NCBI RefSeq assembly: GCF_020700235.1
Contig: NZ_CP085307.1
Span: forward strand, 62,001-126,000
DNA length: 64,000 bases
From: Haladaptatus pallidirubidus
GTDB lineage: Archaea; Halobacteriota; Halobacteria; Halobacteriales; Haladaptataceae
Direction: 5' to 3'
Shown piece after piece: positions 1 to 64,000 of the stretch. The position numbers and the translations under genes were made by a program. Under the pieces are notes generated by a model, which was not told the origin of the DNA, did no database searches, and worked only from the letters and a program-made list of their open reading frames with translations. The first letter of the stretch is position 1, and each line of letters opens with the position of its first letter.

Positions 1-170
1 GTGAGATAACAATAATATTCCGATTGTACCAAGTTGGTTTGAGATTCCCGAAGGGAAGCCGTGGGAAACAACATCGGACAAAAAATAACGAAAAGGAAGG
101 TCAACAGCAGAAAGGTGTGGGATGTGACACGAAGAAAAGCATAGGAAATACTGGAGTGTCGAGCAAGACG

Positions 171-270
171 GCACCCCTGAAACGAAGTGAAAATAGCACC
201 CCACAGTACGAGTGAAACGGCACCCCAAATAGGCGAGAAAAATGGACACCCAAGACAAGCGCGAGAGACG
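171..270. repeat. Tandem ~25-bp degenerate repeats starting with GCACCCC
   Basis: Four imperfect units begin at about 171, 196, 220 and 245 with GCACCCC (the last reads GACACCC). Each ends in a purine-rich stretch such as CGAGTGAAA or CGAAGTGAA. Spacing is 24-25 bases. The opposite orientation, GGGGTGC, appears once near 848 and once near 1014. No convincing coding frame crosses the units. The function is unknown; a replication or partition site is one possibility, without proof. Confidence 0.55.
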
Positions 271-314
271 ACCGTTAGAACGGAGGAGTACCAGGAGGTC
301 CCACAGTATATAGT

Positions 315-1747
315 GGACAGTCCGCCAGGCACGAGGGCGTTGAGAGAGGTGAGAAGTGACCCGAAAAAACAAACACAAACAATACTCGAAACGGGACAGT
401 CCCCAAACGAGAAAACGAACCCTCATGGGCCCGACGGAATGGGACAGTCTCTAATCCTCAAACAAACATAAATTTCCAATGGAGAGGAGATAGTCCCACG
501 GACGAGAAAACAACACAAATAAAACCCCGAGAGGGACAGTCAGGCCCGCTACGTACCACAGACAAGCGAAGGGAGTGCAACGATTGACAGTCAGCCGGGC
601 ACTATGAGGAAAACACCCCCATGGAAGAACGTGGGACAGTCAACGACGGCGACCGCCGGGAACAACTGGCGCCAGGGGAAGACAGCCATGCGAAGGGCGT
701 CGACAGTCCCGCCGTGCTGCAGCGCACCTTCTGGGTGTAGAATGAGCCTTCCAAGATACGAGATGCAACAGTGACGATCTGACGGCGTCTCATAGCAACT
801 AAATCTGAGAGTGCGATAGCACAGTTGGGTGCCAACGATCGAAACTGTGGGGTGCCAGGTTTTTCAGATCAGTGTCCGCCAGAGTGCTGAAGCCCAACCT
901 CATGACAGTGCAAGGTACACACGCGAGAAGCGTTCACGTGGGACTGTCGAGTAGCAGTATCAGTGAGGATAGGATGTTGGTGGCCTTGATGGTCCACCCA
1001 TCACCCTAGAAAGTGGGGTGCTTTGCTTCTCCTTCAATCTTTGCTAGTCCTCCGTAGAACCATCACGTTCCCGTACGCTATCTAGGAATCCTTGTGACGC
1101 CTCTCATCAACAATAGTCTATGCAATACTCCCGACCAGCAGCACCTTGGGGAGCAGCGGACTGTCAGCCGTGCTGAGAAGGGGAGACTGTCCGAGATTAC
1201 AACGGAAGTCCGGTGTCCCGTGAGGGGGACTGTCGACCAGGCAGGAGCCGTTTCACTTCCGCTCTCTATGGCAGAGAGTTAGATACTTTCCTATCCGTTG
1301 TTCTGGCATACTCCGGGAGACGGTACTCTTCGACGCCCTACATAGTGAGCTGGCCGCGGTGCTTGATGATCACCGCGAGATCGACAGCGACCGCATCGCG
1401 ACGACCATCCTCGAAAATGACGGTGGCAGAAAGCTCACTATTAGGATTGTCGACGACGGCCACGCCGTGTTGACTTACAACCGGCTGATGAACAGCATCA
1501 GCAAGACGCCGATCGAGAAGGACCACCTCGACGGGAACGGGCGCCACCACGTCGACCGTCACCGAACAGAGGGCCAGGTACTCGAAGCCGTCCAGGGGCT
1601 TGGTCCCGAGTTCATTACATGGATGCACCCACGCTACCGCTGGGTTTTCGAGCCGGAGTACCGCTCCGAGTGACGCCATGGATGACTGTCAGCCGGGCTG
1701 GAGAACAGATGAAAGACGCTGTGTCTCGCGGCCGACTGTCGACTGTC
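315..1747. repeat. Dispersed GAC(A/T)GTC repeat array
   Basis: The heptamer GACAGTC occurs at about 316, 395, 443, 535, 586, 635 and 702, usually preceded by GG. From about 942 onward the copies read GACTGTC (942, 1159, 1185, 1229, 1684, 1734, 1741). Several are followed by a similar tail, for example GACAGTCAGCCGGGC near 586 and GACTGTCAGCCGGGC near 1684. The heptamer is a near-palindrome, so the A and T versions are also reverse complements. Apart from a decayed gene at 1308-1673 the region has no supported gene. I cannot assign a function. Confidence 0.6.
1308..1673 (+). pseudogene. Orphan family 'LRET', copy 1; start codon lost
   Basis: The frame reads ILRETVLFDALHSELAAVL and continues to a TGA at 1671-1673, ending in WVFEPEYRSE. 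I do not recognise the family. A second copy lies on the minus strand at 11610-11843 and shares LRET-LFD-LHSELA-VL, the motif LENDG and the block VLTYNRLMNSI. In copy 2 the homologous start is ATG; here it is ATA at 1308-1310, so the normal start appears lost. Translation from a GTG at 1359 would give about 104 residues and skip the conserved N-terminus. The protein is acidic as expected for a halophile. It may be a small regulator, but no domain supports that. Confidence 0.45.
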
Positions 1748-1767
1748 GGTAAGCCAGCGGGATGGAC

Positions 1768-1780
1768 TTTAAATATATAA
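1768..1780 (+). promoter_or_regulatory. TATA-like element
   Basis: The stretch TTTAAATATATAA stands out in a G/C-rich surrounding and matches an archaeal TATA box. It is about 137 bases before the next gene at 1917, too far for a leaderless transcript, so its assignment is uncertain. Confidence 0.3.
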
Positions 1781-1916
1781 ACACGAGTTGTCATGCAAGT
1801 CGTGTATCTGGCACCCGATTATCTGAGGCCGATTGTCCACCATTCGGCAGGGCGTCATTCGGGCGACCTGCTCTTAGGGGTAATACTTTAGCCCCCGCCT
1901 CTCATCACAGTTATCC

Positions 1917-2222
1917 ATGTCGCAAATAAACTTCAGAGAGATCGCCCGGCTGAAAATAAGCCGATTGGGTGGATATACAATCCAGATCCTTCTGATGGGG
2001 ATGGTCTTTGGTTGGATCGCAGCGACTCCCATGCCAACTCTCATCAGAATGCTGGAGCAGCAAGGTTATTCGGCGATGATGGCGGAACTGGGCGCATTTT
2101 TGTTCTATCTATCGCTGTACCCCATCTTCGCGATAGCCGCCACAAGCGTGTTCAGTGACCGGAAGAACGGACAGTCACTGTGGGGCGCGTTCACAGGTTC
2201 GGAGGATGGGTTTGTTGCGTGA
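1917..2222 (+). CDS. Small membrane protein, unknown function
   Basis: A 101-residue protein with two hydrophobic segments, roughly residues 18-37 (IQILLMGMVFGWIAATPMP) and 58-77 (AFLFYLSLYPIFAIAATSVF). A short charged N-terminus carries basic residues before the first segment. The C-terminus is polar (DRKNGQSLWGAF). It probably sits in the cytoplasmic membrane. I recognise no family. The gene stands alone between the repeat array and a dead thioesterase, so the context gives no clue to its role. Confidence 0.55.
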   Translation: MSQINFREIARLKISRLGGYTIQILLMGMVFGWIAATPMPTLIRMLEQQGYSAMMAELGAFLFYLSLYPIFAIAATSVFSDRKNGQSLWGAFTGSEDGFVA

Positions 2223-2435
2223 CCTTCTTTCAGTACCGGTCCTCTGACTCAGCTCCTAGAGATAGAGCGTGAGCCTGCGAAGCGAGTGAGAGAACGTATG
2301 TTCTGAGAATTATCAAACCAGCAATCGTGAGCCAGACCGCTATCAGCTCGTCTTGAACAAGATATGAGGTGAAACTGTCTCCGAATAGATATGAACACCA
2401 GAAGCGCCTTGTTCGTTCACTGTGCCACTCCGCCA

Positions 2436-2580
2436 ATGAACGAGTTCTCGTTCGACACTACGGTATAAGTTCGATACCGCGACATCGACACGCTCGAACA
2501 GGTCAACAACGCCGTCTACATCTCGTACCACGAACATGCGCGCTCGAAGTACGTCGACTGCATCGCGAGCGTCGGGTATG
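2436..2580 (+). pseudogene. Hot-dog acyl-CoA thioesterase, nonsense and 3' truncation
   Basis: The frame opens with MNEFSFDTTV, is stopped by TAA at 2466-2468, and continues without a shift as VRYRDIDTLEQVNNAVYISY and HEHARSKYVDCIASVG. The R-Y-R-D-I-D and H/Q-V-N-N-A-V-Y motifs are those of 4-hydroxybenzoyl-CoA-thioesterase-like acyl-CoA thioesterases. Only about 50 of the usual 130-140 residues remain. After about 2580 the frame runs antisense through the DUF4177 gene and homology ends. The stop fits a GAA-to-TAA change. The gene is certainly inactive. Confidence 0.75.
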
Positions 2581-2591
2581 ACGGACCGTCG

Positions 2592-2807
2592 TCACTCGGC
2601 GGGGCGTCGGAGGAACAGTTCGGCACCGCCCCACCAGTTGACGATGACCTCGTCGAGTTCCCATCCGTCCGCCGCGAGGTCGTTCAACAATCGTTCGGTT
2701 TCGTCGCGCTCGATTCGGAACCACAGATAGCTGGTCGGCGCGTTGACGACCTTGTACTCGTAATCCGCTCCGCCGCTCATACGCCGTTCGCTCGTTGTGT
2801 TGCTCAC
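2592..2807 (-). CDS. DUF4177 family protein
   Basis: A 71-residue protein. Residues 16-69 follow the DUF4177 pattern: YEYKVV at the start, then a conserved E-R-L-L-N-D-L-A-A-D-G-W-E-L core and a C-terminal FLRRP. Members are small soluble alpha/beta proteins of unknown role. Met10 (around 2780) is an alternative start and may be the real one. Downstream, on the other strand, lies the broken thioesterase; the junction at about 2580-2592 looks like an old recombination point. Confidence 0.7.
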   Translation of the reverse strand: MSNTTSERRMSGGADYEYKVVNAPTSYLWFRIERDETERLLNDLAADGWELDEVIVNWWGGAELFLRRPAE

Positions 2808-3072
2808 AGTGTATCCAATGGATGTGTGAAGAGAAAGTTGTTCTGCTCATCTTGAAATGCTGTAACATCGATTTTTATAACAATTAACCCACTGACCAAC
2901 AATGGACGATGAGTCGGCTCGGGTGTCATGAGACGAGGTCAGTGAGACCGAGTAACCGATATACGATGTGTATTCAACACGGACCGAAGAATACCTATTG
3001 AATCTGTCATAATTATCGACGATAGATTCGCACATCTACCTAACGGCTGTTTCAGCGGGAGAAAGGTATAGA

Positions 3073-3095
3073 GACAATAGGATTTCAACGGAGTC
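3073..3095 (-). repeat. IS-end-like sequence (GACTCCGTTGAAATCCT)
   Basis: Read on the minus strand it gives GACTCCGTTGAAATCCT, nearly identical to GGCTCCGTTGAAATCCT at 21538 on the plus strand. It also resembles GACCTTGTTGAAACCCTCA at 11931. Such repeated ends without a transposase between them suggest relics of insertion sequences or MITEs. Confidence 0.35.
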
Positions 3096-3144
3096 TATGG
3101 AATCCGTCCCACCACAATGCAGTAGCTGACCTCCGGTCTCCGGC

Positions 3145-3176
3145 TATATGAATATTCTAATCAAAATATTCATATA
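3145..3176. promoter_or_regulatory. Perfect 12-bp inverted repeat (operator candidate)
   Basis: TATATGAATATT (3145-3156) and AATATTCATATA (3165-3176) form perfect arms around an 8-base spacer. This is the size and symmetry of a TetR-type operator. The TetR gene starts about 330 bases downstream, rather far for a simple autoregulatory site, so the link is an inference. Confidence 0.4.
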
Positions 3177-3508
3177 CTCATATGTCGAAGACGAACTTAT
3201 AGGATGCCCAATGGACTCGTTTCGATCGAACCTTTGGACAACGGACAACAGCGAAGGCGAGAACCGCTCAAATGCCGGTAGGCAGAACGAAGCTATCAAA
3301 TACTTCGGCGCGAAGGAGATGGGAATCCGAATAGGTGTCGTCCACTGGTGTCGTACGTTTCTTGGCCGAAAACAGGCAGAAGAAGTCAAGAGAATCAACA
3401 GTGACAAACACCACTTGACAGGGAAAACGGCCAGCGGCATCCATTCAGGGGCGATCGACGATGCTCGACTTCACAACCAAACTTCCACCACACTACCCTA
3501 TACCACGC

Positions 3509-4135
3509 ATGCCACGCTTCACTGATGCAAAGCGAGAACGGGTTCGTGAGACACTTCACGAGACTGGGCGCGAACTGTTTGGCCGCTATGGGCTACGCAA
3601 GACCACGCTACAGGAACTCACAGAACCCGCCGAAATCGCTACAGGGACGTTTTATCATTTTTACGACTCTAAAGAGGAGCTCTATATCGAAATCTTAAAG
3701 GAGTATAGCAGGGAGTTTGCCCCCCGTTTATTGGGGAATTCCTTCGAAGAACACGATGATCCAGAAGACGCGATCGCAGCGTTTCTCAAACTCCTCACGA
3801 ACGAATTCGAATCAAATTCCCTTATCCACCAGGTCATTGTCGAAGACGAATTCGACCGGATCAAGGCCCAGTACGCGGAGCAAAAACGAGAAGCGGAGCG
3901 TGAACACGACGTGGCGTATCTTCTACCATACATCGAACAGTGGTACGACGACGAGCGGGTGTCCGGCCCTGATCCGGAGATAATCGCGCGTGCGATTGAA
4001 TCAGTAGCATACATCACGCTCCACGAGGACGATATCGGCGAGGATCATTACCCAGCAGTTCGGGACACGCTCATCGCTGCCGTTGCAGACGGACTAACGA
4101 ACGAACCTGATTCTGCAGGAGACACTCATGAGTGA
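3509..4135 (+). CDS. TetR/AcrR family transcriptional regulator
   Basis: About 208 residues from ATG 3509 (MPRFTDAKRERVRETL). An upstream in-frame start would add 16 residues unlike the family, so I chose the internal ATG. Residues 5-60 form the TetR helix-turn-helix region, with FGRYGLRKTTLQELTE followed by TGTFYHFYDSKEELY, the signature turn before helix 4. The rest is the helical ligand-binding and dimerisation domain with no recognisable ligand motif. The stop overlaps the start of the next gene by 8 bases, so the two are cotranscribed. The regulator therefore probably controls the phosphotransferase-like enzyme, perhaps in response to the compound that enzyme acts on. Confidence 0.88.
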   Translation: MPRFTDAKRERVRETLHETGRELFGRYGLRKTTLQELTEPAEIATGTFYHFYDSKEELYIEILKEYSREFAPRLLGNSFEEHDDPEDAIAAFLKLLTNEFESNSLIHQVIVEDEFDRIKAQYAEQKREAEREHDVAYLLPYIEQWYDDERVSGPDPEIIARAIESVAYITLHEDDIGEDHYPAVRDTLIAAVADGLTNEPDSAGDTHE

Positions 4136-6836
4136 GATTGAAGACGCCCGAACAGCCGGTACATATGTCGTCTCGCTCGACGACACCAGGGCAACAAATC
4201 GCGCCCTCGTTGGTGGCAAGGGCGCGAACCTCGCTCAACTCGTCGAAGCTGACCTCCCGGTGCCTGCGGGCTTCTGTGTGACGACTGCTGCATATGAGGA
4301 ACTAATCGACGATCCTGCCATCAAAGAAGCTATCGACAAGCTCGCAGGACTCGATCCGTCAGACACAGCGGCGATTTCGGATGCGGGAAGCGCATTACGT
4401 GCTCGAATCCAGAACCGCAGTGTTTCGGAGGAGATCCGAGACACAATCGAAACTGCCCTAAATGAGATAGCGAGCGACCCAGAACAGACGTATGCGGTTC
4501 GTTCGAGCGCGACAGCCGAAGATCTCCCGGAGGCGTCGTTTGCAGGCCAACAGGAGACGTTCCTTAACGTTCGTGGCGCAGATGAGATCATCGCTCGAGT
4601 TCGCGCCTGCATGGCGAGTCTGTTCACCGATCGCGCGATCGCCTATCGAGCTAGAAACGACGTCGCTCACGAGGAGGTTTCGATTGCGGTCGTCGTCCAA
4701 CAGATGGTCATACCCGATATCTCTGGAATCCTCTTCACCGCCGATCCACAAACGGGCAATCGTCACATTGCATCCATCGAGGCCGGAATGGGACTCGGAG
4801 AGGCGTTAGTGTCTGGGGAGGTGACCGCAGACAACATTCGCGTTGATACGAGAACCGATGAGGTGCTGGACTATGAGGTTGGGGATCAACAGAGTGCGGT
4901 TCGACCAATTCCGGAAGGGGGAACCGAGACGGTCAAACTAAACACGACCGAACGCAGCTCGCGTGTGCTCACGGTTGAGCAGATTCAGACCCTTGTGGAG
5001 TTAGGCGAGGAAATCGAAGCGTTGTTGGAGAGTCCCCAGGATATTGAATGGTGTCTAAAGGGGGAAGAATTCTACGTCGTACAGTCCCGCCCGATCACGT
5101 CACTGTTCCCCCTGCCATCGCCTCTGCCGGACGACGATCGCCTCCATGTCTACTTCAGTTTGGGACACGTTCAAGCGTTTGCCGAAGCGATGCCACCGCT
5201 CGTCAGAGACGTATGGATTGAGTTCTGCAACCTCTGGATGGTGGAGTTGGGAATGGATACGACCGCGCAGTGGGCAGTTGAGGCCGGTGGGCGGGTCTAC
5301 ATCGATATGACGCCGTTTTTGAAGATCGGTTTTGTTCGCCGTGGATTCCCGAAGTGGCTATCAGCAACCAGTGAACCGCTTGGTATTGCCGTTGATGATC
5401 TGTTGGCTCGACGTGGTGATGAGTTCCAAGAGAAGTGGACAGCTCGTAAGATTCTCTCATTAGTGAATCAAGTCACTAGCGCGGTTCGGACACAAGCGCG
5501 ACCGATGATCTCGGCAGTGGTGAGTGGATTCTTCGGAGCGTTCATCGGGGAGCCCACCCCGAAGCGAGAGGAAGCTCGGTGGAACACGTGGGGATGGAAC
5601 GCTGCTGCCCCCGTACGTACACCCGAAACACCCGCTGAACGCGCTCGGGCGGTCTTTGATAGCGATAATAGTGCACTCACAAACTACCCGCGCCTCGGAC
5701 CGTTGTATGCTGCTCAGGTAGCAGACGGGTTACTCCAGCAGCTGTTCCCAGATTCTCCCGAGGAACTGAACGATGTCGGTAGGGGCTTCCCAGATGAATT
5801 GGTGACGCGAATCAATCTTGGTCTAGGGGACCTCGCTGATGTGGCGCGTGATCATCCAGCGGTCGCCCATGCACTGCGAGAGGGTACATCGCTTGATGAG
5901 ATTGAATCGCTCGAGGGAGGCGAGGCGTTCCGTGCTGCCCTCGACGACTTTCTCGAGGAGTTCGGCCACCGTGCGACCGGTGAACTCGATATTAGCCGTC
6001 CTCGGTGGCGCGATGAACCCTCTGGATTACTCGCGACGGTTCGGGCAAACGTCAAACACGAGCAAGCGGGTGAACACCGTGAGCATCTCCGCCAAATGGA
6101 AAAGCAGGCGTCCGCAGCGGCGAGGTACCTCGAAGAACGGGCCGACTGCGGGGTGTTCGGCCCACTTTGCAAACGAGTTGTCCGCCGGCTGATTCGAACC
6201 TATCGCGGCTACATCCAGACACGCGAGCATCCGAAACATGGTCTTGCCCACCTATTTGCGGCGTGGCACGAAGCAATCCGCGACGCTGGTGAGTTACTCG
6301 TCGACGAAGGGCAGTTGGACGAAATTAATGATGTCTGGTTCCTCCGACGAGAGGAGTTGTTTGCTGCACTGGAGGGCAACCTACCTGAGATCGATATTGC
6401 CTCTCGGCGCGCGGAGTTCGAGCGGCACAAAACCGTGGACGCTCCACCTGTGTTAACCAGTGAGGGTGAAGCGCCAAGTAGTCGCATCGAGCGCGAAGAC
6501 GTTCCCGAGGGGGCACTCGTCGGGACCGGTGTCTCTGGTGGCGTCGTCGAAGGGGTCGCTCGGGTCGTCCGTGATCCGTCCGAGGAAACGATCGAGAAGG
6601 GTGAAATACTCATCGCTCCGTCATCCGACCCCGGCTGGACGCCATTATTCCTGAACGCGGCAGGGATGGTCGTGGAGGTCGGCGGCCAAATGAGCCACGG
6701 CGCGCTCGTCGCGCGCGAATACGGACTTCCTGCGGTAGTGTCGGTGTCCGAGGCGACCCGCCGCATTAAAACGGGGCAACGAGTACGGATCGATGGGACA
6801 CAAGGGATCGTCGAGATCCTCGATGATGATGAATGA
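4128..6836 (+). CDS. PEP-synthase-related phosphotransferase, rifampicin phosphotransferase (Rph)-like
   Basis: 902 residues. The N-terminal 330 residues are a pyruvate-phosphate-dikinase-type ATP-grasp domain (GGKGANLAQLVEADLPVPAG; AVRSSATAEDLPEASFAGQQ; VVQSRPI near 320). The C-terminal 110 residues are the swivelling phosphohistidine domain, with GGQMSHGALVARE and the catalytic His at about 857. The large C-terminal PEP/pyruvate-binding barrel of true PEP synthase is absent. A long middle domain (about 330-790) lies between the two instead. This order and length match Rph, which phosphorylates rifampicin using ATP and releases AMP and phosphate. Annotation as PEP synthase would mislead. The real substrate is unknown. 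The gene overlaps a TetR gene, which supports an inducible detoxification or small-molecule role. Confidence 0.85.
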   Translation: MSEIEDARTAGTYVVSLDDTRATNRALVGGKGANLAQLVEADLPVPAGFCVTTAAYEELIDDPAIKEAIDKLAGLDPSDTAAISDAGSALRARIQNRSVSEEIRDTIETALNEIASDPEQTYAVRSSATAEDLPEASFAGQQETFLNVRGADEIIARVRACMASLFTDRAIAYRARNDVAHEEVSIAVVVQQMVIPDISGILFTADPQTGNRHIASIEAGMGLGEALVSGEVTADNIRVDTRTDEVLDYEVGDQQSAVRPIPEGGTETVKLNTTERSSRVLTVEQIQTLVELGEEIEALLESPQDIEWCLKGEEFYVVQSRPITSLFPLPSPLPDDDRLHVYFSLGHVQAFAEAMPPLVRDVWIEFCNLWMVELGMDTTAQWAVEAGGRVYIDMTPFLKIGFVRRGFPKWLSATSEPLGIAVDDLLARRGDEFQEKWTARKILSLVNQVTSAVRTQARPMISAVVSGFFGAFIGEPTPKREEARWNTWGWNAAAPVRTPETPAERARAVFDSDNSALTNYPRLGPLYAAQVADGLLQQLFPDSPEELNDVGRGFPDELVTRINLGLGDLADVARDHPAVAHALREGTSLDEIESLEGGEAFRAALDDFLEEFGHRATGELDISRPRWRDEPSGLLATVRANVKHEQAGEHREHLRQMEKQASAAARYLEERADCGVFGPLCKRVVRRLIRTYRGYIQTREHPKHGLAHLFAAWHEAIRDAGELLVDEGQLDEINDVWFLRREELFAALEGNLPEIDIASRRAEFERHKTVDAPPVLTSEGEAPSSRIEREDVPEGALVGTGVSGGVVEGVARVVRDPSEETIEKGEILIAPSSDPGWTPLFLNAAGMVVEVGGQMSHGALVAREYGLPAVVSVSEATRRIKTGQRVRIDGTQGIVEILDDDE

Positions 6837-6949
6837 CGAATCAGATTATAGGAACGACTTCGCTCGATAGAAGAGCGGTACGATGTAAGCGAGAGCGAGC
6901 ACACCCGGGAGCTCGGCCGCACTGTCGCCCACTAGCAATACTAGCGTTG

Positions 6950-7560
6950 CTATTCATCGACTAGCGAATCGATGTAGTCTTCGAGTGCTTCGTAGACTGA
7001 GTCGAACTCAGGGAGGTCTGCAAGCAACCAAATCGGAATGTATTCTGCCAGCTCTCACGAAATTCGTCCCGTTTCTCTCTGGGAAGCCCGTCTCGGAGGT
7101 CAATGTTCAGACCGTCGTGTTCACACTTCCGCGTGAATGCCGGGAGGATAGCGGAGTCATCGATGTCGGCCTCGGTAATCATCCGATAAAGGTCGTAATA
7201 ATCACGAGCCTGTGACCGCTGATAGAGCGCTCGCAACTTCTCTGCGAAGATCTCTTCCAGGCTGTACGCGGTCAACTCGAATTCGGGGACGTCCTCGTAG
7301 CTGTGGAGATGGTCTACCGAGGCGAATCCAACGTATTCGTCGATCATAACGTCCAGATTCGTCGTGTTCTATTGATCGAGAACAGCGTTGTACTGGATCT
7401 CGATATCAACGTAGTGCGTCGGATACTCCGTTTTCTGCAGTTCGCGGTGTTTGGTCACCTCGAAGTCGATACCGGACGCTCCGGCCGTGTCTTCCAATAC
7501 ATCTTACAACTCTTCTTCACCCCTTCGACACCGAAATCAAGATTTTGCGGGCACTGTCTA
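6950..7560 (-). pseudogene. AbiEii/AbiGii-type nucleotidyltransferase toxin, decayed
   Basis: The best part reads MIDEYVGFASVDHLHSYEDV then a core with EEIFAEKLRALYQRSQARDYYDLY, the AbiEii motif (E-K-x-x-A, then R-x-x-D-x-Y-D-L). Upstream the frame is cut by TAA and TAG (EEL*DVLEDTAG; NAVLDQ*NTTNLD), and a shifted frame near 7540 still shows NLDFGVEG, resembling the family's S-E-D-L-D-F motif. Near 7050 a frameshift removes the true end, which survives as LLADLPEFDSVYEALEDY and stops at 6950-6952. AbiEii proteins are the toxin half of type IV toxin-antitoxin systems. No antitoxin gene is visible beside it. Confidence 0.75.
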
Positions 7561-7789
7561 CATAAGCCAAATCGATAGCAGGCACTGGCACGGCGTGTCG
7601 CTAGCCGATCGAATCCGATTGTCGTTTTCTGGAAACGAACAGACAGAACCGTGGACAGCGTCGGTCAGGCTCAAACTCCATTGACGAACAGGCTGGGAAG
7701 TCACTACAACATCCGCGGTTTGTCACGCTCTCTTCGTGTGGTTTTGCTTAACTAGACAGTGCCACTAATAAAATATTAATCGAAGATGC

Positions 7790-8026
7790 TCAATAGATTG
7801 TGCTGAAAGATACGAAGCCGGCGAGGAAGAATAGAACCATTCCTACGAACGCGTGTACGGTCGGGGAAAGATTCATGCCCGTGAACACGACCTCAAAGAG
7901 GACGTAGTGGATACCGAGGGCCGCGATTATGGCGACCACTACACACAGGGCGACTCTCCCCCAATCTTGGTCCTCACCCGTCGTGGGTTCTGTGGGTGCT
8001 TCTCCACTAGTGGTGTCTGCTGACAT
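7790..8026 (-). CDS. Small two-pass membrane protein of the ArsR/SRPBCC operon
   Basis: 78 residues from the internal ATG (MSADTTSGEAPTEPT), which sits directly at the end of the SRPBCC gene. A longer start would overlap that gene. A polar, acidic N-terminus is followed by two hydrophobic segments (VALCVVVAIIAALGIHYVLF; AFVGMVLFFLAGFVSFSTIY). I do not recognise a named family. It is the third gene of a tight minus-strand operon with an ArsR regulator and an SRPBCC protein, so it is probably regulated with them. Confidence 0.75.
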   Translation of the reverse strand: MSADTTSGEAPTEPTTGEDQDWGRVALCVVVAIIAALGIHYVLFEVVFTGMNLSPTVHAFVGMVLFFLAGFVSFSTIY

Positions 8027-8028
8027 GG

Positions 8029-8520
8029 TTAGTCCTCCACCTGACCGGCGAGTTTCCGAAGGGAGTCTTCCCATGCTTCTGCGACCCCGTATTCTTCGGC
8101 GACATCCTCGGAGATACCATCTAACCGGAGGGTGACCTCGGTCCCGTCAGGGACCGCATTCAAGGTAACCGTAACGGTACTAGAATCCTCACCCTCTCCC
8201 GACTCGTCCGTCCAGACTATCTTCTCACCGCGTTTCAGTTCTTGGTAGGTGCCTTCGAACGTGTGGGAGTATTGTTCCATCCCTTCGGCCTCGCCGATGT
8301 TCTCAACGCGGAAGGATCCCCCTTCTTCAGGCTCGACTTCCTGAACCTCAGCGCGGAACCCTTCGGGGGGCGACCACACCGCAATGTCGTCAGGAGTAAG
8401 AAACGCCTCGTACACCCGCTCGGTCGGCGCTTCAATCACGCGACTTACGGTTATGCTCCGTCCCTCGTCGGCGGAGTTCTCTGTTGTTGATGCATCATCT
8501 TCCTTGACGTTGTCTGTCAT
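8029..8520 (-). CDS. SRPBCC / AHSA1 domain protein
   Basis: 163 residues from ATG 8520, whose ATGA overlaps the stop of the ArsR gene. After a 30-residue acidic leader comes the AHSA1/SRPBCC fold: ITVSRVIEAPTERVYEAFLT, the D-D-I-A-V-W-S-P-P segment, G-G-S-F-R-V, and a C-terminal W-E-D-S-L-R-K-L-A-G helix. These proteins bind hydrophobic ligands in a deep cavity. Pairing with an ArsR regulator is a very common arrangement in bacteria and archaea, usually of unknown ligand. A truncated relative lies at 50965-51273. Confidence 0.88.
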   Translation of the reverse strand: MTDNVKEDDASTTENSADEGRSITVSRVIEAPTERVYEAFLTPDDIAVWSPPEGFRAEVQEVEPEEGGSFRVENIGEAEGMEQYSHTFEGTYQELKRGEKIVWTDESGEGEDSSTVTVTLNAVPDGTEVTLRLDGISEDVAEEYGVAEAWEDSLRKLAGQVED

Positions 8521-8855
8521 TGGTCTTCGTTCTCCAGATGGTTGGCCAGCGCATCTAACCGGTCCTCCCAGAAAACGCGGTACTGAGTTAACCACCCGAA
8601 CGCCGCGGAAAGCGGTGCGGCGTCGAGGTGACAGCGTCGAACAAGACCGTCCTTTTCGACGTCGATTAACCCAGCATCCTCCAGCACGCGTAGGTGCTTG
8701 GATACGGCTGGCAGGGAAACGTCGTGAGGCTCGGCCAAGTCGCTCACACTCTCCGGGCCATCAGTCAACTGTTTGAGGATTGACCGACGAATCGGATGAG
8801 AGAGTGCCTGGAAAACCGCGTCGAGGTCCAGGTCGTCTGGCTCCTGTTCAACCAT
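8517..8855 (-). CDS. ArsR family winged-helix regulator
   Basis: 112 residues. The winged helix covers about residues 10-85: VFQALSHPIRRSILKQLTDG, VSDLAEPHDVSLPAVSKHLR and VLEDAGLIDVEKDG. The metal-binding Cys motif of classical ArsR/SmtB is absent, so it probably senses something other than arsenite or heavy metals. It is first in the operon with the SRPBCC and membrane proteins. A perfect palindrome directly upstream (8878-8903) is the likely autoregulatory operator. Confidence 0.92.
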   Translation of the reverse strand: MVEQEPDDLDLDAVFQALSHPIRRSILKQLTDGPESVSDLAEPHDVSLPAVSKHLRVLEDAGLIDVEKDGLVRRCHLDAAPLSAAFGWLTQYRVFWEDRLDALANHLENEDQ

Positions 8856-8877
8856 CTGGTTGAGTATACGACAGTCT

Positions 8878-8903
8878 ACTATTTAACCTTCTAGTTAAAT
8901 AGT
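8878..8903. promoter_or_regulatory. Palindromic operator of the ArsR operon
   Basis: ACTATTTAAC (8878-8887) and GTTAAATAGT (8894-8903) are perfect inverted arms around a 6-base spacer, 22 bases before the ArsR start. The A/T-rich arms also supply the TATA-like sequence, so a dimer bound here would block transcription-factor access. That the ArsR protein binds here is inferred from position and symmetry. Confidence 0.7.
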
Positions 8904-9074
8904 CAGCCAGAGCATTCTGAGGCGAGACGTGACTTTCTACTACCACGTCGGTAGGATCACTTAGCGATTGAAATCCCGTGAAGCCTCGACGCTCTGCCCT
9001 AATAGGAGGAATCCGGCTTACCGCTCTTCCGAGGAACGCGGAATATTGATGATTCAATACTACATTTAGAGAGT

Positions 9075-9881
9075 ATGAGTGTGTCCAGCCCACTTACGAC
9101 TCAGCGGGTTTCCGAACTCGTGATGGCGAACCGAGCGATCAGAGCACCCTACTACAGTAAAGACCACGACGAGGGGGTACGTTTCACGGATCTTGACAAG
9201 GGGCTCCAGTGGGGTGCCGACGCTATTCCAGCCTTACTGGGCCTGTTCCGAGTTGAACAAGACACTCGGGACGACCATACCGACGGCTGGGTGGGCTTTG
9301 CTCGCCACTGGCGAGGCGGGACGTTGCGGCTGGACTTTGACCTGTTTTCTGGACCCGAAGCGTCAGACCCGGTCGTAGTCGTGACCGCGATAGCAGGCCG
9401 AGAGGGGAAGAAAACCATCGTGGACGAAGACTTCGGGGAAATCGAGCTGCCGGACCAGGTTCCGACGGAGCAGGCATGGAAGGACCGAGAAAAACAGTAT
9501 CAGAAGGCGCGGCGAAACGATGATACCGATGGATCGGCTGCGGTGAAGGCGTATATTGCAGCATTGCCGGGATGGAAACATGAGATTGCAACACAATTCG
9601 ACGAGATCATCCAACGCGAAGTCTCTGATATGCGCCGCGCCGTGAAGTATCACCAGCCGTTCTATGGCGTCGAAGACCACGGATGGTTCGCGTCATTCAG
9701 TGCGTTCTCAAAACACGTGAAACTGACATTCGTGTGCGAATCGTACCTTAAGCCAGAGCCGCCCAGCGGGACGGCTCCGGAGAGACAGGCTCTAGATATA
9801 AAGGAGACAGACACGCTGGACGAGGAGCAAGTCGCTTCTTGGGTCCGACAAGCCGCCGATAATCCCGGGATGAATTGGTGA
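9075..9881 (+). CDS. DUF1801 domain protein
   Basis: 268 residues. The C-terminal half (about 150-268) is a DUF1801 domain of the YdhG/frataxin-like fold: VKAYIAALPGWKHEIATQF, then R-R-A-V-K-Y-H-Q-P-F-Y-G-V, GWFASFSAFSKHVKLTF and a C-terminal DTLDEEQVASWVRQA. The first 130 residues (NRAIRAPYYSKDHDEGVRF and following) are acidic and not assigned by me, so the gene is an unusual extension of the domain. DUF1801 proteins are linked to stress or iron handling in some bacteria, but the role here is unknown. The gene is divergent from the ArsR operon. Confidence 0.8.
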   Translation: MSVSSPLTTQRVSELVMANRAIRAPYYSKDHDEGVRFTDLDKGLQWGADAIPALLGLFRVEQDTRDDHTDGWVGFARHWRGGTLRLDFDLFSGPEASDPVVVVTAIAGREGKKTIVDEDFGEIELPDQVPTEQAWKDREKQYQKARRNDDTDGSAAVKAYIAALPGWKHEIATQFDEIIQREVSDMRRAVKYHQPFYGVEDHGWFASFSAFSKHVKLTFVCESYLKPEPPSGTAPERQALDIKETDTLDEEQVASWVRQAADNPGMNW

Positions 9882-10035
9882 GGAAGTCCGCGCCTGTGTG
9901 GTGGCTGTGAGGCAATCACGAATCCTACCCGCGGGCGCGTGTTATCACTGTCAGCTTTTAGCCTAACAGTTGAGTCACTGGGATCTACACTGAAAGAAAG
10001 GCACGCATCAAAACCATCCTCCGAGACTGAGTACA

Positions 10036-10731
10036 TTGTGGATACTACGCCAGTACTGGGCTGATCGGCTCGGTGTTTCCCCAGCTGCATTTGAGACGAG
10101 TGGGAAAACAATCGGTTCAGCGAATGAAGGAGGCATACAGGTCTTTCGTCGAAATGGTGCGAGCGTTCTCGGAATTCCTGATACATATATGGAGGCACAT
10201 GGGCAGCAGATCGACGCCCTCGAGAGTGGCGGTTTAGATGATCCGGATGCGATTGTAGAGCGGTTAGATGACCTCAAGAGAGTTCACCAAGTACTCGGTC
10301 CAACCTTCTATGGCTATGCTGACCGAGAATCCTTCACTCCAATCGATTCTACTGCTCGGGTTTTGACCCCTAGTGACAAGACTGCTTATGAGGAATTTCG
10401 AGCGGCCATTTTGGAGGAAGAGTGGGAACAAGGCGGATTGAAATTTTCTGCCGGAAATACAGTGGGTCTGTTCGTCAGTGAAGAACTCGTCGCCATAGCA
10501 GGGTATGAAATTTGGGATGACGTGATTGCACATATTGCAGTTGTCACGCACCCAAACCACCGTAGTGAAGGATATGGCCAGGCGGTGGTTTCACGGGCGA
10601 CTGAACACGCCCTTTCTGCTGGATTTCTCCCCCAATACCGAACCCTAGATGAATAGCCATGGTCTTTATCACTCGTATAGAGCGTTGGATATCAACGGTT
10701 TGCGACAGCGTATATTGGAATCTGCGAGTGA
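10036..10731 (+). pseudogene. GNAT N-acetyltransferase, nonsense-truncated
   Basis: From a TTG start (10036) the frame runs 206 residues and carries the acetyl-CoA site of GNAT enzymes near its end: IAHIAVVTHPNHRSEGYGQA (R-x-x-G-x-G/A pattern), then ATEHALSAGFLPQYRTLDE. A TAG at 10654-10656 follows, but the same frame continues as PWSLSLV, a second TAG (10678-10680), then SVGYQRFATAYIGICE and TGA (10729-10731). That tail is the normal last strand of the fold (P-W-S-L plus G-Y-Q-R-F-A). Two stops thus remove the final 25 residues. The product may fold poorly; I call it a pseudogene. Confidence 0.7.
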
Positions 10732-10756
10732 GTTCGATCTGGTTAAGAACCGACTC

Positions 10757-11054
10757 TTACTCTCGCAGTGGAGGAGTCTTGAATACCGTCCTGCAGCCCT
10801 GGCAGACGACTATTGTTTGAGTTTGGTTACCGAGAGTTATGCGCAAGTCGTCATCACCACACTCAGGACAGTTCTGTGGTGTCTGCTCGGCATCGCAGCG
10901 TGGGCAGACGAATCGGAGACCACCTTCGCCATATGAGTATGAATTTGAGTGCGAGATTGGTTGTCTCCAGGGGTTCAGACAATCCACGACGCTGAAGATT
11001 CTCTCCAAGAACAGCGGGCTCTCGGTCGTCGAGAGAGACCTTCTTCATATGCAT
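10757..11054 (-). pseudogene. Composite: cupin N-terminus joined to a zinc-ribbon protein, frameshifted
   Basis: The start, MKKVSLDDREPAVLGENLQ followed by RRGLSEPLETTNLALKF, is the N-terminus of the haloarchaeal cupin/zinc-ribbon family; compare the intact relative at 29928-30392. The cupin barrel is then missing. In another frame (10757-11008) lies a zinc ribbon: FVCPRCDAEQ, CPECGDDDLRIT and VVCQGCRTVFK, with six Cys in three pairs. Either two gene pieces were joined by deletion, or a small zinc-ribbon gene overlaps a cupin relic. The zinc-ribbon part could still be translated. Confidence 0.45.
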
Positions 11055-11212
11055 CGGTATTCACAGAGAGTGAAAAGTTCACACCACGAACTCGGGATCT
11101 TTACCGATCGTGCTAAGTACAGAGCGTGTATTTAGCAGCACAGACGAGGTACGTAACTCCAACTGAGACGTTCGTCGGAATTGTTATCTTCTTGTAAGGT
11201 GAATAGATATCA

Positions 11213-11437
11213 ATGAGTGAAGCCACACCCACCGATGCTCCGTGAAGTCAACAAGAGATATTTATCGCTGGTGTGGTAGTACTCGCCGTCGCAGTGGCGG
11301 AGGCTCTCTATTTCCTCTTTCAGCTAGAAATGCCAACTGTCCTCGCTATCGTCGTTGGCCTTTTCATTGCGGCAATCGCAGTTGGCCGGTTTTACCTCGT
11401 TGCCAAGTACCAATTATTCGGAGAAAACAGTCATTAA
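11213..11437 (+). pseudogene. Small membrane protein interrupted by TGA
   Basis: ATG 11213 opens MSEATPTDAP, then TGA (11243-11245), then the same frame continues for 64 residues with two hydrophobic segments (IFIAGVVVLAVAVAEALYFL; VLAIVVGLFIAAIAVGRFYL) and ends KYQLFGENSH at 11437. The stop fits CGA (Arg) changed to TGA. A GTG inside the frame could allow reinitiation, so a shortened membrane peptide is possible. The family is unknown to me. Confidence 0.6.
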
Positions 11438-11609
11438 GGAAGTAATCGGTTTTAGCTAGTAGTGTTAGATACGCGCCCTGTATCTTGCGCAGTCGCCCCT
11501 GACCTACTCAGCTCCTGTTTGAAGGTGCGTGCTGAAGACAGAGCATAAACTAATTGGAGAACAGCGTTGCGCGGGTGAATTATATTTACACATAGACTAT
11601 TTCTGCTCT

Positions 11610-11843
11610 CTACCCCAGTCGGTCAGTCTCGATCGGCGATCAATTGATCGAGTTCATCAATCGATTGTAGGTGAGGACCGCTACTGCTCCCCCAGTGACG
11701 CCGATCAGTAGTCGTTTGTCCCCGTCATTTTCGAGCATTCGTGTGGCAAGCCGCTCAGCATCGGTCTCGTCGGCTCATGTCTCCTTCAAGACGATCGCAA
11801 GCTCGCTGTGGAGTGTATCGAACAGGGCCGTCTCACGGAGCAT
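11610..11843 (-). pseudogene. Orphan family 'LRET', copy 2; three stop codons
   Basis: ATG 11843 opens MLRETALFDTLHSELAIVL, homologous to the copy at 1308-1673. The frame is cut by TGA after KET, continues ADETDAERLATRMLENDG and VLTYNRLMNSIN, meets a second TGA (11640-11642), still matches copy 1 as SPIETDRLG and ends at TAG (11610-11612). Copy 1 has SKTPIEKDHLDG at that place. The shared blocks show a real protein family behind both relics. The function is unknown. Confidence 0.6.
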
Positions 11844-11930
11844 ACACAGCGGTTTTGCTCCGAATCGGTGTAAACAGTCGCCAGCCAAAACGAAAGTAGA
11901 TATCCCAGGGTTAGTATAGTCTACTAATAT

Positions 11931-11961
11931 GACCTTGTTGAAACCCTCAAAAGGTGATCGG
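11931..11961 (+). repeat. IS-end-like sequence (GACCTTGTTGAAACCCTCA)
   Basis: GACCTTGTTGAAACCCTCA followed by GGTGATCGG is matched on the minus strand at 30863-30893 by GGCCTTGTTGAAAGTCTCA followed by GATGATCGG. The match over about 30 bases, with no shared gene, suggests solo ends of an insertion sequence or MITE. Confidence 0.45.
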
Positions 11962-12095
11962 GTCTAGCGGTTGGACTGAATAGAGAGCACGTATCGGTCC
12001 ACAGCTTTCTTGGACCTCTGTGTTACAGACAGAGGAGAGTTGTCTCAGATCAAGGGATGCCCAACTAACGAGACGGGGGTGTTGGGTCGTATTTA

Positions 12096-12428
12096 TTAGC
12101 GATGTACTAATCCCAGTAGCCGCCTTCGAACGTCATCGGCAGAGTCGTACATTTGGTTATCGGTTGAGGCAAGCACTTCCTCGAGGGTTTCCTCCCCGCG
12201 CTGAGTTTGGATCACATAGTCGCCATAGGCTTCGACCAATTCATCCGTCGCGGTTGGATAGTTCTGGGCTTCGAGTACTTCATCAAGGTCACCAAGCTGA
12301 CTATTATGATTACCCTGCTTTGGTTTGTCTTCCTCGACACGGTTACGTACTTCCTCTCGCTCCCGCTCTGGCGGGCGTCGCTCTTCGTCGTCCGCTTTCT
12401 CGTCTCGGCTCTGTTTGTCATCTACCAT
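12096..12428 (-). CDS. DUF5789 family protein
   Basis: About 110 residues from ATG 12428 (MVDDKQSRDEKADDEERR). The first 45 residues are a highly charged, disordered tail. The C-terminal 65 residues are the haloarchaeal DUF5789 domain: LDEVLEAQNYPTATDELVEA, YGDYVIQTQRGEETLEEVL and YDSADDVRRRLLGLV. These small acidic proteins occur in many haloarchaea, often several per genome. Their function is unknown. The N-terminus overlaps the end of the next minus-strand frame by a few bases. Confidence 0.8.
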   Translation of the reverse strand: MVDDKQSRDEKADDEERRPPEREREEVRNRVEEDKPKQGNHNSQLGDLDEVLEAQNYPTATDELVEAYGDYVIQTQRGEETLEEVLASTDNQMYDSADDVRRRLLGLVHR

Positions 12429-12621
12429 AGCTTCTATTAGGAGACTGATTCGGATAAGGGTGTGGTCGCTCATCGGTGTGACCACCCTGAGCATATCTCA
12501 TAATCATATCAATAAGGGCGTGGTCAGTTGTCAGTGTGTTGTCGAGTTCGGTCGAACCAGCCGCGCACTCGGTCAGCGTTCGCTGGGCGACCACATCGGA
12601 CAGCGTCATTTGGCGTGACAT
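12418..12621 (-). CDS. Hypothetical protein, MSRQ-TLSDV family
   Basis: 67 residues from ATG 12621 (MSRQMTLSDVVAQRTLTECA). I do not know the family. A dead paralogue lies at 39593-39718 and shares S-R-Q-x-T-L-S-D-V-x-A-x-R-T-L-x-E. Both copies are preceded by a similar A/T-rich stretch on their coding strand. The C-terminus here (RPHPYPNQSPNRSYGR) overlaps the DUF5789 start and looks unlike the rest, so it may be frameshifted. The protein may be small and soluble; no function can be given. Confidence 0.45.
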   Translation of the reverse strand: MSRQMTLSDVVAQRTLTECAAGSTELDNTLTTDHALIDMIMRYAQGGHTDERPHPYPNQSPNRSYGR

Positions 12622-13105
12622 AAATAGAAGAGGGAGGCGAGATTGGGATGGTGAGTTCCGCTGAGAACCGCCCAAAACGTTCTACATAGTGGCCAATCAG
12701 ATATATTTCGGCTTTTGATTATCGAAACAAACAAAATAGCGAATGAGATATAAAACCTGTCTAGATAATCGAAATTAATCGCAATACGCTTCTCTCTGCA
12801 ACTACTGCATGTCTTTGCGTTATTGTGGTGGGTGTATCAGCCACTACGTTAAAATTGTCTCTCACAGCAAACTTAATACCGACTCCTCCATCCTCACAAA
12901 CATCAAAATCCGGAATATCCCTCCTAGCTCTTCTTTATTTACTCTTATACGGTAATTCTATCCTTCTTTGGCCTTTCGCTAGATATGAAAGGAGGCAGAG
13001 CAGCTGGTTTTCCGATAATCAACTTGATTTTCGACAGCGCCTGTACAATAAACTATTTTTCTCCCAAGATGAGTTTTATATTCTTTGGCTGTGATTCACT
13101 ACCAC
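12622..13105. other. A/T-rich intergenic region before the symporter
   Basis: About 480 bases without a supported gene. The last 100 bases contain several TATA-like stretches and probably hold the symporter promoter. Nothing else is recognisable. Confidence 0.5.
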
Positions 13106-14632
13106 ATGGTCCGAGAAATAATCGCTGGTATCGTCATAGTTTACATCATAGGAATGCTTGGAATCGGATATTACTTCCATCAGAAAGGGATCGCTGACCT
13201 TGAAGACTTTTTCTTGGCTGGTAAGGGGGCCCCATGGTATCTCATTGCACTCTCGTTCTTTGCAACAGCAATCGGGGCAGGGGGAACGATCGGGTTATCT
13301 GCGTCTACATTCGAAGCTGAGAGTATCACCGCATTCTGGAGTTACGGTATCGCGATATTCAGCTTCTTCATCGTAGCGTTCCTGTTGGGCCACAAGCTCC
13401 CGAAAACTCGGAATATCACAATTCCGTCGATGCTCGAGGATCGGTACGACGAAAAAACCCGAGCAGCAGCGGTCCCGTTCTATCTGCTTCGATTCATCAG
13501 CACACTCGGTGCGCAATGGCTGGCTGCTGGGACGATCATTAGTTTTCTATTTGCAGACGCAATAACGGTCACGGAGGCGGCCATCATCGGTGCAATAATC
13601 ATCACAGCATATACCGTCATGGGTGGGATGTCGGCCGTGATGTGGACGGACTTTGTCCAGGGCTGTATCCTGTTCGTCGGGCTATGGTTGCTGGCCATTA
13701 TGGGGATGATGAATCTCGGTGGTTTCTCGTCGGCGACATCCCAGGTCACCGACGTAGCACCACAGGCCTTCGATCTGTTTGCGATGAAATGGACGCTCAT
13801 CGCTGGGTACGTTGTTACACTCGTTCCTACGATGCTCGTACGACAAGGCTATCTACAACGGATAATGTCCGCGAAGAGCCCACGAGACGGATTCGTGGGG
13901 ACAACGCTGAACGGTTTTATCGGACTCGCGTTTATCCCTGTTCCGCTGATAATCGGCGCGATTGGATTGGTGATGTATGCAGATATCCAGAATCCACAAC
14001 TCATCATGCCTCAGATGGCGATGGACATCCTGCCGGACTGGTTGGCCGGTGTCGTACTGGCAGCACTGGCAGCGGCGATCATGAGTAGCGGCGATAGTTT
14101 TCTGCTCTCCGGATCCTCGAACGTCGTCGACGACATATACCTCCGGTATCTAAATCCCGATGCCGGACGGGACAAACAAACCACGGTTTCACAGGTCACC
14201 GTCGTCGGGTTGATGATCTTTTCACTCGGACTCGCGCTCATCGTTCCGGGAATCATCGATCTGATCGTGTTCGGAGCCGTTGCACTGACCGGCGGCGTCC
14301 TCGTTCCGTGGCTTGCGACATTTTATTGGCCACGAGGAACGTCCGATGCGGCATTCTGGAGCCTCATCGTGGGCGCCGGGCTCACAGTCGCGTGGTGGTG
14401 GGTCGGATACTTCGCGGGAACGTCCGAATACATGGGACTTCACCCCGTCTTTGTCGGCTTACCGATGTCGATACTGTTGTTCTTCGGTATCTCGTTGATG
14501 CAGGAACCGGAATACGAAAAGGCGCTCGCAACGGCACGGAAACACAACCTGGAAGATCTCGAACGAAAGACAAAGCGCGCCATGAACCGTGGCGAACAAC
14601 GACAACCACCCACGATAGAGGATACCGATTAG
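13106..14632 (+). CDS. Sodium:solute symporter (SSS family)
   Basis: 508 residues from ATG 13106 (MVREIIAGIVIVYIIGMLG). A TTG seven codons earlier is possible but less likely. It has about 13 hydrophobic segments and the SSS landmarks: ADLEDFFLAGKGAPWYLIAL after helix 1, FFATAIGAGGTIGLSASTFE in helix 2, AYTVMGGMSAVMWTDFVQG mid-protein, and LAALAAAIMSSGDSFLLSGS before the last helices. SSS proteins import sugars, amino acids, urea or carboxylates with sodium. The substrate cannot be read from the sequence; neighbours suggest amino acids or small nitrogen compounds. The C-terminal 40 residues are charged and cytoplasmic. Confidence 0.92.
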   Translation: MVREIIAGIVIVYIIGMLGIGYYFHQKGIADLEDFFLAGKGAPWYLIALSFFATAIGAGGTIGLSASTFEAESITAFWSYGIAIFSFFIVAFLLGHKLPKTRNITIPSMLEDRYDEKTRAAAVPFYLLRFISTLGAQWLAAGTIISFLFADAITVTEAAIIGAIIITAYTVMGGMSAVMWTDFVQGCILFVGLWLLAIMGMMNLGGFSSATSQVTDVAPQAFDLFAMKWTLIAGYVVTLVPTMLVRQGYLQRIMSAKSPRDGFVGTTLNGFIGLAFIPVPLIIGAIGLVMYADIQNPQLIMPQMAMDILPDWLAGVVLAALAAAIMSSGDSFLLSGSSNVVDDIYLRYLNPDAGRDKQTTVSQVTVVGLMIFSLGLALIVPGIIDLIVFGAVALTGGVLVPWLATFYWPRGTSDAAFWSLIVGAGLTVAWWWVGYFAGTSEYMGLHPVFVGLPMSILLFFGISLMQEPEYEKALATARKHNLEDLERKTKRAMNRGEQRQPPTIEDTD

Positions 14633-14678
14633 GGGAGACCCGAACGACCACGATTTCGAGAATGATTGGATCCGTGTT

Positions 14679-16133
14679 TTATACGTCTATCCTTCCGATT
14701 TCGCCGTCAATCGTGATTTCGGTTCCGTACGGTTCCGACAACGACACCGCCGTTTCGAGGATCTCACTCGCTTTGGTTTCGGTTGCAAGTACCGGTCGGC
14801 CTCGTCGTGGTCGTGGTTGTTCGTAGCCGAGATCGACCGGATACAGCGATATCTGCTGTAACCCCCCATCTTGGAAGTGGCACACAGGAACGACCGTCTC
14901 CCAGAAAGCAGCATCGGCCAGGAACCCGATTCGTCGTTCTTCTTCGTCACTGATCCGGGCATCAAAGAGGTCTGCCGGAAGAGATTCGTACCGCGGAAGG
15001 TCGTATTTGTCGAATAATTCCGCGGGAAGTTTCGTCACAGTCTCATTCTGCATCATGAAGTTCCCGAGACTGTAGAAGATCGGTGCCCCATCGTAGATCT
15101 CGATTCCACGGAGTACGTGTGGCCCATGACCAAGAAACGCATCAGCGCCAGCATCGATGCACTGGTGGGCAAACCGCTCGAGGAACTCGGGGACTGTCTC
15201 ATCGTTGAGTACCCCACCAACTCCCTCGTGTACGTGGAGGCTCACAAGAACCCAGTCGGACTGTGACCGTGCCTGACAAATTTGATCGAGAATAGCCGTC
15301 GTATCTGCTTCTCTCGGTCGTTGTGTGACCGCGAACTCGTCCCCTGCCTCGAATTGAAGGTGCTGTGTTCCACCGACGTTGAGTAACGAGAATCCCTCGT
15401 GTTTTCCTCCGGGTACCGGAAACCCGAGTCGTTCGTGACGATCTTTGAGATCTTCCAGGCCGAGGTTCTCACTCATCGATTTTAGTTGGTCGTGAACCTC
15501 CTCCGGCACCGTATAGCGGGTTTCGAGATGTAATGGTGACAGTCCCGGCCGACCGTGTATATCCGGACGCTGTATCCCCGCTTCGCTTCCCGGCGTGATC
15601 GTCGAACAAGCGGCGACTACTCCGACGCGACCGCCGGGGGTATCGACGTACGCCGGTCGTCGGGCGTCCGCTAAGTTTTCTCCGAGGCCGGCATAGGGAA
15701 TCTCCCGTTCGTCCAGTGCCTGCATCGTCGCTTCCATACCACCGTGTGAAAAATCACCCGTGTGGTTCGTCGCTGCAGCAAAGATATCGAACCCGCTCCA
15801 TCGAAGTTCATCGGCAACCCACGGAGGTGCCCGCATATAGGTCCCTCCGCTGTTCGCCGCCGGATATCCCTCGTAGTCGTGGAGGAGTACCTCCAAGTTT
15901 ACAAATGAGACGTCAGCGTCTCGAATCCGGTCCAGTAGCCGTACGAACCGTTCGTCCTCGTAAATGGATTGTTTGCGCGTGAGTATTGCGTCACCAGCGG
16001 CTGCGAGTGTCAACTCCTTTCCTTCTCGTCCGTACGGCGAATTGGTCATGTCGTGTAATGAGTTACCATCGAACATAACGATATATTCATCATTTGTTAA
16101 AATATCCCTGTCAGTGAGGGTTTGTGTCATCAA
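14679..16133 (-). CDS. CapA family (poly-gamma-glutamate capsule protein-like) metallophosphatase fold
   Basis: 484 residues. The CapA/PGA_cap domain covers about 40-390: LAAAGDAILTRKQSIY, ADVSFVNLEVLLHDYEG, SGFDIFAAATNHTGDFSHGG and DAFLGHGPHVLRGIEIYDG followed by FYSLGNFMMQ. There is no signal peptide or membrane anchor, unlike capsule-synthesis CapA, so it may be a cytoplasmic hydrolase. The gene is convergent with the symporter and divergent from the D-threonine-aldolase-type gene. Given nearby D-aminoacylase and D-amino acid enzymes, a role in handling D-amino-acid polymers such as poly-gamma-glutamate is plausible but unproven. Confidence 0.85.
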   Translation of the reverse strand: MMTQTLTDRDILTNDEYIVMFDGNSLHDMTNSPYGREGKELTLAAAGDAILTRKQSIYEDERFVRLLDRIRDADVSFVNLEVLLHDYEGYPAANSGGTYMRAPPWVADELRWSGFDIFAAATNHTGDFSHGGMEATMQALDEREIPYAGLGENLADARRPAYVDTPGGRVGVVAACSTITPGSEAGIQRPDIHGRPGLSPLHLETRYTVPEEVHDQLKSMSENLGLEDLKDRHERLGFPVPGGKHEGFSLLNVGGTQHLQFEAGDEFAVTQRPREADTTAILDQICQARSQSDWVLVSLHVHEGVGGVLNDETVPEFLERFAHQCIDAGADAFLGHGPHVLRGIEIYDGAPIFYSLGNFMMQNETVTKLPAELFDKYDLPRYESLPADLFDARISDEEERRIGFLADAAFWETVVPVCHFQDGGLQQISLYPVDLGYEQPRPRRGRPVLATETKASEILETAVSLSEPYGTEITIDGEIGRIDV

Positions 16134-16398
16134 CTGTTCGTTCCAGTCCGGTGCGTTCTCCGCTCGAGACGATGCGGAAAGACGACAGTTGGCGTGAAGA
16201 ATGCCGCCTACCCATCGTTTTTCTACCTGGTGTGAGATGAGTTACTGTGACACGATCCATCGAGAGGTGAGAGGACGCCCGTAGTTCGCTTACCAAGCCG
16301 AGTATCGTACCCGAAAGCGATGAACGTACGCCGCGGATTCGATCAGCAGACAGCGAGTGACGTGACCGACAATCCAAAGACGACGACTGCCACAGACT

Positions 16399-17538
16399 AT
16401 GCCCACACCAACGACAGACTGGATAACGCCTACCCTCTACTCGTCCAAAAACGAACTCGAAACACCAGTACTGACCGTCGACCTCGACACGATGGAAGAC
16501 AATCTCCGGGAGTATGCGAACTTTGCGGAGACACACGACGTCCGACTACGGTCACATATCAAGACCCACAAGAACGCTGAAATCGCGCGTCTCCAAAACC
16601 AAATCTCGAACGGCGGCGGTATCGTATGCCAAACGCTCAGCGAAGTCGAAGTGATGGCGAAAAACGGACTCGAGGATATCTACCTCTCGTATACAGTTGT
16701 CAGCGAGCGAAAGCTGCACCGACTCGTCTGGCTGGCTCAGAAGATGGAGAGGTTCGCCACTACCGTCGATAGTATCGATAACATCGAACCGCTGCAGACG
16801 GTCGCCAGTGAGCACGACGTGCCTATCGACGTCATCCTCGAAATCGACGTCGGGTTGAACCGAACCGGTGTTTCGCCCGGCGAGCAAGCTCTTAAAGTCG
16901 CACGATTCATCCAAGATCAGTCACACGTGGAACTGCGTGGCCTACTCGCCTATGAAGCACACGTGAAGGCGGACGCATCGACACGAGACGAGTACGAACA
17001 TGAGTGCATGGCCGCGATGGACATCGCTGAAGGGACGGTCGATCTTCTCGAAGCCGAAGGTATCCCGGTCGAGGAAGTCAAAGTGGGTGGGACCGCAACG
17101 TCGAAATATAGCGGGAGGCATCCGGTCGTGACTGAAATAAATCCGGGAATGTATCCGTTCATGGACGTCGGGGAACTCGAACATCGCCCGTTCGATATCG
17201 GAAAGGACGACTGTGCGGCGACGGTGGTGAGTACCGTTATCTCGAAACCAACGGAGGACCGTGCCGTGGTTGACGCCGGCAGTAAGACGCTCTCGCTCGA
17301 CAAGCCTCAGATGCCCGTTCCAAAGCATCGAGACGATATCAACTATGCGAATGCGTCCGAAGAACACGGGTGGATCGATACGAGCGACTGTGAGGAACCG
17401 ATCGAAGTCGGCGATCGATTGGAGTTCATCGTTCCGCACGTCTGTACTACGATAAATCTTCACGACACCATCGTTGGCGTCCGGGATGGTACCGTAGAGG
17501 AGGTTTGGTCCGTTCAAGCCCGAGGGAAACTCCGATAG
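16399..17538 (+). CDS. D-threonine aldolase / D-serine dehydratase-like PLP enzyme
   Basis: 379 residues. The N-terminal alanine-racemase-type barrel carries the PLP lysine in RSHIKTHKNAEIA (Lys55). VDVILEIDVGLNRTG and VGGTATSKYSG are barrel and phosphate-site segments. The C-terminal domain ends with HVCTTINLHD, the His-x-Cys metal site of this family (D-threonine aldolase, DSD1-type D-serine dehydratase). Such enzymes split or deaminate D-beta-hydroxy amino acids using PLP and a divalent metal. It is divergent from the CapA gene and convergent with the D-aminoacylase. The exact reaction cannot be decided from the sequence. Confidence 0.88.
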   Translation: MPTPTTDWITPTLYSSKNELETPVLTVDLDTMEDNLREYANFAETHDVRLRSHIKTHKNAEIARLQNQISNGGGIVCQTLSEVEVMAKNGLEDIYLSYTVVSERKLHRLVWLAQKMERFATTVDSIDNIEPLQTVASEHDVPIDVILEIDVGLNRTGVSPGEQALKVARFIQDQSHVELRGLLAYEAHVKADASTRDEYEHECMAAMDIAEGTVDLLEAEGIPVEEVKVGGTATSKYSGRHPVVTEINPGMYPFMDVGELEHRPFDIGKDDCAATVVSTVISKPTEDRAVVDAGSKTLSLDKPQMPVPKHRDDINYANASEEHGWIDTSDCEEPIEVGDRLEFIVPHVCTTINLHDTIVGVRDGTVEEVWSVQARGKLR

Positions 17539-17608
17539 TGAATCGCCGCGGGGTCACCCCCCGAGGCACTCGACCTGTTCAGCCTGTAGACCAGAGCGAT
17601 TGCAACGA

Positions 17609-19204
17609 CTATTTGCGGATGACTTGGCCAGGACGCGCATCGGTAAGCTCGCCATCTTGGACGACAATTTCGCCGTTGACGATCACGTGGGGGATACCAG
17701 TCGGAAATCGACGTGGATGCTCGTAGGAGGCATCAGTGCCAACCGTTCGTGAATCGAAGAGGACTAAATCAGCATCGAGACTTGGACGGACGATTCCTTT
17801 GTCGTCAAGCCCCATTGCACGGGCCGGAAGGGAGGTCATCTTCCGAATGCCTTCCTCGAGCGTGAGCAGGTTCTCATCTCGGATGTATTGACCCAGAATC
17901 TTCGGATAGGTTCCGTAGACACGAGGATGGGGACGACCACCGAATAGCCCGTCGGTACCGATATTTACGCGTTCGTTGCATAGGATCTCTCGAACGTCGG
18001 TTTCCGTAAGTTGATGAAGCAGCATACTCACTTCGAGTTCCTCATCTACGAGGAGATCACAGACGACGGAAACCGGATCGGTGTCTCGTTCGGTAGCGAT
18101 TGTTGCGATACTCTTGCCCTCGACAGATTTGTTGGCCGATGATTGGACACTCGTCACCTCGATATTTTCCCAACCAGTGTACGCGCCTCTGTTTTCCCAT
18201 CCCTCAATACGCCACTCGTTGATGTCTCGGCGAATTCGGTCACGGCTTTCCTCATCGCGGAGATAGACAAGTGTTTGCTCGGGTCCGTCTGCTTGGACCC
18301 ATGGCGGTAACACATTTGCGAGTGTCGTACTACCGGCGGTGTAGGGATACTGTTCGACGGTGAAATCGACACCACGCTCACGAGCCGTCTCGATGACGGC
18401 TAACGCCTGATCGACTTTCCCTTGTTGTGGTGGCCCGGCGAGCTTGAAATGCGAGAGGTGCAATGGAATCCCAGCGTCAGCTCCAATGTCGATGAATTCG
18501 TCGAGTGCATTCCAGATTTGTTCGCGTTCATTTCGTATGTGTGCGACAAACGGACGGCCATAGTCGTGAAGGGCCGATGCAAGTTGTTTGACCTCTCCCG
18601 TATCAGCGTATCTCGCCGGAGGATATACGAGGCCAGTGGAGAGCCCAATCGCTCCATCGTCCAACGCTTCCGTAATGTGTTCGACCATCTGATTGAGATC
18701 GTCATCTGTCGGAGATGTGTCGCTGAATCCGAGTACGTTGAAACGAACTGTACTGTGACCAACGAGTGTGGCGACGTTTGGAGCGAGCTCTTGTTCGGCA
18801 ATCGCATCGAGATAGCTCGCGAGGCTATTCCACTCCCATTCGCCCTCGAGTCGTCCATTGATACCACTCAGATGTGTTTCCCAGGCATCCACTTCGTCTC
18901 GGTACAGGGGAGCCATCGAGAACCCGTCTTGGCCGAGGATTTCAGTGGTAATGCCTTGCCGAAGTTTCGGCTCGAGTGTTGGGTCGGAAAAGAGCTTGAG
19001 ATCGGAGTGAGTGTGTGTATCAACGAATCCAGGACAGGTGATGAGCCCGGATCCATCGAGAATTGTTCTCGCTGTAATTTGTGGAGATGGTGTGCGAAAA
19101 ATTTTATCGATTGTACCGTCTGTGATTGCGATCGAGCCACGGAACCAGGGCGCACCAGTTCCATCGATGATATGGGTGTCTTTGACTAACAAGTCGAAAG
19201 CCAT
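17609..19204 (-). CDS. N-acyl-D-amino-acid deacylase (D-aminoacylase family)
   Basis: 531 residues of the amidohydrolase superfamily. Metal-site segments are GFVDTHTHSDL (about 60-70), LVGHSTVR, FVAHIRNER and LHLSHFKLAGP, with NIGTDGLFGG late in the protein. It releases free D-amino acids from N-acyl forms in the cytoplasm. The loop where many family members have G-N-C-G reads GQDG here, so a Cys ligand of bacterial D-aminoacylases is replaced by Asp. The MFS transporter gene lies 83 bases upstream on the same strand, so the two may form an uptake-and-hydrolysis unit. Confidence 0.9.
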   Translation of the reverse strand: MAFDLLVKDTHIIDGTGAPWFRGSIAITDGTIDKIFRTPSPQITARTILDGSGLITCPGFVDTHTHSDLKLFSDPTLEPKLRQGITTEILGQDGFSMAPLYRDEVDAWETHLSGINGRLEGEWEWNSLASYLDAIAEQELAPNVATLVGHSTVRFNVLGFSDTSPTDDDLNQMVEHITEALDDGAIGLSTGLVYPPARYADTGEVKQLASALHDYGRPFVAHIRNEREQIWNALDEFIDIGADAGIPLHLSHFKLAGPPQQGKVDQALAVIETARERGVDFTVEQYPYTAGSTTLANVLPPWVQADGPEQTLVYLRDEESRDRIRRDINEWRIEGWENRGAYTGWENIEVTSVQSSANKSVEGKSIATIATERDTDPVSVVCDLLVDEELEVSMLLHQLTETDVREILCNERVNIGTDGLFGGRPHPRVYGTYPKILGQYIRDENLLTLEEGIRKMTSLPARAMGLDDKGIVRPSLDADLVLFDSRTVGTDASYEHPRRFPTGIPHVIVNGEIVVQDGELTDARPGQVIRK

Positions 19205-19287
19205 AGATAGACATTGATGATTGGCGTAAAAAGCATTCGTGAGGTAGCAAACAGTACAAACAGATAATCCACCCTAAGGAAATCACG

Positions 19288-20460
19288 CTATGGCACCGGT
19301 TTCCCCGGGAGTCGATCCGTCACATAGAGTCCAGCGAGAACGACTATCGCAGCGCCAACGAGCAGGGCGAGTCCGAGGAAAACGACGTCAAATCGATAGC
19401 CAGCCTCCGTGAGCAGGCCGACGACGGCAGTACCGTTTGCTTCGATTAACAGGGAGAGGCCCGTGAATGCTGCGTAAACGACGCCGCGACTTTCATCTGG
19501 AAGCGAATTGAGGAAGTATGTATCCAAGGCAGGAAAGAGGCTGTGAATCGAGTATCCAATGCAAACGGAAATTACGATCAAGCCAGCCAGGCCACTGATA
19601 GAAATGAGTGCAACGACCGAACCTACGAATCCAGTTAATATCGCCAAAATATACGGGACAATCGGCAGTCGATCAGCGAGCCGCCCCCCAAACCAGAACG
19701 CGGGTAATCCGGCAGCGAACACGACGGTGAGTAGAAGGTTTGCCGTTGTTATCGGGAGCCCCTTTACGACATTCAAATAAACAACATAAAAATTGAATAA
19801 TCCTTGCCACATGAACCCGGCAACGCCGACCATCAGGAGGCCGGTCGCAATAAGTCGCCAATGAGATCGCACAGCTGCGAGAAAGGCGTGGTCTGGAGTA
19901 GCGTCATCCGCAATGGAAGACCTGCGAATGACCGTTGCCAGTAGGATGCTGATCATGATCGCAGACACTGCCAGAGCAACGAATACTATCCGCCACGAGG
20001 CAACGAGTAGAATACCAACTACGAGGGTGGGTGCAAGAACTGCGGACAGTTGGGCAGCTGCACCGTGAATGCCGACGGTACGTCCAACCGCATTCGGATA
20101 TAATTCCGCGATCAGCGGAACCGCAGCGACGTAATAAGCTCCGCTAGCCATCCCGAGCAAAAACGTCCCAACTTGAAGTGTCGGTATTGAATGTGCGAGC
20201 GCGATGAGTGCTGATGCTCCAGCAAGTATGATTCCCGTTCCGAGAACTGCTTGACGCCGTGGAATGTGGGTAAGAACGTACCCCATCGGAATTCGTGGGA
20301 CCGCAGTTCCAAGCCACACCAACGAAATTAGAATGCCGATGGTTGCTCGATTAGTCCCAAACGCAACAGTTAATGGGTCAAATAATGGTGCGAAGATAGT
20401 TCGCCCGAAATTCATCAAGAAAGCCAACCCACATAGCGTTCCGAACAGGCGTTTCCTCAC
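19288..20460 (-). CDS. MFS transporter
   Basis: 390 residues with 12 hydrophobic segments. The loop between helices 2 and 3 reads PRIPMGYVLTHIPRRQAVLG, a variant of the MFS motif G-x-x-x-D-R-x-G-R-R. A second copy of the motif, WFGGRLADRLPIVPY, follows helix 8. Substrates of MFS proteins vary. Location just upstream of the D-aminoacylase on the same strand suggests uptake of N-acyl-D-amino acids or related compounds. This is an inference from context. Confidence 0.9.
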   Translation of the reverse strand: MRKRLFGTLCGLAFLMNFGRTIFAPLFDPLTVAFGTNRATIGILISLVWLGTAVPRIPMGYVLTHIPRRQAVLGTGIILAGASALIALAHSIPTLQVGTFLLGMASGAYYVAAVPLIAELYPNAVGRTVGIHGAAAQLSAVLAPTLVVGILLVASWRIVFVALAVSAIMISILLATVIRRSSIADDATPDHAFLAAVRSHWRLIATGLLMVGVAGFMWQGLFNFYVVYLNVVKGLPITTANLLLTVVFAAGLPAFWFGGRLADRLPIVPYILAILTGFVGSVVALISISGLAGLIVISVCIGYSIHSLFPALDTYFLNSLPDESRGVVYAAFTGLSLLIEANGTAVVGLLTEAGYRFDVVFLGLALLVGAAIVVLAGLYVTDRLPGKPVP

Positions 20461-20854
20461 TACCCTTCTCTACTAAGCCGGGCAACTCAACCGTTCCGGA
20501 AACGGCAGCTGAGGAACGACTTTTGTGCCAACATCTTAGAATTATTTCACTATTACCGTCGACTGGAGAAGTTGACTTAGATAGTCGGTGATGTCATGGG
20601 CGCAGAAATCGAGCTGACCGTTGAAATCGACTATCAGGACGACAAAGACAAGCAGAACCTCTACCGCGTCAGTTTGTATCAGCCGCTAAGGATCCCAAGG
20701 AGTCGACTGATTCAAAATGGCCCGCCACCGGTGCCACCGGAAGATATTATCCCGCTTGACCACCGAGGACCTATATGCAGTGGTGTGACCAGCCAACGAG
20801 ATCATCAGGGAGCGAGGGTAGAGCCCGGAATCGAAGCCCGAAGGGGAAAGTAGC
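20461..20854. other. Intergenic region, no certain gene
   Basis: An open frame from 20596 starts with GAEIELTVEIDYQDDKDKQN, which looks like real acidic coding sequence, but after about 30 residues it turns into Pro- and Arg-rich shadow sequence. It may be a gene fragment. Nothing else is recognised. Confidence 0.35.
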
Positions 20855-21508
20855 GTGACCGGCGACCGCCTCCCGGCCGAACACCTCTCGCCGCTCGCCA
20901 CGCTCGTCGACGAGGTACTCGCGGGCGTCGGCTACGAGGTAGCGGCCGCCACCGACGCCATCGACGACGCTGTCCCCGGCTACGGCGGTCTATTCGACCC
21001 CGCGACCACCCCAGACGAGTTGCGTCGCGCGCTCGAAAGTCTGCTAGCGTCGGGACTCACCCGGCCACCCGTCTCCGAGCCGAAAAGCGACACATTCGTC
21101 CTCTACGTCGACGGCAGTTCACGCGGCAACCCTGGCCCCGCAGGTGCGGGCGCTGTCATCATGGACGCTGCGAAGGACCAACTTGTCCGTCTCGGCCGAC
21201 CCGTTGGTTCCAGGACGGGAAACAACACCGCCGAGTACGTTGCCCTCCAGCTTGGGCTCTCCGAACTGTTCGCTCGCTACGAGCCACGCAGGCTGGAAGT
21301 GCGCATCGATTCGATGACGGTTATCCGAGACGTCTGGGGTGGCGATGACCCGACGGAACCGGGCGTCGAGACATACAGTGAAGCCGTCACAGCGGCACTG
21401 TCGAGCATCTCGGAACACCAATACACGCATCTGGCCGACAGCGACCCAAACCCCGCCGACGCACTGGCGACAGTAGGAGCCGATATCGCGGCCTTTGGAC
21501 CTGGATAG
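20855..21508 (+). CDS. rnhA: Ribonuclease HI family protein
   Basis: 217 residues from a GTG start (VTGDRLPAEHLSPLATLVDE). The first 70 residues are a family-specific N-terminal extension. The RNase H fold covers about 77-205. The catalytic acidic residues are visible: Asp in LYVDGSSRGNPGPAG, Glu in NNTAEYVALQ, Asp in VRIDSMTVIRD, and the last Asp in SDPNPADALA. It cleaves RNA in RNA-DNA hybrids. The length and extension match the haloarchaeal HI-type enzymes. The gene stands alone and has higher G/C than its left flank. Confidence 0.9.
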   Translation: MTGDRLPAEHLSPLATLVDEVLAGVGYEVAAATDAIDDAVPGYGGLFDPATTPDELRRALESLLASGLTRPPVSEPKSDTFVLYVDGSSRGNPGPAGAGAVIMDAAKDQLVRLGRPVGSRTGNNTAEYVALQLGLSELFARYEPRRLEVRIDSMTVIRDVWGGDDPTEPGVETYSEAVTAALSSISEHQYTHLADSDPNPADALATVGADIAAFGPG

Positions 21509-21537
21509 TAGAATTACGCCGCTGAATTTGAAACCCT

Positions 21538-21557
21538 GGCTCCGTTGAAATCCTCAG
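21538..21557 (+). repeat. IS-end-like sequence (GGCTCCGTTGAAATCCT)
   Basis: GGCTCCGTTGAAATCCTCAG nearly equals the minus-strand sequence at 3073-3095. The 300 bases that follow hold no supported gene, so this may be the edge of a dead insertion sequence or MITE. Confidence 0.35.
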
Positions 21558-21869
21558 AATCTAATAGAAACCACGTATTGACTATACTCTCTGTATTCAG
21601 CATACCACTTCTCAGACGTTCGACGCTCACTGTGAAGTATATCGAACTGGCGTGTCTCACGGTCATAGGAGACGCTACCGAGCAAAACGTCAAAGATAGT
21701 CGCCAGTCAGACAGAAATGGAAGTAAGAGAGCTGGTATAAGCTACTAACCAAAACTGGCTCAAAGCCCGAAGCACGGATGATAGAATAAATTTATACAGA
21801 AAGCAGTCACCCGCGAAAATCCTCCACGTATCTGTTTCTTATCGCGTGAACTGCTTAAACGAGAATCGG

Positions 21870-22236
21870 TCAGTGACCGTCGCACTCCTCGACGTGGATT
21901 AATCCACCGCACGTGTTACAGCTATACTGTTCTGGGTTGCGGGCGGTCTTCGAGCGTCCATAGCGGGCAATCTGGCCACCACAGTCTTCACAAACGAGCT
22001 ACCACTTCGGCGCGGCGAAACGTTCGCAGTGCCGCGAGGTATTGAGCATGTCCATCTATCGGATGAACGTCACCCTGTTGTCATCTTCGCCATACTCGTG
22101 ATACTGCCAGGCGTGGATCAACTCGTGGCGCACTGTCGAACTGAATTGCTCCCAACCGTGCGAGTCGTAGGACGCTTATGTGAGCGCAATTGTGATCCTG
22201 TCCGTTGTAGGGTCGTATTTCGTATCATACTAATTT
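21870..22236 (-). pseudogene. SprT-like zinc metalloprotease-domain protein, decayed
   Basis: The frame reads YDTKYDPTTDRITIALT, TAA, ASYDSHGWEQFSSTVRHELI, HAWQYHEYGEDDNRVTFIR, TAG, MDMLNTSRHCERFAAPKW, TAG, LVCEDCGGQIARYGR and a final C-N-T-C-G-G to TGA at 21870. H-E-L-I-H is the SprT metalloprotease motif, and the C-terminal two Cys pairs form the zinc ribbon seen in SprT-like proteins. The two TAG codons stand where Trp is expected, so G-to-A changes explain them. The N-terminal part is missing. The gene is inactive. Confidence 0.78.
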
Positions 22237-22278
22237 TTTGCTCACGATGAGATCTTGGAAGTATTAAATACTATCACT

Positions 22279-24471
22279 TCAACGACCGATCTCGATTTGA
22301 TCGCGATACACGTCAACGAGTCGCTCTGTGAGGTTCGATCGGTCAGCCAGCGCATATCCCCTCTGTCCGAACATTTCCCGGAGGGTTCCTTCATCTATTT
22401 CGTTGCCGATTCCAATGCCAATGACAACGACGTTATGATGACGACGGGCCTCTCGAACCTGTTCTTTTGCGTCCGCCACCGCCTCTTCTCGATTCGGCGT
22501 CGTTCCGTTGAGCGGAATATTCGGTTTCCCATCTGTAATTACAATGAGTATCCGCTCCCGGCTGTTCTTGAGAAGATCACGGACGTCCTCAATTCCCGAG
22601 GCAGTCGGTGTATCATCCATTTCGCTAATAGCATTCAAGTGACGCCACTGAAACGCCTCGTTTGGGGCCGTTACAAGCGGTGTTTTAATCCGGTTCCCGT
22701 TTTCTCTATCGGTTCCGAATCCACTGGCAACAATATTATCGCCGACTACGGAGGTGGCTCTGAAGAGCGCGCCCAGGGCGACTTTCGCCTCGAAAATATC
22801 CATACTCCTGCTCAAGTCGATCGCGACGCCGATTGTTCGATCGCTGACGTTGGATTGCTGCCGGTGACGATACACATCCTGTTGGTACGGTGCACCAGCA
22901 CGCTGTCGTACGGCCGCTCGAACGTCGAGACGCTCGCCACGCCAACCCCTTCGCTCGACGGTGCGTGTCCCAAACACGGAGAACGCCTTCTCTATCTCAT
23001 GGGGAAGTCCTCGTTTGTCAAGTTCTATCCTGACGTCTGATGCATTGCATTGCGTCGACGCTCGCGCGTCGCGGGCTGTCCTTCGCACTGTGATATCGTT
23101 CTCTGCGGGTCGTTCCGTTCGTTGCAGCTCACGCCCCTGATATCCGGTGTTCACGTCCGGCTGTCTATACAAACAGTGATTACATCGGTACCAGTCGGCA
23201 GCCGTTCCCTCGGTAGCCAAGTCCGTCATTGTATCCACGGTCGCTGTAATCTCTTTCTCTGCGTCGCCCGACTCAAGTTTGCTTCTGTCTGCATGAGGGG
23301 AGTCCACTTTAGAGAGGTTGGAGTGGTTCAGCGTCTCGAGGGCCTCTGGCGAAACCGCGCGGAGCGCGTCGACATCAATACGTTCCGGTCGAACCGTTTC
23401 GGGGTCGACGTTATGCGGTAAGGTTCCATCGGCAGTCAAGAAACCCTCCGCAGAGTGTCCCGCCGCGGCGAGTCGACGATATAGCGCGGCTGCAGTCGCA
23501 TTGCGTTGTTCCTCCTCGCTGGCACGACTGATTGGACCAGGGATTAACGTACTGAGTAGCCAGCGCCACGCCCCGAGCACGCCGGACTTTTTCGCTACCC
23601 ACCTTAGGAGAGCGAATACTCGGAGTCGGCCAATTATCCGATGTATCGCGCTAAGAACGCCGCTGGCGAATAGGACGCTAACGGCGACAAGAGTTGAGGA
23701 GACATCTCTTAGCGCATCACCCAGAACTGCACGCGCAGTTATCGGTTCGGTTGCGCTATGAGTGACATTACGAACATCGGGAGTGAAGTCAGCGGGAAAT
23801 GTTGCATCCTTCGCGTACTCGTCAGCAAACCTCGGGACGGCGACCCGTGACAGAAGCGCATCGGTCACGTGACGCGCTCGCTCTCGTCGTCGCATCGCGT
23901 CGTGTTCGCTTCTAGCTTCTACAAGGTGGTGGCGGGTTTGACCGAGGAACGCACGATCGTCGCCATTTATTGCCGCGATTCCTTTTACGTGCCCAGCCAA
24001 GGCGAGTTGATAGACACCCTCAACCAGCGCCGCTTCTCGGGGAAGCGTATCTAACGGCGGATGTCGGTCGTCATCGGCCATGATAATGTCGGCTTTGAAC
24101 GCGACGGTTTGTCGCAATCCCTTGAACTCATTTGTCCGCTGCTCGTCAACGTATACATCCTCGACTAAACTCCGCACGACACCGGCCACGTGCGGAGCTG
24201 CCGGATAGTCGCGCACGAACTTCTTGAACTCGGAACGGGCTCCGAGACGTATACGCCAAGCCTGGTGACTGAGCGCGTCGACGACGAACCGTAGTTCGTC
24301 AGCCTCGCATAGTTCCACGTCAGCGTCGATTTCAGTCGAAACGGCAACCGTGTCCTCATCGACGACGAACGAGCGGTCGGCGAACACCACGTCTAGGCTT
24401 TTGCCATCGGTGTGGACGCTTGAGAGCGTTTGGAGAAGATTTCGGAGCACGTCGTTTTCCTGTAACACCAT
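22279..24471 (-). CDS. VWA domain protein, partner of the MoxR-type ATPase
   Basis: 730 residues. The C-terminal 190 residues are a von Willebrand A domain with a complete MIDAS: VAIDLSRSMDIFEAK (D-x-S-x-S), the TPTASG Thr, and IVITDGKPN. The N-terminal 220 residues are acidic and unassigned. The middle contains two hydrophobic stretches (VAVSVLFASGVLSAIHRII; FALLRWVAKKSGVLGAWRWL) that could touch the membrane. A lone Cys pair (WYRCNHCLYR) precedes the VWA domain. It starts 33 bases after the AAA+ gene. MoxR/VWA pairs act as metal-insertion or protein-assembly chaperones. The client here is unknown, since no third gene of such a system adjoins it. Confidence 0.82.
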   Translation of the reverse strand: MVLQENDVLRNLLQTLSSVHTDGKSLDVVFADRSFVVDEDTVAVSTEIDADVELCEADELRFVVDALSHQAWRIRLGARSEFKKFVRDYPAAPHVAGVVRSLVEDVYVDEQRTNEFKGLRQTVAFKADIIMADDDRHPPLDTLPREAALVEGVYQLALAGHVKGIAAINGDDRAFLGQTRHHLVEARSEHDAMRRRERARHVTDALLSRVAVPRFADEYAKDATFPADFTPDVRNVTHSATEPITARAVLGDALRDVSSTLVAVSVLFASGVLSAIHRIIGRLRVFALLRWVAKKSGVLGAWRWLLSTLIPGPISRASEEEQRNATAAALYRRLAAAGHSAEGFLTADGTLPHNVDPETVRPERIDVDALRAVSPEALETLNHSNLSKVDSPHADRSKLESGDAEKEITATVDTMTDLATEGTAADWYRCNHCLYRQPDVNTGYQGRELQRTERPAENDITVRRTARDARASTQCNASDVRIELDKRGLPHEIEKAFSVFGTRTVERRGWRGERLDVRAAVRQRAGAPYQQDVYRHRQQSNVSDRTIGVAIDLSRSMDIFEAKVALGALFRATSVVGDNIVASGFGTDRENGNRIKTPLVTAPNEAFQWRHLNAISEMDDTPTASGIEDVRDLLKNSRERILIVITDGKPNIPLNGTTPNREEAVADAKEQVREARRHHNVVVIGIGIGNEIDEGTLREMFGQRGYALADRSNLTERLVDVYRDQIEIGR

Positions 24472-24504
24472 TGTAATTGCCTCGAGTTCGTGTCTGAACG
24501 GGAG

Positions 24505-25515
24505 TTACGCGTACCCGCTCCCCTTCACAATTCTTTGTTCGTCGGCGAGCCAGGATTCGACTGCATCTTTTCCGACGGGTATTCCGGAGAGTCGGTCCTT
24601 CACTATTTGCATGGCCTGTTCCTGTGCGGCACGCTTCTTGTCGTAAAACGGGCGGAGAACGGCGTCACGTGCTGCTTCGACCGCTGGATCGTCAAGACCC
24701 GCGTCGTGATACGCGTAGGCGGAGCGCGCCCAAGAGAGAACCATCGCCGTGGGAACGCCAGCGTTTATCGCCGCCCTGTTTTCGTCATGGGCTTGCATGC
24801 GGATATCATTCGCCGTTTTGACGATCTCGAGAGCTAACGGCAACGATATGGGGGTCTGATCAGAGACCAGACGTGCCTCTTTCTCAACATCGATCAGCCC
24901 GAGATAGGTGACCGAAAACTTGTTACCAAACCGCCGTCGCTCGGCCTTGTCGAGACGCTCTGTGACGTATTCTGGCCCTTCGTTGGCCGTCGCGATCACG
25001 ATTAGGTTCTGCGGGTCTCCTTGAACGATTTCTCCGCCTCGACCATCGAGTTCCACGCATCCCCGGTCATCGAGGGCGCTGAATAGAACACCTTTGGCTT
25101 CGGGCCGGATTCGATTCACTTCGTCAAGCAGGAGAACAACCAGTCCCTCTCGGCTCGCGAGCAACGCTTTGGTGAGCGGTCCGTCGTTCCACACCGTTTG
25201 ATCATTGACGAGAGCTGGTGAACCGAGCAAATCGCTTTCATGAAGGCTGTATTTCCCCTGAATCGTAATGAGTGGGGCGTCTAAGCGAGAGGCCAAGTAG
25301 CGTGCGCAGTGTGTCTTACCACATCCCGTCGGTCCACCGAGCAAGAATCGGGGAAGTTTCCCGGTTATCTTTCGCATGCGGATATCCGCCTGCATGCGGT
25401 CGAGTTCGTCGTCGTTCTGGATGTACCTCGGAACGTCCGTCTGGTAGTACTCCTCGAAATCGTATTCTCTGTTCACAGGCATCCCCGTGATAACGTTGCG
25501 TTGCTCGTCTACCAT
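24505..25515 (-). CDS. AAA+ ATPase, MoxR/CbbQ type
   Basis: About 336 residues from ATG 25515 (MVDEQRNVITGMPVNREYDF). A TTG 23 codons earlier is an alternative. Walker A is GGPTGCGKT (about 60-68), Walker B is VVLLLDEVNRI, sensor 1 is LIVIATANEG, and the arginine-rich AERRRFGNKF follows. H-E-S-D-L-L-G-S in the pore region is typical of the MoxR/CbbQ group. The enzyme uses ATP to remodel partner proteins, usually with a VWA protein, and one is encoded 33 bases downstream. The two surely form one operon and one complex. Confidence 0.9.
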   Translation of the reverse strand: MVDEQRNVITGMPVNREYDFEEYYQTDVPRYIQNDDELDRMQADIRMRKITGKLPRFLLGGPTGCGKTHCARYLASRLDAPLITIQGKYSLHESDLLGSPALVNDQTVWNDGPLTKALLASREGLVVLLLDEVNRIRPEAKGVLFSALDDRGCVELDGRGGEIVQGDPQNLIVIATANEGPEYVTERLDKAERRRFGNKFSVTYLGLIDVEKEARLVSDQTPISLPLALEIVKTANDIRMQAHDENRAAINAGVPTAMVLSWARSAYAYHDAGLDDPAVEAARDAVLRPFYDKKRAAQEQAMQIVKDRLSGIPVGKDAVESWLADEQRIVKGSGYA

Positions 25516-25844
25516 CTCTGTTAATACCGATTTCCTCTTGGCGACATTGATTCCATACGATCGTAATTTGACACGGTGGTTCAATTGAATCGGTCTAATT
25601 TAAATATTGTCTATCTTCCCCGGGTCGCAGTCCCAGCTTGGAAAACATACGTCTCAGCCACCTATGAGCCGAATCAGCGCGGAATTCGACGATCTAATTC
25701 TCCAGTGCTACGGCTCGAGCCCCTCAAATCAGACCTTGTCACGTGGCGAACGTCGTGACTCCATTTGTACCACCAACCTGTTACCGAGCATGCTTCGATG
25801 ACGTTAACAAGTCTACGGGAATCGATGAATAACGCCGTCGTCAG

Positions 25845-27356
25845 TTAGTGATCTGCCTCGTGTGGATTGCGTTCAGTTCCATACGATTCAGCATGATCTG
25901 TATATTCAATGAATCGCGGTGCGTCCGGATCGAATGGGCGTTCTAACGATGAGAACGCGTTGTCTTTATCCCAACTCTGTAACCTTCCGATTGCACTCCG
26001 ATTGTAGAGATCCTCGTATTCGAGATCGGGCTCAGTCACGTTCCACGCCGTTAATCCGGTTTCAGTTCGGATGATGACGCTAGAGTACTCATCGGGGCTT
26101 CCAACGGAACCAACGGTAAGATCCGCACAGTAGCCAGTGAAGTCGGCACATTCGTCGCACCCCTTGAGTGCGGCATCGTGGAAATTTTTGATCGACTCCG
26201 AGAATACCAATTCCCCGCCGTGGTCGTAAACCCGTAGTTCCCCGTCGAGAACGTCGAGTTTGCCGATCTCCTCGGGTTGGATATCTCGTTTCTCTGCGAG
26301 TTGTTCCCCAATGAGCTTCTCGTAGTTGAAATTTTTCGTGCACATTAGCGCAATCGTGTAATCGATCGCACGTACTCCCTCCTCGTGAGACTGATAGTCC
26401 CACGCGAAATCCTGGAGCGCACGAATCCCTTCGATTTCACACGGCGTCCCAACGAGCGCGAGAGAAAGATCCTCTGGGTCCTTGTCCGGAAGCTGATCCT
26501 TCCATTGATCGATGTCTAAATTCCCGATCGCCATCGTCTGATTGTAGAAACTCCCTGCGTTCTCTATTAGTTCCTCACGGCTCGTTGCGAGGAAACTCTC
26601 GGCCTTCCAAGGTTCCTCGTCAGATTCAGTAGCGATGAGCGCACCGTCGATTTCACCCGCTTCGAGGAGGTGAATGAGGATGGACGTAACCACCCCACCA
26701 TCTTGAGAATGCTCGCGCCAGTCGTCCGTGACCTTTGCGGAAAATTCCGTAATCGGATCCCCGGCACCCGATACGTTATCGTCTCCGCCGGTGATCTTCC
26801 ACTGCCGTTCGTACCGAAGACCACCGCGGGGGCAAAAGTCCCAACAGAGCGAACACCCAGTACACATCTTCACCAATTTCGGTAAGTCATCGTCACCGAT
26901 GCCGATAGAATCGGACGGACACGCGGCAACACACGTGCCACATTGGATACACCGATCTTCCTGAATGACTGCTTCATCCAACTCCATGAACCACGTTTTA
27001 TCGTCCGGGGTATCGATGTCATTCATCTCACTCCGAATTGAGTATCCAGGCGTGTCCAGTTCGATGCCCTCCGGTATGCCAGGTTTGGCCGTGGGATTCT
27101 CATCAGGGTCATCTACATTTTGACTCTTCTCAGTCGTGGGGTCAGTGAACTGGATGTCACCGAGATTCCCGTCGTTATCGACGTTGCTAGGTTTGCTGCC
27201 GCCATCGGAGCGGAGTTCGGACAGATCCTCATCCATTTCGTTTCGCTTGGCACTACTCGGTGAGTCCGAAGTTGTTGTACACGTACACTGTCCGTCCTTG
27301 CAGCATTCATCCATCGATGAAGATGCGTTTGAGGCGTGCGGTCGCCGCTCAGTCAT
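25845..27356 (-). CDS. Coenzyme F420 dehydrogenase beta-subunit-like (FrhB) iron-sulfur protein
   Basis: About 503 residues from ATG 27356, which overlaps the end of the reductase gene by 8 bases. The first 110 residues are polar, with a Cys-rich start (MDECCKDGQCTCTTT). Then come two 4Fe-4S motifs: RCIQCGTCVAACPSDSIGIG and MCTGCSLCWDFCPRGG. The rest is FrhB N and C domains (ALVGTPCEIEGIRALQD; CDECADFTGYCADLTVGSVG), which bind FAD and oxidise or reduce F420. The layout of ferredoxin plus FrhB next to a siroheme reductase matches the N-terminal half of F420-dependent sulfite reductase (Fsr). I infer that it feeds electrons from F420H2 to its neighbour. Confidence 0.85.
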   Translation of the reverse strand: MTERRPHASNASSSMDECCKDGQCTCTTTSDSPSSAKRNEMDEDLSELRSDGGSKPSNVDNDGNLGDIQFTDPTTEKSQNVDDPDENPTAKPGIPEGIELDTPGYSIRSEMNDIDTPDDKTWFMELDEAVIQEDRCIQCGTCVAACPSDSIGIGDDDLPKLVKMCTGCSLCWDFCPRGGLRYERQWKITGGDDNVSGAGDPITEFSAKVTDDWREHSQDGGVVTSILIHLLEAGEIDGALIATESDEEPWKAESFLATSREELIENAGSFYNQTMAIGNLDIDQWKDQLPDKDPEDLSLALVGTPCEIEGIRALQDFAWDYQSHEEGVRAIDYTIALMCTKNFNYEKLIGEQLAEKRDIQPEEIGKLDVLDGELRVYDHGGELVFSESIKNFHDAALKGCDECADFTGYCADLTVGSVGSPDEYSSVIIRTETGLTAWNVTEPDLEYEDLYNRSAIGRLQSWDKDNAFSSLERPFDPDAPRFIEYTDHAESYGTERNPHEADH

Positions 27357-29055
27357 CGTGTGCCACCCCCTTCGAAACGGGTGCGTCAGCACGCTGCATG
27401 AGCTCGCGCAGTCGGTCGTTGCCGACGCGACGATGCCACTGGTAGAATCGCTCGCCTTCGTCCCGTTCATCGACATAAACCTCGAAGAGCTCTTCAAGGG
27501 CAGGAATGACCGCATTCGCAGGCACCGAGGTTTCCACCCAGTCGATGAATTCGTTATCCGTACCCAACGAACCGCCGAGGCCGAAGTCCATCCCCTCAAC
27601 GACCGAGTCGCCCTCGTTGTTTGTAGACTCTTCGGAGTCTTCAACCTTCACCGTCTCGCCGCGGAAGCCGATGTCTGCAATCTGCGGCTGAGCGCACGAT
27701 GCAGAACATCCGCTCATGTGCATTCGAACCACGTTCAGGTCGTCCGGCGTCTCGATCCGTTCGTCCAATTCCTTAGCCCATCGTCGAACGCGCTTTTTCG
27801 TCTCGATGATGCCGTAGTTACAGAACTCGGACCCAGTGCAACCGACGGCACCGCGAGAGAACGGTCCAGGATTAGGCTGGTAATCCTTCGCGAACGGCTC
27901 ACCGGTCAAGGCTGTGATACGGTTCTCGGGAACGTGTGTGATCAGGAAATTTTGGTCCGTAGCCAGACGAACTGTTGCGTCCTCGGTACCGTATTCCTGC
28001 GCTGCTCGCGCTGCCGATGCGAACTCGTCGCCACTCATACGCCCTGCGATGACGTTAAAACCGACATACTGCAGACCGTCCTGCTTCTGCTCATGAATCC
28101 CCACATGATCACCCGTGTAGCCCTCGACGAGATCGACACCACGACAGAATAAACTGACGTCACATCGGTCACGGACCGCCTCCTCGAATTTCTCTACACC
28201 GAGCTGTTCGACCAGGTAGCGCATCCGGCAAACGCCGCGATTGTGACGATCACCAAGCTCTTTGAATACCTGTGCAACGGCACGGCAGAACTCGACAGTA
28301 TCCTCAGGACGGACGAACACGTCGAGAGGAGATGCCATTCGTGGGCCGTCGGAGAGGCCGCCACCGACCTTTACGTGGAACCCGTATAACTCCTCATCGT
28401 CGATTTGCCTTCGAGCTGGTGTTAATCCGATATCATTGATCTGGGACTGCGCACAATCCTCTTGACAGCCAGTGATCGTCATCTTGAATTTCCGTGGCAG
28501 GTTCGCATATTCACGATTGCCGGTGAAGAAGTCCGAGACTGCGTCGATGACTGGCTGGGCATCGAAACATTCGTGATTTGAGAGGCCCGCAGCGGGACAG
28601 CCCAGAACGTTTCTTGCACCGTCTCCACAACCCTGCACGGTTGTGAGACCCACTTCGTCGTATCGTCGCCAGATCTCTGGAATGTCCTCGATTTCGATCC
28701 AATGCATCTGGATGTCTTGTCGAGTCGTGATATCGAGGTAGGCGTCTCCCCAAACCACGTTCTGGTTTTCACCACCGTGCTCTGGCGGTGCTGTTGCGAA
28801 ATCCTCCGCAACCTCGCCGACAACTTCGGCCTGCTCGGTAGTCAAACGGCCGCCAGGGACCTTTGTTCGAAGCATGAAGTAACCCCGATGCTGGCCGTGC
28901 CTGTACAGTCCGGCCCACTTCAACCGTTCCCATTCTCCCTCACCGGCACGGGTTTCGATATCATCGAAAGACAAACCCTCTTGGGCATATGAGTGAACGT
29001 CATCGATGACGTCGAGCGGATGTTTCTCCTGTTTCCATCGTTCGACTGTATTCAT
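27349..29055 (-). CDS. Siroheme nitrite/sulfite reductase (NirA/Sir family)
   Basis: About 568 residues from ATG 29055 (MNTVERWKQEKHPLDVIDD). The two ferredoxin-like repeats are visible: DITTRQDIQMHWIEIEDIPE and GLTTVQGCGDGARNVLGCP in the first. The 4Fe-4S/siroheme cysteines are in AVGCTGSEFCNYG and HMSGCSASCAQPQIADIG. It reduces nitrite to ammonia or sulfite to sulfide with six electrons; the sequence does not decide which. Ferredoxin is the usual donor. Here the gene overlaps by 8 bases an FrhB-like protein, so F420H2 may be the donor. An inverted repeat at 29108-29124 marks the promoter. Confidence 0.9.
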   Translation of the reverse strand: MNTVERWKQEKHPLDVIDDVHSYAQEGLSFDDIETRAGEGEWERLKWAGLYRHGQHRGYFMLRTKVPGGRLTTEQAEVVGEVAEDFATAPPEHGGENQNVVWGDAYLDITTRQDIQMHWIEIEDIPEIWRRYDEVGLTTVQGCGDGARNVLGCPAAGLSNHECFDAQPVIDAVSDFFTGNREYANLPRKFKMTITGCQEDCAQSQINDIGLTPARRQIDDEELYGFHVKVGGGLSDGPRMASPLDVFVRPEDTVEFCRAVAQVFKELGDRHNRGVCRMRYLVEQLGVEKFEEAVRDRCDVSLFCRGVDLVEGYTGDHVGIHEQKQDGLQYVGFNVIAGRMSGDEFASAARAAQEYGTEDATVRLATDQNFLITHVPENRITALTGEPFAKDYQPNPGPFSRGAVGCTGSEFCNYGIIETKKRVRRWAKELDERIETPDDLNVVRMHMSGCSASCAQPQIADIGFRGETVKVEDSEESTNNEGDSVVEGMDFGLGGSLGTDNEFIDWVETSVPANAVIPALEELFEVYVDERDEGERFYQWHRRVGNDRLRELMQRADAPVSKGVAHDD

Positions 29056-29107
29056 GTTGTATATTCTCCCTGCCAACCGTCATCGATTCGGCTGACAATT
29101 GAGTGTG

Positions 29108-29124
29108 GTGCTAACCTTTAGCAC
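29108..29124. promoter_or_regulatory. Inverted repeat upstream of the reductase operon
   Basis: GTGCTAA, CCT, TTAGCAC: perfect 7-base arms, 53 bases before the reductase start. A wider imperfect symmetry, GAGTGTG on the left and CACACTC on the right, extends it. It may be an operator. It is not the TGGCA-N6-TGCCA type found near the NrpR gene. Confidence 0.45.
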
Positions 29125-29404
29125 ACTCAGTTGAATGTACGGATTGGCTTTGTCTTCTGTATCGAGGCAGTATCTGTTGCTAGTCACCAATACCAGCGGA
29201 TTTTGCAGCTATCTCGTATAGCATCAATAGATCCATGATCGGCGTTAAAGTCTCTCGGGAGGTATCCTGATTACTCGAGTAAAGTCGTCAGTGTCTCAGG
29301 AGCATCGTCGATTATTGGAGTATTATCTTTTGCGAGCGTTCGTTGGTCGGTGATCTCCTAGACCTTCACTTGCCGTACTAGGGATAAAAAGGCGGGAGCA
29401 GTGG

Positions 29405-29820
29405 TTAGTTCGGTAGTTCCTTCCGTCCTGCTCTCACGCATGGACAGTACGGGAAACTACTGAGGCCGTCACAGTCGCACTCTGCCAGTTCAGCATCGTC
29501 TTCGCAGTCCTCTGACAGAAACGCATCAAGTACCCGTCGTCAGTTGCGTTTTCGACCGCAGTCATGTGTTTGTAGAAGGCGTTCCGGTGAACGTGGTGTG
29601 AGCAGGTACACGCCATTGCGTCGCCCGTCACGTCGTCCAACGTGACAACGTATTGATGCTTAGCAGGGTTCTTGTGACTCTCATTGGTCACGTTGACCAT
29701 TCCAAGGGCTTTAACGTCGAAGGAGAATTGTTCCCACTGCGCGCGTTTCTGTGCCGTCTCGGCAGTGTCTTGGTCTTTAGATTTTTGATAGGCAGGTTCT
29801 GATAGGCTTGGTACGAGCAT
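29405..29820 (-). pseudogene. SWIM zinc-finger protein, frameshifted (remnant A)
   Basis: The body reads WEQFSFDVKALGMVNVTNES, HQYVVTLDDVTGDAMACTC and HHVHRNAFYKHMTAVENATD. The SWIM motif C-x-C-x(n)-C-x-H has its third Cys changed to Tyr (YKH). Further on, the original end survives only in a shifted frame: AECDCDGLSSFPYCPCVRAG followed by RKELPN and a stop at 29405-29407. SWIM proteins bind zinc and perhaps nucleic acid. Three more remnants lie at 31.9, 37.5 and 39.7 kb. Confidence 0.7.
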
Positions 29821-29927
29821 GTCTGATAGATAGTACACAGGAAACTGTGTGCCACTTTTATGATACTACCCTCACCTATTTGCACACCGCCAGCCTCAAC
29901 TCATCTAGACCAACAGGAGCCAAACGA

Positions 29928-30392
29928 ATGGAGACAACACGCATAGGGAACGAAGATTCTCGGGCAACGGCGGGGAAAGTATTCCACCCGCTCTCGGAGA
30001 TACTCGATACAAGCAATGTTGCGATCAACTATTACGAGGTACCACCTGGCGAGACCATCGGAGACTGCTATCACCGCCACCATGAACAAGAAGAGGTGTT
30101 CTACGTCATTGCAGGGACTGCGACATTTGAAACTGAAGATGGCGATGTAGTAGTTGATGAAGGCGAATTAATACGATTTGCACCAGGTGAATGGCAGCAG
30201 GGGATGAATCATGAGAGTCCTCGGCTCAAAGTGCTTGCACTGGGTGCACCGCGTGAAGAAGGACCAACGGAGATCCGTCGTGAGTGTCCTGCCTGTGGCG
30301 AACGGACGTCGGCAGAGCCCGAGACAACGGATAATGAGCTGGTCTATTATTGTGGAGTCTGTGGAGCAGAGACCGGTCGCTATTCATTCTAA
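29928..30392 (+). CDS. Cupin with C-terminal zinc ribbon
   Basis: 154 residues from ATG 29928, preceded by AGGAGC. The cupin barrel covers about 20-115: NYYEVPPGETIGDCYHRHHE, EEVFYVIAGTATFETEDG and RFAPGEWQQGMNHES. The His residues of the metal site are in CYHRHHEQEE. The C-terminus holds a zinc ribbon, RECPACGERT and YYCGVCGAETGRY. This cupin plus ribbon layout is common in haloarchaea. Enzyme activity is not established. A relic of the same family lies at 10757-11054. Confidence 0.85.
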   Translation: METTRIGNEDSRATAGKVFHPLSEILDTSNVAINYYEVPPGETIGDCYHRHHEQEEVFYVIAGTATFETEDGDVVVDEGELIRFAPGEWQQGMNHESPRLKVLALGAPREEGPTEIRRECPACGERTSAEPETTDNELVYYCGVCGAETGRYSF

Positions 30393-30481
30393 GGCGTTCA
30401 CCAGAAAACGCATCGTATTGAATGTTCTCTCAATCAATTTTTAGATAGATTCGAATAACGGATAATGATTTGACGGCTGCA

Positions 30482-30724
30482 ATGACAGATGTGAGAGCGC
30501 GATACTCAGGTCAGTATACTGAGGAAACAGCTGACGATCACATTCTTACGGCGATACGTGATTCGGAGTTTCCTGCTGTGACCGCTCGGTGGGTATCGGA
30601 TACGCTTGGTGGTGAGCGGCTCTCTGCTCACCAACGGCTATCAGAAGGGATCCTACTCCACGAAACGCTATTCCGCCTGTTTCACTTGACCGTGAATCCG
30701 TCCGTCACTGGGCCAAAGCGGTGA
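30482..30724 (+). pseudogene. Small HTH-like protein, probably decayed at the 3' end
   Basis: From ATG 30482 it reads MTDVRARYSGQYTEETADDH, ILTAIRDSEFPAVTARWVSD and TLGGERLSAHQRL, then loses resemblance. D-H-I-L-T-A-I and T-A-R-W-V-S-D-T-L resemble helices of a winged-helix DNA-binding domain used by haloarchaea. A second decayed copy is at 56296-56400 (EFPAVTTR*VADTLAIERL). The end probably resulted from a frameshift. Confidence 0.5.
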
Positions 30725-30862
30725 GTATGAATTAGATTCTCTGCAAAAAAGAATAGGACGCCTCCGAGATTGAGAGGAATGAGATAACTATACGCCATTT
30801 CTTATTCATCTCTAATTCATCCATATACTGACCAATCGTGCTTATCAGCACGACTCCTGAAA

Positions 30863-30893
30863 CCGATCATCGATTGAGACTTTCAACAAGGCC
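30863..30893 (-). repeat. IS-end-like sequence (GGCCTTGTTGAAAGTCTCA)
   Basis: Minus-strand match to 11931-11961: both contain CCTTGTTGAAA, then CTCA, then TGATCGG at equal distance. It lies just outside the glycosyltransferase stop. Confidence 0.45.
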
Positions 30894-30919
30894 AGTCATC
30901 GGTGTTTCAACTTCAAAAT

Positions 30920-31846
30920 TCAGTTCTCAGACACAGCGACATCAAATTTGCTCCGCCATTCATACCTACGGCCTGCCCACACGAACGACTTTCGTGAGAC
31001 ACCATACAGAAACAGTGGGAGTTGAACAAGGGCAGACGGATACGCGAGAAGTGCTGTCCACCGTTTCACCCCGACTGAGAGATAGATAGTGATATGCAAT
31101 AGCGTCAACAGAACCAGTGCTGGGATCGGGAATAGAAGACACGCAGCTAATGTTATCGCTGAGGTGAAACACATTATAGCGAACCCTTTCGGATCGTGGT
31201 ACCGCACAATCTGAGAGAAGCGGGTGTGGCGTTCTAGTGTTTGGCGGAAACTCCCACCGATAGGGACGGTTCGAACTCGTCGAAGTGGTGTGACGTCGAG
31301 ATATTCGGTAAGTAGGCCATCATCACTGATGGTTTGCTGGAGATTGCCCAAGAATGCGGGTTCATTGAGGTCAGTTCGTTCAAACATGACGGCACCGCCC
31401 CAGACGATATCTCCAAGGTATACTCCGAGTGTCCCGCCGAACGCATATGCTGGCTCTAGCAGTAGTGCCAGCGTGTCTTCCCCGATGAAGAACGGTAGTT
31501 CCGTAACGGGGCCGTTTCTATTGTAGTCCTGGTGAAGTTGTGACAGCCAGTCTGGTGGATGGTGGAAGTCATCATCTGTCCACACGAGTCGTTGATGTGA
31601 TGCTTCGTTCATTCCTGTCGCAATTGCATTCGCTTTTCCGGAGCAGCTCCGTGGACTACCTGCAAACAACACTTGTATCTGGTCAGGTAGCGAGGGCGCT
31701 TGATCAGCAATAGGGTCGTTTTTTGAGTCGCAAATGATGAGGAGCTCGTCTTCATCGCCTAATTGTGCGCTTAGTTCCTCACATACAGAGTTCCAAGTTG
31801 TGGTCGGGAGAAGAATAGATGTCGGTGGGTAGTCGTCCATATACAA
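30920..31846 (-). CDS. Membrane glycosyltransferase family 2/21-like
   Basis: 308 residues. The GT-A fold shows DELLIICDSKNDPIADQ, a G-K-A-N-A-I segment and the metal-binding DDD in RLVWTDDDFHHPPDW. A second acidic and aromatic region and HTRFSQIVRYHDP stand for the Q-x-x-R-W-like acceptor motif, which is altered. Two or three C-terminal membrane segments follow (FTSAITLAACLLFPIPALVL; WTALLAYPSALVQLPLFLYG). This layout resembles ceramide-glucosyltransferase-like enzymes. Donor and acceptor are unknown; a lipid or polyprenol acceptor is likely. It has no adjacent sugar genes. Confidence 0.82.
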   Translation of the reverse strand: MYMDDYPPTSILLPTTTWNSVCEELSAQLGDEDELLIICDSKNDPIADQAPSLPDQIQVLFAGSPRSCSGKANAIATGMNEASHQRLVWTDDDFHHPPDWLSQLHQDYNRNGPVTELPFFIGEDTLALLLEPAYAFGGTLGVYLGDIVWGGAVMFERTDLNEPAFLGNLQQTISDDGLLTEYLDVTPLRRVRTVPIGGSFRQTLERHTRFSQIVRYHDPKGFAIMCFTSAITLAACLLFPIPALVLLTLLHITIYLSVGVKRWTALLAYPSALVQLPLFLYGVSRKSFVWAGRRYEWRSKFDVAVSEN

Positions 31847-31899
31847 GTGTTAGAATACATGATAAACTAACTTACGGCAATGTAATCAGAATTGAGAAG

Positions 31900-32090
31900 C
31901 TATTCACAATTCTCCTTCGATTTGTTCTTATTAGTCTCGTTGTTCTTGTCGCCGTCCTCTGACGGAAATGCCTCAAACGTCCCGCCGTCAGTCACGATTT
32001 CGACAGCAGCCATGTGTTTGCAGTTGGCATTGCGGTGGACGTGATGCGGACACGTGCAGGCCATCTGTTTGAAGATACCCCCGCTCATCA
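31900..32090 (-). pseudogene. SWIM zinc-finger remnant B
   Basis: The piece KQMACTCPHHVHRNANCKHM is a full SWIM motif (C-x-C, then C-K-H), followed by AAVEIVTDGGTFEAFPSEDG and a Lys/Asn-rich tail. The upstream half of the gene is missing; the sequence before it is unrelated. It closely resembles remnant A at 29405. Confidence 0.65.
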
Positions 32091-32142
32091 CAAATCGAGT
32101 AGCCAATGCCCGGCATATTCTCCCGACTAGCATGGCCCTCAC

Positions 32143-32518
32143 GTTAATTTAAACGTGGATAACTCGTTTGCAGTAACTTCAACTGGTGTGTGCATCGAAA
32201 ATATCTGTGAGGTGAACAATCGGCGCCATGAGTTCGAGATTACGATTGTAATACTCAAACAGGAAATAATACTATCCGAGGAACCAGCATGAGATATACA
32301 AAGCGAATACCTCTTATACTCGTGGTTCTCGCACGCAAATGGCAACAAAATCACGACCTGTGGCTTGATTTGATCGTCAAGGTCGGTGTGACCCCTATGA
32401 CCCGTTTGAGATTGAGAACATGGACATCGGGCGGCAGCTTGAAACAGAAGCTGGAGTGTGAACTGTTCGTGGAGTCGGCGCGGTGTCGGTGCGGCGGCGT
32501 TTTTAAGGATACCTACTA
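32143..32518. other. Intergenic region, nothing recognised
   Basis: About 375 bases. Short frames on both strands are Cys-, Ser- and Arg-rich in the way of noncoding shadow and lack the acidic bias of real genes here. A T-rich stretch near 32500 may serve as the promoter of the next small gene. Confidence 0.4.
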
Positions 32519-32740
32519 ATGAATATCGTATTTGACCCGATGTATGGCACAGCGGTACATGCGTTGGAACTTGAGATACCAGAAATGTCACTTATTGTCT
32601 GCAATTGCATTGATGAGGGGCAGACACAAGACGGCCCGCGTCTCATTGAGTGGACTGACGGCGACGATGAAGTGTGGGCAATGTTCGACAAGATACCTGC
32701 TCGTCGCGTGGAGCAACCAAGCACCCCTTTAAGTTACTAA
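32519..32740 (+). CDS. Small acidic protein, unknown function
   Basis: 73 residues, MNIVFDPMYGTAVHALELEI and onward, ending PARRVEQPSTPLSY. The composition is acidic in its middle (EWTDGDDEVWAMFDK), as expected of real haloarchaeal proteins. A TTTTTAAG stretch about 20 bases upstream could be the TATA box. No domain is recognised, and it lies in a decayed area, so it could be a fragment. Confidence 0.45.
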   Translation: MNIVFDPMYGTAVHALELEIPEMSLIVCNCIDEGQTQDGPRLIEWTDGDDEVWAMFDKIPARRVEQPSTPLSY

Positions 32741-32995
32741 TTCTCGCAGCAATATATCTATCCAAAAATATATTTCTGATATTAAATATTGTTTGGTTAT
32801 TAGCGGCGAACAAGTTGCTGAGTGCTTCTATGCCTGCACTGGGAATAGATAGCGAAGTCTCGCCGTAGGGACGTCGCCTTTGATAGTGGTCACTGCTTTC
32901 CAATTCGAAGATATACGTTGCCTGACAGTGACGCTAATGAACTCGTGTCCACGAGTTGCGCGACGACATTGACCGGTGAGGCTGCCACAGGAGTG

Positions 32996-33322
32996 TCATC
33001 TGTACTCGCAGGTGTTGGCCCTCAAACAGGCATATGGGGTTCCATTGCGGACGAATCCGACGCAGGCACCACTCAGAAGGAGGGAACTGGTTATCAGGCT
33101 TTTTCGGTGACCGATATAGTCCCCGAGGCAGCCCGCCGGAAGCTCACCCACGAGCGTCACGCCCATGGCGATCGTGTTTAGGAGCGCGATCTGCGAGAAG
33201 GTGAGATCCTGATTGCGAAGAAACAGGATGAGGATCGGCCAGATTAATCCAAAAGTAACCGTGGCCTGGTAGAGATAGTACTTGAGGATGACTCGAGATG
33301 GTCCTCTGCCATTCCAACTCAT
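32996..33322 (-). pseudogene. MFS transporter, only the N-terminal third left
   Basis: The first 90 residues look normal: VILKYYLYQATVTFGLIWPI in helix 1, then FSQIALLNTIAMGVTLVGEL, PAGCLGDYIGHRKSLITSS and LLLSGACVGFV. G-D-Y-I-G-H-R-K is the MFS loop 2-3 motif. Homology ends after about residue 92 (RNGTPYACLRANTCEYR), so at least 300 residues are missing. The reading frame and start are intact, so the deletion or rearrangement removed the 3' part. Confidence 0.65.
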
Positions 33323-33478
33323 AACACTAATCCGGTGGTTGTAAAGAAGGGATCACTGAACGTGAAGAAACACATAGGCGTGGTTTTGTAGCTATTCGTA
33401 TATACCTTCCCTCGTATGTCAGCGGTACCTAGACGCCTGCGAGGGATTATAGAGTAGAACGTCTAAGGAGTGAATGAT

Positions 33479-33931
33479 ATGGGGATACTGCGTTTCGATC
33501 ATGTAGGTGTTGTCGTCGATGACCTTGACGCCGTGGCCGCGTTCTTCCTCGCCCTGGGATTCGAGCGCGAGGGCGGGGCGCTGGTCGAGGGCGAGTCTGT
33601 GGACAAGATCAACGGACTTGACGGCGTCCAAGCGGAAGTGGTGATGGTGCGAGCACCGGACGGCAGCGGCAAGCTCGAACTCGTCAAGTACCATGCGCCG
33701 GCCGACAATGAGGGCGCGCACCACTTGCCGGCGAACCGGCTGGGCTTTCGGCATATCGCTTTCGAGGTCAATGACCTCAACACGATCGTCGACGGATTGC
33801 GAGACAAAGGTTTTGACACGGTCGGCGAGGTCAGTGATTTCGAGGACATCTATCGGCTCTGTTATATCCGCGGTCCTGAAGGATTGATCGTCGAGCTCGC
33901 TGAGCAGATCGCCTCCGAGGAAGCGAGCTAG
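33479..33931 (+). CDS. VOC family protein (glyoxalase-like), copy 1
   Basis: 150 residues from ATG 33479, with AAGGAG about 10 bases upstream; a GTG three codons earlier sits too close to that site. Two beta-alpha-beta-beta-beta modules are seen: RFDHVGVVVDDLDAVAAFFL and LGFRHIAFEVNDLNTIVDGL, ending YIRGPEGLIVELAEQI. Metal ligands would be His in FDHVG, a mid-chain Glu in KLELVKY, His in RHIAF and the last Glu in IVELAE, so the site looks complete. Reactions range from glyoxalase to dioxygenase. A diverged paralogue lies at 51456-51902. Confidence 0.85.
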   Translation: MGILRFDHVGVVVDDLDAVAAFFLALGFEREGGALVEGESVDKINGLDGVQAEVVMVRAPDGSGKLELVKYHAPADNEGAHHLPANRLGFRHIAFEVNDLNTIVDGLRDKGFDTVGEVSDFEDIYRLCYIRGPEGLIVELAEQIASEEAS

Positions 33932-33969
33932 GCGGCTGTACGGCTCTCCGACTTCCATATCTGGCCGCG

Positions 33970-34130
33970 ATGAGCGGTGATATCGCGGACGAGGATCCCC
34001 GCTCAACGCCATCGGCAGTGCCCGCCTCGGCTACATCCGGCTATATGCCGCCGATCGATCACGCGCACAATGCTAGGCTGAACGCCGATCACTACAATCA
34101 GCGAGCACTCATCGAATCGGTCAGCTTTTT
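33970..34130 (+). mobile_element. Transposase C-terminal remnant (IS5-like)
   Basis: Only a short piece is recognisable: GYMPPIDHAHNARLNADHY followed by NQRALIESVSF. The pattern D-H-A-H-N-A-R then Y-x-Q-R-x-x-x-E-S/T-V is that of the C-terminal part of haloarchaeal IS5-type DDE transposases, where the Glu is the last catalytic residue. The rest of the element and its ends are not visible. Confidence 0.55.
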
Positions 34131-34436
34131 TCGTTGTCTGAGCCGTAGAAGTGCCTATCTTCCTTCTACAGGAGAGAGATTTACTGATTTGGCTACCAGT
34201 TAGGATATGTGTAGAGAATTAACGCGTTGAACTACTCCGCCGAACACGCCGATTCCTCGCACATTCTCCTAACGTTCTCAGCCGTCTCCATGAAAACGAC
34301 GGGTTTCGCAAGAAGTGGCCTGAAGCTCGTCGCGTGATTTGGATTCGACCGGAGTAGCGGTCGCTTGTGAAAACTGGGTAGCATATTTAGAATCAATGCC
34401 AAGTATGATAATTTTCGAATTATTTTTTACCAATAG
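34131..34436. other. Intergenic region, nothing recognised
   Basis: About 300 bases between the transposase remnant and the first small membrane protein. No frame with the local acidic bias and no inverted repeat were noticed. Confidence 0.35.
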
Positions 34437-34649
34437 ATGAATAAGAGATGTATGATGTCCATTCTCAGCTACGCTCTCAGTATCGCAATTGTGCTTGCTG
34501 GTCTGTTTGTATTCACATTCGCTGCTGACAAGCTCTACACAGAAATTGGGCTCTTTCAATCAACTCCAGCTCGTATCGCTGCGAATCTGTTGGGAAGCGG
34601 TGTTGGATTTGTTATCGGTGTTTCGCTTGTGACCATTGCTTCGATATAG
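34437..34649 (+). CDS. Small membrane protein (first of four in a row)
   Basis: 70 residues with two hydrophobic segments: MSILSYALSIAIVLAGLFVF and AANLLGSGVGFVIGVSLVTI, separated by a short polar loop (ADKLYTEIGLFQSTPAR). I recognise no family. Three other small membrane frames follow on the same strand within 1.2 kb (34701, 35024, 35431), each with its own A/T-rich leader. Confidence 0.6.
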   Translation: MNKRCMMSILSYALSIAIVLAGLFVFTFAADKLYTEIGLFQSTPARIAANLLGSGVGFVIGVSLVTIASI

Positions 34650-34700
34650 GCTAAGATCAATTAATCAAATAGTTTCAAATCGATCAATAAGCCACCTATA

Positions 34701-34880
34701 ATGACAAGCCATCTCACTAAGACGGAGCGAAACCGATTGCTGATTGGGGTCTTTCTGTCGACATTCATTACCACGTGGGTGACCATGAATTCAGTTGTTG
34801 AAGCAACCCTGTCGGGCTTTCTAGGGGTTTGAGGAGTTTATCTGCTGTTCATTCGAGGAACCGAATTTCGCGATGGGTGA
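34701..34880 (+). pseudogene. Small membrane protein interrupted by TGA
   Basis: ATG 34701 reads MTSHLTKTERNRLLIGVFLS, TFITTWVTMNSVVEATLSGF, LGV, then TGA (34830-34832), then GVYLLFIRGTEFRDG and TGA (34878-34880) in the same frame. The first stop fits TGG (Trp) changed to TGA inside the second hydrophobic segment. Confidence 0.6.
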
Positions 34881-35023
34881 GGAATAGTTGTATCGATGAA
34901 CAATCGTATCATAATAGTCTCTTCAGTTGTTGTAGTTCCTTTATCGACGACCCGAGTGAAGAGCAATTAATTCTACCTCTCAAGTAGGAATTATTAATGC
35001 AGGACCCATTCTTCTAACCAATG

Positions 35024-35314
35024 ATGAACTTCGAATACCGATCACCGCGAACCCCGCTTGGACTGTTTGTTGGAGCGTGGGCCATTTGGTCGCTTTATGC
35101 GATTTGGACAAGCGGAATCGATTGGCAGAGTGGTGGTGCTATAGCGACTGTTGGGGGATTCACAGCAGTCTGTCTCGGCTGTCTTGTGTGGGCAATTGGG
35201 GCAACGACTGGTGATTCTTTAGAACGGCCGATTCCGTATCGACGACTCATGCAGCTCTTCGGTGGCCTTGGAATCCTGTTTCTTGGTGGACTTGCTCTTG
35301 TAGTGTTCCTTTAG
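35024..35314 (+). CDS. Small membrane protein
   Basis: 96 residues with three hydrophobic segments (LFVGAWAIWSLYAIW; GFTAVCLGCLVWAIGAT; LFGGLGILFLGGLALVVFL). The start may be 35021 or 35024 (two ATGs). A TATA-like AATTATTAAT lies about 35 bases upstream. No family is recognised; it belongs to the run of small membrane proteins at 34.4-35.7 kb. Confidence 0.65.
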   Translation: MNFEYRSPRTPLGLFVGAWAIWSLYAIWTSGIDWQSGGAIATVGGFTAVCLGCLVWAIGATTGDSLERPIPYRRLMQLFGGLGILFLGGLALVVFL

Positions 35315-35430
35315 GCAAAAACCATTGCATGGGTATCTACTTGAGAGAAGAGCCGTGTCGGGGTTGAATTGGGAATAATTGGTTGCATTTTCGTCGAACA
35401 AAATATAATCTCACAAAGAATATTAGAAGT

Positions 35431-35667
35431 ATGTCTATAGAAACTCGAAGACCAATATACAAAATTGGCCTCATCGTTGTAGCGATCATTACTCTCCTGT
35501 ACAGTGTTCTGATTGCAGGTTCACCACTGCTCTGGGTTGGATTGGCATCGTCGGCGTTGACGTTCTATTTGGTATGGCGAGCAGTCCGTGCACTCGAACG
35601 GATTGCATTGGCAACAGAACGCCTAGAAGCACAACGTCAGGATGGTGACGAAGGTTGGGAACGATAA
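35431..35667 (+). CDS. Small membrane protein
   Basis: 78 residues from ATG 35431 (MSIETRRPIYKIGLIVVAII). Two close hydrophobic segments, IGLIVVAIITLLYSVLIAG and PLLWVGLASSALTFYLVW, are followed by a charged helix (RALERIALATERLEAQRQ) likely to lie in the cytoplasm. An upstream in-frame start would add 16 polar residues but is less likely, since the short form follows an A/T-rich leader. Function unknown. Confidence 0.65.
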   Translation: MSIETRRPIYKIGLIVVAIITLLYSVLIAGSPLLWVGLASSALTFYLVWRAVRALERIALATERLEAQRQDGDEGWER

Positions 35668-35805
35668 CTAGGCCTCTCTGAAGTCGAACAGCAATTTTGG
35701 TATCAACAGACCGTCGTGCTGACAGCAATTTGCAGGAATCGGGAGATTGTGGATGATGAATATTTTTAGTCCATGGTGAATTTGTCGGGAACATCTAGAT
35801 AGTAG

Positions 35806-35880
35806 GGATGTCTGTAGTTCAGGCAAGCAGCGCACCTCCTCTGTAGGAGCTGATCGCAAGTTCAAATCTCTCCTAAGTCC
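35806..35880 (+). other. tRNA-like relic
   Basis: The order GTAGTTCAGGC (D-arm-like), CTCCTCTGTAGGAG (anticodon-stem-like, perhaps TGT for Thr) and GTTCAAAT (T-loop) is that of a tRNA, and the ends GGAT and GTCC can pair partly. The T-stem does not pair (GCAAG against CTCTC) and the anticodon loop is too short. It is probably a dead tRNA or an attachment-site copy left by an integrated element. Confidence 0.4.
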
Positions 35881-35957
35881 TTCCTTTTTGCGCGAAAAAG
35901 CGGTGAAGACCGGTAGGGAGCCGAACGTTGATGATCGCGGCATGCGAGTGGAAAGGC

Positions 35958-37373
35958 ATGACGAAGGCGAACGTGTTCGAAGACATCGAGAGCGACCGAG
36001 AGCGTCTGATATCAATGGCCCAACGCATCTGGGAGACGCCAGAATTGGGTCTTCACGAAGAGCAATCGGTGCAAGTGCTCATAGACCGGTTGAAGGAGGA
36101 GGGATTTGACATTGAAGTCGAACTCGGTGAGATGCCAACAGCATTTGTTGCCTCCTACGGTAGTGGTAATCCGACGGTCGGCATTCTCGGCGAATACGAT
36201 GCACTCCCGGATCTTTCCCAAAAGGTAACATCGGAGCACGATCCCGTCGAGCAGGGTGCGCCAGGACATGGCTGTGGTCACAATCTCTTTGGGGTCGCAG
36301 GTGTCGGCGGAGCAATCGGTGTAAAGCGTGCTATCGAACGCGGTGAGATCGACGGAACCATCGAGTTCTACGGCTGTCCAGCGGAGGAGACGCTTGTTGG
36401 CAAGGTCTTCATGGCTCGCGACGGTGCATTCGATCATCTCGATGCGGCGATAACGTGGCACCCTGGAAATCTTAGTACGCCTACGCTCGACCGATCACTC
36501 GCACTCGACTCGATCCAGTTCACTTTCGAAGGCGTATCTGCTCACGCCGCTGCGTCACCAGAATCCGGTCGGAGTGCACTCGACGCTGTCGAACTGCTCA
36601 ACACCGGAGTAGAATATATGCGCGAACACATCTCCGAGAAGGCCCGCGTCCACTACGTCATCACGGACGGCGGCGACGCTCCGAACGTAGTACCTGCAGA
36701 AGCGACTGTCTGGTACTATGTCCGCGCTCCCACGCGTGCAGAAGTTGAACGCATTAGCGACTGGTTGTCCGATATCGCCGGAGGTGCGGCGGCGATGACC
36801 CAGACGGAGGTGGAACACCGATACATCACTGGGTGCTGGGACTATCTTCCCAACCACACCGTGACTGCTGTCATTTGGGAGACCATGCAAGAACTCGGAA
36901 AGATTGGCTACTCAGATGACGACCACGCGTTTGCAGCAGACCTCAAAGAAACGATTGCGGGCGAGCAAATTGATGCGAGTCTCAAAGACGTCCCCGAGGA
37001 GTATGTAGATGAGATCCAACAGACTGGGCTCTACGACATACCAGTTCCACCGCATGCGGAGGGTGACGTTGGAGGAGGATCAACTGAGGTGGGCGACGTG
37101 AGTTGGATCACGCCGACCGGCCAGTTCCGAGCAGCGACGTGGGCGGTAGGAACGCCGGCTCACACGTGGCAGGCAACTGCAGCCAACGGTGATTTCGGAC
37201 AGAAAGGTGCCGTCTACGCTGCGAAAGTTCTAGGGGGAACGGCTTACTCACTGCTCAAACACCCAGATATCGTCGATAGAGCGAACGAGGAGTTCGATGA
37301 AACAACTGGTGAGCAGAGTTACGAAACGCCGCTTCCACCGGAAGCTGAACCTCCGTTCGATATCACCTCATAG
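35958..37373 (+). CDS. M20 family amidohydrolase (aminobenzoyl-glutamate/peptide hydrolase-like)
   Basis: 471 residues from ATG 35958, preceded by GGAAAGG. Metal-site segments are GILGEYDALPDL, GHGCGHNLFG, FYGCPAEETLVGK (catalytic Glu pair) and ITWHPGNLST. The lid domain is at about 190-310 (FEGVSAHAAASPESGRSALD). These enzymes cleave amide bonds such as N-acyl amino acids, dipeptides or p-aminobenzoyl-glutamate, with two zinc or manganese ions, in the cytoplasm. The length and the GHGCGHN form place it with AbgB-type members. It fits the surrounding peptide-uptake genes. Confidence 0.88.
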   Translation: MTKANVFEDIESDRERLISMAQRIWETPELGLHEEQSVQVLIDRLKEEGFDIEVELGEMPTAFVASYGSGNPTVGILGEYDALPDLSQKVTSEHDPVEQGAPGHGCGHNLFGVAGVGGAIGVKRAIERGEIDGTIEFYGCPAEETLVGKVFMARDGAFDHLDAAITWHPGNLSTPTLDRSLALDSIQFTFEGVSAHAAASPESGRSALDAVELLNTGVEYMREHISEKARVHYVITDGGDAPNVVPAEATVWYYVRAPTRAEVERISDWLSDIAGGAAAMTQTEVEHRYITGCWDYLPNHTVTAVIWETMQELGKIGYSDDDHAFAADLKETIAGEQIDASLKDVPEEYVDEIQQTGLYDIPVPPHAEGDVGGGSTEVGDVSWITPTGQFRAATWAVGTPAHTWQATAANGDFGQKGAVYAAKVLGGTAYSLLKHPDIVDRANEEFDETTGEQSYETPLPPEAEPPFDITS

Positions 37374-37529
37374 TATGGGAGGGTCAACTCATCACAATGA
37401 CCCTACTACCTTCTCGACCACACGACCGGCTCAAGAATACGGACTGATGATCGCACAGTACACTGCTGCTGTGCTACGAGCCGAGTCCACTGTCTATGAT
37501 TGATATCGATGTCCGGAAGGAGAGAAAAT

Positions 37530-37665
37530 TTATTCAGAATCGCTTGGCAGGTCTTTCCGTCCCGTTCGTACACACTCCCAACACGGGAATTCCCTGAGCT
37601 CAGCACAGTCACACTCGTCCGATTCCGTATCCGCTCCTTTTTTAGAGGCACTGTTTGTCCTGTCA
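37530..37665 (-). pseudogene. SWIM zinc-finger remnant C (C-terminus only)
   Basis: ESDECDCAELREFPCWECVR followed by TGRKDLPSDSE and a stop at 37530. D-C-D-C-x-x-L-x-x-F-P-C-W-x-C is the C-terminal Cys block that also ends remnant A. The SWIM motif itself is gone. Confidence 0.55.
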
Positions 37666-37779
37666 CCGGTTGCAGTGGCGGATGCAGCCCTTAGGAGGGG
37701 AAATTCTACTATCCTTATCTCTGATGTATGAGCCATAGTGACCATTCGACAGAAGCTGCCATAACCATGCGCCAACACC

Positions 37780-37856
37780 GTGGTGAAAGTGGTTAGCCGA
37801 CTGCTTCAGCGGCTGGATTTCTGGCGAAAGAGCGCTTCTCGCGTCACTTTCACCAC
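37780..37856. repeat. 12-bp perfect inverted repeat
   Basis: GTGGTGAAAGTG (37780-37791) and CACTTTCACCAC (37845-37856) are perfect arms 53 bases apart. The arms could be ends of a very small MITE or a stem in RNA. It lies just before the truncated ATPase gene. Confidence 0.45.
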
Positions 37857-38016
37857 AATCGTCCTGTCATTTTCGTGTGCTGTGTGGATCCGAGAGTCGT
37901 GCCTGTCCAATGCGTCGTTTTTTCCTCCCCGAACTTCTTCCAGAGTGGTTATTTTTGATCATTTCAGTAGAGAGGGCACCTCGAGAATGACAAACACATG
38001 AATCGCGATTGGCGAA

Positions 38017-39492
38017 GTGATGCATGGTCAAGAACGCGTCGATAGTTCGTTACTGCTCATCACGCACGAAATCGGCGTTATCGCCGAGACCTGTGATGAA
38101 CTCTCGATCCTCTATGGCGGGAAGGTGATGGAACAAGGGAGCACAGGTAACGTACTCATCAATCCGACGAACCCGTACACGATGGGGCTGAAAAATTCGT
38201 TCCCGGAGATCGAATCCGGAACGGATGATGCGGTATCGATTCCCGGATCACCACCGAACTTGAACACCCCACCGACGGGATGTGCGTTCGTTGACCGCTG
38301 TCCGTTTGCCGACGAAACATGTGAAGGGTCCCATCCGGATTTCGTTGATTTACCGAATCGAAATCAACGTTCGGCCTGTCATCACGTCGATCGGGCCGCG
38401 CAAATCCGACGTGACGCCCGCCAACCCGAGACGTGGGGCGTCGAAACCACTAGAGAGGATACCCACAAGGAGCAAGACGTTATCCTCTCGGTTTCGGATC
38501 TAGAAAAACACTACTCACAGAGTCAGTCGCTGATAGACCAATTCCGAGGCAACGAACCACCCAAGGTCAGAGCCGTTGATGGAGTTTCGTTTTCCGTCTC
38601 TCGATCGGAGATACTCGGAGTCGCTGGTGAGAGTGGGTGTGGAAAATCGACGCTTGGGGAGACGATCGCACTCCTTGAGGAACCGACTGGTGGTGAGATA
38701 CTGTTCGACGGGAAGTCAGCAGAGGAGTATCAAAAAGGTGGAATGAAACAGTTCCGGGAAAAAGCCCAAATCGTGTTTCAGGACCCCTTCGATTCGCTCA
38801 ATCCGCGAATGACTGTCTGGAAACTCGTGAGCGAACCGCTCAAAATCCACGACCGATCGCCGACTGATCGTGAAGCGGTAGTTCGGGAAACCCTGGAACG
38901 AGTCGGGTTGACACCACCCTCGAAATTCCTCGACCAGTATCCGCACGAACTCTCGGGAGGACAACGTCAGCGTGTCGCAATCGCTCGGGCGCTAGTGCTC
39001 GACCCCGACTTCTTGGTCTGTGACGAACCAGCGTCGATGCTCGATGTTTCATTGAAGGTTAACCTTCTCAACCTCCTTCGATCGCTTGCTGACGAAGAAA
39101 ACATTGGGATTATTTACATCTCACATGACTTGGCGAGTCTCGCCCAGGTTTCTGACCAACTGGCGATCATGTATCTGGGTCGGATCGTCGAAATTGGCGA
39201 GACTGACCGTGTCGTGGAGGCACCACAACACCCCTATACGGAACGATTGCTTTCGGCGACACCCGAGAAGGATCCATCCATTGATCGCGAGCGAGTCACG
39301 CTAGACGGAGAACCACCGAACCCAATCGAACTCCCGTCCGGGTGTGTCTTCGCACCGCGGTGTCCAAAAGCCCAAGATGAGTGCCGAGCTTCGAACCCTC
39401 ATCTTGAATCGACAGTGGCCGACGATCACTCTGCAGCCTGTTTCTTCCCCGTTGAGAAGGAACCTGTCGACCGGACTTCCTCATCTGATTAA
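38017..39492 (+). CDS. Dipeptide ABC transporter ATPase, DppD-DppF fusion missing its first domain
   Basis: 491 residues. Residues 1-130 are only the end of a DppD-type ATPase: SLLLITHEIGVIAETCDELS (H-loop), then the oligopeptide C-terminal motif GCAFVDRCPFADETC. Residues 150-480 are a whole DppF-type ATPase: GESGCGKST (Walker A), [15 protein letters not shown] (signature), FLVCDEPASMLDVS (Walker B; consensus has T-S-A-L-D, here S-M-L-D), and a second Cys motif GCVFAPRCPKAQDEC. Haloarchaea often have a full DD-FF fusion, so a 5' deletion is likely. Its permease and binding-protein genes are absent upstream. It may be non-functional or work with the second operon. Confidence 0.82.
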   Translation: MMHGQERVDSSLLLITHEIGVIAETCDELSILYGGKVMEQGSTGNVLINPTNPYTMGLKNSFPEIESGTDDAVSIPGSPPNLNTPPTGCAFVDRCPFADETCEGSHPDFVDLPNRNQRSACHHVDRAAQIRRDARQPETWGVETTREDTHKEQDVILSVSDLEKHYSQSQSLIDQFRGNEPPKVRAVDGVSFSVSRSEILGVAGESGCGKSTLGETIALLEEPTGGEILFDGKSAEEYQKGGMKQFREKAQIVFQDPFDSLNPRMTVWKLVSEPLKIHDRSPTDREAVVRETLERVGLTPPSKFLDQYPHELSGGQRQRVAIARALVLDPDFLVCDEPASMLDVSLKVNLLNLLRSLADEENIGIIYISHDLASLAQVSDQLAIMYLGRIVEIGETDRVVEAPQHPYTERLLSATPEKDPSIDRERVTLDGEPPNPIELPSGCVFAPRCPKAQDECRASNPHLESTVADDHSAACFFPVEKEPVDRTSSSD

Positions 39493-39592
39493 TTACAAGA
39501 CGATCCATTTTCCTATTTTGCCAGTTCTATTTTGGGCTATTGATGAAGACTAGTACTGTGAGGTGTCGAAGCGATTCATCAGGAGGTGAACA

Positions 39593-39718
39593 TTAATCCA
39601 TGATCCGCTTCACCAAAAAGATAGCTGGTGTTTCAGGAGTATCCTCGGTCGCTGCATCGGCACTTTCGCTGAGCGTTCGCTAGGCGGCCACATCGGACAG
39701 CGTCGTTTGGCGTGATAT
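39593..39718 (-). pseudogene. MSRQ-TLSDV family, dead copy
   Basis: The frame reads SRQTTLSDVAA, TAG, RTLSESADAATEDTPETPA, IFLVKRIMD and TAA. The first codon is ATA where the paralogue at 12621 has ATG, and the TAG stands where the paralogue has CAG. Both are single transitions. Confidence 0.6.
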
Positions 39719-39738
39719 AAATGGAAGCAGTGAGTAGG

Positions 39739-39975
39739 TTAGTAGTCGATGAATGTGCCCTTCCGTATGGCTTCTGCACCACACCCATCACACTGCCAGT
39801 ATGTGTGATCGACGTTGCCGTACTTGTCGTAGCCAGTATGTGGACCACTGATACACTCGTCTTCGTCGTTGTCGTCCGGTGGGAACGCTGTCAGCGTGCC
39901 GTTCTCTGTTGCGTTTTCGACGCCTGCCATGTGCTTGCAGACGGTAGTGCAGTAGATATGGTTCGGACATGTAAT
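39739..39975 (-). pseudogene. SWIM zinc-finger / zinc-ribbon remnant D
   Basis: The C-terminal part reads VCKHMAGVENATENGTLTAF (end of a SWIM motif), an acidic linker (PPDDNDEDECISG), then GYDKYGNVDHTYWQCDGCGA and EAIRKGTFIDY. It has a C-terminal zinc-ribbon type different from remnants A and C. The N-terminus is missing. Confidence 0.6.
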
Positions 39976-39995
39976 CTAAAGATTTTGCTGGTATC

Positions 39996-40379
39996 ACGAT
40001 GTGTTACAAACTAAAATAACCATCAGTTGAGATAAAATCGATCTCTTTTATAGTACCTCGCTTCCGAACTCATAGTATCCATTTACTATGGCGCATATAT
40101 TATTTATAATTAAGTTGGATCAAATGTAGCGCCGGTTCCAGATGACTACTTTTATAATACTATTGAAATAATCCATAATCGGGCGGCTGAGTAGTGTTTA
40201 TTGAATATTTATAGATTCTAGATATGAATTTTATTTATTATCATGACAAATATTACCTTCTATACTGTAATTTGAAATATATTATTGAAATCAAAATATC
40301 TGATATTAAATTATAAATACTTATATAGTATCCCTTCGGCCTATGAGAATGTCAAACGTTGGCGTTGGTGACTCATAAG
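39996..40379 (+). promoter_or_regulatory. A/T-rich leader and promoter of the dppABCDF operon
   Basis: About 380 bases of unusually A/T-rich DNA without a gene. TTATAAATACTTATATAG, about 55 bases before the dppA start, is the best TATA candidate. No TGGCA-N6-TGCCA site was found here by eye. Confidence 0.45.
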
Positions 40380-41993
40380 ATGACAAAGGAAAATATACCT
40401 GATAAGATAAAACGGCGCCGTCTCCTTCAGGGAGTCGGAGCACTTGGAATTACTTCCCTTGCTGGCTGTAGTGGAAGTTCAAACGATAATCCCTCGAATT
40501 CAGGAGGTCAGCAGTCGAACAGCGGCAGCACGCTGACCCTCGCCCAAGTAAAAAGTCCGCTGGAGTTCGATCCAATCGTTCTGAATGACGTTCCATCAAC
40601 GCAGGTAACAGACCGCGTATTCGAAGGGCTGTACACGTACGATGCTGGTATCAACGTTGTCCCAAACATAGCAACCGGCGAGCCGGAGGTTAAGAACAAC
40701 GGAAAGACGTACGTCGTCAAGATGCAGGAAGGGGTCACGTTCCACAACGGTGATCCGGTAACACCCGAGGACGTGAAATACTCGTTCGAAGCGCCAGTCA
40801 AAGAAGAAACTGAGAACGCTGCGGAGTTGAACATGATTGACTCCATTTCGCCGAAAGGCGACCGAACAGTTCAGTTTGACCTCAAATACCCATATGGTCC
40901 TTTCCTGAACACACTGACGTGGTCGATTGTTCCTAAGAAAGTTCGCGAAGAGGACAAGAAGAAGTTCAACAAAAAGAAGCCGGTCGGTTCGGGTCCCTTT
41001 AAATTCGATAGTTGGCAAGAAGGGAAGATGGCCAAAATCACGCGCTGGGAGGACTACTGGGGTGAGCCGAAACCAAATCTTGCCGCAGTGGAGTACAAGC
41101 CCATCGAGGAACCGACTACGCGGCTAACAAGTTTGCAGACCGGTGAGAGCGACGTCATCGAAGAGATCCCACCAAAACTCTGGAAACAAGTGCAGAATAT
41201 GGGCGACGCGAACATCGAGTCGGTCGTCGGGATGGGCTACTTCTATCTCGCGTTCAACTGTAAGAACGGCCCAACGACCGACCCCAAGGTTCGGGAAGCA
41301 ATCGACTACTGCTTCGACATGGATCAAGCCATCTCGAACTTCGTCGAACCAACCGGCGTTCGCCAGTACAGTCCGCTGCCGGCGCAAATCGCCAAGAAAT
41401 GGAATTTCCCAGTTGACAAGTGGAAGAGTATCGCCCACGGGAAGGATATTAACAAAGCAAAAACGATGCTTGATGAGTCCGATAAAGTTCCAGACAATTG
41501 GAACGCGAACATCATCGTGCCGCCAGACGACAAGCGTGAACAGTTGGGCGTCACAGTGGCGAACGGCCTGAAGGAGGCCGGGTACAACGCGAACGTCCAG
41601 CGACTCGACTGGGGTGCGTTCCTCGATAAATACTCCTCGGGTGACCCCAACGATTACAACATGTACACGCTGGGCTGGTCGGGAACGCCTGATCCTGACG
41701 CCTTTACATATTACTTCTTCACGGAAGACGCGCATGGTTCGACTGACGGAACCTTCTACAACGGCGTTAATGACCAGATTGTGAACGCCCGAAAGACGGC
41801 AAGCAAGAAAGAGCGGAAGAAGCTTTACACCGAGGCGATCACCAAACTCCTCGAGGATCGAGTACATCTTCCAGCATATAACTTGAAAAACAGCTATGGG
41901 ATGAAGAGTAACGTTCAAGGATTCAAGGCACATCCAGTCATGAGCTTTGCTCTCGCGACAGACTACACGAACGCATCCGTCGGATCGCAGTAG
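40380..41993 (+). CDS. dppA: Dipeptide/oligopeptide ABC transporter substrate-binding lipoprotein
   Basis: 537 residues from ATG 40380; a TTG 7 codons earlier is unlikely. The N-terminus is a Tat signal with lipobox: KRRRLLQGVGALGITSLAGC, so the mature protein starts at that Cys and is lipid-anchored outside the cell. A Ser/Asn/Gly-rich linker follows. Then comes the SBP_bac_5 fold: NVVPNIATGEPEVKNNGKTY, GVTFHNGDPVTPEDVKYSFE and GSGPFKFDSWQEGKMAKITR. It delivers peptides or other small solutes to the permease encoded downstream. It heads a five-gene operon. Confidence 0.93.
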   Translation: MTKENIPDKIKRRRLLQGVGALGITSLAGCSGSSNDNPSNSGGQQSNSGSTLTLAQVKSPLEFDPIVLNDVPSTQVTDRVFEGLYTYDAGINVVPNIATGEPEVKNNGKTYVVKMQEGVTFHNGDPVTPEDVKYSFEAPVKEETENAAELNMIDSISPKGDRTVQFDLKYPYGPFLNTLTWSIVPKKVREEDKKKFNKKKPVGSGPFKFDSWQEGKMAKITRWEDYWGEPKPNLAAVEYKPIEEPTTRLTSLQTGESDVIEEIPPKLWKQVQNMGDANIESVVGMGYFYLAFNCKNGPTTDPKVREAIDYCFDMDQAISNFVEPTGVRQYSPLPAQIAKKWNFPVDKWKSIAHGKDINKAKTMLDESDKVPDNWNANIIVPPDDKREQLGVTVANGLKEAGYNANVQRLDWGAFLDKYSSGDPNDYNMYTLGWSGTPDPDAFTYYFFTEDAHGSTDGTFYNGVNDQIVNARKTASKKERKKLYTEAITKLLEDRVHLPAYNLKNSYGMKSNVQGFKAHPVMSFALATDYTNASVGSQ

Positions 41994-42026
41994 TCTCGTC
42001 CTTTCGTTTCAATACAAAAGACAGTC

Positions 42027-43025
42027 ATGGGAATCCTCCGATACACACTTAGTCGTTTACTACAGGCAGTCCCGGTATTGATCGGTATCATAACAATAAC
42101 GTTCCTGCTGACCAATGCGATTCCAGGCGACCCCGTCCAAATCATGCTCGGCCCCTCGCCAAGTGCCGAGATGGTCGAGGAAATCCGCGCACAATATGGG
42201 TTAGACGAACCACTACCAGTACGATACGTGAACTATCTCACGGCCGTCGCACAGGGCGATTTCGGCCAAAGCATTTACTACGGAACGCCCGTACTGACGA
42301 AGATTATGGAGCGACTGCCAGTAACGCTCCTCCTTATGCTATCCAGTTTTGGGTTTGCACTAGCGACTGCCATTCCGCTGGGAATTATCTCCGCTAAACG
42401 ACGGAACAAACCAACTGATCATGTTTCGCGTATCGTCGCTCTTTTGGGAGTCAGTACGCCGTCGTTCTGGATTGGATTGATGCTTATTATCATCTTTGCG
42501 TATCATCTGAACGTCCTTCCAGCAACAGGAATCGTCCTTCCGTGGGCCGATCCAAGTTCGGTCGACGGGGCGTCCTCCCAAATTGACGTTCTCTGGGAAT
42601 CGTTCACTCATCTACTCTTGCCAACCCTTTCGCTCGGAACCCTTCAGATGGCGGCAATCACGCGAATCGAACGGTCGTCGATGCTGGAAGTCTTGCAACA
42701 GGAGTACGTCAAGTTGGCACGAGCCTACGGTGTCGCCGAGCAAAAGATCGTCCGAAAACACGCCTTCCGCAACGCACAACTGCCCGTAATCACTGTTGTC
42801 GGTCTACAACTTACCTCCGCACTTGGCGGGGCAGTGCTAACCGAGACGGTGTTCAACATCAATGGGATGGGACGGCTCATCATCACAGCGATCAACAACC
42901 AGGATTATCCGTTAGTCATGGGGACGACGATCTTCTTTGGTTTAACGTTCGTCATCGGCGTCGTCCTCACTGACCTTTCGTATGCGTATATCGACCCCCG
43001 TGTAACCTACGATGAGGTGAACTAA
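42027..43025 (+). CDS. dppB: Dipeptide ABC transporter permease DppB
   Basis: 332 residues, six membrane segments. N-terminal helix LLQAVPVLIGIITITFLLTN, then the usual NAIPGDPVQIMLGPSPSAE loop. The EAA loop contacting the ATPases is LARAYGVAEQKIVRKHAFRN (E-A-A/A-R-A-x-G-x type). After it comes GAVLTETVFNINGMGRLI, typical of DppB. The gene lies 33 bases after dppA and 2 bases before dppC. Confidence 0.95.
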   Translation: MGILRYTLSRLLQAVPVLIGIITITFLLTNAIPGDPVQIMLGPSPSAEMVEEIRAQYGLDEPLPVRYVNYLTAVAQGDFGQSIYYGTPVLTKIMERLPVTLLLMLSSFGFALATAIPLGIISAKRRNKPTDHVSRIVALLGVSTPSFWIGLMLIIIFAYHLNVLPATGIVLPWADPSSVDGASSQIDVLWESFTHLLLPTLSLGTLQMAAITRIERSSMLEVLQQEYVKLARAYGVAEQKIVRKHAFRNAQLPVITVVGLQLTSALGGAVLTETVFNINGMGRLIITAINNQDYPLVMGTTIFFGLTFVIGVVLTDLSYAYIDPRVTYDEVN

Positions 43026-43027
43026 CA

Positions 43028-44017
43028 ATGGGAACAAGTGAAGCGACCACAGAAACAGTCCGCAAACAAAATCAGAGCGATCACCAAGAGAACCAAGAGA
43101 AAATAGAAGCACGCGTGGGGTGGCGATATACGCTTGAACAAATTCGCCGCGACACGACCGCAAGAATCGGCCTCTATATTATTGGCTTTATTACAGCGGT
43201 CGCTATCTTCGCATGGATCGACGCGAAACTGCTCGATTACGCCATCGCCAGTCGATTTTGGTACAATCCGGTAAACGACCCCGCGAACGCGAGAATCCTT
43301 CTCCCACCAGTCGGGACCGAGAATACGTTCGGAAGTGGAATGTGGCAGTATCCGCTCGGCACCGACCACCGCGGACGCGACGTTCTCGTCCGGCTCGTGT
43401 ATGGATCGCGTATTGCCATACAGGTCGGCATTGTTTCAACTGGCTTCGGGCTCATCTGCGGTACCCTCGTTGGCGCTGTCGCAGGCTATCACGGCGGTTG
43501 GATAGATGACGCGCTGATGCGCATCGTCGAGACGCTATACGCCATTCCATTCCTCGTGCTGGTTATCGCGTTCATGGCTGCGTTCGGGCGGGATTTAACC
43601 TTCGCCATGATCGGCGTCGGCATCACGACGATTCCGGTGTTCGCCCGTCTAATTCGGTCGCGGGTGGTCAGTGTGCGCGAAGAAGAGTACATCGAGGCGG
43701 CGCGAGCCGCCGGCGTTCGCGACCGCAACATCATCCTCCGGCACGTCATTCCGAACAGTTTCGCGCCTGTCCTCGTACAGGCGACCCTACAAGTGGGCAT
43801 CAGCATCCTCATCGTGGCCGGACTCTCGTTCCTCGGCTTCGGTGCGCAACCGCCGACACCATCGTGGGGACAGATGTTGAGCCAATCACGCGGCTACATG
43901 CTTCCCGACCCATGGTTCAGCCTGTGGCCCGGCATCGCCATCCTCATCACCGTGATAGGGTTCAACCTGCTCGGCGATGGTCTCCGCGACGCGCTCGACC
44001 CCCGGATAAATAACTGA
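43028..44017 (+). CDS. dppC: Dipeptide ABC transporter permease DppC
   Basis: 329 residues with a charged, disordered N-terminus (KQNQSDHQENQEKIEARVGW), one N-terminal helix and the five-helix permease domain. PLGTDHRGRDVLVRLVYGSR is the DppC hallmark, and IEAARAAGVRDRNIILRHVI is the EAA loop. The end, FNLLGDGLRDALDPR, is typical. It pairs with DppB to form the channel and follows it by 2 bases. Confidence 0.95.
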   Translation: MGTSEATTETVRKQNQSDHQENQEKIEARVGWRYTLEQIRRDTTARIGLYIIGFITAVAIFAWIDAKLLDYAIASRFWYNPVNDPANARILLPPVGTENTFGSGMWQYPLGTDHRGRDVLVRLVYGSRIAIQVGIVSTGFGLICGTLVGAVAGYHGGWIDDALMRIVETLYAIPFLVLVIAFMAAFGRDLTFAMIGVGITTIPVFARLIRSRVVSVREEEYIEAARAAGVRDRNIILRHVIPNSFAPVLVQATLQVGISILIVAGLSFLGFGAQPPTPSWGQMLSQSRGYMLPDPWFSLWPGIAILITVIGFNLLGDGLRDALDPRINN

Positions 44018-44033
44018 AATATCACTTACACAA

Positions 44034-45158
44034 ATGTCAAAAAAATTGCTGCAAGTCGAGAATCTCAAGACACAGTTCTTCACCGAAGAAGGCGTCGTCC
44101 GCGCTGTCGACGGCATCTCTTTCGATGTTAAAAAAGGTGAAATCGTTGGTCTCGTAGGCGAAAGCGGAGCTGGAAAGAGCGTCGCTGCCCAGAGCATCCT
44201 CCGACTTATCGACCACCCCGGCGAAATCGTCGGCGGCGAAGTCCGGTTCAAAGACGACGTTCTCTTCGGTCTCGAAGAGGGGCCGGGCGGCGACCTCGAA
44301 CCCCGTGACGAGATGCTCTCGAACGAGGAGATGCGACGCCGGATTCGGGGCACGGAAATCGCCATTATCTTCCAAGACCCGATGGAGAGCCTGAACCCGG
44401 TGTTCACGGTGGGTAATCAGCTTCGGGAGTTCATCGAAATCAATCGCAATCTCTCGAAAACGGAGGCAAAAGAGGAGGCGATTCACATGTTGCGCGAGGT
44501 CGGGATTCCGGAACCGGAAACGCGCTACGATAACTATCCCCACCAGTTCTCCGGCGGGATGCGCCAGCGCGTCCTCATCGCGATGGCGTTGGCCTGTGAA
44601 CCGAGCCTTATCATCGCGGACGAACCCACGACGGCCCTCGACGTAACCGTCGAGGGCCAAATCCTCTCGCTGGTGAACGACCTGCAAGACAGATACGACA
44701 CCAGTTTCATCTGGGTCACCCACGACATGGGCGTCGTCGCTGAACTGTGCGACCGCGTCAACGTGATGTATCTCGGCGAAATAGTGGAACAAGCGACAGT
44801 GGACGACCTGTTCTACGACACGAAACATCCCTATACACAGGCACTCTTGGATTCAATGCCGCGGCCTGACCAGACCGTTGAGGAGCTTAACCCTATCCGC
44901 GGTGTGATGCCGGAAGCAATCAGTCCGCCGCGTGGGTGCCGCTTCCACACGCGCTGTCCCGACGCCCGAAAGGTGTGTACGGAAGTGCATCCTGATTGCC
45001 GTGAGCTTACGGAACCGGGTGAACACTCCCACAAGGCAGCCTGTGTGAAACATGATGAGTTCGATGTTGGGTACGAAATCAGCGACCCCATCGATATTCG
45101 CGCAAAAACAGGAATTACCAGCGATATTGTAACTGAATCGACAAGAGGGGACGACTAA
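44034..45158 (+). CDS. dppD: Dipeptide ABC transporter ATPase DppD
   Basis: 374 residues. Walker [10 protein letters not shown]-loop [12 protein letters not shown], signature [15 protein letters not shown], Walker [16 protein letters not shown]-loop [12 protein letters not shown]. The C-terminal oligopeptide-transporter domain has the Cys pattern [15 protein letters not shown] and a final Cys in KAACVKH; such cysteines often bind an iron-sulfur cluster. It powers the permease together with DppF, whose gene starts one base after this stop. Confidence 0.95.
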
Positions 45159-45159
45159 T

Positions 45160-46461
45160 ATGAGTAACTCATTAACGACCAACAACCAAACAGAGGACGA
45201 AGGAACGATCAGTAAGCCACTGCTCAAAGTCGAGGGACTCACAAAACACTTCTCGGATGGCGGTGGATTTCTGTCGGGACTGTTTGGCGAAGAGCAGAGA
45301 GTGCGCGCCGTTGAAGATGTTTCGTTCTCGATCCGCAAAGGGGAAACGCTGGGACTGGTTGGCGAATCTGGGTGTGGAAAAAGTACACTTGCCCGATCAA
45401 TTCTCCGTCTTGTCGAGCCAACCGATGGTACTGTTTATTTTAAAGGAGAGAACGTGACCGCGTTGAGCGGGGAAAAGCTGCGTGCACAACGGAAAGACAT
45501 GCAAATGATTTTCCAGGATCCGCAGTCGTCCCTTGATCCACGAATGAAGGTTGGTCCGATTGTTGAAGAGCCGATGAAGGCCCACGGGATGTACGATGCC
45601 GATGAACGAGAAACACGGGCACGCGAACTGCTCGAAAGGGTTGGACTCGACCCGCAACACTACAACCGCCATCCGCACGCCTTTTCGGGCGGCCAGCGCC
45701 AGCGGGTGAATCTAGCCCGCGCTCTGAGCGTGAATCCGGATTTCATCGTCTGTGACGAACCGGTGACTGCATTGGACGTCTCTATTCAGGCGCAGGTGCT
45801 TAATACGATGAAGAACCTGCAGGAGGAATTTGGGCTCACATATTTGTTTATCGCACACGACCTCTCGGTAATACGCCATATAAGCGACCGCGTCGCGGTA
45901 ATGTACCTTGGCCAATTGGTCGAACTGGCGGACAAAGAAGAGCTCTTTGAGAACCCACAACACCCCTATACACAGGCACTATTGGACTCCATCCCAGTTC
46001 CTGACCCACGCAAGGCAGGAACCCGTGGTGTCCTCGAAGGTGACGTTCCGAGCCCCATCGATCCACCAAGCGGCTGTCGGTTCCGAACCCGATGTCCGAA
46101 ACTTATCGCGCCTGCCGAGTATGAATTTTCACCAAATGAATGGGTGAATACGCGTCGGTTCCTCCGCGCTGTCGAACGACGGTCAATTGAACCGACGAAC
46201 AAGTCCTCCCTCGAAGCCCAATTCTTCGACGCTGCGAAACCAAGCGGCGAGGCAGGTCGTATCGTCAACGAAGCAATCGCCCATGTCGTGAACGACGACT
46301 GGGAACGAGCGTCGGAACTACTCGTCACATCGTTCGCTGAACAGAGCATTTGTGCGCGGGAAATTCCTGCGTACGAAGTCTCGACAGAAAATGGAAAATC
46401 GCCTCATCATGCAGCGTGTCATCGTCACCGTAATGATGTCGTCGATAGCCGTCAAAAGTAG
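45160..46461 (+). CDS. dppF: Dipeptide ABC transporter ATPase DppF with haloarchaeal C-terminal insertion
   Basis: 433 residues. Walker [11 protein letters not shown]-loop [12 protein letters not shown], signature [15 protein letters not shown], Walker [15 protein letters not shown]. In the C-terminal Cys domain, [20 protein letters not shown] is followed by about 80 extra residues before the second half, [12 protein letters not shown] and HHAACHRH. Most bacterial DppF proteins have only about 10 residues there. The insertion is helical and acidic ([20 protein letters not shown]). It ends the operon. Confidence 0.93.
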
Positions 46462-46967
46462 CCGTATTGCTTAATCCAGAGTCTTAGGAGCTGGTTTGGA
46501 TGTCGTTTTCTAACCGATTTATCAGGGCCAGCGGTGAACAACAAACAGAAATCAACATCAGACGAGTTTGAATTATTGACTATCCAATTAGCGGCAGTAA
46601 CCGTTAATAACTGTGCCATCGTCTATCGCATTGTCAGGGAGGTTGTCGGAAGGGGATACCGCGATTGTTGCACCCGTCCCCACTTCCTGTCATCCATTCG
46701 ATGCTATTCACACCCCTAGCAACTGTGTTCTATACCTGGAAATTTATTCCGAGTCTCTGCTAAGTTTTGCTACAGATAAAATATAATCTATATATGCTAA
46801 AACTCACGAGGCGTCTCGTCGGTCTCTTGCTCGTGCCCTCGAAGTGAAATTGATGTCACTGACGTTTTTCGCTAGAGCGAGTACACTGCGAGGGTGTAGA
46901 GCGTTCAAGCCGGATTTTAGGTATTGAATTCAGCTGAGTCGAGATTACAGGAATAGATTTGCGAGTG
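46462..46967. other. Intergenic region, nothing certain
   Basis: About 500 bases with no supported gene. AAAATATAATCTATATATG near 46777-46797 is TATA-like but too far from the next start (46968) to be assigned with confidence. Confidence 0.4.
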
Positions 46968-47093
46968 ATGACATTGTTTTGGTACGATGGTGCGATTGGC
47001 ACAATGGCTCTGATTCCCTTTGCGATTACGCTTTGTCTGGTCACTGCAGGCTTGTTTCGGCTTGTTGATCCAATGATTCACCAGACGAAGTGA
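46968..47093 (+). CDS. Small single-pass membrane protein
   Basis: 41 residues: MTLFWYDGAIGTMALIPFAI, TLCLVTAGLFRLVDPMIHQT, K. One long hydrophobic helix spans most of the length. It is too short for usual gene finders. It could be an accessory peptide of a transporter, like the small peptides found next to some SSS symporters, but this is only a guess. The ureohydrolase gene starts 140 bases downstream and has its own promoter, so cotranscription is doubtful. Confidence 0.45.
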   Translation: MTLFWYDGAIGTMALIPFAITLCLVTAGLFRLVDPMIHQTK

Positions 47094-47138
47094 GGGTGCG
47101 ATAATGACGTTGATTCTAGTTGAGAACTTGACCAAAAT

Positions 47139-47152
47139 TTGTATAATAATTG
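47139..47152 (+). promoter_or_regulatory. TATA box of the ureohydrolase gene
   Basis: TTTGTATAATAATT ends 2 bases before the palindromic operator at 47154. The start site would fall near 47170, inside the operator, giving a leader of about 60 bases. Confidence 0.5.
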
Positions 47153-47153
47153 G

Positions 47154-47171
47154 GTGGCAATATATTGCCAC
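47154..47171. promoter_or_regulatory. NrpR-type operator candidate 1
   Basis: GTGGCAATATATTGCCAC is a perfect 18-bp palindrome. Its core is TGGCA, six bases, TGCCA. The same core with the same 6-base spacing lies at 49382-49397. Known NrpR operators in methanogens are GGAA-N6-TTCC and GGTA-N6-TACC, so GGCA-N6-TGCC would be a third version of the same architecture. The NrpR-family gene is the next-but-one gene. Confidence 0.65.
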
Positions 47172-47232
47172 GCATGAGCTCGATGCTATCACTCACAAAT
47201 GTAATTGTCAAGAAAACATTAGGTGGCCGCCA

Positions 47233-48243
47233 ATGACTGACTCCGATCCGACACCTGCTGGGGAATTCCGAACCGCTCATCCAGGCGCAGACGTAGAGAT
47301 GGCATACGCAGGAAGCAACACGTTTCTTAAGGGAGAGTCCCGCGACGTCGACGATCTCGATGACGTCGACGTCGGTGTTCTCGGAGTCCCGTACGACGGC
47401 GCGCTCACGAATCGACCAGGGGCCCGCTATGGACCCGAAGCGATTCGTCGGGCAAGCGCCTGGTGGGCGTACCTATCGAATTACAAAGGGGGACTGACGA
47501 ACATGAATACAGGTGCTCAGGTGGACTATTCCGACCTCCACGTCGCCGATTGTGGCGACGTGCCGGTCTTTCCAATGGACTATGAACAAACCGCAGAGAG
47601 CATCCGATCACACGTCGCAACGGTCGCCGAACGGACGTTTCCATTCGTATTGGGAGGCGATCACTACTGTACGTACCCGGCTTTCTGCGGCTTTGCCGAG
47701 GGGTCGGGTGCAGACTCCGTCGGATTAGTTCAGATCGATGCCCACACCGACACCTCCAATGAGAGCGCGACATTCGGAAAACACTATCACGGGTCAAGTA
47801 CGCGTCTCATTGCCGAGTCACAGTACAGTGATTTCGATCACATCAGCCAAATCGGTATTCGCGGCTACGAGAGCCCGAACTTTTTCGAATTCGCCGAGGA
47901 ATCTGGTCTCAACCTCTATACGATGCGTGACGTTCACGACCGTGGCATTACCGATGTGGTCGTTGAGGCCGTTGAAGCTGCGGCAGCAGACACGGACGCG
48001 GTCTATGTGACATTCGATATCGATGGCGTAGATCCGGGTATTGCACCAGGAACCGGAACGCCGGAACCGGATGGGTTGAGCGCGCATCAGGCGTTGCAGG
48101 TGATGGAAATCCTAGGCACGCACGATGCGATCGGCGCTGCTGACGTGATGGAAGTCTCGCCGAAGTACGACCCGACGGAATCAACTCAGACGCTCGGAGC
48201 ATACCTTGCTGTCACGCTCCTCGAACGGCAGTTCGCCGAATAA
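47233..48243 (+). CDS. Ureohydrolase (agmatinase/guanidinobutyrase/arginase family)
   Basis: 336 residues from ATG 47233 (MTDSDPTPAGEFRTAHPGAD). A longer frame exists but would run through the operator. The dimanganese site is complete: VLGGDHYCTYP (His), VQIDAHTDTSN (Asp-His-Asp) and VTFDIDGVDPGIAPGTGTPE (Asp-Asp). It splits a guanidino compound into urea and an amine in the cytoplasm. GRP-type arginine-specific residues are absent, and the pattern fits agmatinase-like enzymes, but the substrate is not certain. An NrpR-type operator overlaps its promoter, so it is probably nitrogen-controlled. Confidence 0.9.
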   Translation: MTDSDPTPAGEFRTAHPGADVEMAYAGSNTFLKGESRDVDDLDDVDVGVLGVPYDGALTNRPGARYGPEAIRRASAWWAYLSNYKGGLTNMNTGAQVDYSDLHVADCGDVPVFPMDYEQTAESIRSHVATVAERTFPFVLGGDHYCTYPAFCGFAEGSGADSVGLVQIDAHTDTSNESATFGKHYHGSSTRLIAESQYSDFDHISQIGIRGYESPNFFEFAEESGLNLYTMRDVHDRGITDVVVEAVEAAAADTDAVYVTFDIDGVDPGIAPGTGTPEPDGLSAHQALQVMEILGTHDAIGAADVMEVSPKYDPTESTQTLGAYLAVTLLERQFAE

Positions 48244-48246
48244 CAC

Positions 48247-49296
48247 TTAGTATTGTTCAGAGGGAAGTGCAGTTGTGACGGATTGAAACGCCGACCGTTC
48301 TTTCAATCCGTGTAACGTTGCCCAGGATTCACCGTAGTGTTCTTCGACAAGGAGGGAGATCGCAAGTTCACCGATCGCTCCATACGTCATGGAGGCAAAG
48401 TCCCACCCTGGTTGGCCGCACGGAAACGGACCCGTCTCTCGCGGCTTTCTAAGATCAATAACCCCGCCGAGTTGTGCTCGACTCGCAGCAGCGATGTCGA
48501 ACGCCTCCTCGTATCGAACCACGGGAAATTCTCGGTTATCTACGACCAATAAGCTGGGAGCATCACCCTCGAGAAGCGGGCTAATCGACGGTCGCCCTGC
48601 CTCGATGAGGAGGTCCGCAACGTCTACGGTTGACCCCTCCCCGCTGATGGCATCGGTGTAGCGGAGAATGGCACCGCCATGCTCACTCGAGACAGTCCCT
48701 TCGTGTGCAAATCGCCCGGGTACCGAATCCGGATCCGGATGGTACTCCACGATTCCGGCAACCTGCAATTGGGTGGAGATCCCTCGTGACAGCAAGACAC
48801 CATCGATAGTGATGCTCGACGGAAAGAATAGTCGAACGAGATCGTTGTGTGTTTCGCTCGGGGCTTCCTCGACCGCGACGGTGACAGGGCCAACGGGCAG
48901 GTCGTCCAAGGCACGTATCCTGTTCAAGGCCGCTTCAACTTTCGAAGCGGGAATATCGATAGCGGAGGTGACGAGTTCACCGGTGTTCTCGAACGGATCG
49001 TATGTGACTTGCCCGGTCAGCACAGCGATGCGTTCTCGAACCTGTTCAAGTCGGCCGCTGACGTGACCGAGTCGCAGTTCGGAGTGACCTTTCTCGGTCA
49101 GATCTCGGCCTCGGCCTGGTACTTTTTCGGTGAATCCGTCCGCATCCAATTCCGAGAGTAGGAGTCGGACGGTTCGTCCCTTAATGGAGTAGCCGCGTTG
49201 GTGGAGAAGATCGACTAGACGGATGCTTCCGATGGGCCCGTGCACCTCGATCAGACGAAGCAAATCGTACTTTCGATCATCGAGACAGTCGGACAT
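48247..49296 (-). CDS. NrpR-family nitrogen regulator (HTH + one NrpR domain)
   Basis: 349 residues. Residues 10-75 are the NrpR winged helix (KYDLLRLIEVHGPIGSIRLV, then V-R-L-L-L-S-E-L-D-A-D-G-F). From about 110 on follows a single DUF128/NrpR sensor domain: ITIDGVLLSRGISTQLQVAG, then DVADLLIEAGRPSISPLLEG and LLVVDNREFPVVRYEEAFD. Methanogen NrpR senses 2-oxoglutarate and represses nitrogen genes. Some have two sensor domains or split subunits; here there is one sensor and the DNA-binding part. The gene is convergent with the ureohydrolase (stops 3 bases apart) and divergent from the symporter. Both flanking genes carry matching operators. Confidence 0.88.
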   Translation of the reverse strand: MSDCLDDRKYDLLRLIEVHGPIGSIRLVDLLHQRGYSIKGRTVRLLLSELDADGFTEKVPGRGRDLTEKGHSELRLGHVSGRLEQVRERIAVLTGQVTYDPFENTGELVTSAIDIPASKVEAALNRIRALDDLPVGPVTVAVEEAPSETHNDLVRLFFPSSITIDGVLLSRGISTQLQVAGIVEYHPDPDSVPGRFAHEGTVSSEHGGAILRYTDAISGEGSTVDVADLLIEAGRPSISPLLEGDAPSLLVVDNREFPVVRYEEAFDIAAASRAQLGGVIDLRKPRETGPFPCGQPGWDFASMTYGAIGELAISLLVEEHYGESWATLHGLKERSAFQSVTTALPSEQY

Positions 49297-49366
49297 ATTG
49301 TCACAGTGGTGTGATACCCGATAAACGTACGCATTATTTCATTGGATGGGATCGCTAACAGCAACC

Positions 49367-49379
49367 TATTAATATTAAA
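49367..49379 (+). promoter_or_regulatory. TATA box of the second symporter gene
   Basis: TATTAATATTAAA ends 2 bases before the operator at 49382 and about 18 bases before the ATG, suggesting a leaderless transcript. Confidence 0.55.
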
Positions 49380-49381
49380 GG

Positions 49382-49397
49382 TGGCAAGGTGATGCCA
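49382..49397. promoter_or_regulatory. NrpR-type operator candidate 2
   Basis: TGGCA, AGGTGA, TGCCA: the same half-sites and 6-base spacing as at 47155-47170, again placed right after a TATA box. The last base is the A of the symporter ATG. Being in the region between divergent nrpR and symporter genes, it could also serve autoregulation. Confidence 0.6.
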
Positions 49398-50830
49398 TGG
49401 TTGTGTCACTCATAGACACCGGGCTGCTCATTCTGTATATGCTGGGTATGATTGGTATCGGCTACTGGGGATACCAAAATTCGGAAACGCTAGACGATTA
49501 TCTCGTCGCTGGTCGCAACATCCCACTGTGGATGTACGTTCCAGTCATGTCCGCCGTCATTCTCGGAGGGGCATCTACTGTCGGTGGTGGAGGCCTTGGG
49601 TACCTCCACGGAATTTCGGGCGCTTGGTTGGTCATCTCGCTCGGTATCGGAACGATTGCACTTGGACTTCTCATTTCGACAAACCTCTCCAATCTCAAAG
49701 CCTACTCACTCGGTGAGGTGCTCGAACGGCGGTTCGATAAGTACTCCGGCACGATCGGTGCCATCATTGCCGGCATTTATGCACTCACCATCGCGATCAC
49801 GCAGACGATTGCCGTTGGGAAGGTTCTCAGCGTTCTCTTTGGCGTTAACCAGAGTACGATGATTCTGCTTGCAGGGATTATTATTATCGCCTATACGGCG
49901 CTCGGTGGAATGCTCACGGTAACGATGACTGACTTCGTCCAGTGGTGCATTATGACCATTGGGATCTTCTGTATCGCTCTTCCGCTTGGTCTTAACTCGG
50001 TCGGAGGTATCTCCGGGCTCATGACTGAGCTTGAGCCGTCGTATTTCAGCGTCACGTCGATCGGGTTGGACACTGTCGCTAGCTACTTTCTGTTGTATGT
50101 CCTTGGTATCATGATCGGGCAGGATATCTGGCAACGTGTGTTTACCGCAAATAGTGCTGAAACAGCTCGAAAAGGGAGCATTGCTGCTGGAGCGTATGCA
50201 ATTGTCTACGGTATTGCGACCGCGCTTCTTGGAATGATTGCGCTCGTTCTCCTTCCGCCGCTTTCCGATTCTGAACTTGCCTTGCCGCGACTGATACTGG
50301 AAATCGTTCCCGTCGGTTTCTCGGGGATTATCCTTGCTGGATTCGTTTCGGCGATGATGTCTACGGCGGACTCCGCGTTACTTGCGTCGAGTACCCTGTT
50401 CACGCGCGACGTCTACAAACGGTTTCTCAATTCCGATGCATCGGACGAGACGTATTCGAACGTCTCTCGAATTGTTATCATCGTATTGGGGTCGGTCATG
50501 ACATATGCAGCGATCGAAATCGGGAATGTCGTCCTTGCTCTCACTCTGGCGTACGATTTGCTCACTGGTTGTATCTTCGTCCCGATCTTCGGCGCGTTCT
50601 TCTGGAAACGAGCAACGTGGCAAGGAGCGCTCTCTTCGATCTGTGCAAGCGCAGTCGTGGTCGTCACGACAATTTATTTATTCGGTTTCTCCTCGGATTT
50701 ACCCATCATATTCGGCCTCGTATGTAGCGTTGTCATCTTCGTCCCGGTTAGTATCCTGTCGGGCCCACCCGCACAGAAAAAACTCGAACAGTGGGTTCGA
50801 ACGCTTGATCCATCGGTCTCGGCCGAGTGA
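49397..50830 (+). CDS. Sodium:solute symporter (SSS family), NrpR-linked
   Basis: 477 residues, about 13 membrane segments. Landmarks: ETLDDYLVAGRNIPLWMYVP, ILGGASTVGGGGLGYLHGIS in helix 2, AYTALGGMLTVTMTDFVQW mid-protein, and LAGFVSAMMSTADSALLASS late. It imports an unknown small solute with sodium. Position beside an NrpR-type regulator and ureohydrolase, with an operator over its start, suggests a nitrogen-rich substrate such as urea, an amine or a guanidino compound. It is only distantly related to the symporter at 13.1 kb. Confidence 0.92.
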   Translation: MVVSLIDTGLLILYMLGMIGIGYWGYQNSETLDDYLVAGRNIPLWMYVPVMSAVILGGASTVGGGGLGYLHGISGAWLVISLGIGTIALGLLISTNLSNLKAYSLGEVLERRFDKYSGTIGAIIAGIYALTIAITQTIAVGKVLSVLFGVNQSTMILLAGIIIIAYTALGGMLTVTMTDFVQWCIMTIGIFCIALPLGLNSVGGISGLMTELEPSYFSVTSIGLDTVASYFLLYVLGIMIGQDIWQRVFTANSAETARKGSIAAGAYAIVYGIATALLGMIALVLLPPLSDSELALPRLILEIVPVGFSGIILAGFVSAMMSTADSALLASSTLFTRDVYKRFLNSDASDETYSNVSRIVIIVLGSVMTYAAIEIGNVVLALTLAYDLLTGCIFVPIFGAFFWKRATWQGALSSICASAVVVVTTIYLFGFSSDLPIIFGLVCSVVIFVPVSILSGPPAQKKLEQWVRTLDPSVSAE

Positions 50831-50964
50831 TGCAGAGTCAAGCGAGTGAGCCGAATAGTAGCCCAGTGTCTCTGTGCGGCCTCAGAGACGAAGATACCGA
50901 AATCGATATGCTGGCTGTATACACTGTTTCGATACCGATTACGAACACAGACAGCGCACCAGTT

Positions 50965-51273
50965 CTAATTTGAGAGATGCAGATCGATACCCAAGACTGC
51001 CATTCGCGTATCGTCCGCCATATTTTCACAAGAGGGTGATACACCTGAGAGGGCTCTTAGTTGGGTCAATCCTTCTGAATTTGAAGGAATTCCAGTGTGC
51101 TCGAAATTATGGAACTGCTTGAATCCTCCATGACGAGTGAGATTGCGCAGAGCTTGGTGGCCACGTTGGTCGGCGTCTTCTTCGGGGATTGACTTGGGGA
51201 TGCCCTCTTGGCGCACGGTCACCTTGGACTCACCCCCGACCGCTTCGAGGGTAATGGTCACGGGGCTGCGTTC
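50965..51273 (-). pseudogene. SRPBCC / AHSA1 domain fragment
   Basis: ERSPVTITLEAVGGESKVTV and RQEGIPKSIPEEDADQRGHQ resemble the last strands and helix of an AHSA1 domain. The N-terminal 100 residues are missing, an in-frame TAG lies a few codons upstream, and after QALRNLTRHGG the homology ends. It is a relic, related to the intact gene at 8029-8520. Confidence 0.5.
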
Positions 51274-51455
51274 CTAAACCCGCCGGAAGACCCCCATTCT
51301 GGAACGGCTAACCCGGGTTCCGGAACGACTCGTCGCGGGAAAGACGTCTTCCCCGATTGGGCCCGACGACGAATCGCTCTGTTTCCGACTGGTCCTGATT
51401 CCCGGGGACGCCCGGGCTCAAAACGATGACCGCCAAGAGCGTGGGGGGCGACCCG

Positions 51456-51902
51456 CTAGGCTCCGTCGAGATCCTCGGCCAACCCGACGATGATGCCTTC
51501 GGGGCCGCGCACGAAGCAGAGGCGGTACACGTCTTCGTACTGGGCGACTTCGCCCACGAGTTCGGCTCCGTGGGAGCGGAGGCGGTCGAGGACTTCGTCG
51601 ATGTCGTCGACGGTGAACATGATACGGCGGATCCCCAGGGTGTTCACCGCCGGTTCCTCGGATCCGTCACGGGTGGCCTCGGGTGTGATGAATTTCGAGA
51701 GCTCGACGTGGCCGTGGCCGTCGGGGGTCCGCATCATGGCGATGTCGCTCTGGACGTTCTTGAGGCCCACGACGCGGTCCGCCCACTCTCCCTCGACGCG
51801 CGTCTCGCCCTCCAGCTGCATACCGAGCTCCGTGAAAAACGCCTTCGCAGTTTCGAGGTCCTCGACCACGATGAGGACGTTGTCCATTTGCTTGATCGCC
51901 AT
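51456..51902 (-). CDS. VOC family protein (glyoxalase-like), copy 2
   Basis: 148 residues from ATG 51902 (MAIKQMDNVLIVVEDLETAK). The two VOC modules are DNVLIVVEDLETAKAFFTEL and LGIRRIMFTVDDIDEVLDRL, ending FVRGPEGIIVGLAEDL. It shares much with copy 1 at 33479 (YEDVYRLCFVRGPEGIIV against FEDIYRLCYIRGPEGLIV). The first metal His (FDHVG in copy 1) is replaced by MDNVL, RHIAF by RRIMF, and the last Glu of the site is Gly (IVGLAE). Copy 2 probably does not bind metal the same way. The G/C content is higher than in its left flank. Confidence 0.82.
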   Translation of the reverse strand: MAIKQMDNVLIVVEDLETAKAFFTELGMQLEGETRVEGEWADRVVGLKNVQSDIAMMRTPDGHGHVELSKFITPEATRDGSEEPAVNTLGIRRIMFTVDDIDEVLDRLRSHGAELVGEVAQYEDVYRLCFVRGPEGIIVGLAEDLDGA

Positions 51903-52409
51903 GGCCGAATAAACTAGGTGAGGGGTGCGCAAATAGGCTTCGCTGGCGGGGGAAGCGTGGCGGAAGGTTTCGTCGCGACCTTAGATCGGCTCCGTCTGCT
52001 AAGGCGAGCGGGGCCGGTTCCAGGCTCTCCTTATGCCCACTCGGGTCGGGGCGTCGATATGCCCTTGAACTGTGTCTATCGGTCCGAGCTTTCGCCAGAT
52101 GACAACCGGCCAGTGACCGATACGCGCGCTGTATGCAGCACGATCGGTGAAAACTATCACCGATTGGCACAGCTGTCCAGAAAGCACGGAGCCGATGTAT
52201 GAATTGGGCAATGAATGAGTGTAAGTCGCGGCTCCAGGATCAGTACTACGACGAGCAATTCTCACACTAATCTCTTTCTGATGACTGTAATTTGTACGTT
52301 CTGGGACGCCGAATCGAAGAGATCGGACTTGACCCCAAGTACGTTCTCCCCATCTAGCACGTCCATTGTGAAATCCCCACCAACCGTTGTCTGTAGACCA
52401 AAGAAGAAA
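51903..52409. other. Intergenic region, nothing recognised
   Basis: About 500 bases between the VOC gene and the amidase stop. Short open frames exist, but none shows a family motif or the local acidic bias. Confidence 0.4.
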
Positions 52410-53921
52410 TTAAGGACTTTCTCCGAAACCAGCAGGTGGTTGTCGGTGTTTCGTTGCTTGTTCGTACGAATAGGCAAGTTCAAAGAGTCGCGGTTCGGCA
52501 AACGCTCGTCCTAGGAGTTCGACTCCAACCGGGAGTCCATCATCCGTGAAGCCGGCTTGCACAACTATCGAAGGCAACCCTGTATGTGCAGCCAACTCGC
52601 AGGGTAGTTCGTCAAACGACTGGTTATTGGGAAGTTTGACAGGCGGAATCGTCGATGGGGGATACAACAGTGCGTCGAGGTTCTGATCTACTAGTCGCTG
52701 TACGGTGTCTATCTTGATTTGGTGCCGTCTTTCGAGTCGCTGGAGGTACTCACGGTTCTCATCCAGCGTCTCTACGTCAACATCGAGAAGTTCACTGGTC
52801 GCAATTCGAGACTCTATTGCTTCGGCAACCTGGCCCGTACCGATGATTTCTGCGAGCGTGCGATACGGAGGTTCGTCTTCCAATTCCGCCAAGTAGTGGT
52901 CGAAATCACGTTTGAATTCGTAGGGAATGACGCGAGCGGACGCTAGAAATTCCTGATCGATTACCTCGACAGGATCAACAATCGTCGCTCCCGCCGCTTC
53001 CATCTCATCAATCGCAGTCTCAATGACAGAGGTTACTTTTGTGGCCGCTGATTCGGGAGCACTTTCCTCGTTTTGTAACCCGAAAAACGCTCGTACAACA
53101 CCGATTCGTGCTCCGTCAAGTCCATGTTCATCAAGGTAGGAGACGTAGCCGTCATCGGGAATGTTCGCCACGCTTTGTGCCGTAATGGGATCCGCTGGGT
53201 CGTAGCCACTCAGGACATCAAGCATCCGTGCGGCGTCTGTGACAGTTCGAGTAATCGGCCCCGCCGTATCTTGGGTTTCACTCAGAGGAATGATACCGGT
53301 TCGACTGACTAGCCCCCTCGTTGGTCGAAACCCGACCAGATTGTTGAACGCAGGGGGCGATCGGACGGACGAACACGTGTCCGATCCCGTCCCGATCACC
53401 CCTAAATTGGCTGCGATTGCCGCAGCGGTACCGCCACTTGAACCGGATGGGCGTCGATCAAGGGCGTACGCGTTTCGTGTCTCTCCGCCAAGAGAACTGA
53501 TCGTATCGACGCCATACGAGAACTCCTGTAAATTCGCTTTTGCGAGAATCACGCCACCCGCGTTACGGAGGCGTTCGACGATGAATGCATCCTGCGATGG
53601 CACTGACTCTGCTAAGGCCTTCGATCCTGCCGTGGTTGGCATGTCGTGGGTATCCTGATTGTCTTTTACGATGATCGGCACACCATGTAGGGGGCCGACA
53701 AAGCCGTCAGTATCGAATTGAGAATCGAGCTGTTTAGCCCGCTGGCGAGCGTTGGGGTTTACCGTTAGGATCGAGTGTAAATCGTCGTCGTACTCGTCTA
53801 TTCGCGTCAGGTAACTGTCGACGAGCGATTCGGCAGTAATTTCGTGAGTTTCGATAGCCGCGTGGACTTCGTCGATAGTTGCTTCGATGACGTCGAAGGA
53901 CTCCGTGTCAGTTTTGGGCAT
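52410..53921 (-). CDS. Amidase (amidase signature family)
   Basis: 503 residues from ATG 53921 (MPKTDTESFDVIEATIDEVH). A longer GTG-type start is possible. The catalytic Lys is in GVPIIVKDNQ, the cis-Ser in RRPSGSSGGTAAA, and the nucleophile Ser in GSDTCSSVRSPPAFNN. The last motif differs from the usual D-T-G-G-S-I-R-x-P: both glycines are replaced (T-C-S-S), while the Ser itself remains. The enzyme hydrolyses amides to acids and ammonia. It is not GatA of the tRNA-dependent transamidase, since no gatB or gatC is near. It fits the nitrogen-scavenging theme. Confidence 0.9.
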   Translation of the reverse strand: MPKTDTESFDVIEATIDEVHAAIETHEITAESLVDSYLTRIDEYDDDLHSILTVNPNARQRAKQLDSQFDTDGFVGPLHGVPIIVKDNQDTHDMPTTAGSKALAESVPSQDAFIVERLRNAGGVILAKANLQEFSYGVDTISSLGGETRNAYALDRRPSGSSGGTAAAIAANLGVIGTGSDTCSSVRSPPAFNNLVGFRPTRGLVSRTGIIPLSETQDTAGPITRTVTDAARMLDVLSGYDPADPITAQSVANIPDDGYVSYLDEHGLDGARIGVVRAFFGLQNEESAPESAATKVTSVIETAIDEMEAAGATIVDPVEVIDQEFLASARVIPYEFKRDFDHYLAELEDEPPYRTLAEIIGTGQVAEAIESRIATSELLDVDVETLDENREYLQRLERRHQIKIDTVQRLVDQNLDALLYPPSTIPPVKLPNNQSFDELPCELAAHTGLPSIVVQAGFTDDGLPVGVELLGRAFAEPRLFELAYSYEQATKHRQPPAGFGESP

Positions 53922-54192
53922 TCTTTGGTCACTGTTACCAACCCAGTACCAAACCATCTCCGATGAGAGTCTTCGTTGACGAACCAACGACTGTGAGACT
54001 ATTCACGGGCTCACCAGAGAAAGGTGGTTATTACTGTTGTACCTTCTCTCGGTGGATATTCAATGATGAGAAGGTGGCTTACTGTCGGTCTCGGATTGCC
54101 GTTCGACGAGAGTGTTGATTGGGTTACGAATGAAGGAGTCGAGTTCGTGCAACTCCTACTCGCTGCTCGTGACGACGAGGTTCTTGGGGTAC

Positions 54193-54402
54193 TTACAACC
54201 GATTTGGGTTCGAAGTAGCTGCCCCAGTATAGAGTTGCCATACACTGAGGACGAGCACTATGAAGAAACAGACAATCGAGACAGCAGCCAGCGAGCCACC
54301 CTCACCCTGAATAACACGATAGGACTGGATACCTCCAGCGACACAGGCAGCTACAGCGCCGATAAGTAGTTTACGCCGAGAAATACTGCCAGATTTGGTC
54401 AT
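54193..54402 (-). CDS. Small membrane protein with twin-arginine-like N-terminus
   Basis: 69 residues from ATG 54402 (MTKSGSISRRKLLIGAVAAC). The S-R-R-K-L-L sequence followed by a hydrophobic segment resembles a Tat signal, but the protein is short. It has a second hydrophobic segment (AAVSIVCFFIVLVLSVWQLY). It is likely an integral membrane peptide. An eight-residue longer start is possible. Function unknown. Confidence 0.5.
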   Translation of the reverse strand: MTKSGSISRRKLLIGAVAACVAGGIQSYRVIQGEGGSLAAVSIVCFFIVLVLSVWQLYTGAATSNPNRL

Positions 54403-54506
54403 AGGAATACAACCTGTCTGTGCCACTAAATCGCTTCTGTATTTGCTGAGTATCTTGCAGAGTAGCCACGGAGAATGACGATATAACTGCGGTGGACGAG
54501 GTTCAG

Positions 54507-54806
54507 CTAGACGTCTTCGTCATCACTTGGTGGACGGCGGGCTAAGCGATCGAACTGCTGTTGGGCAGCCTCTGCTCGTTCCTCGGTTTCCGTCGGCTCA
54601 TACTTGATCTCCACTATCGTCTCTCCGTCAATAATGACAGTGAAGATCGCATCTTGGTGACGCCCAGACTCAGGGAGATCATCGCGGTGTATGACGAGCT
54701 CATCGACGGTCTCGCCATTGGATTCGAGTAGTAAGACCGCCTGTTCCTCTTCGAACCGATCGAGAACAGCAGTAAATGTTCGTGGCTCAGTAGTCTCATC
54801 AGTCAT
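54507..54806 (-). CDS. DUF3006 family protein
   Basis: 99 residues from ATG 54806, whose ATGA overlaps the upstream lipoprotein stop. The DUF3006 core reads FTAVLDRFEEEQAVLLLESN, ELVIHRDDLPESGRHQDAIF and a C-terminal acidic helix (EERAEAAQQQFDRLARR). These small beta-rich proteins are often found beside ComEC-like metallo-beta-lactamase proteins, as here. Their molecular role is unknown. Confidence 0.82.
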   Translation of the reverse strand: MTDETTEPRTFTAVLDRFEEEQAVLLLESNGETVDELVIHRDDLPESGRHQDAIFTVIIDGETIVEIKYEPTETEERAEAAQQQFDRLARRPPSDDEDV

Positions 54807-56254
54807 TCGTACGTCTCCCGGAGTACAGTCGTCCCCTCGGTATCCACGACAATGACGGTATCGCCTCCGTTGTTCCAAACTGGCTGACCCGAGTTCCAAT
54901 AGAGGTCGGTGTTCGTGTTATCACCACTACCGGTATGGACAGTGATGTGCGCACCAGGTTGGAGAGTAACTCCATCGGGAATTGTATAGCTGTGATCTGC
55001 TTCATCACGGATTTGCCACCCAGAGAGGTCGAGCGGCGCATTTCTTGTGTTCTTCAGGACGAGGTACTCATCATTGAGGTTATTAGCGTCGTCACCAACC
55101 GCATCGGCATGCACCTCGGTCAGTTGGAGTGCAGCAGTCGGTTGTGACGAGGTCGGTGTTGACGTTGCTGGTATGGTTGTAGCAGGGGTGTCGGGACCAT
55201 CGGTATCCCCGGCGGTGATCGTTGTCCGGGTCGTTACAGGCCCAGTTGCACCTGGTTCGACAGGTGATGCAGATCGAAGGGATTGTGGATTGGTTGGGGC
55301 GTTTTCTTGTGTTTTAATAGCGATTTGTTCACCAGTGCTCTCGAGTACGATATTGCCGTGAACGGCAGTCCAGTAGGTTGGAATATTGCGTGCAGCGAGC
55401 CGATTGAGCGTCTCTTCATGTGGGTGTCCGTACTGGGAGTCATACGCGCTCGAGATTATCGCTGCCTGTGGTGTGACGGTATCAAGGAATGTGTCTCCTG
55501 TACTTGATTGACTGCCATGGTGGCCAGCGTAGAGTACCGTCGAGTTGAGTGCCGAGCCATGCTGGTCAAGGAGATACTGCTCTTCTTGTTGGGCTGCATC
55601 TCCTGGGAGGAGAAAGCTGGTCTTGCCGTAGGTGATTTTGAGGACGATACTGTTCTCGTTACGTTCTTGGTTTGCAAGATAGGGCTCTGGCGGGGCGAGG
55701 ACACCCACATTGGCACCCTCAAATTGGATGTTATCTCCCGCTTGGGTTTTGTAGAGCGTGACATCGTGTTGTTCAACAGCGTCCAGGTAACGTTGGTATG
55801 TACTGGAACTGGATGCAATGCCTGGGTCATAAACAGCTCCAATACCGTTCGCTTGGGTTTCGTAGTAGTTGATGATGGCTGCGTTGCCGCCGATGTGGTC
55901 GGCATCTGCGTGGGAAGTGACGAGATGGTCGATTCGTGTGATATTGTGTTGTTTTAGATACTGAAGAACATATTCACCATCATTACGCCAGTCGCCAGAG
56001 TCAATGAGCATTGTTTCACCTGTTGGTGAGACAATGAGTGTACTCGCGGACTGGCCAACATTGATGAAATGGATGTCAAGTGAGCCTGGTGAGGGAGTAG
56101 CTATGGTCGAAGACGTTGTCGGTGAGTCGGTGGAAGAATCTGTGGAAGTGGTTATTGACGTATCTATTGGGTCAGAGGGGCCGCTCCCGGCACAGCCAGC
56201 AAGAATAACGAGGGTTGCGATGAGAAGCGCTCGAAGCACCTGCTGATTTCGCAT
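54803..56254 (-). CDS. Secreted lipoprotein: ComEC-type metallo-beta-lactamase + lamin-tail domain
   Basis: 483 residues. The signal peptide and lipobox are LLIATLVILAGCAGSGP, so the protein is anchored outside the cell. A Thr/Ser-rich linker follows. Residues 57-310 are the beta-lactamase fold: IHFINVGQSASTLIVSPTG, HLVTSHADADHIGG (metal site H-x-D-x-D-H) and LYAGHHGSQSSTGD. A second Thr/Pro-rich linker leads to a lamin-tail domain (LVLKNTRNAPLDLSGWQIRD). The enzyme part resembles the ComEC nuclease-like domain and may degrade external DNA, giving phosphate and nucleotides. It is cotranscribed with DUF3006. Confidence 0.88.
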   Translation of the reverse strand: MRNQQVLRALLIATLVILAGCAGSGPSDPIDTSITTSTDSSTDSPTTSSTIATPSPGSLDIHFINVGQSASTLIVSPTGETMLIDSGDWRNDGEYVLQYLKQHNITRIDHLVTSHADADHIGGNAAIINYYETQANGIGAVYDPGIASSSSTYQRYLDAVEQHDVTLYKTQAGDNIQFEGANVGVLAPPEPYLANQERNENSIVLKITYGKTSFLLPGDAAQQEEQYLLDQHGSALNSTVLYAGHHGSQSSTGDTFLDTVTPQAAIISSAYDSQYGHPHEETLNRLAARNIPTYWTAVHGNIVLESTGEQIAIKTQENAPTNPQSLRSASPVEPGATGPVTTRTTITAGDTDGPDTPATTIPATSTPTSSQPTAALQLTEVHADAVGDDANNLNDEYLVLKNTRNAPLDLSGWQIRDEADHSYTIPDGVTLQPGAHITVHTGSGDNTNTDLYWNSGQPVWNNGGDTVIVVDTEGTTVLRETYE

Positions 56255-56295
56255 ATAGTATTCTCGTTAGAGAGGAGGTAATAAGTTGTCTTCGT

Positions 56296-56400
56296 CACTA
56301 CGATGATATTCTCATGGCGATACTCGAGGTAGAGTTTCCGGCTGTGACCACTCGGTAGGTGGCAGATACGCTTGCGATTGAGCGGCTCTCTGCGCATTGA
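56296..56400 (+). pseudogene. HTH-like fragment, second copy
   Basis: HYDDILMAILEVEFPAVTTR, TAG (56356-56358), VADTLAIERLSAH, TGA (56398-56400). The same order occurs at 30540-30640 (DDHILTAIRDSEFPAVTARW, then VSDTLGGERLSAHQRL). TAG replaces Trp and TGA comes after His, both explained by transitions. Confidence 0.5.
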
Positions 56401-56628
56401 CGATCGTCGATCTTTGCTTCGCCCGACGCAAATCTGCTTTGCTTCACTTTCACTCTGCGGAGAGGTCTTAGTACCAATGCCGTCGGATAAGTTGTGAGAT
56501 GATCGCCGGAGGATATCCGGTGTCCAGAGTAGACAAAAAACAGGGGTCATTCCTGTGGTTTGGGCACCAAATTAACAGAATAGAAATATTTTGGATCACT
56601 CAGAAAGGGAAAATGTGGTGTGAAGCAA

Positions 56629-59313
56629 ATGACTAATGCAAATGGGATTGTTGGGGAATATCTTACATTAAAACAGAATATAGATGCAGACTTTCTAATG
56701 ATGCAGGTTGGAGATTTCTACGAATTTTTTGCGGATGATGCTGAAGAAGCTGGGGATTTACTCGATTTGAAAATATCCCAAAAATCAGTCCAAGGTTGCA
56801 GCTATCCAATGGCAGGAGTGCCGGTGGACGACCTCACACCATATCTCAAACAGCTCGTTGAGCGCGGGTATCGTGTTGCTGTGGCTGAACAGCACGAAAC
56901 TGAAGACGGATACAGTCGAGAAATAACAAGAACTGTCACGCCGGGTACTCTGTTAGAAACAAACACCGCAGACGCTCGATATATTGCGTCTGTCGTTCGA
57001 AGTGCAGACAATCAGTATGGTGCTGCATTCGCTGATATTACGACCGGGCATTTCTTTGTAACAGCAATAGAGGGAGAAAACGCCGACGCTGAGTTGTTTT
57101 CAGAGTTTTACCGATTTGACCCCGTCGAAATACTTCCAGGACCTGAACTTCGAAACGACGATCGCTTTCTTGATGAAATACGTGAGCAAACATCTGGCTC
57201 ACTATCGATCCATGAACCAGATTCTTTTGCACCAGGCCGCGCAACGCATATAATGCGCGAACAGTTCGGTGAAGAATTGCTCTCAAGTCTTGACCTTGAT
57301 TCTGCTACCAATGCAGAGATTCCTGCAGCAGGTGCAATCCTTTCCTATATCGAACAGACCGGTGTTGGTGTCCGTTCGTCAATGACACGCCTACAATCGT
57401 ACCACGCTGACGATCACGTTGAACTTGATGCAACGACGCAACGAAATCTCGAACTCACAGAAACCATGCATGGGGACGCAGTGGGGTCACTATTGGATAC
57501 AATCGACCACACAGTAACGAGTCAAGGAGGGCGGTTACTCAAAGAATGGCTTCAGCGTCCACGGCGCTCCAAATCAATGCTAGAGAGCCGTCATGAATGT
57601 GTTGGGGCATTCACAGAGGCTGCATTACCCCGAGAGGTGGTTCGAGATATACTGAACAGCGTTTTCGATCTCGAACGACTCGCGACAAAGGCAATCTATG
57701 GGAATGCGACTCCTCATGATCTACTACGAATCCGCGACTCCCTCGATTGGTTGCCAGAGATTACTGAAACAATCGCGGCTGCATCTGACTTAGCTGATTC
57801 ACCTCTTGCCGAAGTCATCAATCGGCCGAACGATGAAGTAGTCAAATTGCTATCCAGCGAATTGCACGATGCACTCGCGGAGGAACCGCCCAGATCAGCT
57901 TCGGAGGGAGGTGTGTTCAAGCAGTGCTATCACGAAAAACTTGATACGCTCACTGAGCAGTATGAGAGTGCAACAAAGTGGATCGAGACTCTTGATCACC
58001 GAGAGAAGCACCAACACGGGATCAAACATCTCCAAGTAGATCGGAACAAAACAGACGGCTATTTCATCCAAGTCGGAAAGACAGAGACGAGCAAGGTACC
58101 GCCGTCGTATGAGGAAATAAAGACGCTCACAAATTCAAAGCGGTATACAATCGAGGAGCTAAGAGAACGAGAACGTGAAATCCTTCGTTTAGAGGAACAA
58201 CGTGGAGAGTTAGAGGAAGAACTGTTCACCCAGCTTTGTGGAACTATCGCTGAGCATGCAACAGCGCTTCAAACAGTCGGCCAAGTGTTTGCAGAAGTCG
58301 ACGTGCTAGCGGGCCTTGCAACTCACGTAGTATCCAATAACTGGATATGTCCTACGCTGGTGGAATCCGATGAGCTGCGGATCGATCAGGGTCGGCATCC
58401 AGTCGTTGAGCAGACCACCGAATTCGTACCAAACAGCGTTCACATGGATCCTGACCGCAAACTGCTTATCGTAACTGGGCCAAATATGAGTGGCAAATCA
58501 ACCTATATGCGACAAACAGCGTTGATTACTCTTCTTGCCCAAATCGGCAGTTTTGTTCCTGCAACAGAAGCGAGGATTGGGATTGTAGATGGGATCTTTA
58601 CTCGCGTTGGTGCATTGGATGAGCTCGCACAGGGTCGTTCTACGTTCATGGTTGAGATGCAAGAACTCAGTAATATTCTTCACTCTGCAACGGAGAACTC
58701 ATTGGTTATTCTCGACGAAGTTGGTCGTGGCACTGCGACGTACGATGGGATCTCAATTGCATGGGCTGCAACAGAGTATTTACACAATGAAGTGCGAGCA
58801 AATACGCTTTTTGCAACGCATTATCACGAGCTGACGATACTCGCTAATCATCTCAACTGCGTCAAGAATGTTCACGTTGCAGCTGACGAAACGAATGGAG
58901 AAGTAACCTTTTTACGGACAGTCAAAAATGGCCCTGCTAATCGGAGCTACGGTATTAACGTTGCAGAGCTAGCGGGGGTCCCGGTACCAGTTACAGACCG
59001 TGCTCATGATGTCTTAGAAAAGCTACAGGCGGACAAAGCCATTGAAGCTAAAAGTGGTGAATCGACGGATACATCACAGCAGGTGGTATTCGATATTGGA
59101 TCGAACCAGGTACAAACTCCAGGTGAAACCCTTCCTGAAACAGCCAAAGACGAAAAATTAGAAGCGCGGTTTGGATCTGAAGCGAAAGATGTGTTAGAAG
59201 CGATTTTGGATGCGCCAATCGATCAAATGGCACCTATTGAAGTGTTGAAAGAAGTACAGAACTGGAAAATCCAACTGAAGAATTCTAACAGCCAATCTCA
59301 AAACAATGACTGA
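56629..59313 (+). CDS. mutS: DNA mismatch repair protein MutS
   Basis: 894 residues from ATG 56629; an in-frame GTG 3 codons earlier is possible. The mismatch-reading motif is LMMQVGDFYEFFADDAEEAG, with Phe and Glu of F-Y-E. Connector, lever and clamp domains follow. The ATPase has Walker A TGPNMSGKSTYMRQ, Walker B SLVILDEVGRGTATYDG and a His in LFATHYHEL. MutS finds mispaired bases and calls MutL. Codon use is visibly richer in A/T than in the dpp genes. The stop overlaps mutL by 8 bases. Confidence 0.96.
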   Translation: MTNANGIVGEYLTLKQNIDADFLMMQVGDFYEFFADDAEEAGDLLDLKISQKSVQGCSYPMAGVPVDDLTPYLKQLVERGYRVAVAEQHETEDGYSREITRTVTPGTLLETNTADARYIASVVRSADNQYGAAFADITTGHFFVTAIEGENADAELFSEFYRFDPVEILPGPELRNDDRFLDEIREQTSGSLSIHEPDSFAPGRATHIMREQFGEELLSSLDLDSATNAEIPAAGAILSYIEQTGVGVRSSMTRLQSYHADDHVELDATTQRNLELTETMHGDAVGSLLDTIDHTVTSQGGRLLKEWLQRPRRSKSMLESRHECVGAFTEAALPREVVRDILNSVFDLERLATKAIYGNATPHDLLRIRDSLDWLPEITETIAAASDLADSPLAEVINRPNDEVVKLLSSELHDALAEEPPRSASEGGVFKQCYHEKLDTLTEQYESATKWIETLDHREKHQHGIKHLQVDRNKTDGYFIQVGKTETSKVPPSYEEIKTLTNSKRYTIEELREREREILRLEEQRGELEEELFTQLCGTIAEHATALQTVGQVFAEVDVLAGLATHVVSNNWICPTLVESDELRIDQGRHPVVEQTTEFVPNSVHMDPDRKLLIVTGPNMSGKSTYMRQTALITLLAQIGSFVPATEARIGIVDGIFTRVGALDELAQGRSTFMVEMQELSNILHSATENSLVILDEVGRGTATYDGISIAWAATEYLHNEVRANTLFATHYHELTILANHLNCVKNVHVAADETNGEVTFLRTVKNGPANRSYGINVAELAGVPVPVTDRAHDVLEKLQADKAIEAKSGESTDTSQQVVFDIGSNQVQTPGETLPETAKDEKLEARFGSEAKDVLEAILDAPIDQMAPIEVLKEVQNWKIQLKNSNSQSQNND

Positions 59314-61411
59314 CAATACCAACAACGAAACACGAATCCAGCAGTTGGATAAGAGAACGGTCCGTCAAATCGCAGCAGGCGAAGTTGTTGAACGTCCCGC
59401 ATCAGTTGTGAAGGAATTCGTGGAAAACAGCATCGACGCTGATGCATCACGAATTCAAGTGACAGTTGAAGAAGGGGGAACAGAACGGATCACTGTTAGT
59501 GACGATGGTCATGGGATGAGTGAGACAGACGTACGGATGGCGGTCAAGGAACATACGACGAGCAAAATAACCGATATCACAGATCTCGAATCTGGTGTGT
59601 TAACACTCGGATTTCGTGGCGAGGCACTCCATACAATTGGAGCTGTCTCACGGTTAACGATCAAGACAAAACCACGTGGTTCGACTGACGCTGGAACGAA
59701 ACTCCAGTTGAGCGGTGGCACCGTCGAAAATGTGTCGAAAACTGGCTGCCCCGAGGGAACAACTGTTGAAGTAGACGATTTATTTTACAATACGCCAGCG
59801 CGGCAAAAGTATCTCAAAACGGAAGCCACTGAGTTTTCTCATATTAATACAGTCGTTACTGAGTATGCGCTCGCAAACCCTGATATCGCATTTTCACTGA
59901 GTCATAACGGACGAGAGGTATTTTCTACAACTGGCCAAGATAACCTCCAGGGAACTATTCTCTCGGTATACGGAAAAGAGGTTGCTACCTCGATGATCGA
60001 AATCAATCAGGAGGCAGACGAACTTCCGGATGGAACAATTAATAGCATTCGAGGGTTTGTTAGCGATCCTGAAACAACTCGAAGTACTCGGGAGTATATG
60101 TCGACCAATATTAATGGTCGATATGTGAATTCAGCAGAGGTTCGGAACGCAATTTTATCAGCCTATGGTAATCAATTGGCTGTCAATCGGTATCCTTTCG
60201 TCGTTATATTCCTTGACATCCCGAGAGATTTCGTGGACGTGAACGTTCATCCACGAAAAATGGAAGTCCGGTTTGATGACGAAGATGGTATTTGTGCACA
60301 GGTCCGTAAAACGGTCGAGAATACGCTCCTTGAGCACGGTTTGATCCGAACCTCGGCACCACGTGGACGGTCTGCCCCCGGCGATACCGACATTACACCG
60401 AGCGGTGAACAATCCGAATTAGTACAAGAAGAGGGTAAAAAAGGGAGTATGCAAGCTACCGAGTCAGATACCGTGAGCTCCAATACTGCCACCCAACAAA
60501 AAGGACAGAACCCTTCTACCGAATCAGCGATTGAGACATCCGACGATCAGAATGTTGTTTCGTCAGAGACCGACACCACTTCGATCGAAGCAAAGACATC
60601 CTCACCACCTCCACAGTCGGGATCACTACCGTCAGGCGATTCATTAGACAGTGAACCCACACCGAATCAATCAGATCAGCATTCCCGCATCGATCAGACG
60701 CTGGAACCAGACAAGAAGTTCTCTCAGTCAACTGAAGCAGCTACTCTTGATGATGACACTGAAACACCTGAGTACGAAAATCTGCCTCAAATGCATGTCC
60801 TAGGGCAGTTACACGAGACCTACGTCATTGCAGAGACTCCAGACGGCTTGGTTCTAGTCGACCAGCATGCTGCCGATGAACGGATCAACTACGAGCGACT
60901 TAGGAACCAATTCGGAGGAAACACCGAGACACAAGTGCTTGCGACTCCAGTCACGCTCGAGCTTACCGCTGGTGAAGCAGCATTATTTGATGAATATCAA
61001 GATGTCCTTGCTAAGCTTGGATTTCACGCAGGACGAACAGATGGCAATGAAAGCCGGACGGTGAAAGTGACTACGGTTCCAACTGTATTCAATGAAATAT
61101 TGGAACCAACATTACTTCGTGACGTTATTGATGAATTCATATCAACTGACCCAAACGAGCGAGAACACACAAGTGTTGAAGCGATGGCTGACGCGCTCCT
61201 TGCTGATCTTGCCTGCTATCCATCGATCACCGGGAATACATCATTACGGGAAGGATCTATTATAGAACTGCTTGCGACACTTGATGAGTGTGAGAATCCC
61301 TATGCGTGTCCCCATGGTCGACCGGTGATTATCGAATTTAATACCCAGGAAATAGCCGATCGATTTGAACGTGATTATCCAGGGCATGCTAATAGACGGA
61401 TAGAAGAATGA
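59306..61411 (+). CDS. mutL: DNA mismatch repair protein MutL, endonuclease type
   Basis: 701 residues. The GHKL ATPase is at 1-330: QIAAGEVVERPASVVKEFVE, DDGHGMSETDVRMAVKEHTT and GFRGEALHTIGAVSRLTI. A long Ser/Thr/Asp-rich linker (about 350-490) follows. The C-terminal domain contains DQHAADERINYE, the D-Q-H-A-x2-E-x4-E endonuclease metal motif, and ACPHGRP near the end, so this MutL should nick DNA itself. This fits the absence of MutH. It forms an operon with mutS. Confidence 0.95.
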   Translation: MTDNTNNETRIQQLDKRTVRQIAAGEVVERPASVVKEFVENSIDADASRIQVTVEEGGTERITVSDDGHGMSETDVRMAVKEHTTSKITDITDLESGVLTLGFRGEALHTIGAVSRLTIKTKPRGSTDAGTKLQLSGGTVENVSKTGCPEGTTVEVDDLFYNTPARQKYLKTEATEFSHINTVVTEYALANPDIAFSLSHNGREVFSTTGQDNLQGTILSVYGKEVATSMIEINQEADELPDGTINSIRGFVSDPETTRSTREYMSTNINGRYVNSAEVRNAILSAYGNQLAVNRYPFVVIFLDIPRDFVDVNVHPRKMEVRFDDEDGICAQVRKTVENTLLEHGLIRTSAPRGRSAPGDTDITPSGEQSELVQEEGKKGSMQATESDTVSSNTATQQKGQNPSTESAIETSDDQNVVSSETDTTSIEAKTSSPPPQSGSLPSGDSLDSEPTPNQSDQHSRIDQTLEPDKKFSQSTEAATLDDDTETPEYENLPQMHVLGQLHETYVIAETPDGLVLVDQHAADERINYERLRNQFGGNTETQVLATPVTLELTAGEAALFDEYQDVLAKLGFHAGRTDGNESRTVKVTTVPTVFNEILEPTLLRDVIDEFISTDPNEREHTSVEAMADALLADLACYPSITGNTSLREGSIIELLATLDECENPYACPHGRPVIIEFNTQEIADRFERDYPGHANRRIEE

Positions 61412-61511
61412 CAAGTCTCAGTTAGAAGTGTTAATGATATTTAATCGTCGTTTTACGACAGACAGCAATGACCCTTGAATCTACTATTTTATGAGGATTC
61501 GAGGAGAAAGT

Positions 61512-61529
61512 CCCGTCCTTGAGGGCGGG
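61512..61529 (+). repeat. IS605 left-end hairpin
   Basis: CCCGTCC, loop TTGA, GGGCGGG pairs fully if one G-T pair is allowed. Such imperfect subterminal hairpins are the sites that TnpA recognises on single-stranded DNA. Confidence 0.65.
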
Positions 61530-61718
61530 GAGAATGTCAAATCTGTAGCGCTGTTAGCTGAACCGAGGCGCTAAGCCCCTTCCTCAACGAGTACCAAAGG
61601 CGCGAGTAGGGAGGGGATACAGCGCCGCACAGTTCTCAAACGTGTTCGGTGACAGAACCACAGGCCCATGCAATCGGTTGCTTTTTGCGCTAGGGTATCG
61701 TACTAACTACTGAACCCA

Positions 61719-62126
61719 ATGCAGTACGACCTCGATTCAGGTTCGCATTCGGTCTACTCGCTCCACTATCACCTGATACTCACAACGAAGTATCGACGCG
61801 GAGTGCTAACCGAAGAACGAACCAACTTCATTCGAGACGTCATCGAAGGGTTCGCGGACAACTACGGCGTCGAAATCGTCAACCTCGACGGCGAGGACGA
61901 CCACATACACGTCCTGTTCCGGGCGAAGCCGACCACAGACCTCGTGAAGTTCATCAACACCGTGAAGGGTGCGACCGCCCGTCGCATCCGTAACCGGTAC
62001 GAGGACGAGCTCAAGAACGAACTGTGGGGCGACTCGTTTTGGAACAGTTCCTACTGCCTCCTCTCAACGGGGCAGGTATCGCTCGACGTTCTGAAACAAT
62101 ACGTCGAAGAACAACGAGAGTCCTGA
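61719..62126 (+). CDS. tnpA: TnpA, HUH tyrosine transposase (IS200/IS605)
   Basis: 135 residues. The HUH metal motif is DDHIHVLFRA and the catalytic Tyr is in VLKQYVEEQ. YSLHYHLILTTKYRRGVL at the start and KFINTVKGATARRIRNRYED in the middle are typical. The enzyme cuts and rejoins single-stranded DNA ends. Its stop TGA shares one base with the tnpB ATG. Confidence 0.95.
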   Translation: MQYDLDSGSHSVYSLHYHLILTTKYRRGVLTEERTNFIRDVIEGFADNYGVEIVNLDGEDDHIHVLFRAKPTTDLVKFINTVKGATARRIRNRYEDELKNELWGDSFWNSSYCLLSTGQVSLDVLKQYVEEQRES

Positions 62127-63361
62127 TGTACTACTCCTACAAGTATCGACTCAAGCCGTCCGACGCCCACTGCGAGGAGTTGGACCGCCACCGCGATATT
62201 TGTAGACAGACCTACAACCACTTCCGCCACCGACTCAGCGAGTACCGCGAGGAAAACGGCGAACTGCCGTCCATGACCTCGCTTCGGTCGGAGCTACCCG
62301 ACCTCAAAGAGTGGTGGGACGACCTCACAGACGTGTACTCGAAAGTCCTCCAAACCGTCGTAGAACGGTTGTTCGATAATCTCAAGGGCCTCTCCGCGCT
62401 CAAGCGGAAGGGGTATGGCGTCGGGATGCTCAAGTGGAAACCGCCACGGGAGTTCCGCAGTTTCACGTACAGTCAATCCGGCTTCAAGCTCGACAAGAAG
62501 GGCGGTCGAACGGTACTGTGCCTCTCAAAACTCGGCGACATACCGATACGGCTTCACCGCGAGATACCCGACGACGCGAAACTTAAGCAGGTCACGCTCA
62601 AGAAGGAACCGACCGGCGAGTGGTTCGCTACCTTTGGCGTCGAACTCAACCGTGAGCCGCCGACGAAGCCCGAGAATTCCGAGCGGTGCGTCGGTATCGA
62701 CGTCGGGATTCTCAAGTACGCTCACGATACCGACGGTCAGGCCGTCGGGTCACTCGACCTCTCGGACGAACGAAAGTGCCTTGAACGCGAGCAACGGAAG
62801 CTCTCGCGGAAGGTATATAGGTCGAACAACTACGAGCGTCAGCGTCGGCGAGTAGCAAAGTGCCACGCCGACCTGAAGCGAAAGCGTCGGGATTTCCTTT
62901 ACAAGCTCTCGGCGTACTACGCGCGAGAATACGACCTCGTAGCAGTTGAGGACTTGAACGTGAAGGGGATGCTCGAATCCCCGTCGAACAGTCGGAACAC
63001 GGCGTCCGCCGCGTGGAAGACGTTCCTCTCGTTGCTCGAATACAAGTGCGAGCGGAACGGGACGCACTTCGTCGCCGTCGAACCGGCGGGGACGACGAAG
63101 GAATGCGCGGGGTGCGGCGTTTCGACCGATAAACCGTTGTGGATCCGCGAACACTCCTGTCCCGCCTGTGGTTTCACGGCGGATAGGGACGCGAACGCGG
63201 CATGGAACATTCTTTCTCGGGGCGTCAAGCAGGTAGGAGTGGGATACTCCGAACCAACGCCTGTGGAGACAGCGCTCCCTGTGGATACGCCAGTATCTGC
63301 AAAGCGCGTCGTTGAAACAGGAAGCCCCACCCTCAAGCGCGAGCTATCAGGCGAGCGATAG
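62126..63361 (+). CDS. tnpB: TnpB, RNA-guided nuclease-like (IS605)
   Basis: 411 residues from ATG 62126 (MYYSYKYRLKPSDAHCEELD). RuvC acidic residues: Asp in CVGIDVGILKYA, Glu in DLVAVEDLNVKGML, and Asp in ADRDANAAWNIL. The zinc finger is CAGCGVSTDKPLW followed by CPACGFTAD. All catalytic residues are present. TnpB proteins use a guide RNA from the element's right end to cut DNA near the target-adjacent motif. The guide would overlap the gene's 3' end. Confidence 0.95.
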   Translation: MYYSYKYRLKPSDAHCEELDRHRDICRQTYNHFRHRLSEYREENGELPSMTSLRSELPDLKEWWDDLTDVYSKVLQTVVERLFDNLKGLSALKRKGYGVGMLKWKPPREFRSFTYSQSGFKLDKKGGRTVLCLSKLGDIPIRLHREIPDDAKLKQVTLKKEPTGEWFATFGVELNREPPTKPENSERCVGIDVGILKYAHDTDGQAVGSLDLSDERKCLEREQRKLSRKVYRSNNYERQRRRVAKCHADLKRKRRDFLYKLSAYYAREYDLVAVEDLNVKGMLESPSNSRNTASAAWKTFLSLLEYKCERNGTHFVAVEPAGTTKECAGCGVSTDKPLWIREHSCPACGFTADRDANAAWNILSRGVKQVGVGYSEPTPVETALPVDTPVSAKRVVETGSPTLKRELSGER

Positions 63362-63368
63362 GGTGGGG
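63325..63368 (+). ncRNA. IS605 right-end hairpin / probable omega RNA scaffold
   Basis: CCCCACCCT (63325-63333) pairs perfectly with AGGGTGGGG (63360-63368). The hairpin spans the tnpB stop. In related elements the omega RNA starts inside the tnpB 3' end and its guide begins just beyond the right end; here that would be after about 63376. The RNA itself is inferred. Confidence 0.5.
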
Positions 63369-63490
63369 TAGTTCACTAGCCATGATATTGATTAATTGAA
63401 TTCCGGTGAAAAAGGGCCAGAGATATATCATACGACAAGGTTGTGAAGGTGTAGCGACTAGAGAAACTGCCCTTCACAGGTGAGAGTAGA

Positions 63491-64000
63491 ATGACACCAT
63501 TCACCGTCAAAACAGCGTGCGGAACCGAGAAATCGTTCGATAGTCTTCGTCAAGCCAAAGAAGGCAGGGAGACACATGCCACTCTCTGCGATGAGTGTAA
63601 GGAAGATGATATACATATCGAACGAGAGCCGTCCCAGACAGGGACCATGAATATGGAGTCCAAATCTGACGTCACCCCGGTTCTGGCAGATGCTAAGAGC
63701 GTTCCTGGACCGGATTTGCTTTCCGACGAAATGCCGGATACAGTACAGATGGATCCTCTCGACATCGTTCCCGAGTACATGATCGACGAGGTGGACGGCC
63801 AACCGACGATCAATAAACGCGGGTACGCGGTCATCGCCCGTCAGTTCGACATTATTGTCAACTCCGAGGCTATCATGACGGCCGGACAGACCGACCATCA
63901 GTATGCGGAGTTCAAAGCAAGCGCTTGGAAGAAAGAAGACGGGCCTAAACACGCATACACAGGCCACGGCACAGCGCGAGCCTCCGAGAACAGAAATGGC
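63491..64000 (+). CDS. N-terminal part of a plasmid/virus-type protein, cut by the window end
   Basis: The frame opens at ATG 63491 (MTPFTVKTACGTEKSFDSLR) and stays open for 170 codons to the last base. A Cys pair near residue 35 (LCDECKEDD) follows the start. From about residue 90 it reads DPLDIVPEYMIDEVDGQPTI, NKRGYAVIARQFDIIVN, DHQYAEFKASAWKKEDG and YTGHGTARASENRNG. The last two blocks recall the beta sheet of single-strand annealing proteins, so a recombination or ssDNA-binding role is possible. I am not certain of the family. Confidence 0.7.
   Translation, partial: MTPFTVKTACGTEKSFDSLRQAKEGRETHATLCDECKEDDIHIEREPSQTGTMNMESKSDVTPVLADAKSVPGPDLLSDEMPDTVQMDPLDIVPEYMIDEVDGQPTINKRGYAVIARQFDIIVNSEAIMTAGQTDHQYAEFKASAWKKEDGPKHAYTGHGTARASENRNG

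Follow-up and report, generated by a model that had tools for sequence, protein, structure and literature searches.

The window analysed here, a 64-kb stretch of Haladaptatus pallidirubidus DNA, contains a gene for an NrpR-family regulator, which is flanked by a ureohydrolase gene and a sodium:solute symporter (SSS) gene, both on the opposite strand (Table 1). This is the gene order, and these are the families, that an earlier sequence-only reading of the same DNA had assigned. The closest solved structures to the ureohydrolase are 'probable agmatinase 2', guanidinopropionase, agmatinase and guanidinobutyrase, and the protein falls under every NCBIfam equivalog cut-off, narrowly for agmatinase (TIGR01230, 174.0 bits vs a cut-off of 174.3) and well below for the others. 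The most likely translation start is 47233, downstream of the first in-frame ATG (47104), which places the first of the two palindromes described below in the 5' region, outside the coding sequence. The distance from TATA box to ATG suggests that the SSS symporter is probably leaderless. The nrpR locus of other Haladaptatus is found on secondary replicons (chromosome 2 and plasmid unnamed2, in the records L007 and L008) and is missing from two genomes of this genus, which suggests that the locus is accessory and mobile.

Table 1. Features of the nrpR locus, in window coordinates.
Feature	Position	Strand	Basis or remark
TATA-like box TATAATAA, ureohydrolase promoter	47142..47149	+	Sequence; just upstream of candidate operator 1
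Candidate operator 1, GTGGCA-ATATAT-TGCCAC	47154..47171		Between TATA box and expected ureohydrolase transcription start; perfect palindrome
Ureohydrolase, arginase/agmatinase superfamily	47233..48243	+	Pfam PF00491, E=1.2e-77; PDB matches
NrpR-family regulator	48247..49296	-	HTH_12 (15-74) and one NRD1_2 (85-287)
TATA-like box TATTAATATTAAA, symporter promoter	49367..49379	+	Sequence; just upstream of candidate operator 2
Candidate operator 2, GTGGCA-AGGTGA-TGCCAT	49381..49398		Overlaps symporter start codon; centre 8 bp before ATG
Sodium:solute symporter (SSS)	49397..50830	+	PF00474, E=8.9e-47

The motif TGGCA-N6-TGCCA occurs twice in the window, as TGGCAATATATTGCCA at 47155-47170 and as TGGCAAGGTGATGCCA at 49382-49397, against 0.02 copies expected, and none of 100 shuffles contained at least two. 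The first copy is enclosed in a perfect 18-bp palindrome, GTGGCAATATATTGCCAC (47154-47171), which is the sole member of its 18-mer class (GTGGCA-N6-TGCCAC) in the genome; both sites lie at exactly the coordinates given in the sequence-only reading and, as it had also claimed, the first is part of a perfect 18-bp palindrome and each lies shortly after a TATA box. At the ureohydrolase promoter the distance between box and site is the same in L006, L008 and L011. When a matrix was built from other genomes only, leaving out both the window and its nearest relative, it scored the two sites at 25.3 and 21.4 bits, respectively, and the next-best position in the window reached just 10.5 bits, in agreement with the earlier remark that the motif was not seen upstream of dppA, the amidase, the nitrite reductase or the M20 gene. 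Across the 6.27-Mb genome the 16-mer TGGCA-N6-TGCCA is not enriched, with 7 copies per strand vs 10 in the reversed control, and four of the seven are two duplicated pairs on contig C1. Because the 16-mer is at background genome-wide, our case is built on position and conservation and not on rarity alone, and the distinctive feature is the presence of two copies either side of one regulator gene, not genome-wide enrichment. On the same contig, identical motif places repeat at a fixed distance of 551,849 bp (as at 1603289 and 2155138), in one case threefold (1326779, 1878628 and 2430477); this regularity, together with a 15% contamination estimate, points to a large segment that is either repeated or redundantly assembled.

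The regulator has a winged helix (PF08461, E=4.6e-12) followed by an NRD domain (PF01995, E=1.8e-15), both above cut-offs, and is the single NRD protein of its genome, with its own HTH. A profile of its orthologues matches the M. jannaschii MJ0159 NRD structure 3nek (E=1.9e-8), and homology to 17 HTH-bearing NrpR proteins from non-haloarchaeal members of the same phylum is full-length, covering both domains (profile E 4e-46 to 7e-30), with the haloarchaeal proteins forming a distinct, fully supported clade in comparison with these 17. Winged-helix residues common to haloarchaeal and methanogen NrpR are R41, L47, L50, D51, T56, K58, G63, R64, T67 and G70, most of which are held by helix 40-52 and wing 56-66 of a predicted structure that has high confidence for the HTH (helices 7-19, 24-33 and 40-52, wing 56-66) and is poor for the NRD. 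Within the NRD, 15 of the 17 methanogen-type proteins have a cysteine where each of the 65 haloarchaeal proteins has serine (S160 in the window protein), and several nearby positions also differ, so that an altered ligand is possible.

Of 394 haloarchaeal genomes sampled, 45 have an nrpR orthologue, and these represent 20 of 86 genera, and eight named loci, partly from the same genomes and including Haladaptatus, Halorussus, Halegenticoccus, Natronococcus and Natronorubrum, were added to the survey. A ureohydrolase (62-98% identical) adjoins or neighbours nrpR in almost every nrpR-positive genome. Conservation of the motif near other haloarchaeal NrpR-family genes, to which the sequence-only reading had tied its proposal, was borne out: in 899 kb from 52 nrpR-positive loci, the relaxed form TGGHA-N6-TDCCA gave 97 sites, distributed over 51 of the loci. 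A background rate of 5-10 per Mb would give ~5-9, so that a few of the 97 are due to chance. The orthologues are related and the loci partly syntenic, so that the counts are not independent. By comparison, 31 ureohydrolase loci without nrpR (L106-L136) yielded two such sites in 393 kb, and the ureohydrolase promoter carried one in none of these 31 nrpR-less haloarchaeal cases. Furthermore, an unbiased scan of the 394 whole genomes (~1.4 Gb) found 30 copies of the strict 18-mer GTGGCA-N6-TGCCAC, eight of which lie beside nrpR (in G000, G073, G144, G205, G266, G310, G324 and G359) where ~0.006 would be expected. The distribution of nrpR on the ureohydrolase tree requires 12 changes, of which just four independent contrasts have strong support. 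This number is too small for significance, but where the motif differs within these contrasts it does so in the expected direction, with a single exception among 200 pairings.

These data bear on two other origins of the palindromes. The background frequency of 16-mers of the same class elsewhere in the genome would fit palindromes that arose by chance or belong to the core promoter, with no dedicated regulator, but the excess within the window, conservation over 20 genera and the absence of the motif from the same ureohydrolase promoter where nrpR is missing leave this reading almost no probability, and we rejected a chance origin on the nrpR-less loci, the near-universal occurrence in nrpR-positive loci and the whole-genome 18-mer scan. 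It is also highly improbable that the palindrome is a real operator of a different transcription factor to which nrpR is just a neighbour: a different HTH-like protein (cluster 31, recognised by eye) does occur in three loci, but no regulator other than NrpR is common to the entire set of loci, the motif follows the presence of nrpR across genomes, and its spacing and GG/CC ends match known NrpR operators. Among the nrpR-less loci, no recognisable substitute regulator was common to more than three, and 16 of the 31 share a conserved neighbour that by eye is aldehyde ferredoxin oxidoreductase-like. From the comparative evidence as a whole, the candidate operator is very probably the site that the adjacent NrpR-family protein binds.

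We counted every palindrome with 4-bp arms and a spacer of 0-14 across the nrpR, ureohydrolase and SSS promoters of 51 loci, with no motif chosen beforehand, and GGCA-N6-TGCC came top, in 28 of the 51 loci against 0.5 expected from shuffles. TGGAC-N7-GTCCA and CGTC-N12-GACG from the same count were discarded because they resembled conserved coding sequence or GC-rich DNA. The originally proposed operator GGCA-N6-TGCC was therefore the top-ranked palindrome but too narrow, as loci such as L045-L050 and L064-L066 show GGAA or GGTA within a GTGG-N10-CCAC frame and thus exclude the exact form as the entire motif; the predicted operator in haloarchaea, in its general form, is GTGGHA-N6-TDCCAC. Variants include GTGGAA-N6-TGCCAC (L045-L047), GTGGTA-N6-TGCCAC (L048), GTGGAA-N6-TTCCAC (L050), GTGGAA-N6-TACCAC (L064) and TGGTA-N6-TACCA (L078-L080 and L088). 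The L050 site has the M. maripaludis form GGAA-N6-TTCC, and those of L078-L080 and L088 have the form of the M. mazei NrpR operator, GGTA-N6-TACC (PMC3177094), so that by variation of the third half-site base (C>A>T) forms equal to methanogen operators arise within one family. The 6-base spacing that had been noted as shared with methanogen operators is part of a common GGxA-N6-TxCC layout. In a matrix of 78 unique sites TGG, A, T and CCA are near-invariant, although these fixed letters are partly given by construction as the sites were picked with the pattern; free of this are the third-base frequencies (C 0.62, A 0.24 and T 0.13, the exclusion of G aside), the spacer, whose four inner positions carry <0.1 bit each, and the flanks. 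Near-invariant half-sites around a free spacer resemble an operator, unlike conserved coding DNA or copied sequence.

The location of the sites within promoters is likewise regular. Wherever the distance is given, the palindrome centre lies 8 bp before the ATG of SSS orthologues, while in most Pot-type binding-protein (SBP) genes it is 2 bp before the start, and sites are mostly 10-26 bp upstream of the GABA-aminotransferase-like (gabT-like) gene and ~56 bp upstream of a second SSS type (SSS2). When promoters were aligned on the site, a TATA-like box was seen directly upstream or ~30-38 bp upstream; in either arrangement a protein bound to the site could block initiation. In M. maripaludis the NrpR operator is downstream of the TATA box and just after or near the start (PMC5512572), and the haloarchaeal sites are placed in the same way. 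Some sites lie in divergent intergenic regions 100-230 bp from start codons, and over a third of nrpR-positive genomes have a second nrpR paralogue, both of which would suit activation by NrpR at its sites, or mixed roles, for example with the paralogue in two-nrpR loci. We nevertheless consider this very unlikely, as most assigned sites lie just after a TATA box or on a start codon, which is the position of a repressor, and methanogen NrpR represses (PMC5512572). The two-nrpR loci (L053-L055, L059-L063, L065, L067-L070, L074 and L075) contain paralogues that split into two clades and are mostly placed face to face at a distance of ~6 kb; a Pot-type ABC transporter occupies the interval, and operator-like sites lie near each cluster end.

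Genes that recur around nrpR encode aminotransferases (a class-III enzyme of GABA/acetylornithine type, another of class III and one of class I), an ABC transporter of spermidine/putrescine type, a C-N hydrolase, an aldehyde dehydrogenase, a cyclase and a histone-deacetylase-like protein. This gene set fits the breakdown of guanidino or polyamine compounds, as the presumed substrate, to urea and an amino acid. In methanogens, the core genes of nitrogen assimilation (glnA, together with nif or amt) are under NrpR control, and binding of 2-oxoglutarate weakens the hold of NrpR on DNA. The regulator could accordingly be a global 2-oxoglutarate-responsive nitrogen regulator in haloarchaea too, with the window genes as two members of a wide regulon, which the homology of its NRD to that of the 2-oxoglutarate-sensing methanogen protein and the nature of every target as a plausible nitrogen-source gene would favour. 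However, TGGHA-N6-TDCCA was absent from 95 kb of amt loci and 119 kb of glnA loci in 17 nrpR-positive genomes, which leaves a methanogen-like global nitrogen role unsupported, and we set aside a global nitrogen regulon on this result. Degenerate motif scans of the window's own genome gave counts of 16 and 24 vs 10 and 11 in the reversed control, a weak excess that fell mostly within genes and included no second clear target. In addition, nrpR occurs in a minority of haloarchaeal genomes and nearly always with the local cluster, and its NRD has the cysteine-to-serine and nearby changes, so that overall we judge a global role unlikely. The nitrogen-scavenging regulon of the sequence-only reading is consequently retained in part: the sites mark local ureohydrolase, aminotransferase and SSS/Pot-type transporter genes but are absent at amt and glnA. 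A 16.5-bit site in the same genome, ~60 bp before an ABC solute-binding protein gene (L138, G000:C1:1044571), may be due to chance or represent a distant regulon member.

We consider it highly likely that the NrpR-family protein uses the two palindromes on either side of its gene as operators, and that it would act there as a repressor of the ureohydrolase and the symporter. The best reading of the comparative data is that NrpR is here a local repressor of guanidino/polyamine-type nitrogen catabolism, for which we infer NrpR binding, repression, effector and substrate alike. An NrpR dimer would occupy the two symmetric half-sites, which are separated by about one turn of the helix, and as the sites lie between TATA box and start, or on the start, the bound protein would block transcription initiation of both genes and thereby keep the cell from taking up and hydrolysing a nitrogen compound of guanidino type. 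Release would be caused by a small molecule acting on the NRD domain, which could be 2-oxoglutarate or, at least as likely, the pathway substrate. More tentatively, it is quite possible that a methanogen global repressor became in haloarchaea a local substrate-sensing switch for guanidino catabolism, in which the ancestral spacing of the half-sites was kept, their third base came to vary (GGCA/GGAA/GGTA) and a compound of the pathway replaced 2-oxoglutarate as effector.

The understanding of nitrogen control in haloarchaea is poor, and a transcriptome paper of 2019 described a master NrpR-type regulator as not conserved in non-methanogenic haloarchaea (PMC6801745). The present data point to an NrpR branch in ~1/9 of sampled haloarchaeal species, with a precise predicted operator and defined target promoters, which would reveal the evolution of an operator code during the change of a regulator from global to local. 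The motif also offers a cheap annotation tool that flags promoters of an uncharacterised catabolic cluster of guanidino/polyamine type.

Of the known systems, the catabolism of guanidino acids and agmatine by guanidinobutyrase, guanidinopropionase or agmatinase, with a GABA-type aminotransferase and an aldehyde dehydrogenase, resembles the haloarchaeal loci, in which class-III aminotransferase, aldehyde dehydrogenase, C-N hydrolase, histone-deacetylase-like protein and Pot-type or SSS transporters recur near the ureohydrolase, although the haloarchaeal enzyme is below all equivalog cut-offs, for agmatinase by 0.3 bit. NrpRII of Methanosarcina, an NRD-only partner protein, has the NRD domain in common with the window protein but differs in that the latter is single and has its own HTH, and two-nrpR haloarchaeal loci encode two HTH-bearing paralogues. 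Compared with methanogen NrpR, the haloarchaeal proteins belong to a separate, well-supported clade and have serine in place of the NRD cysteine, their predicted operator is extended to GTGG and is mostly GGCA, and their sites mark a local catabolic cluster, with none at glnA/amt and with no nif genes. Nonetheless, they have the winged helix plus NRD of methanogen NrpR/NrpRI (Methanosarcina mazei and Methanococcus maripaludis) and the single-NRD layout of HTH-bearing NrpR proteins of the same phylum, and, judged on the haloarchaeal side from sequence alone, they share with methanogen NrpR a palindromic GGxA-N6-TxCC site just downstream of the TATA box.
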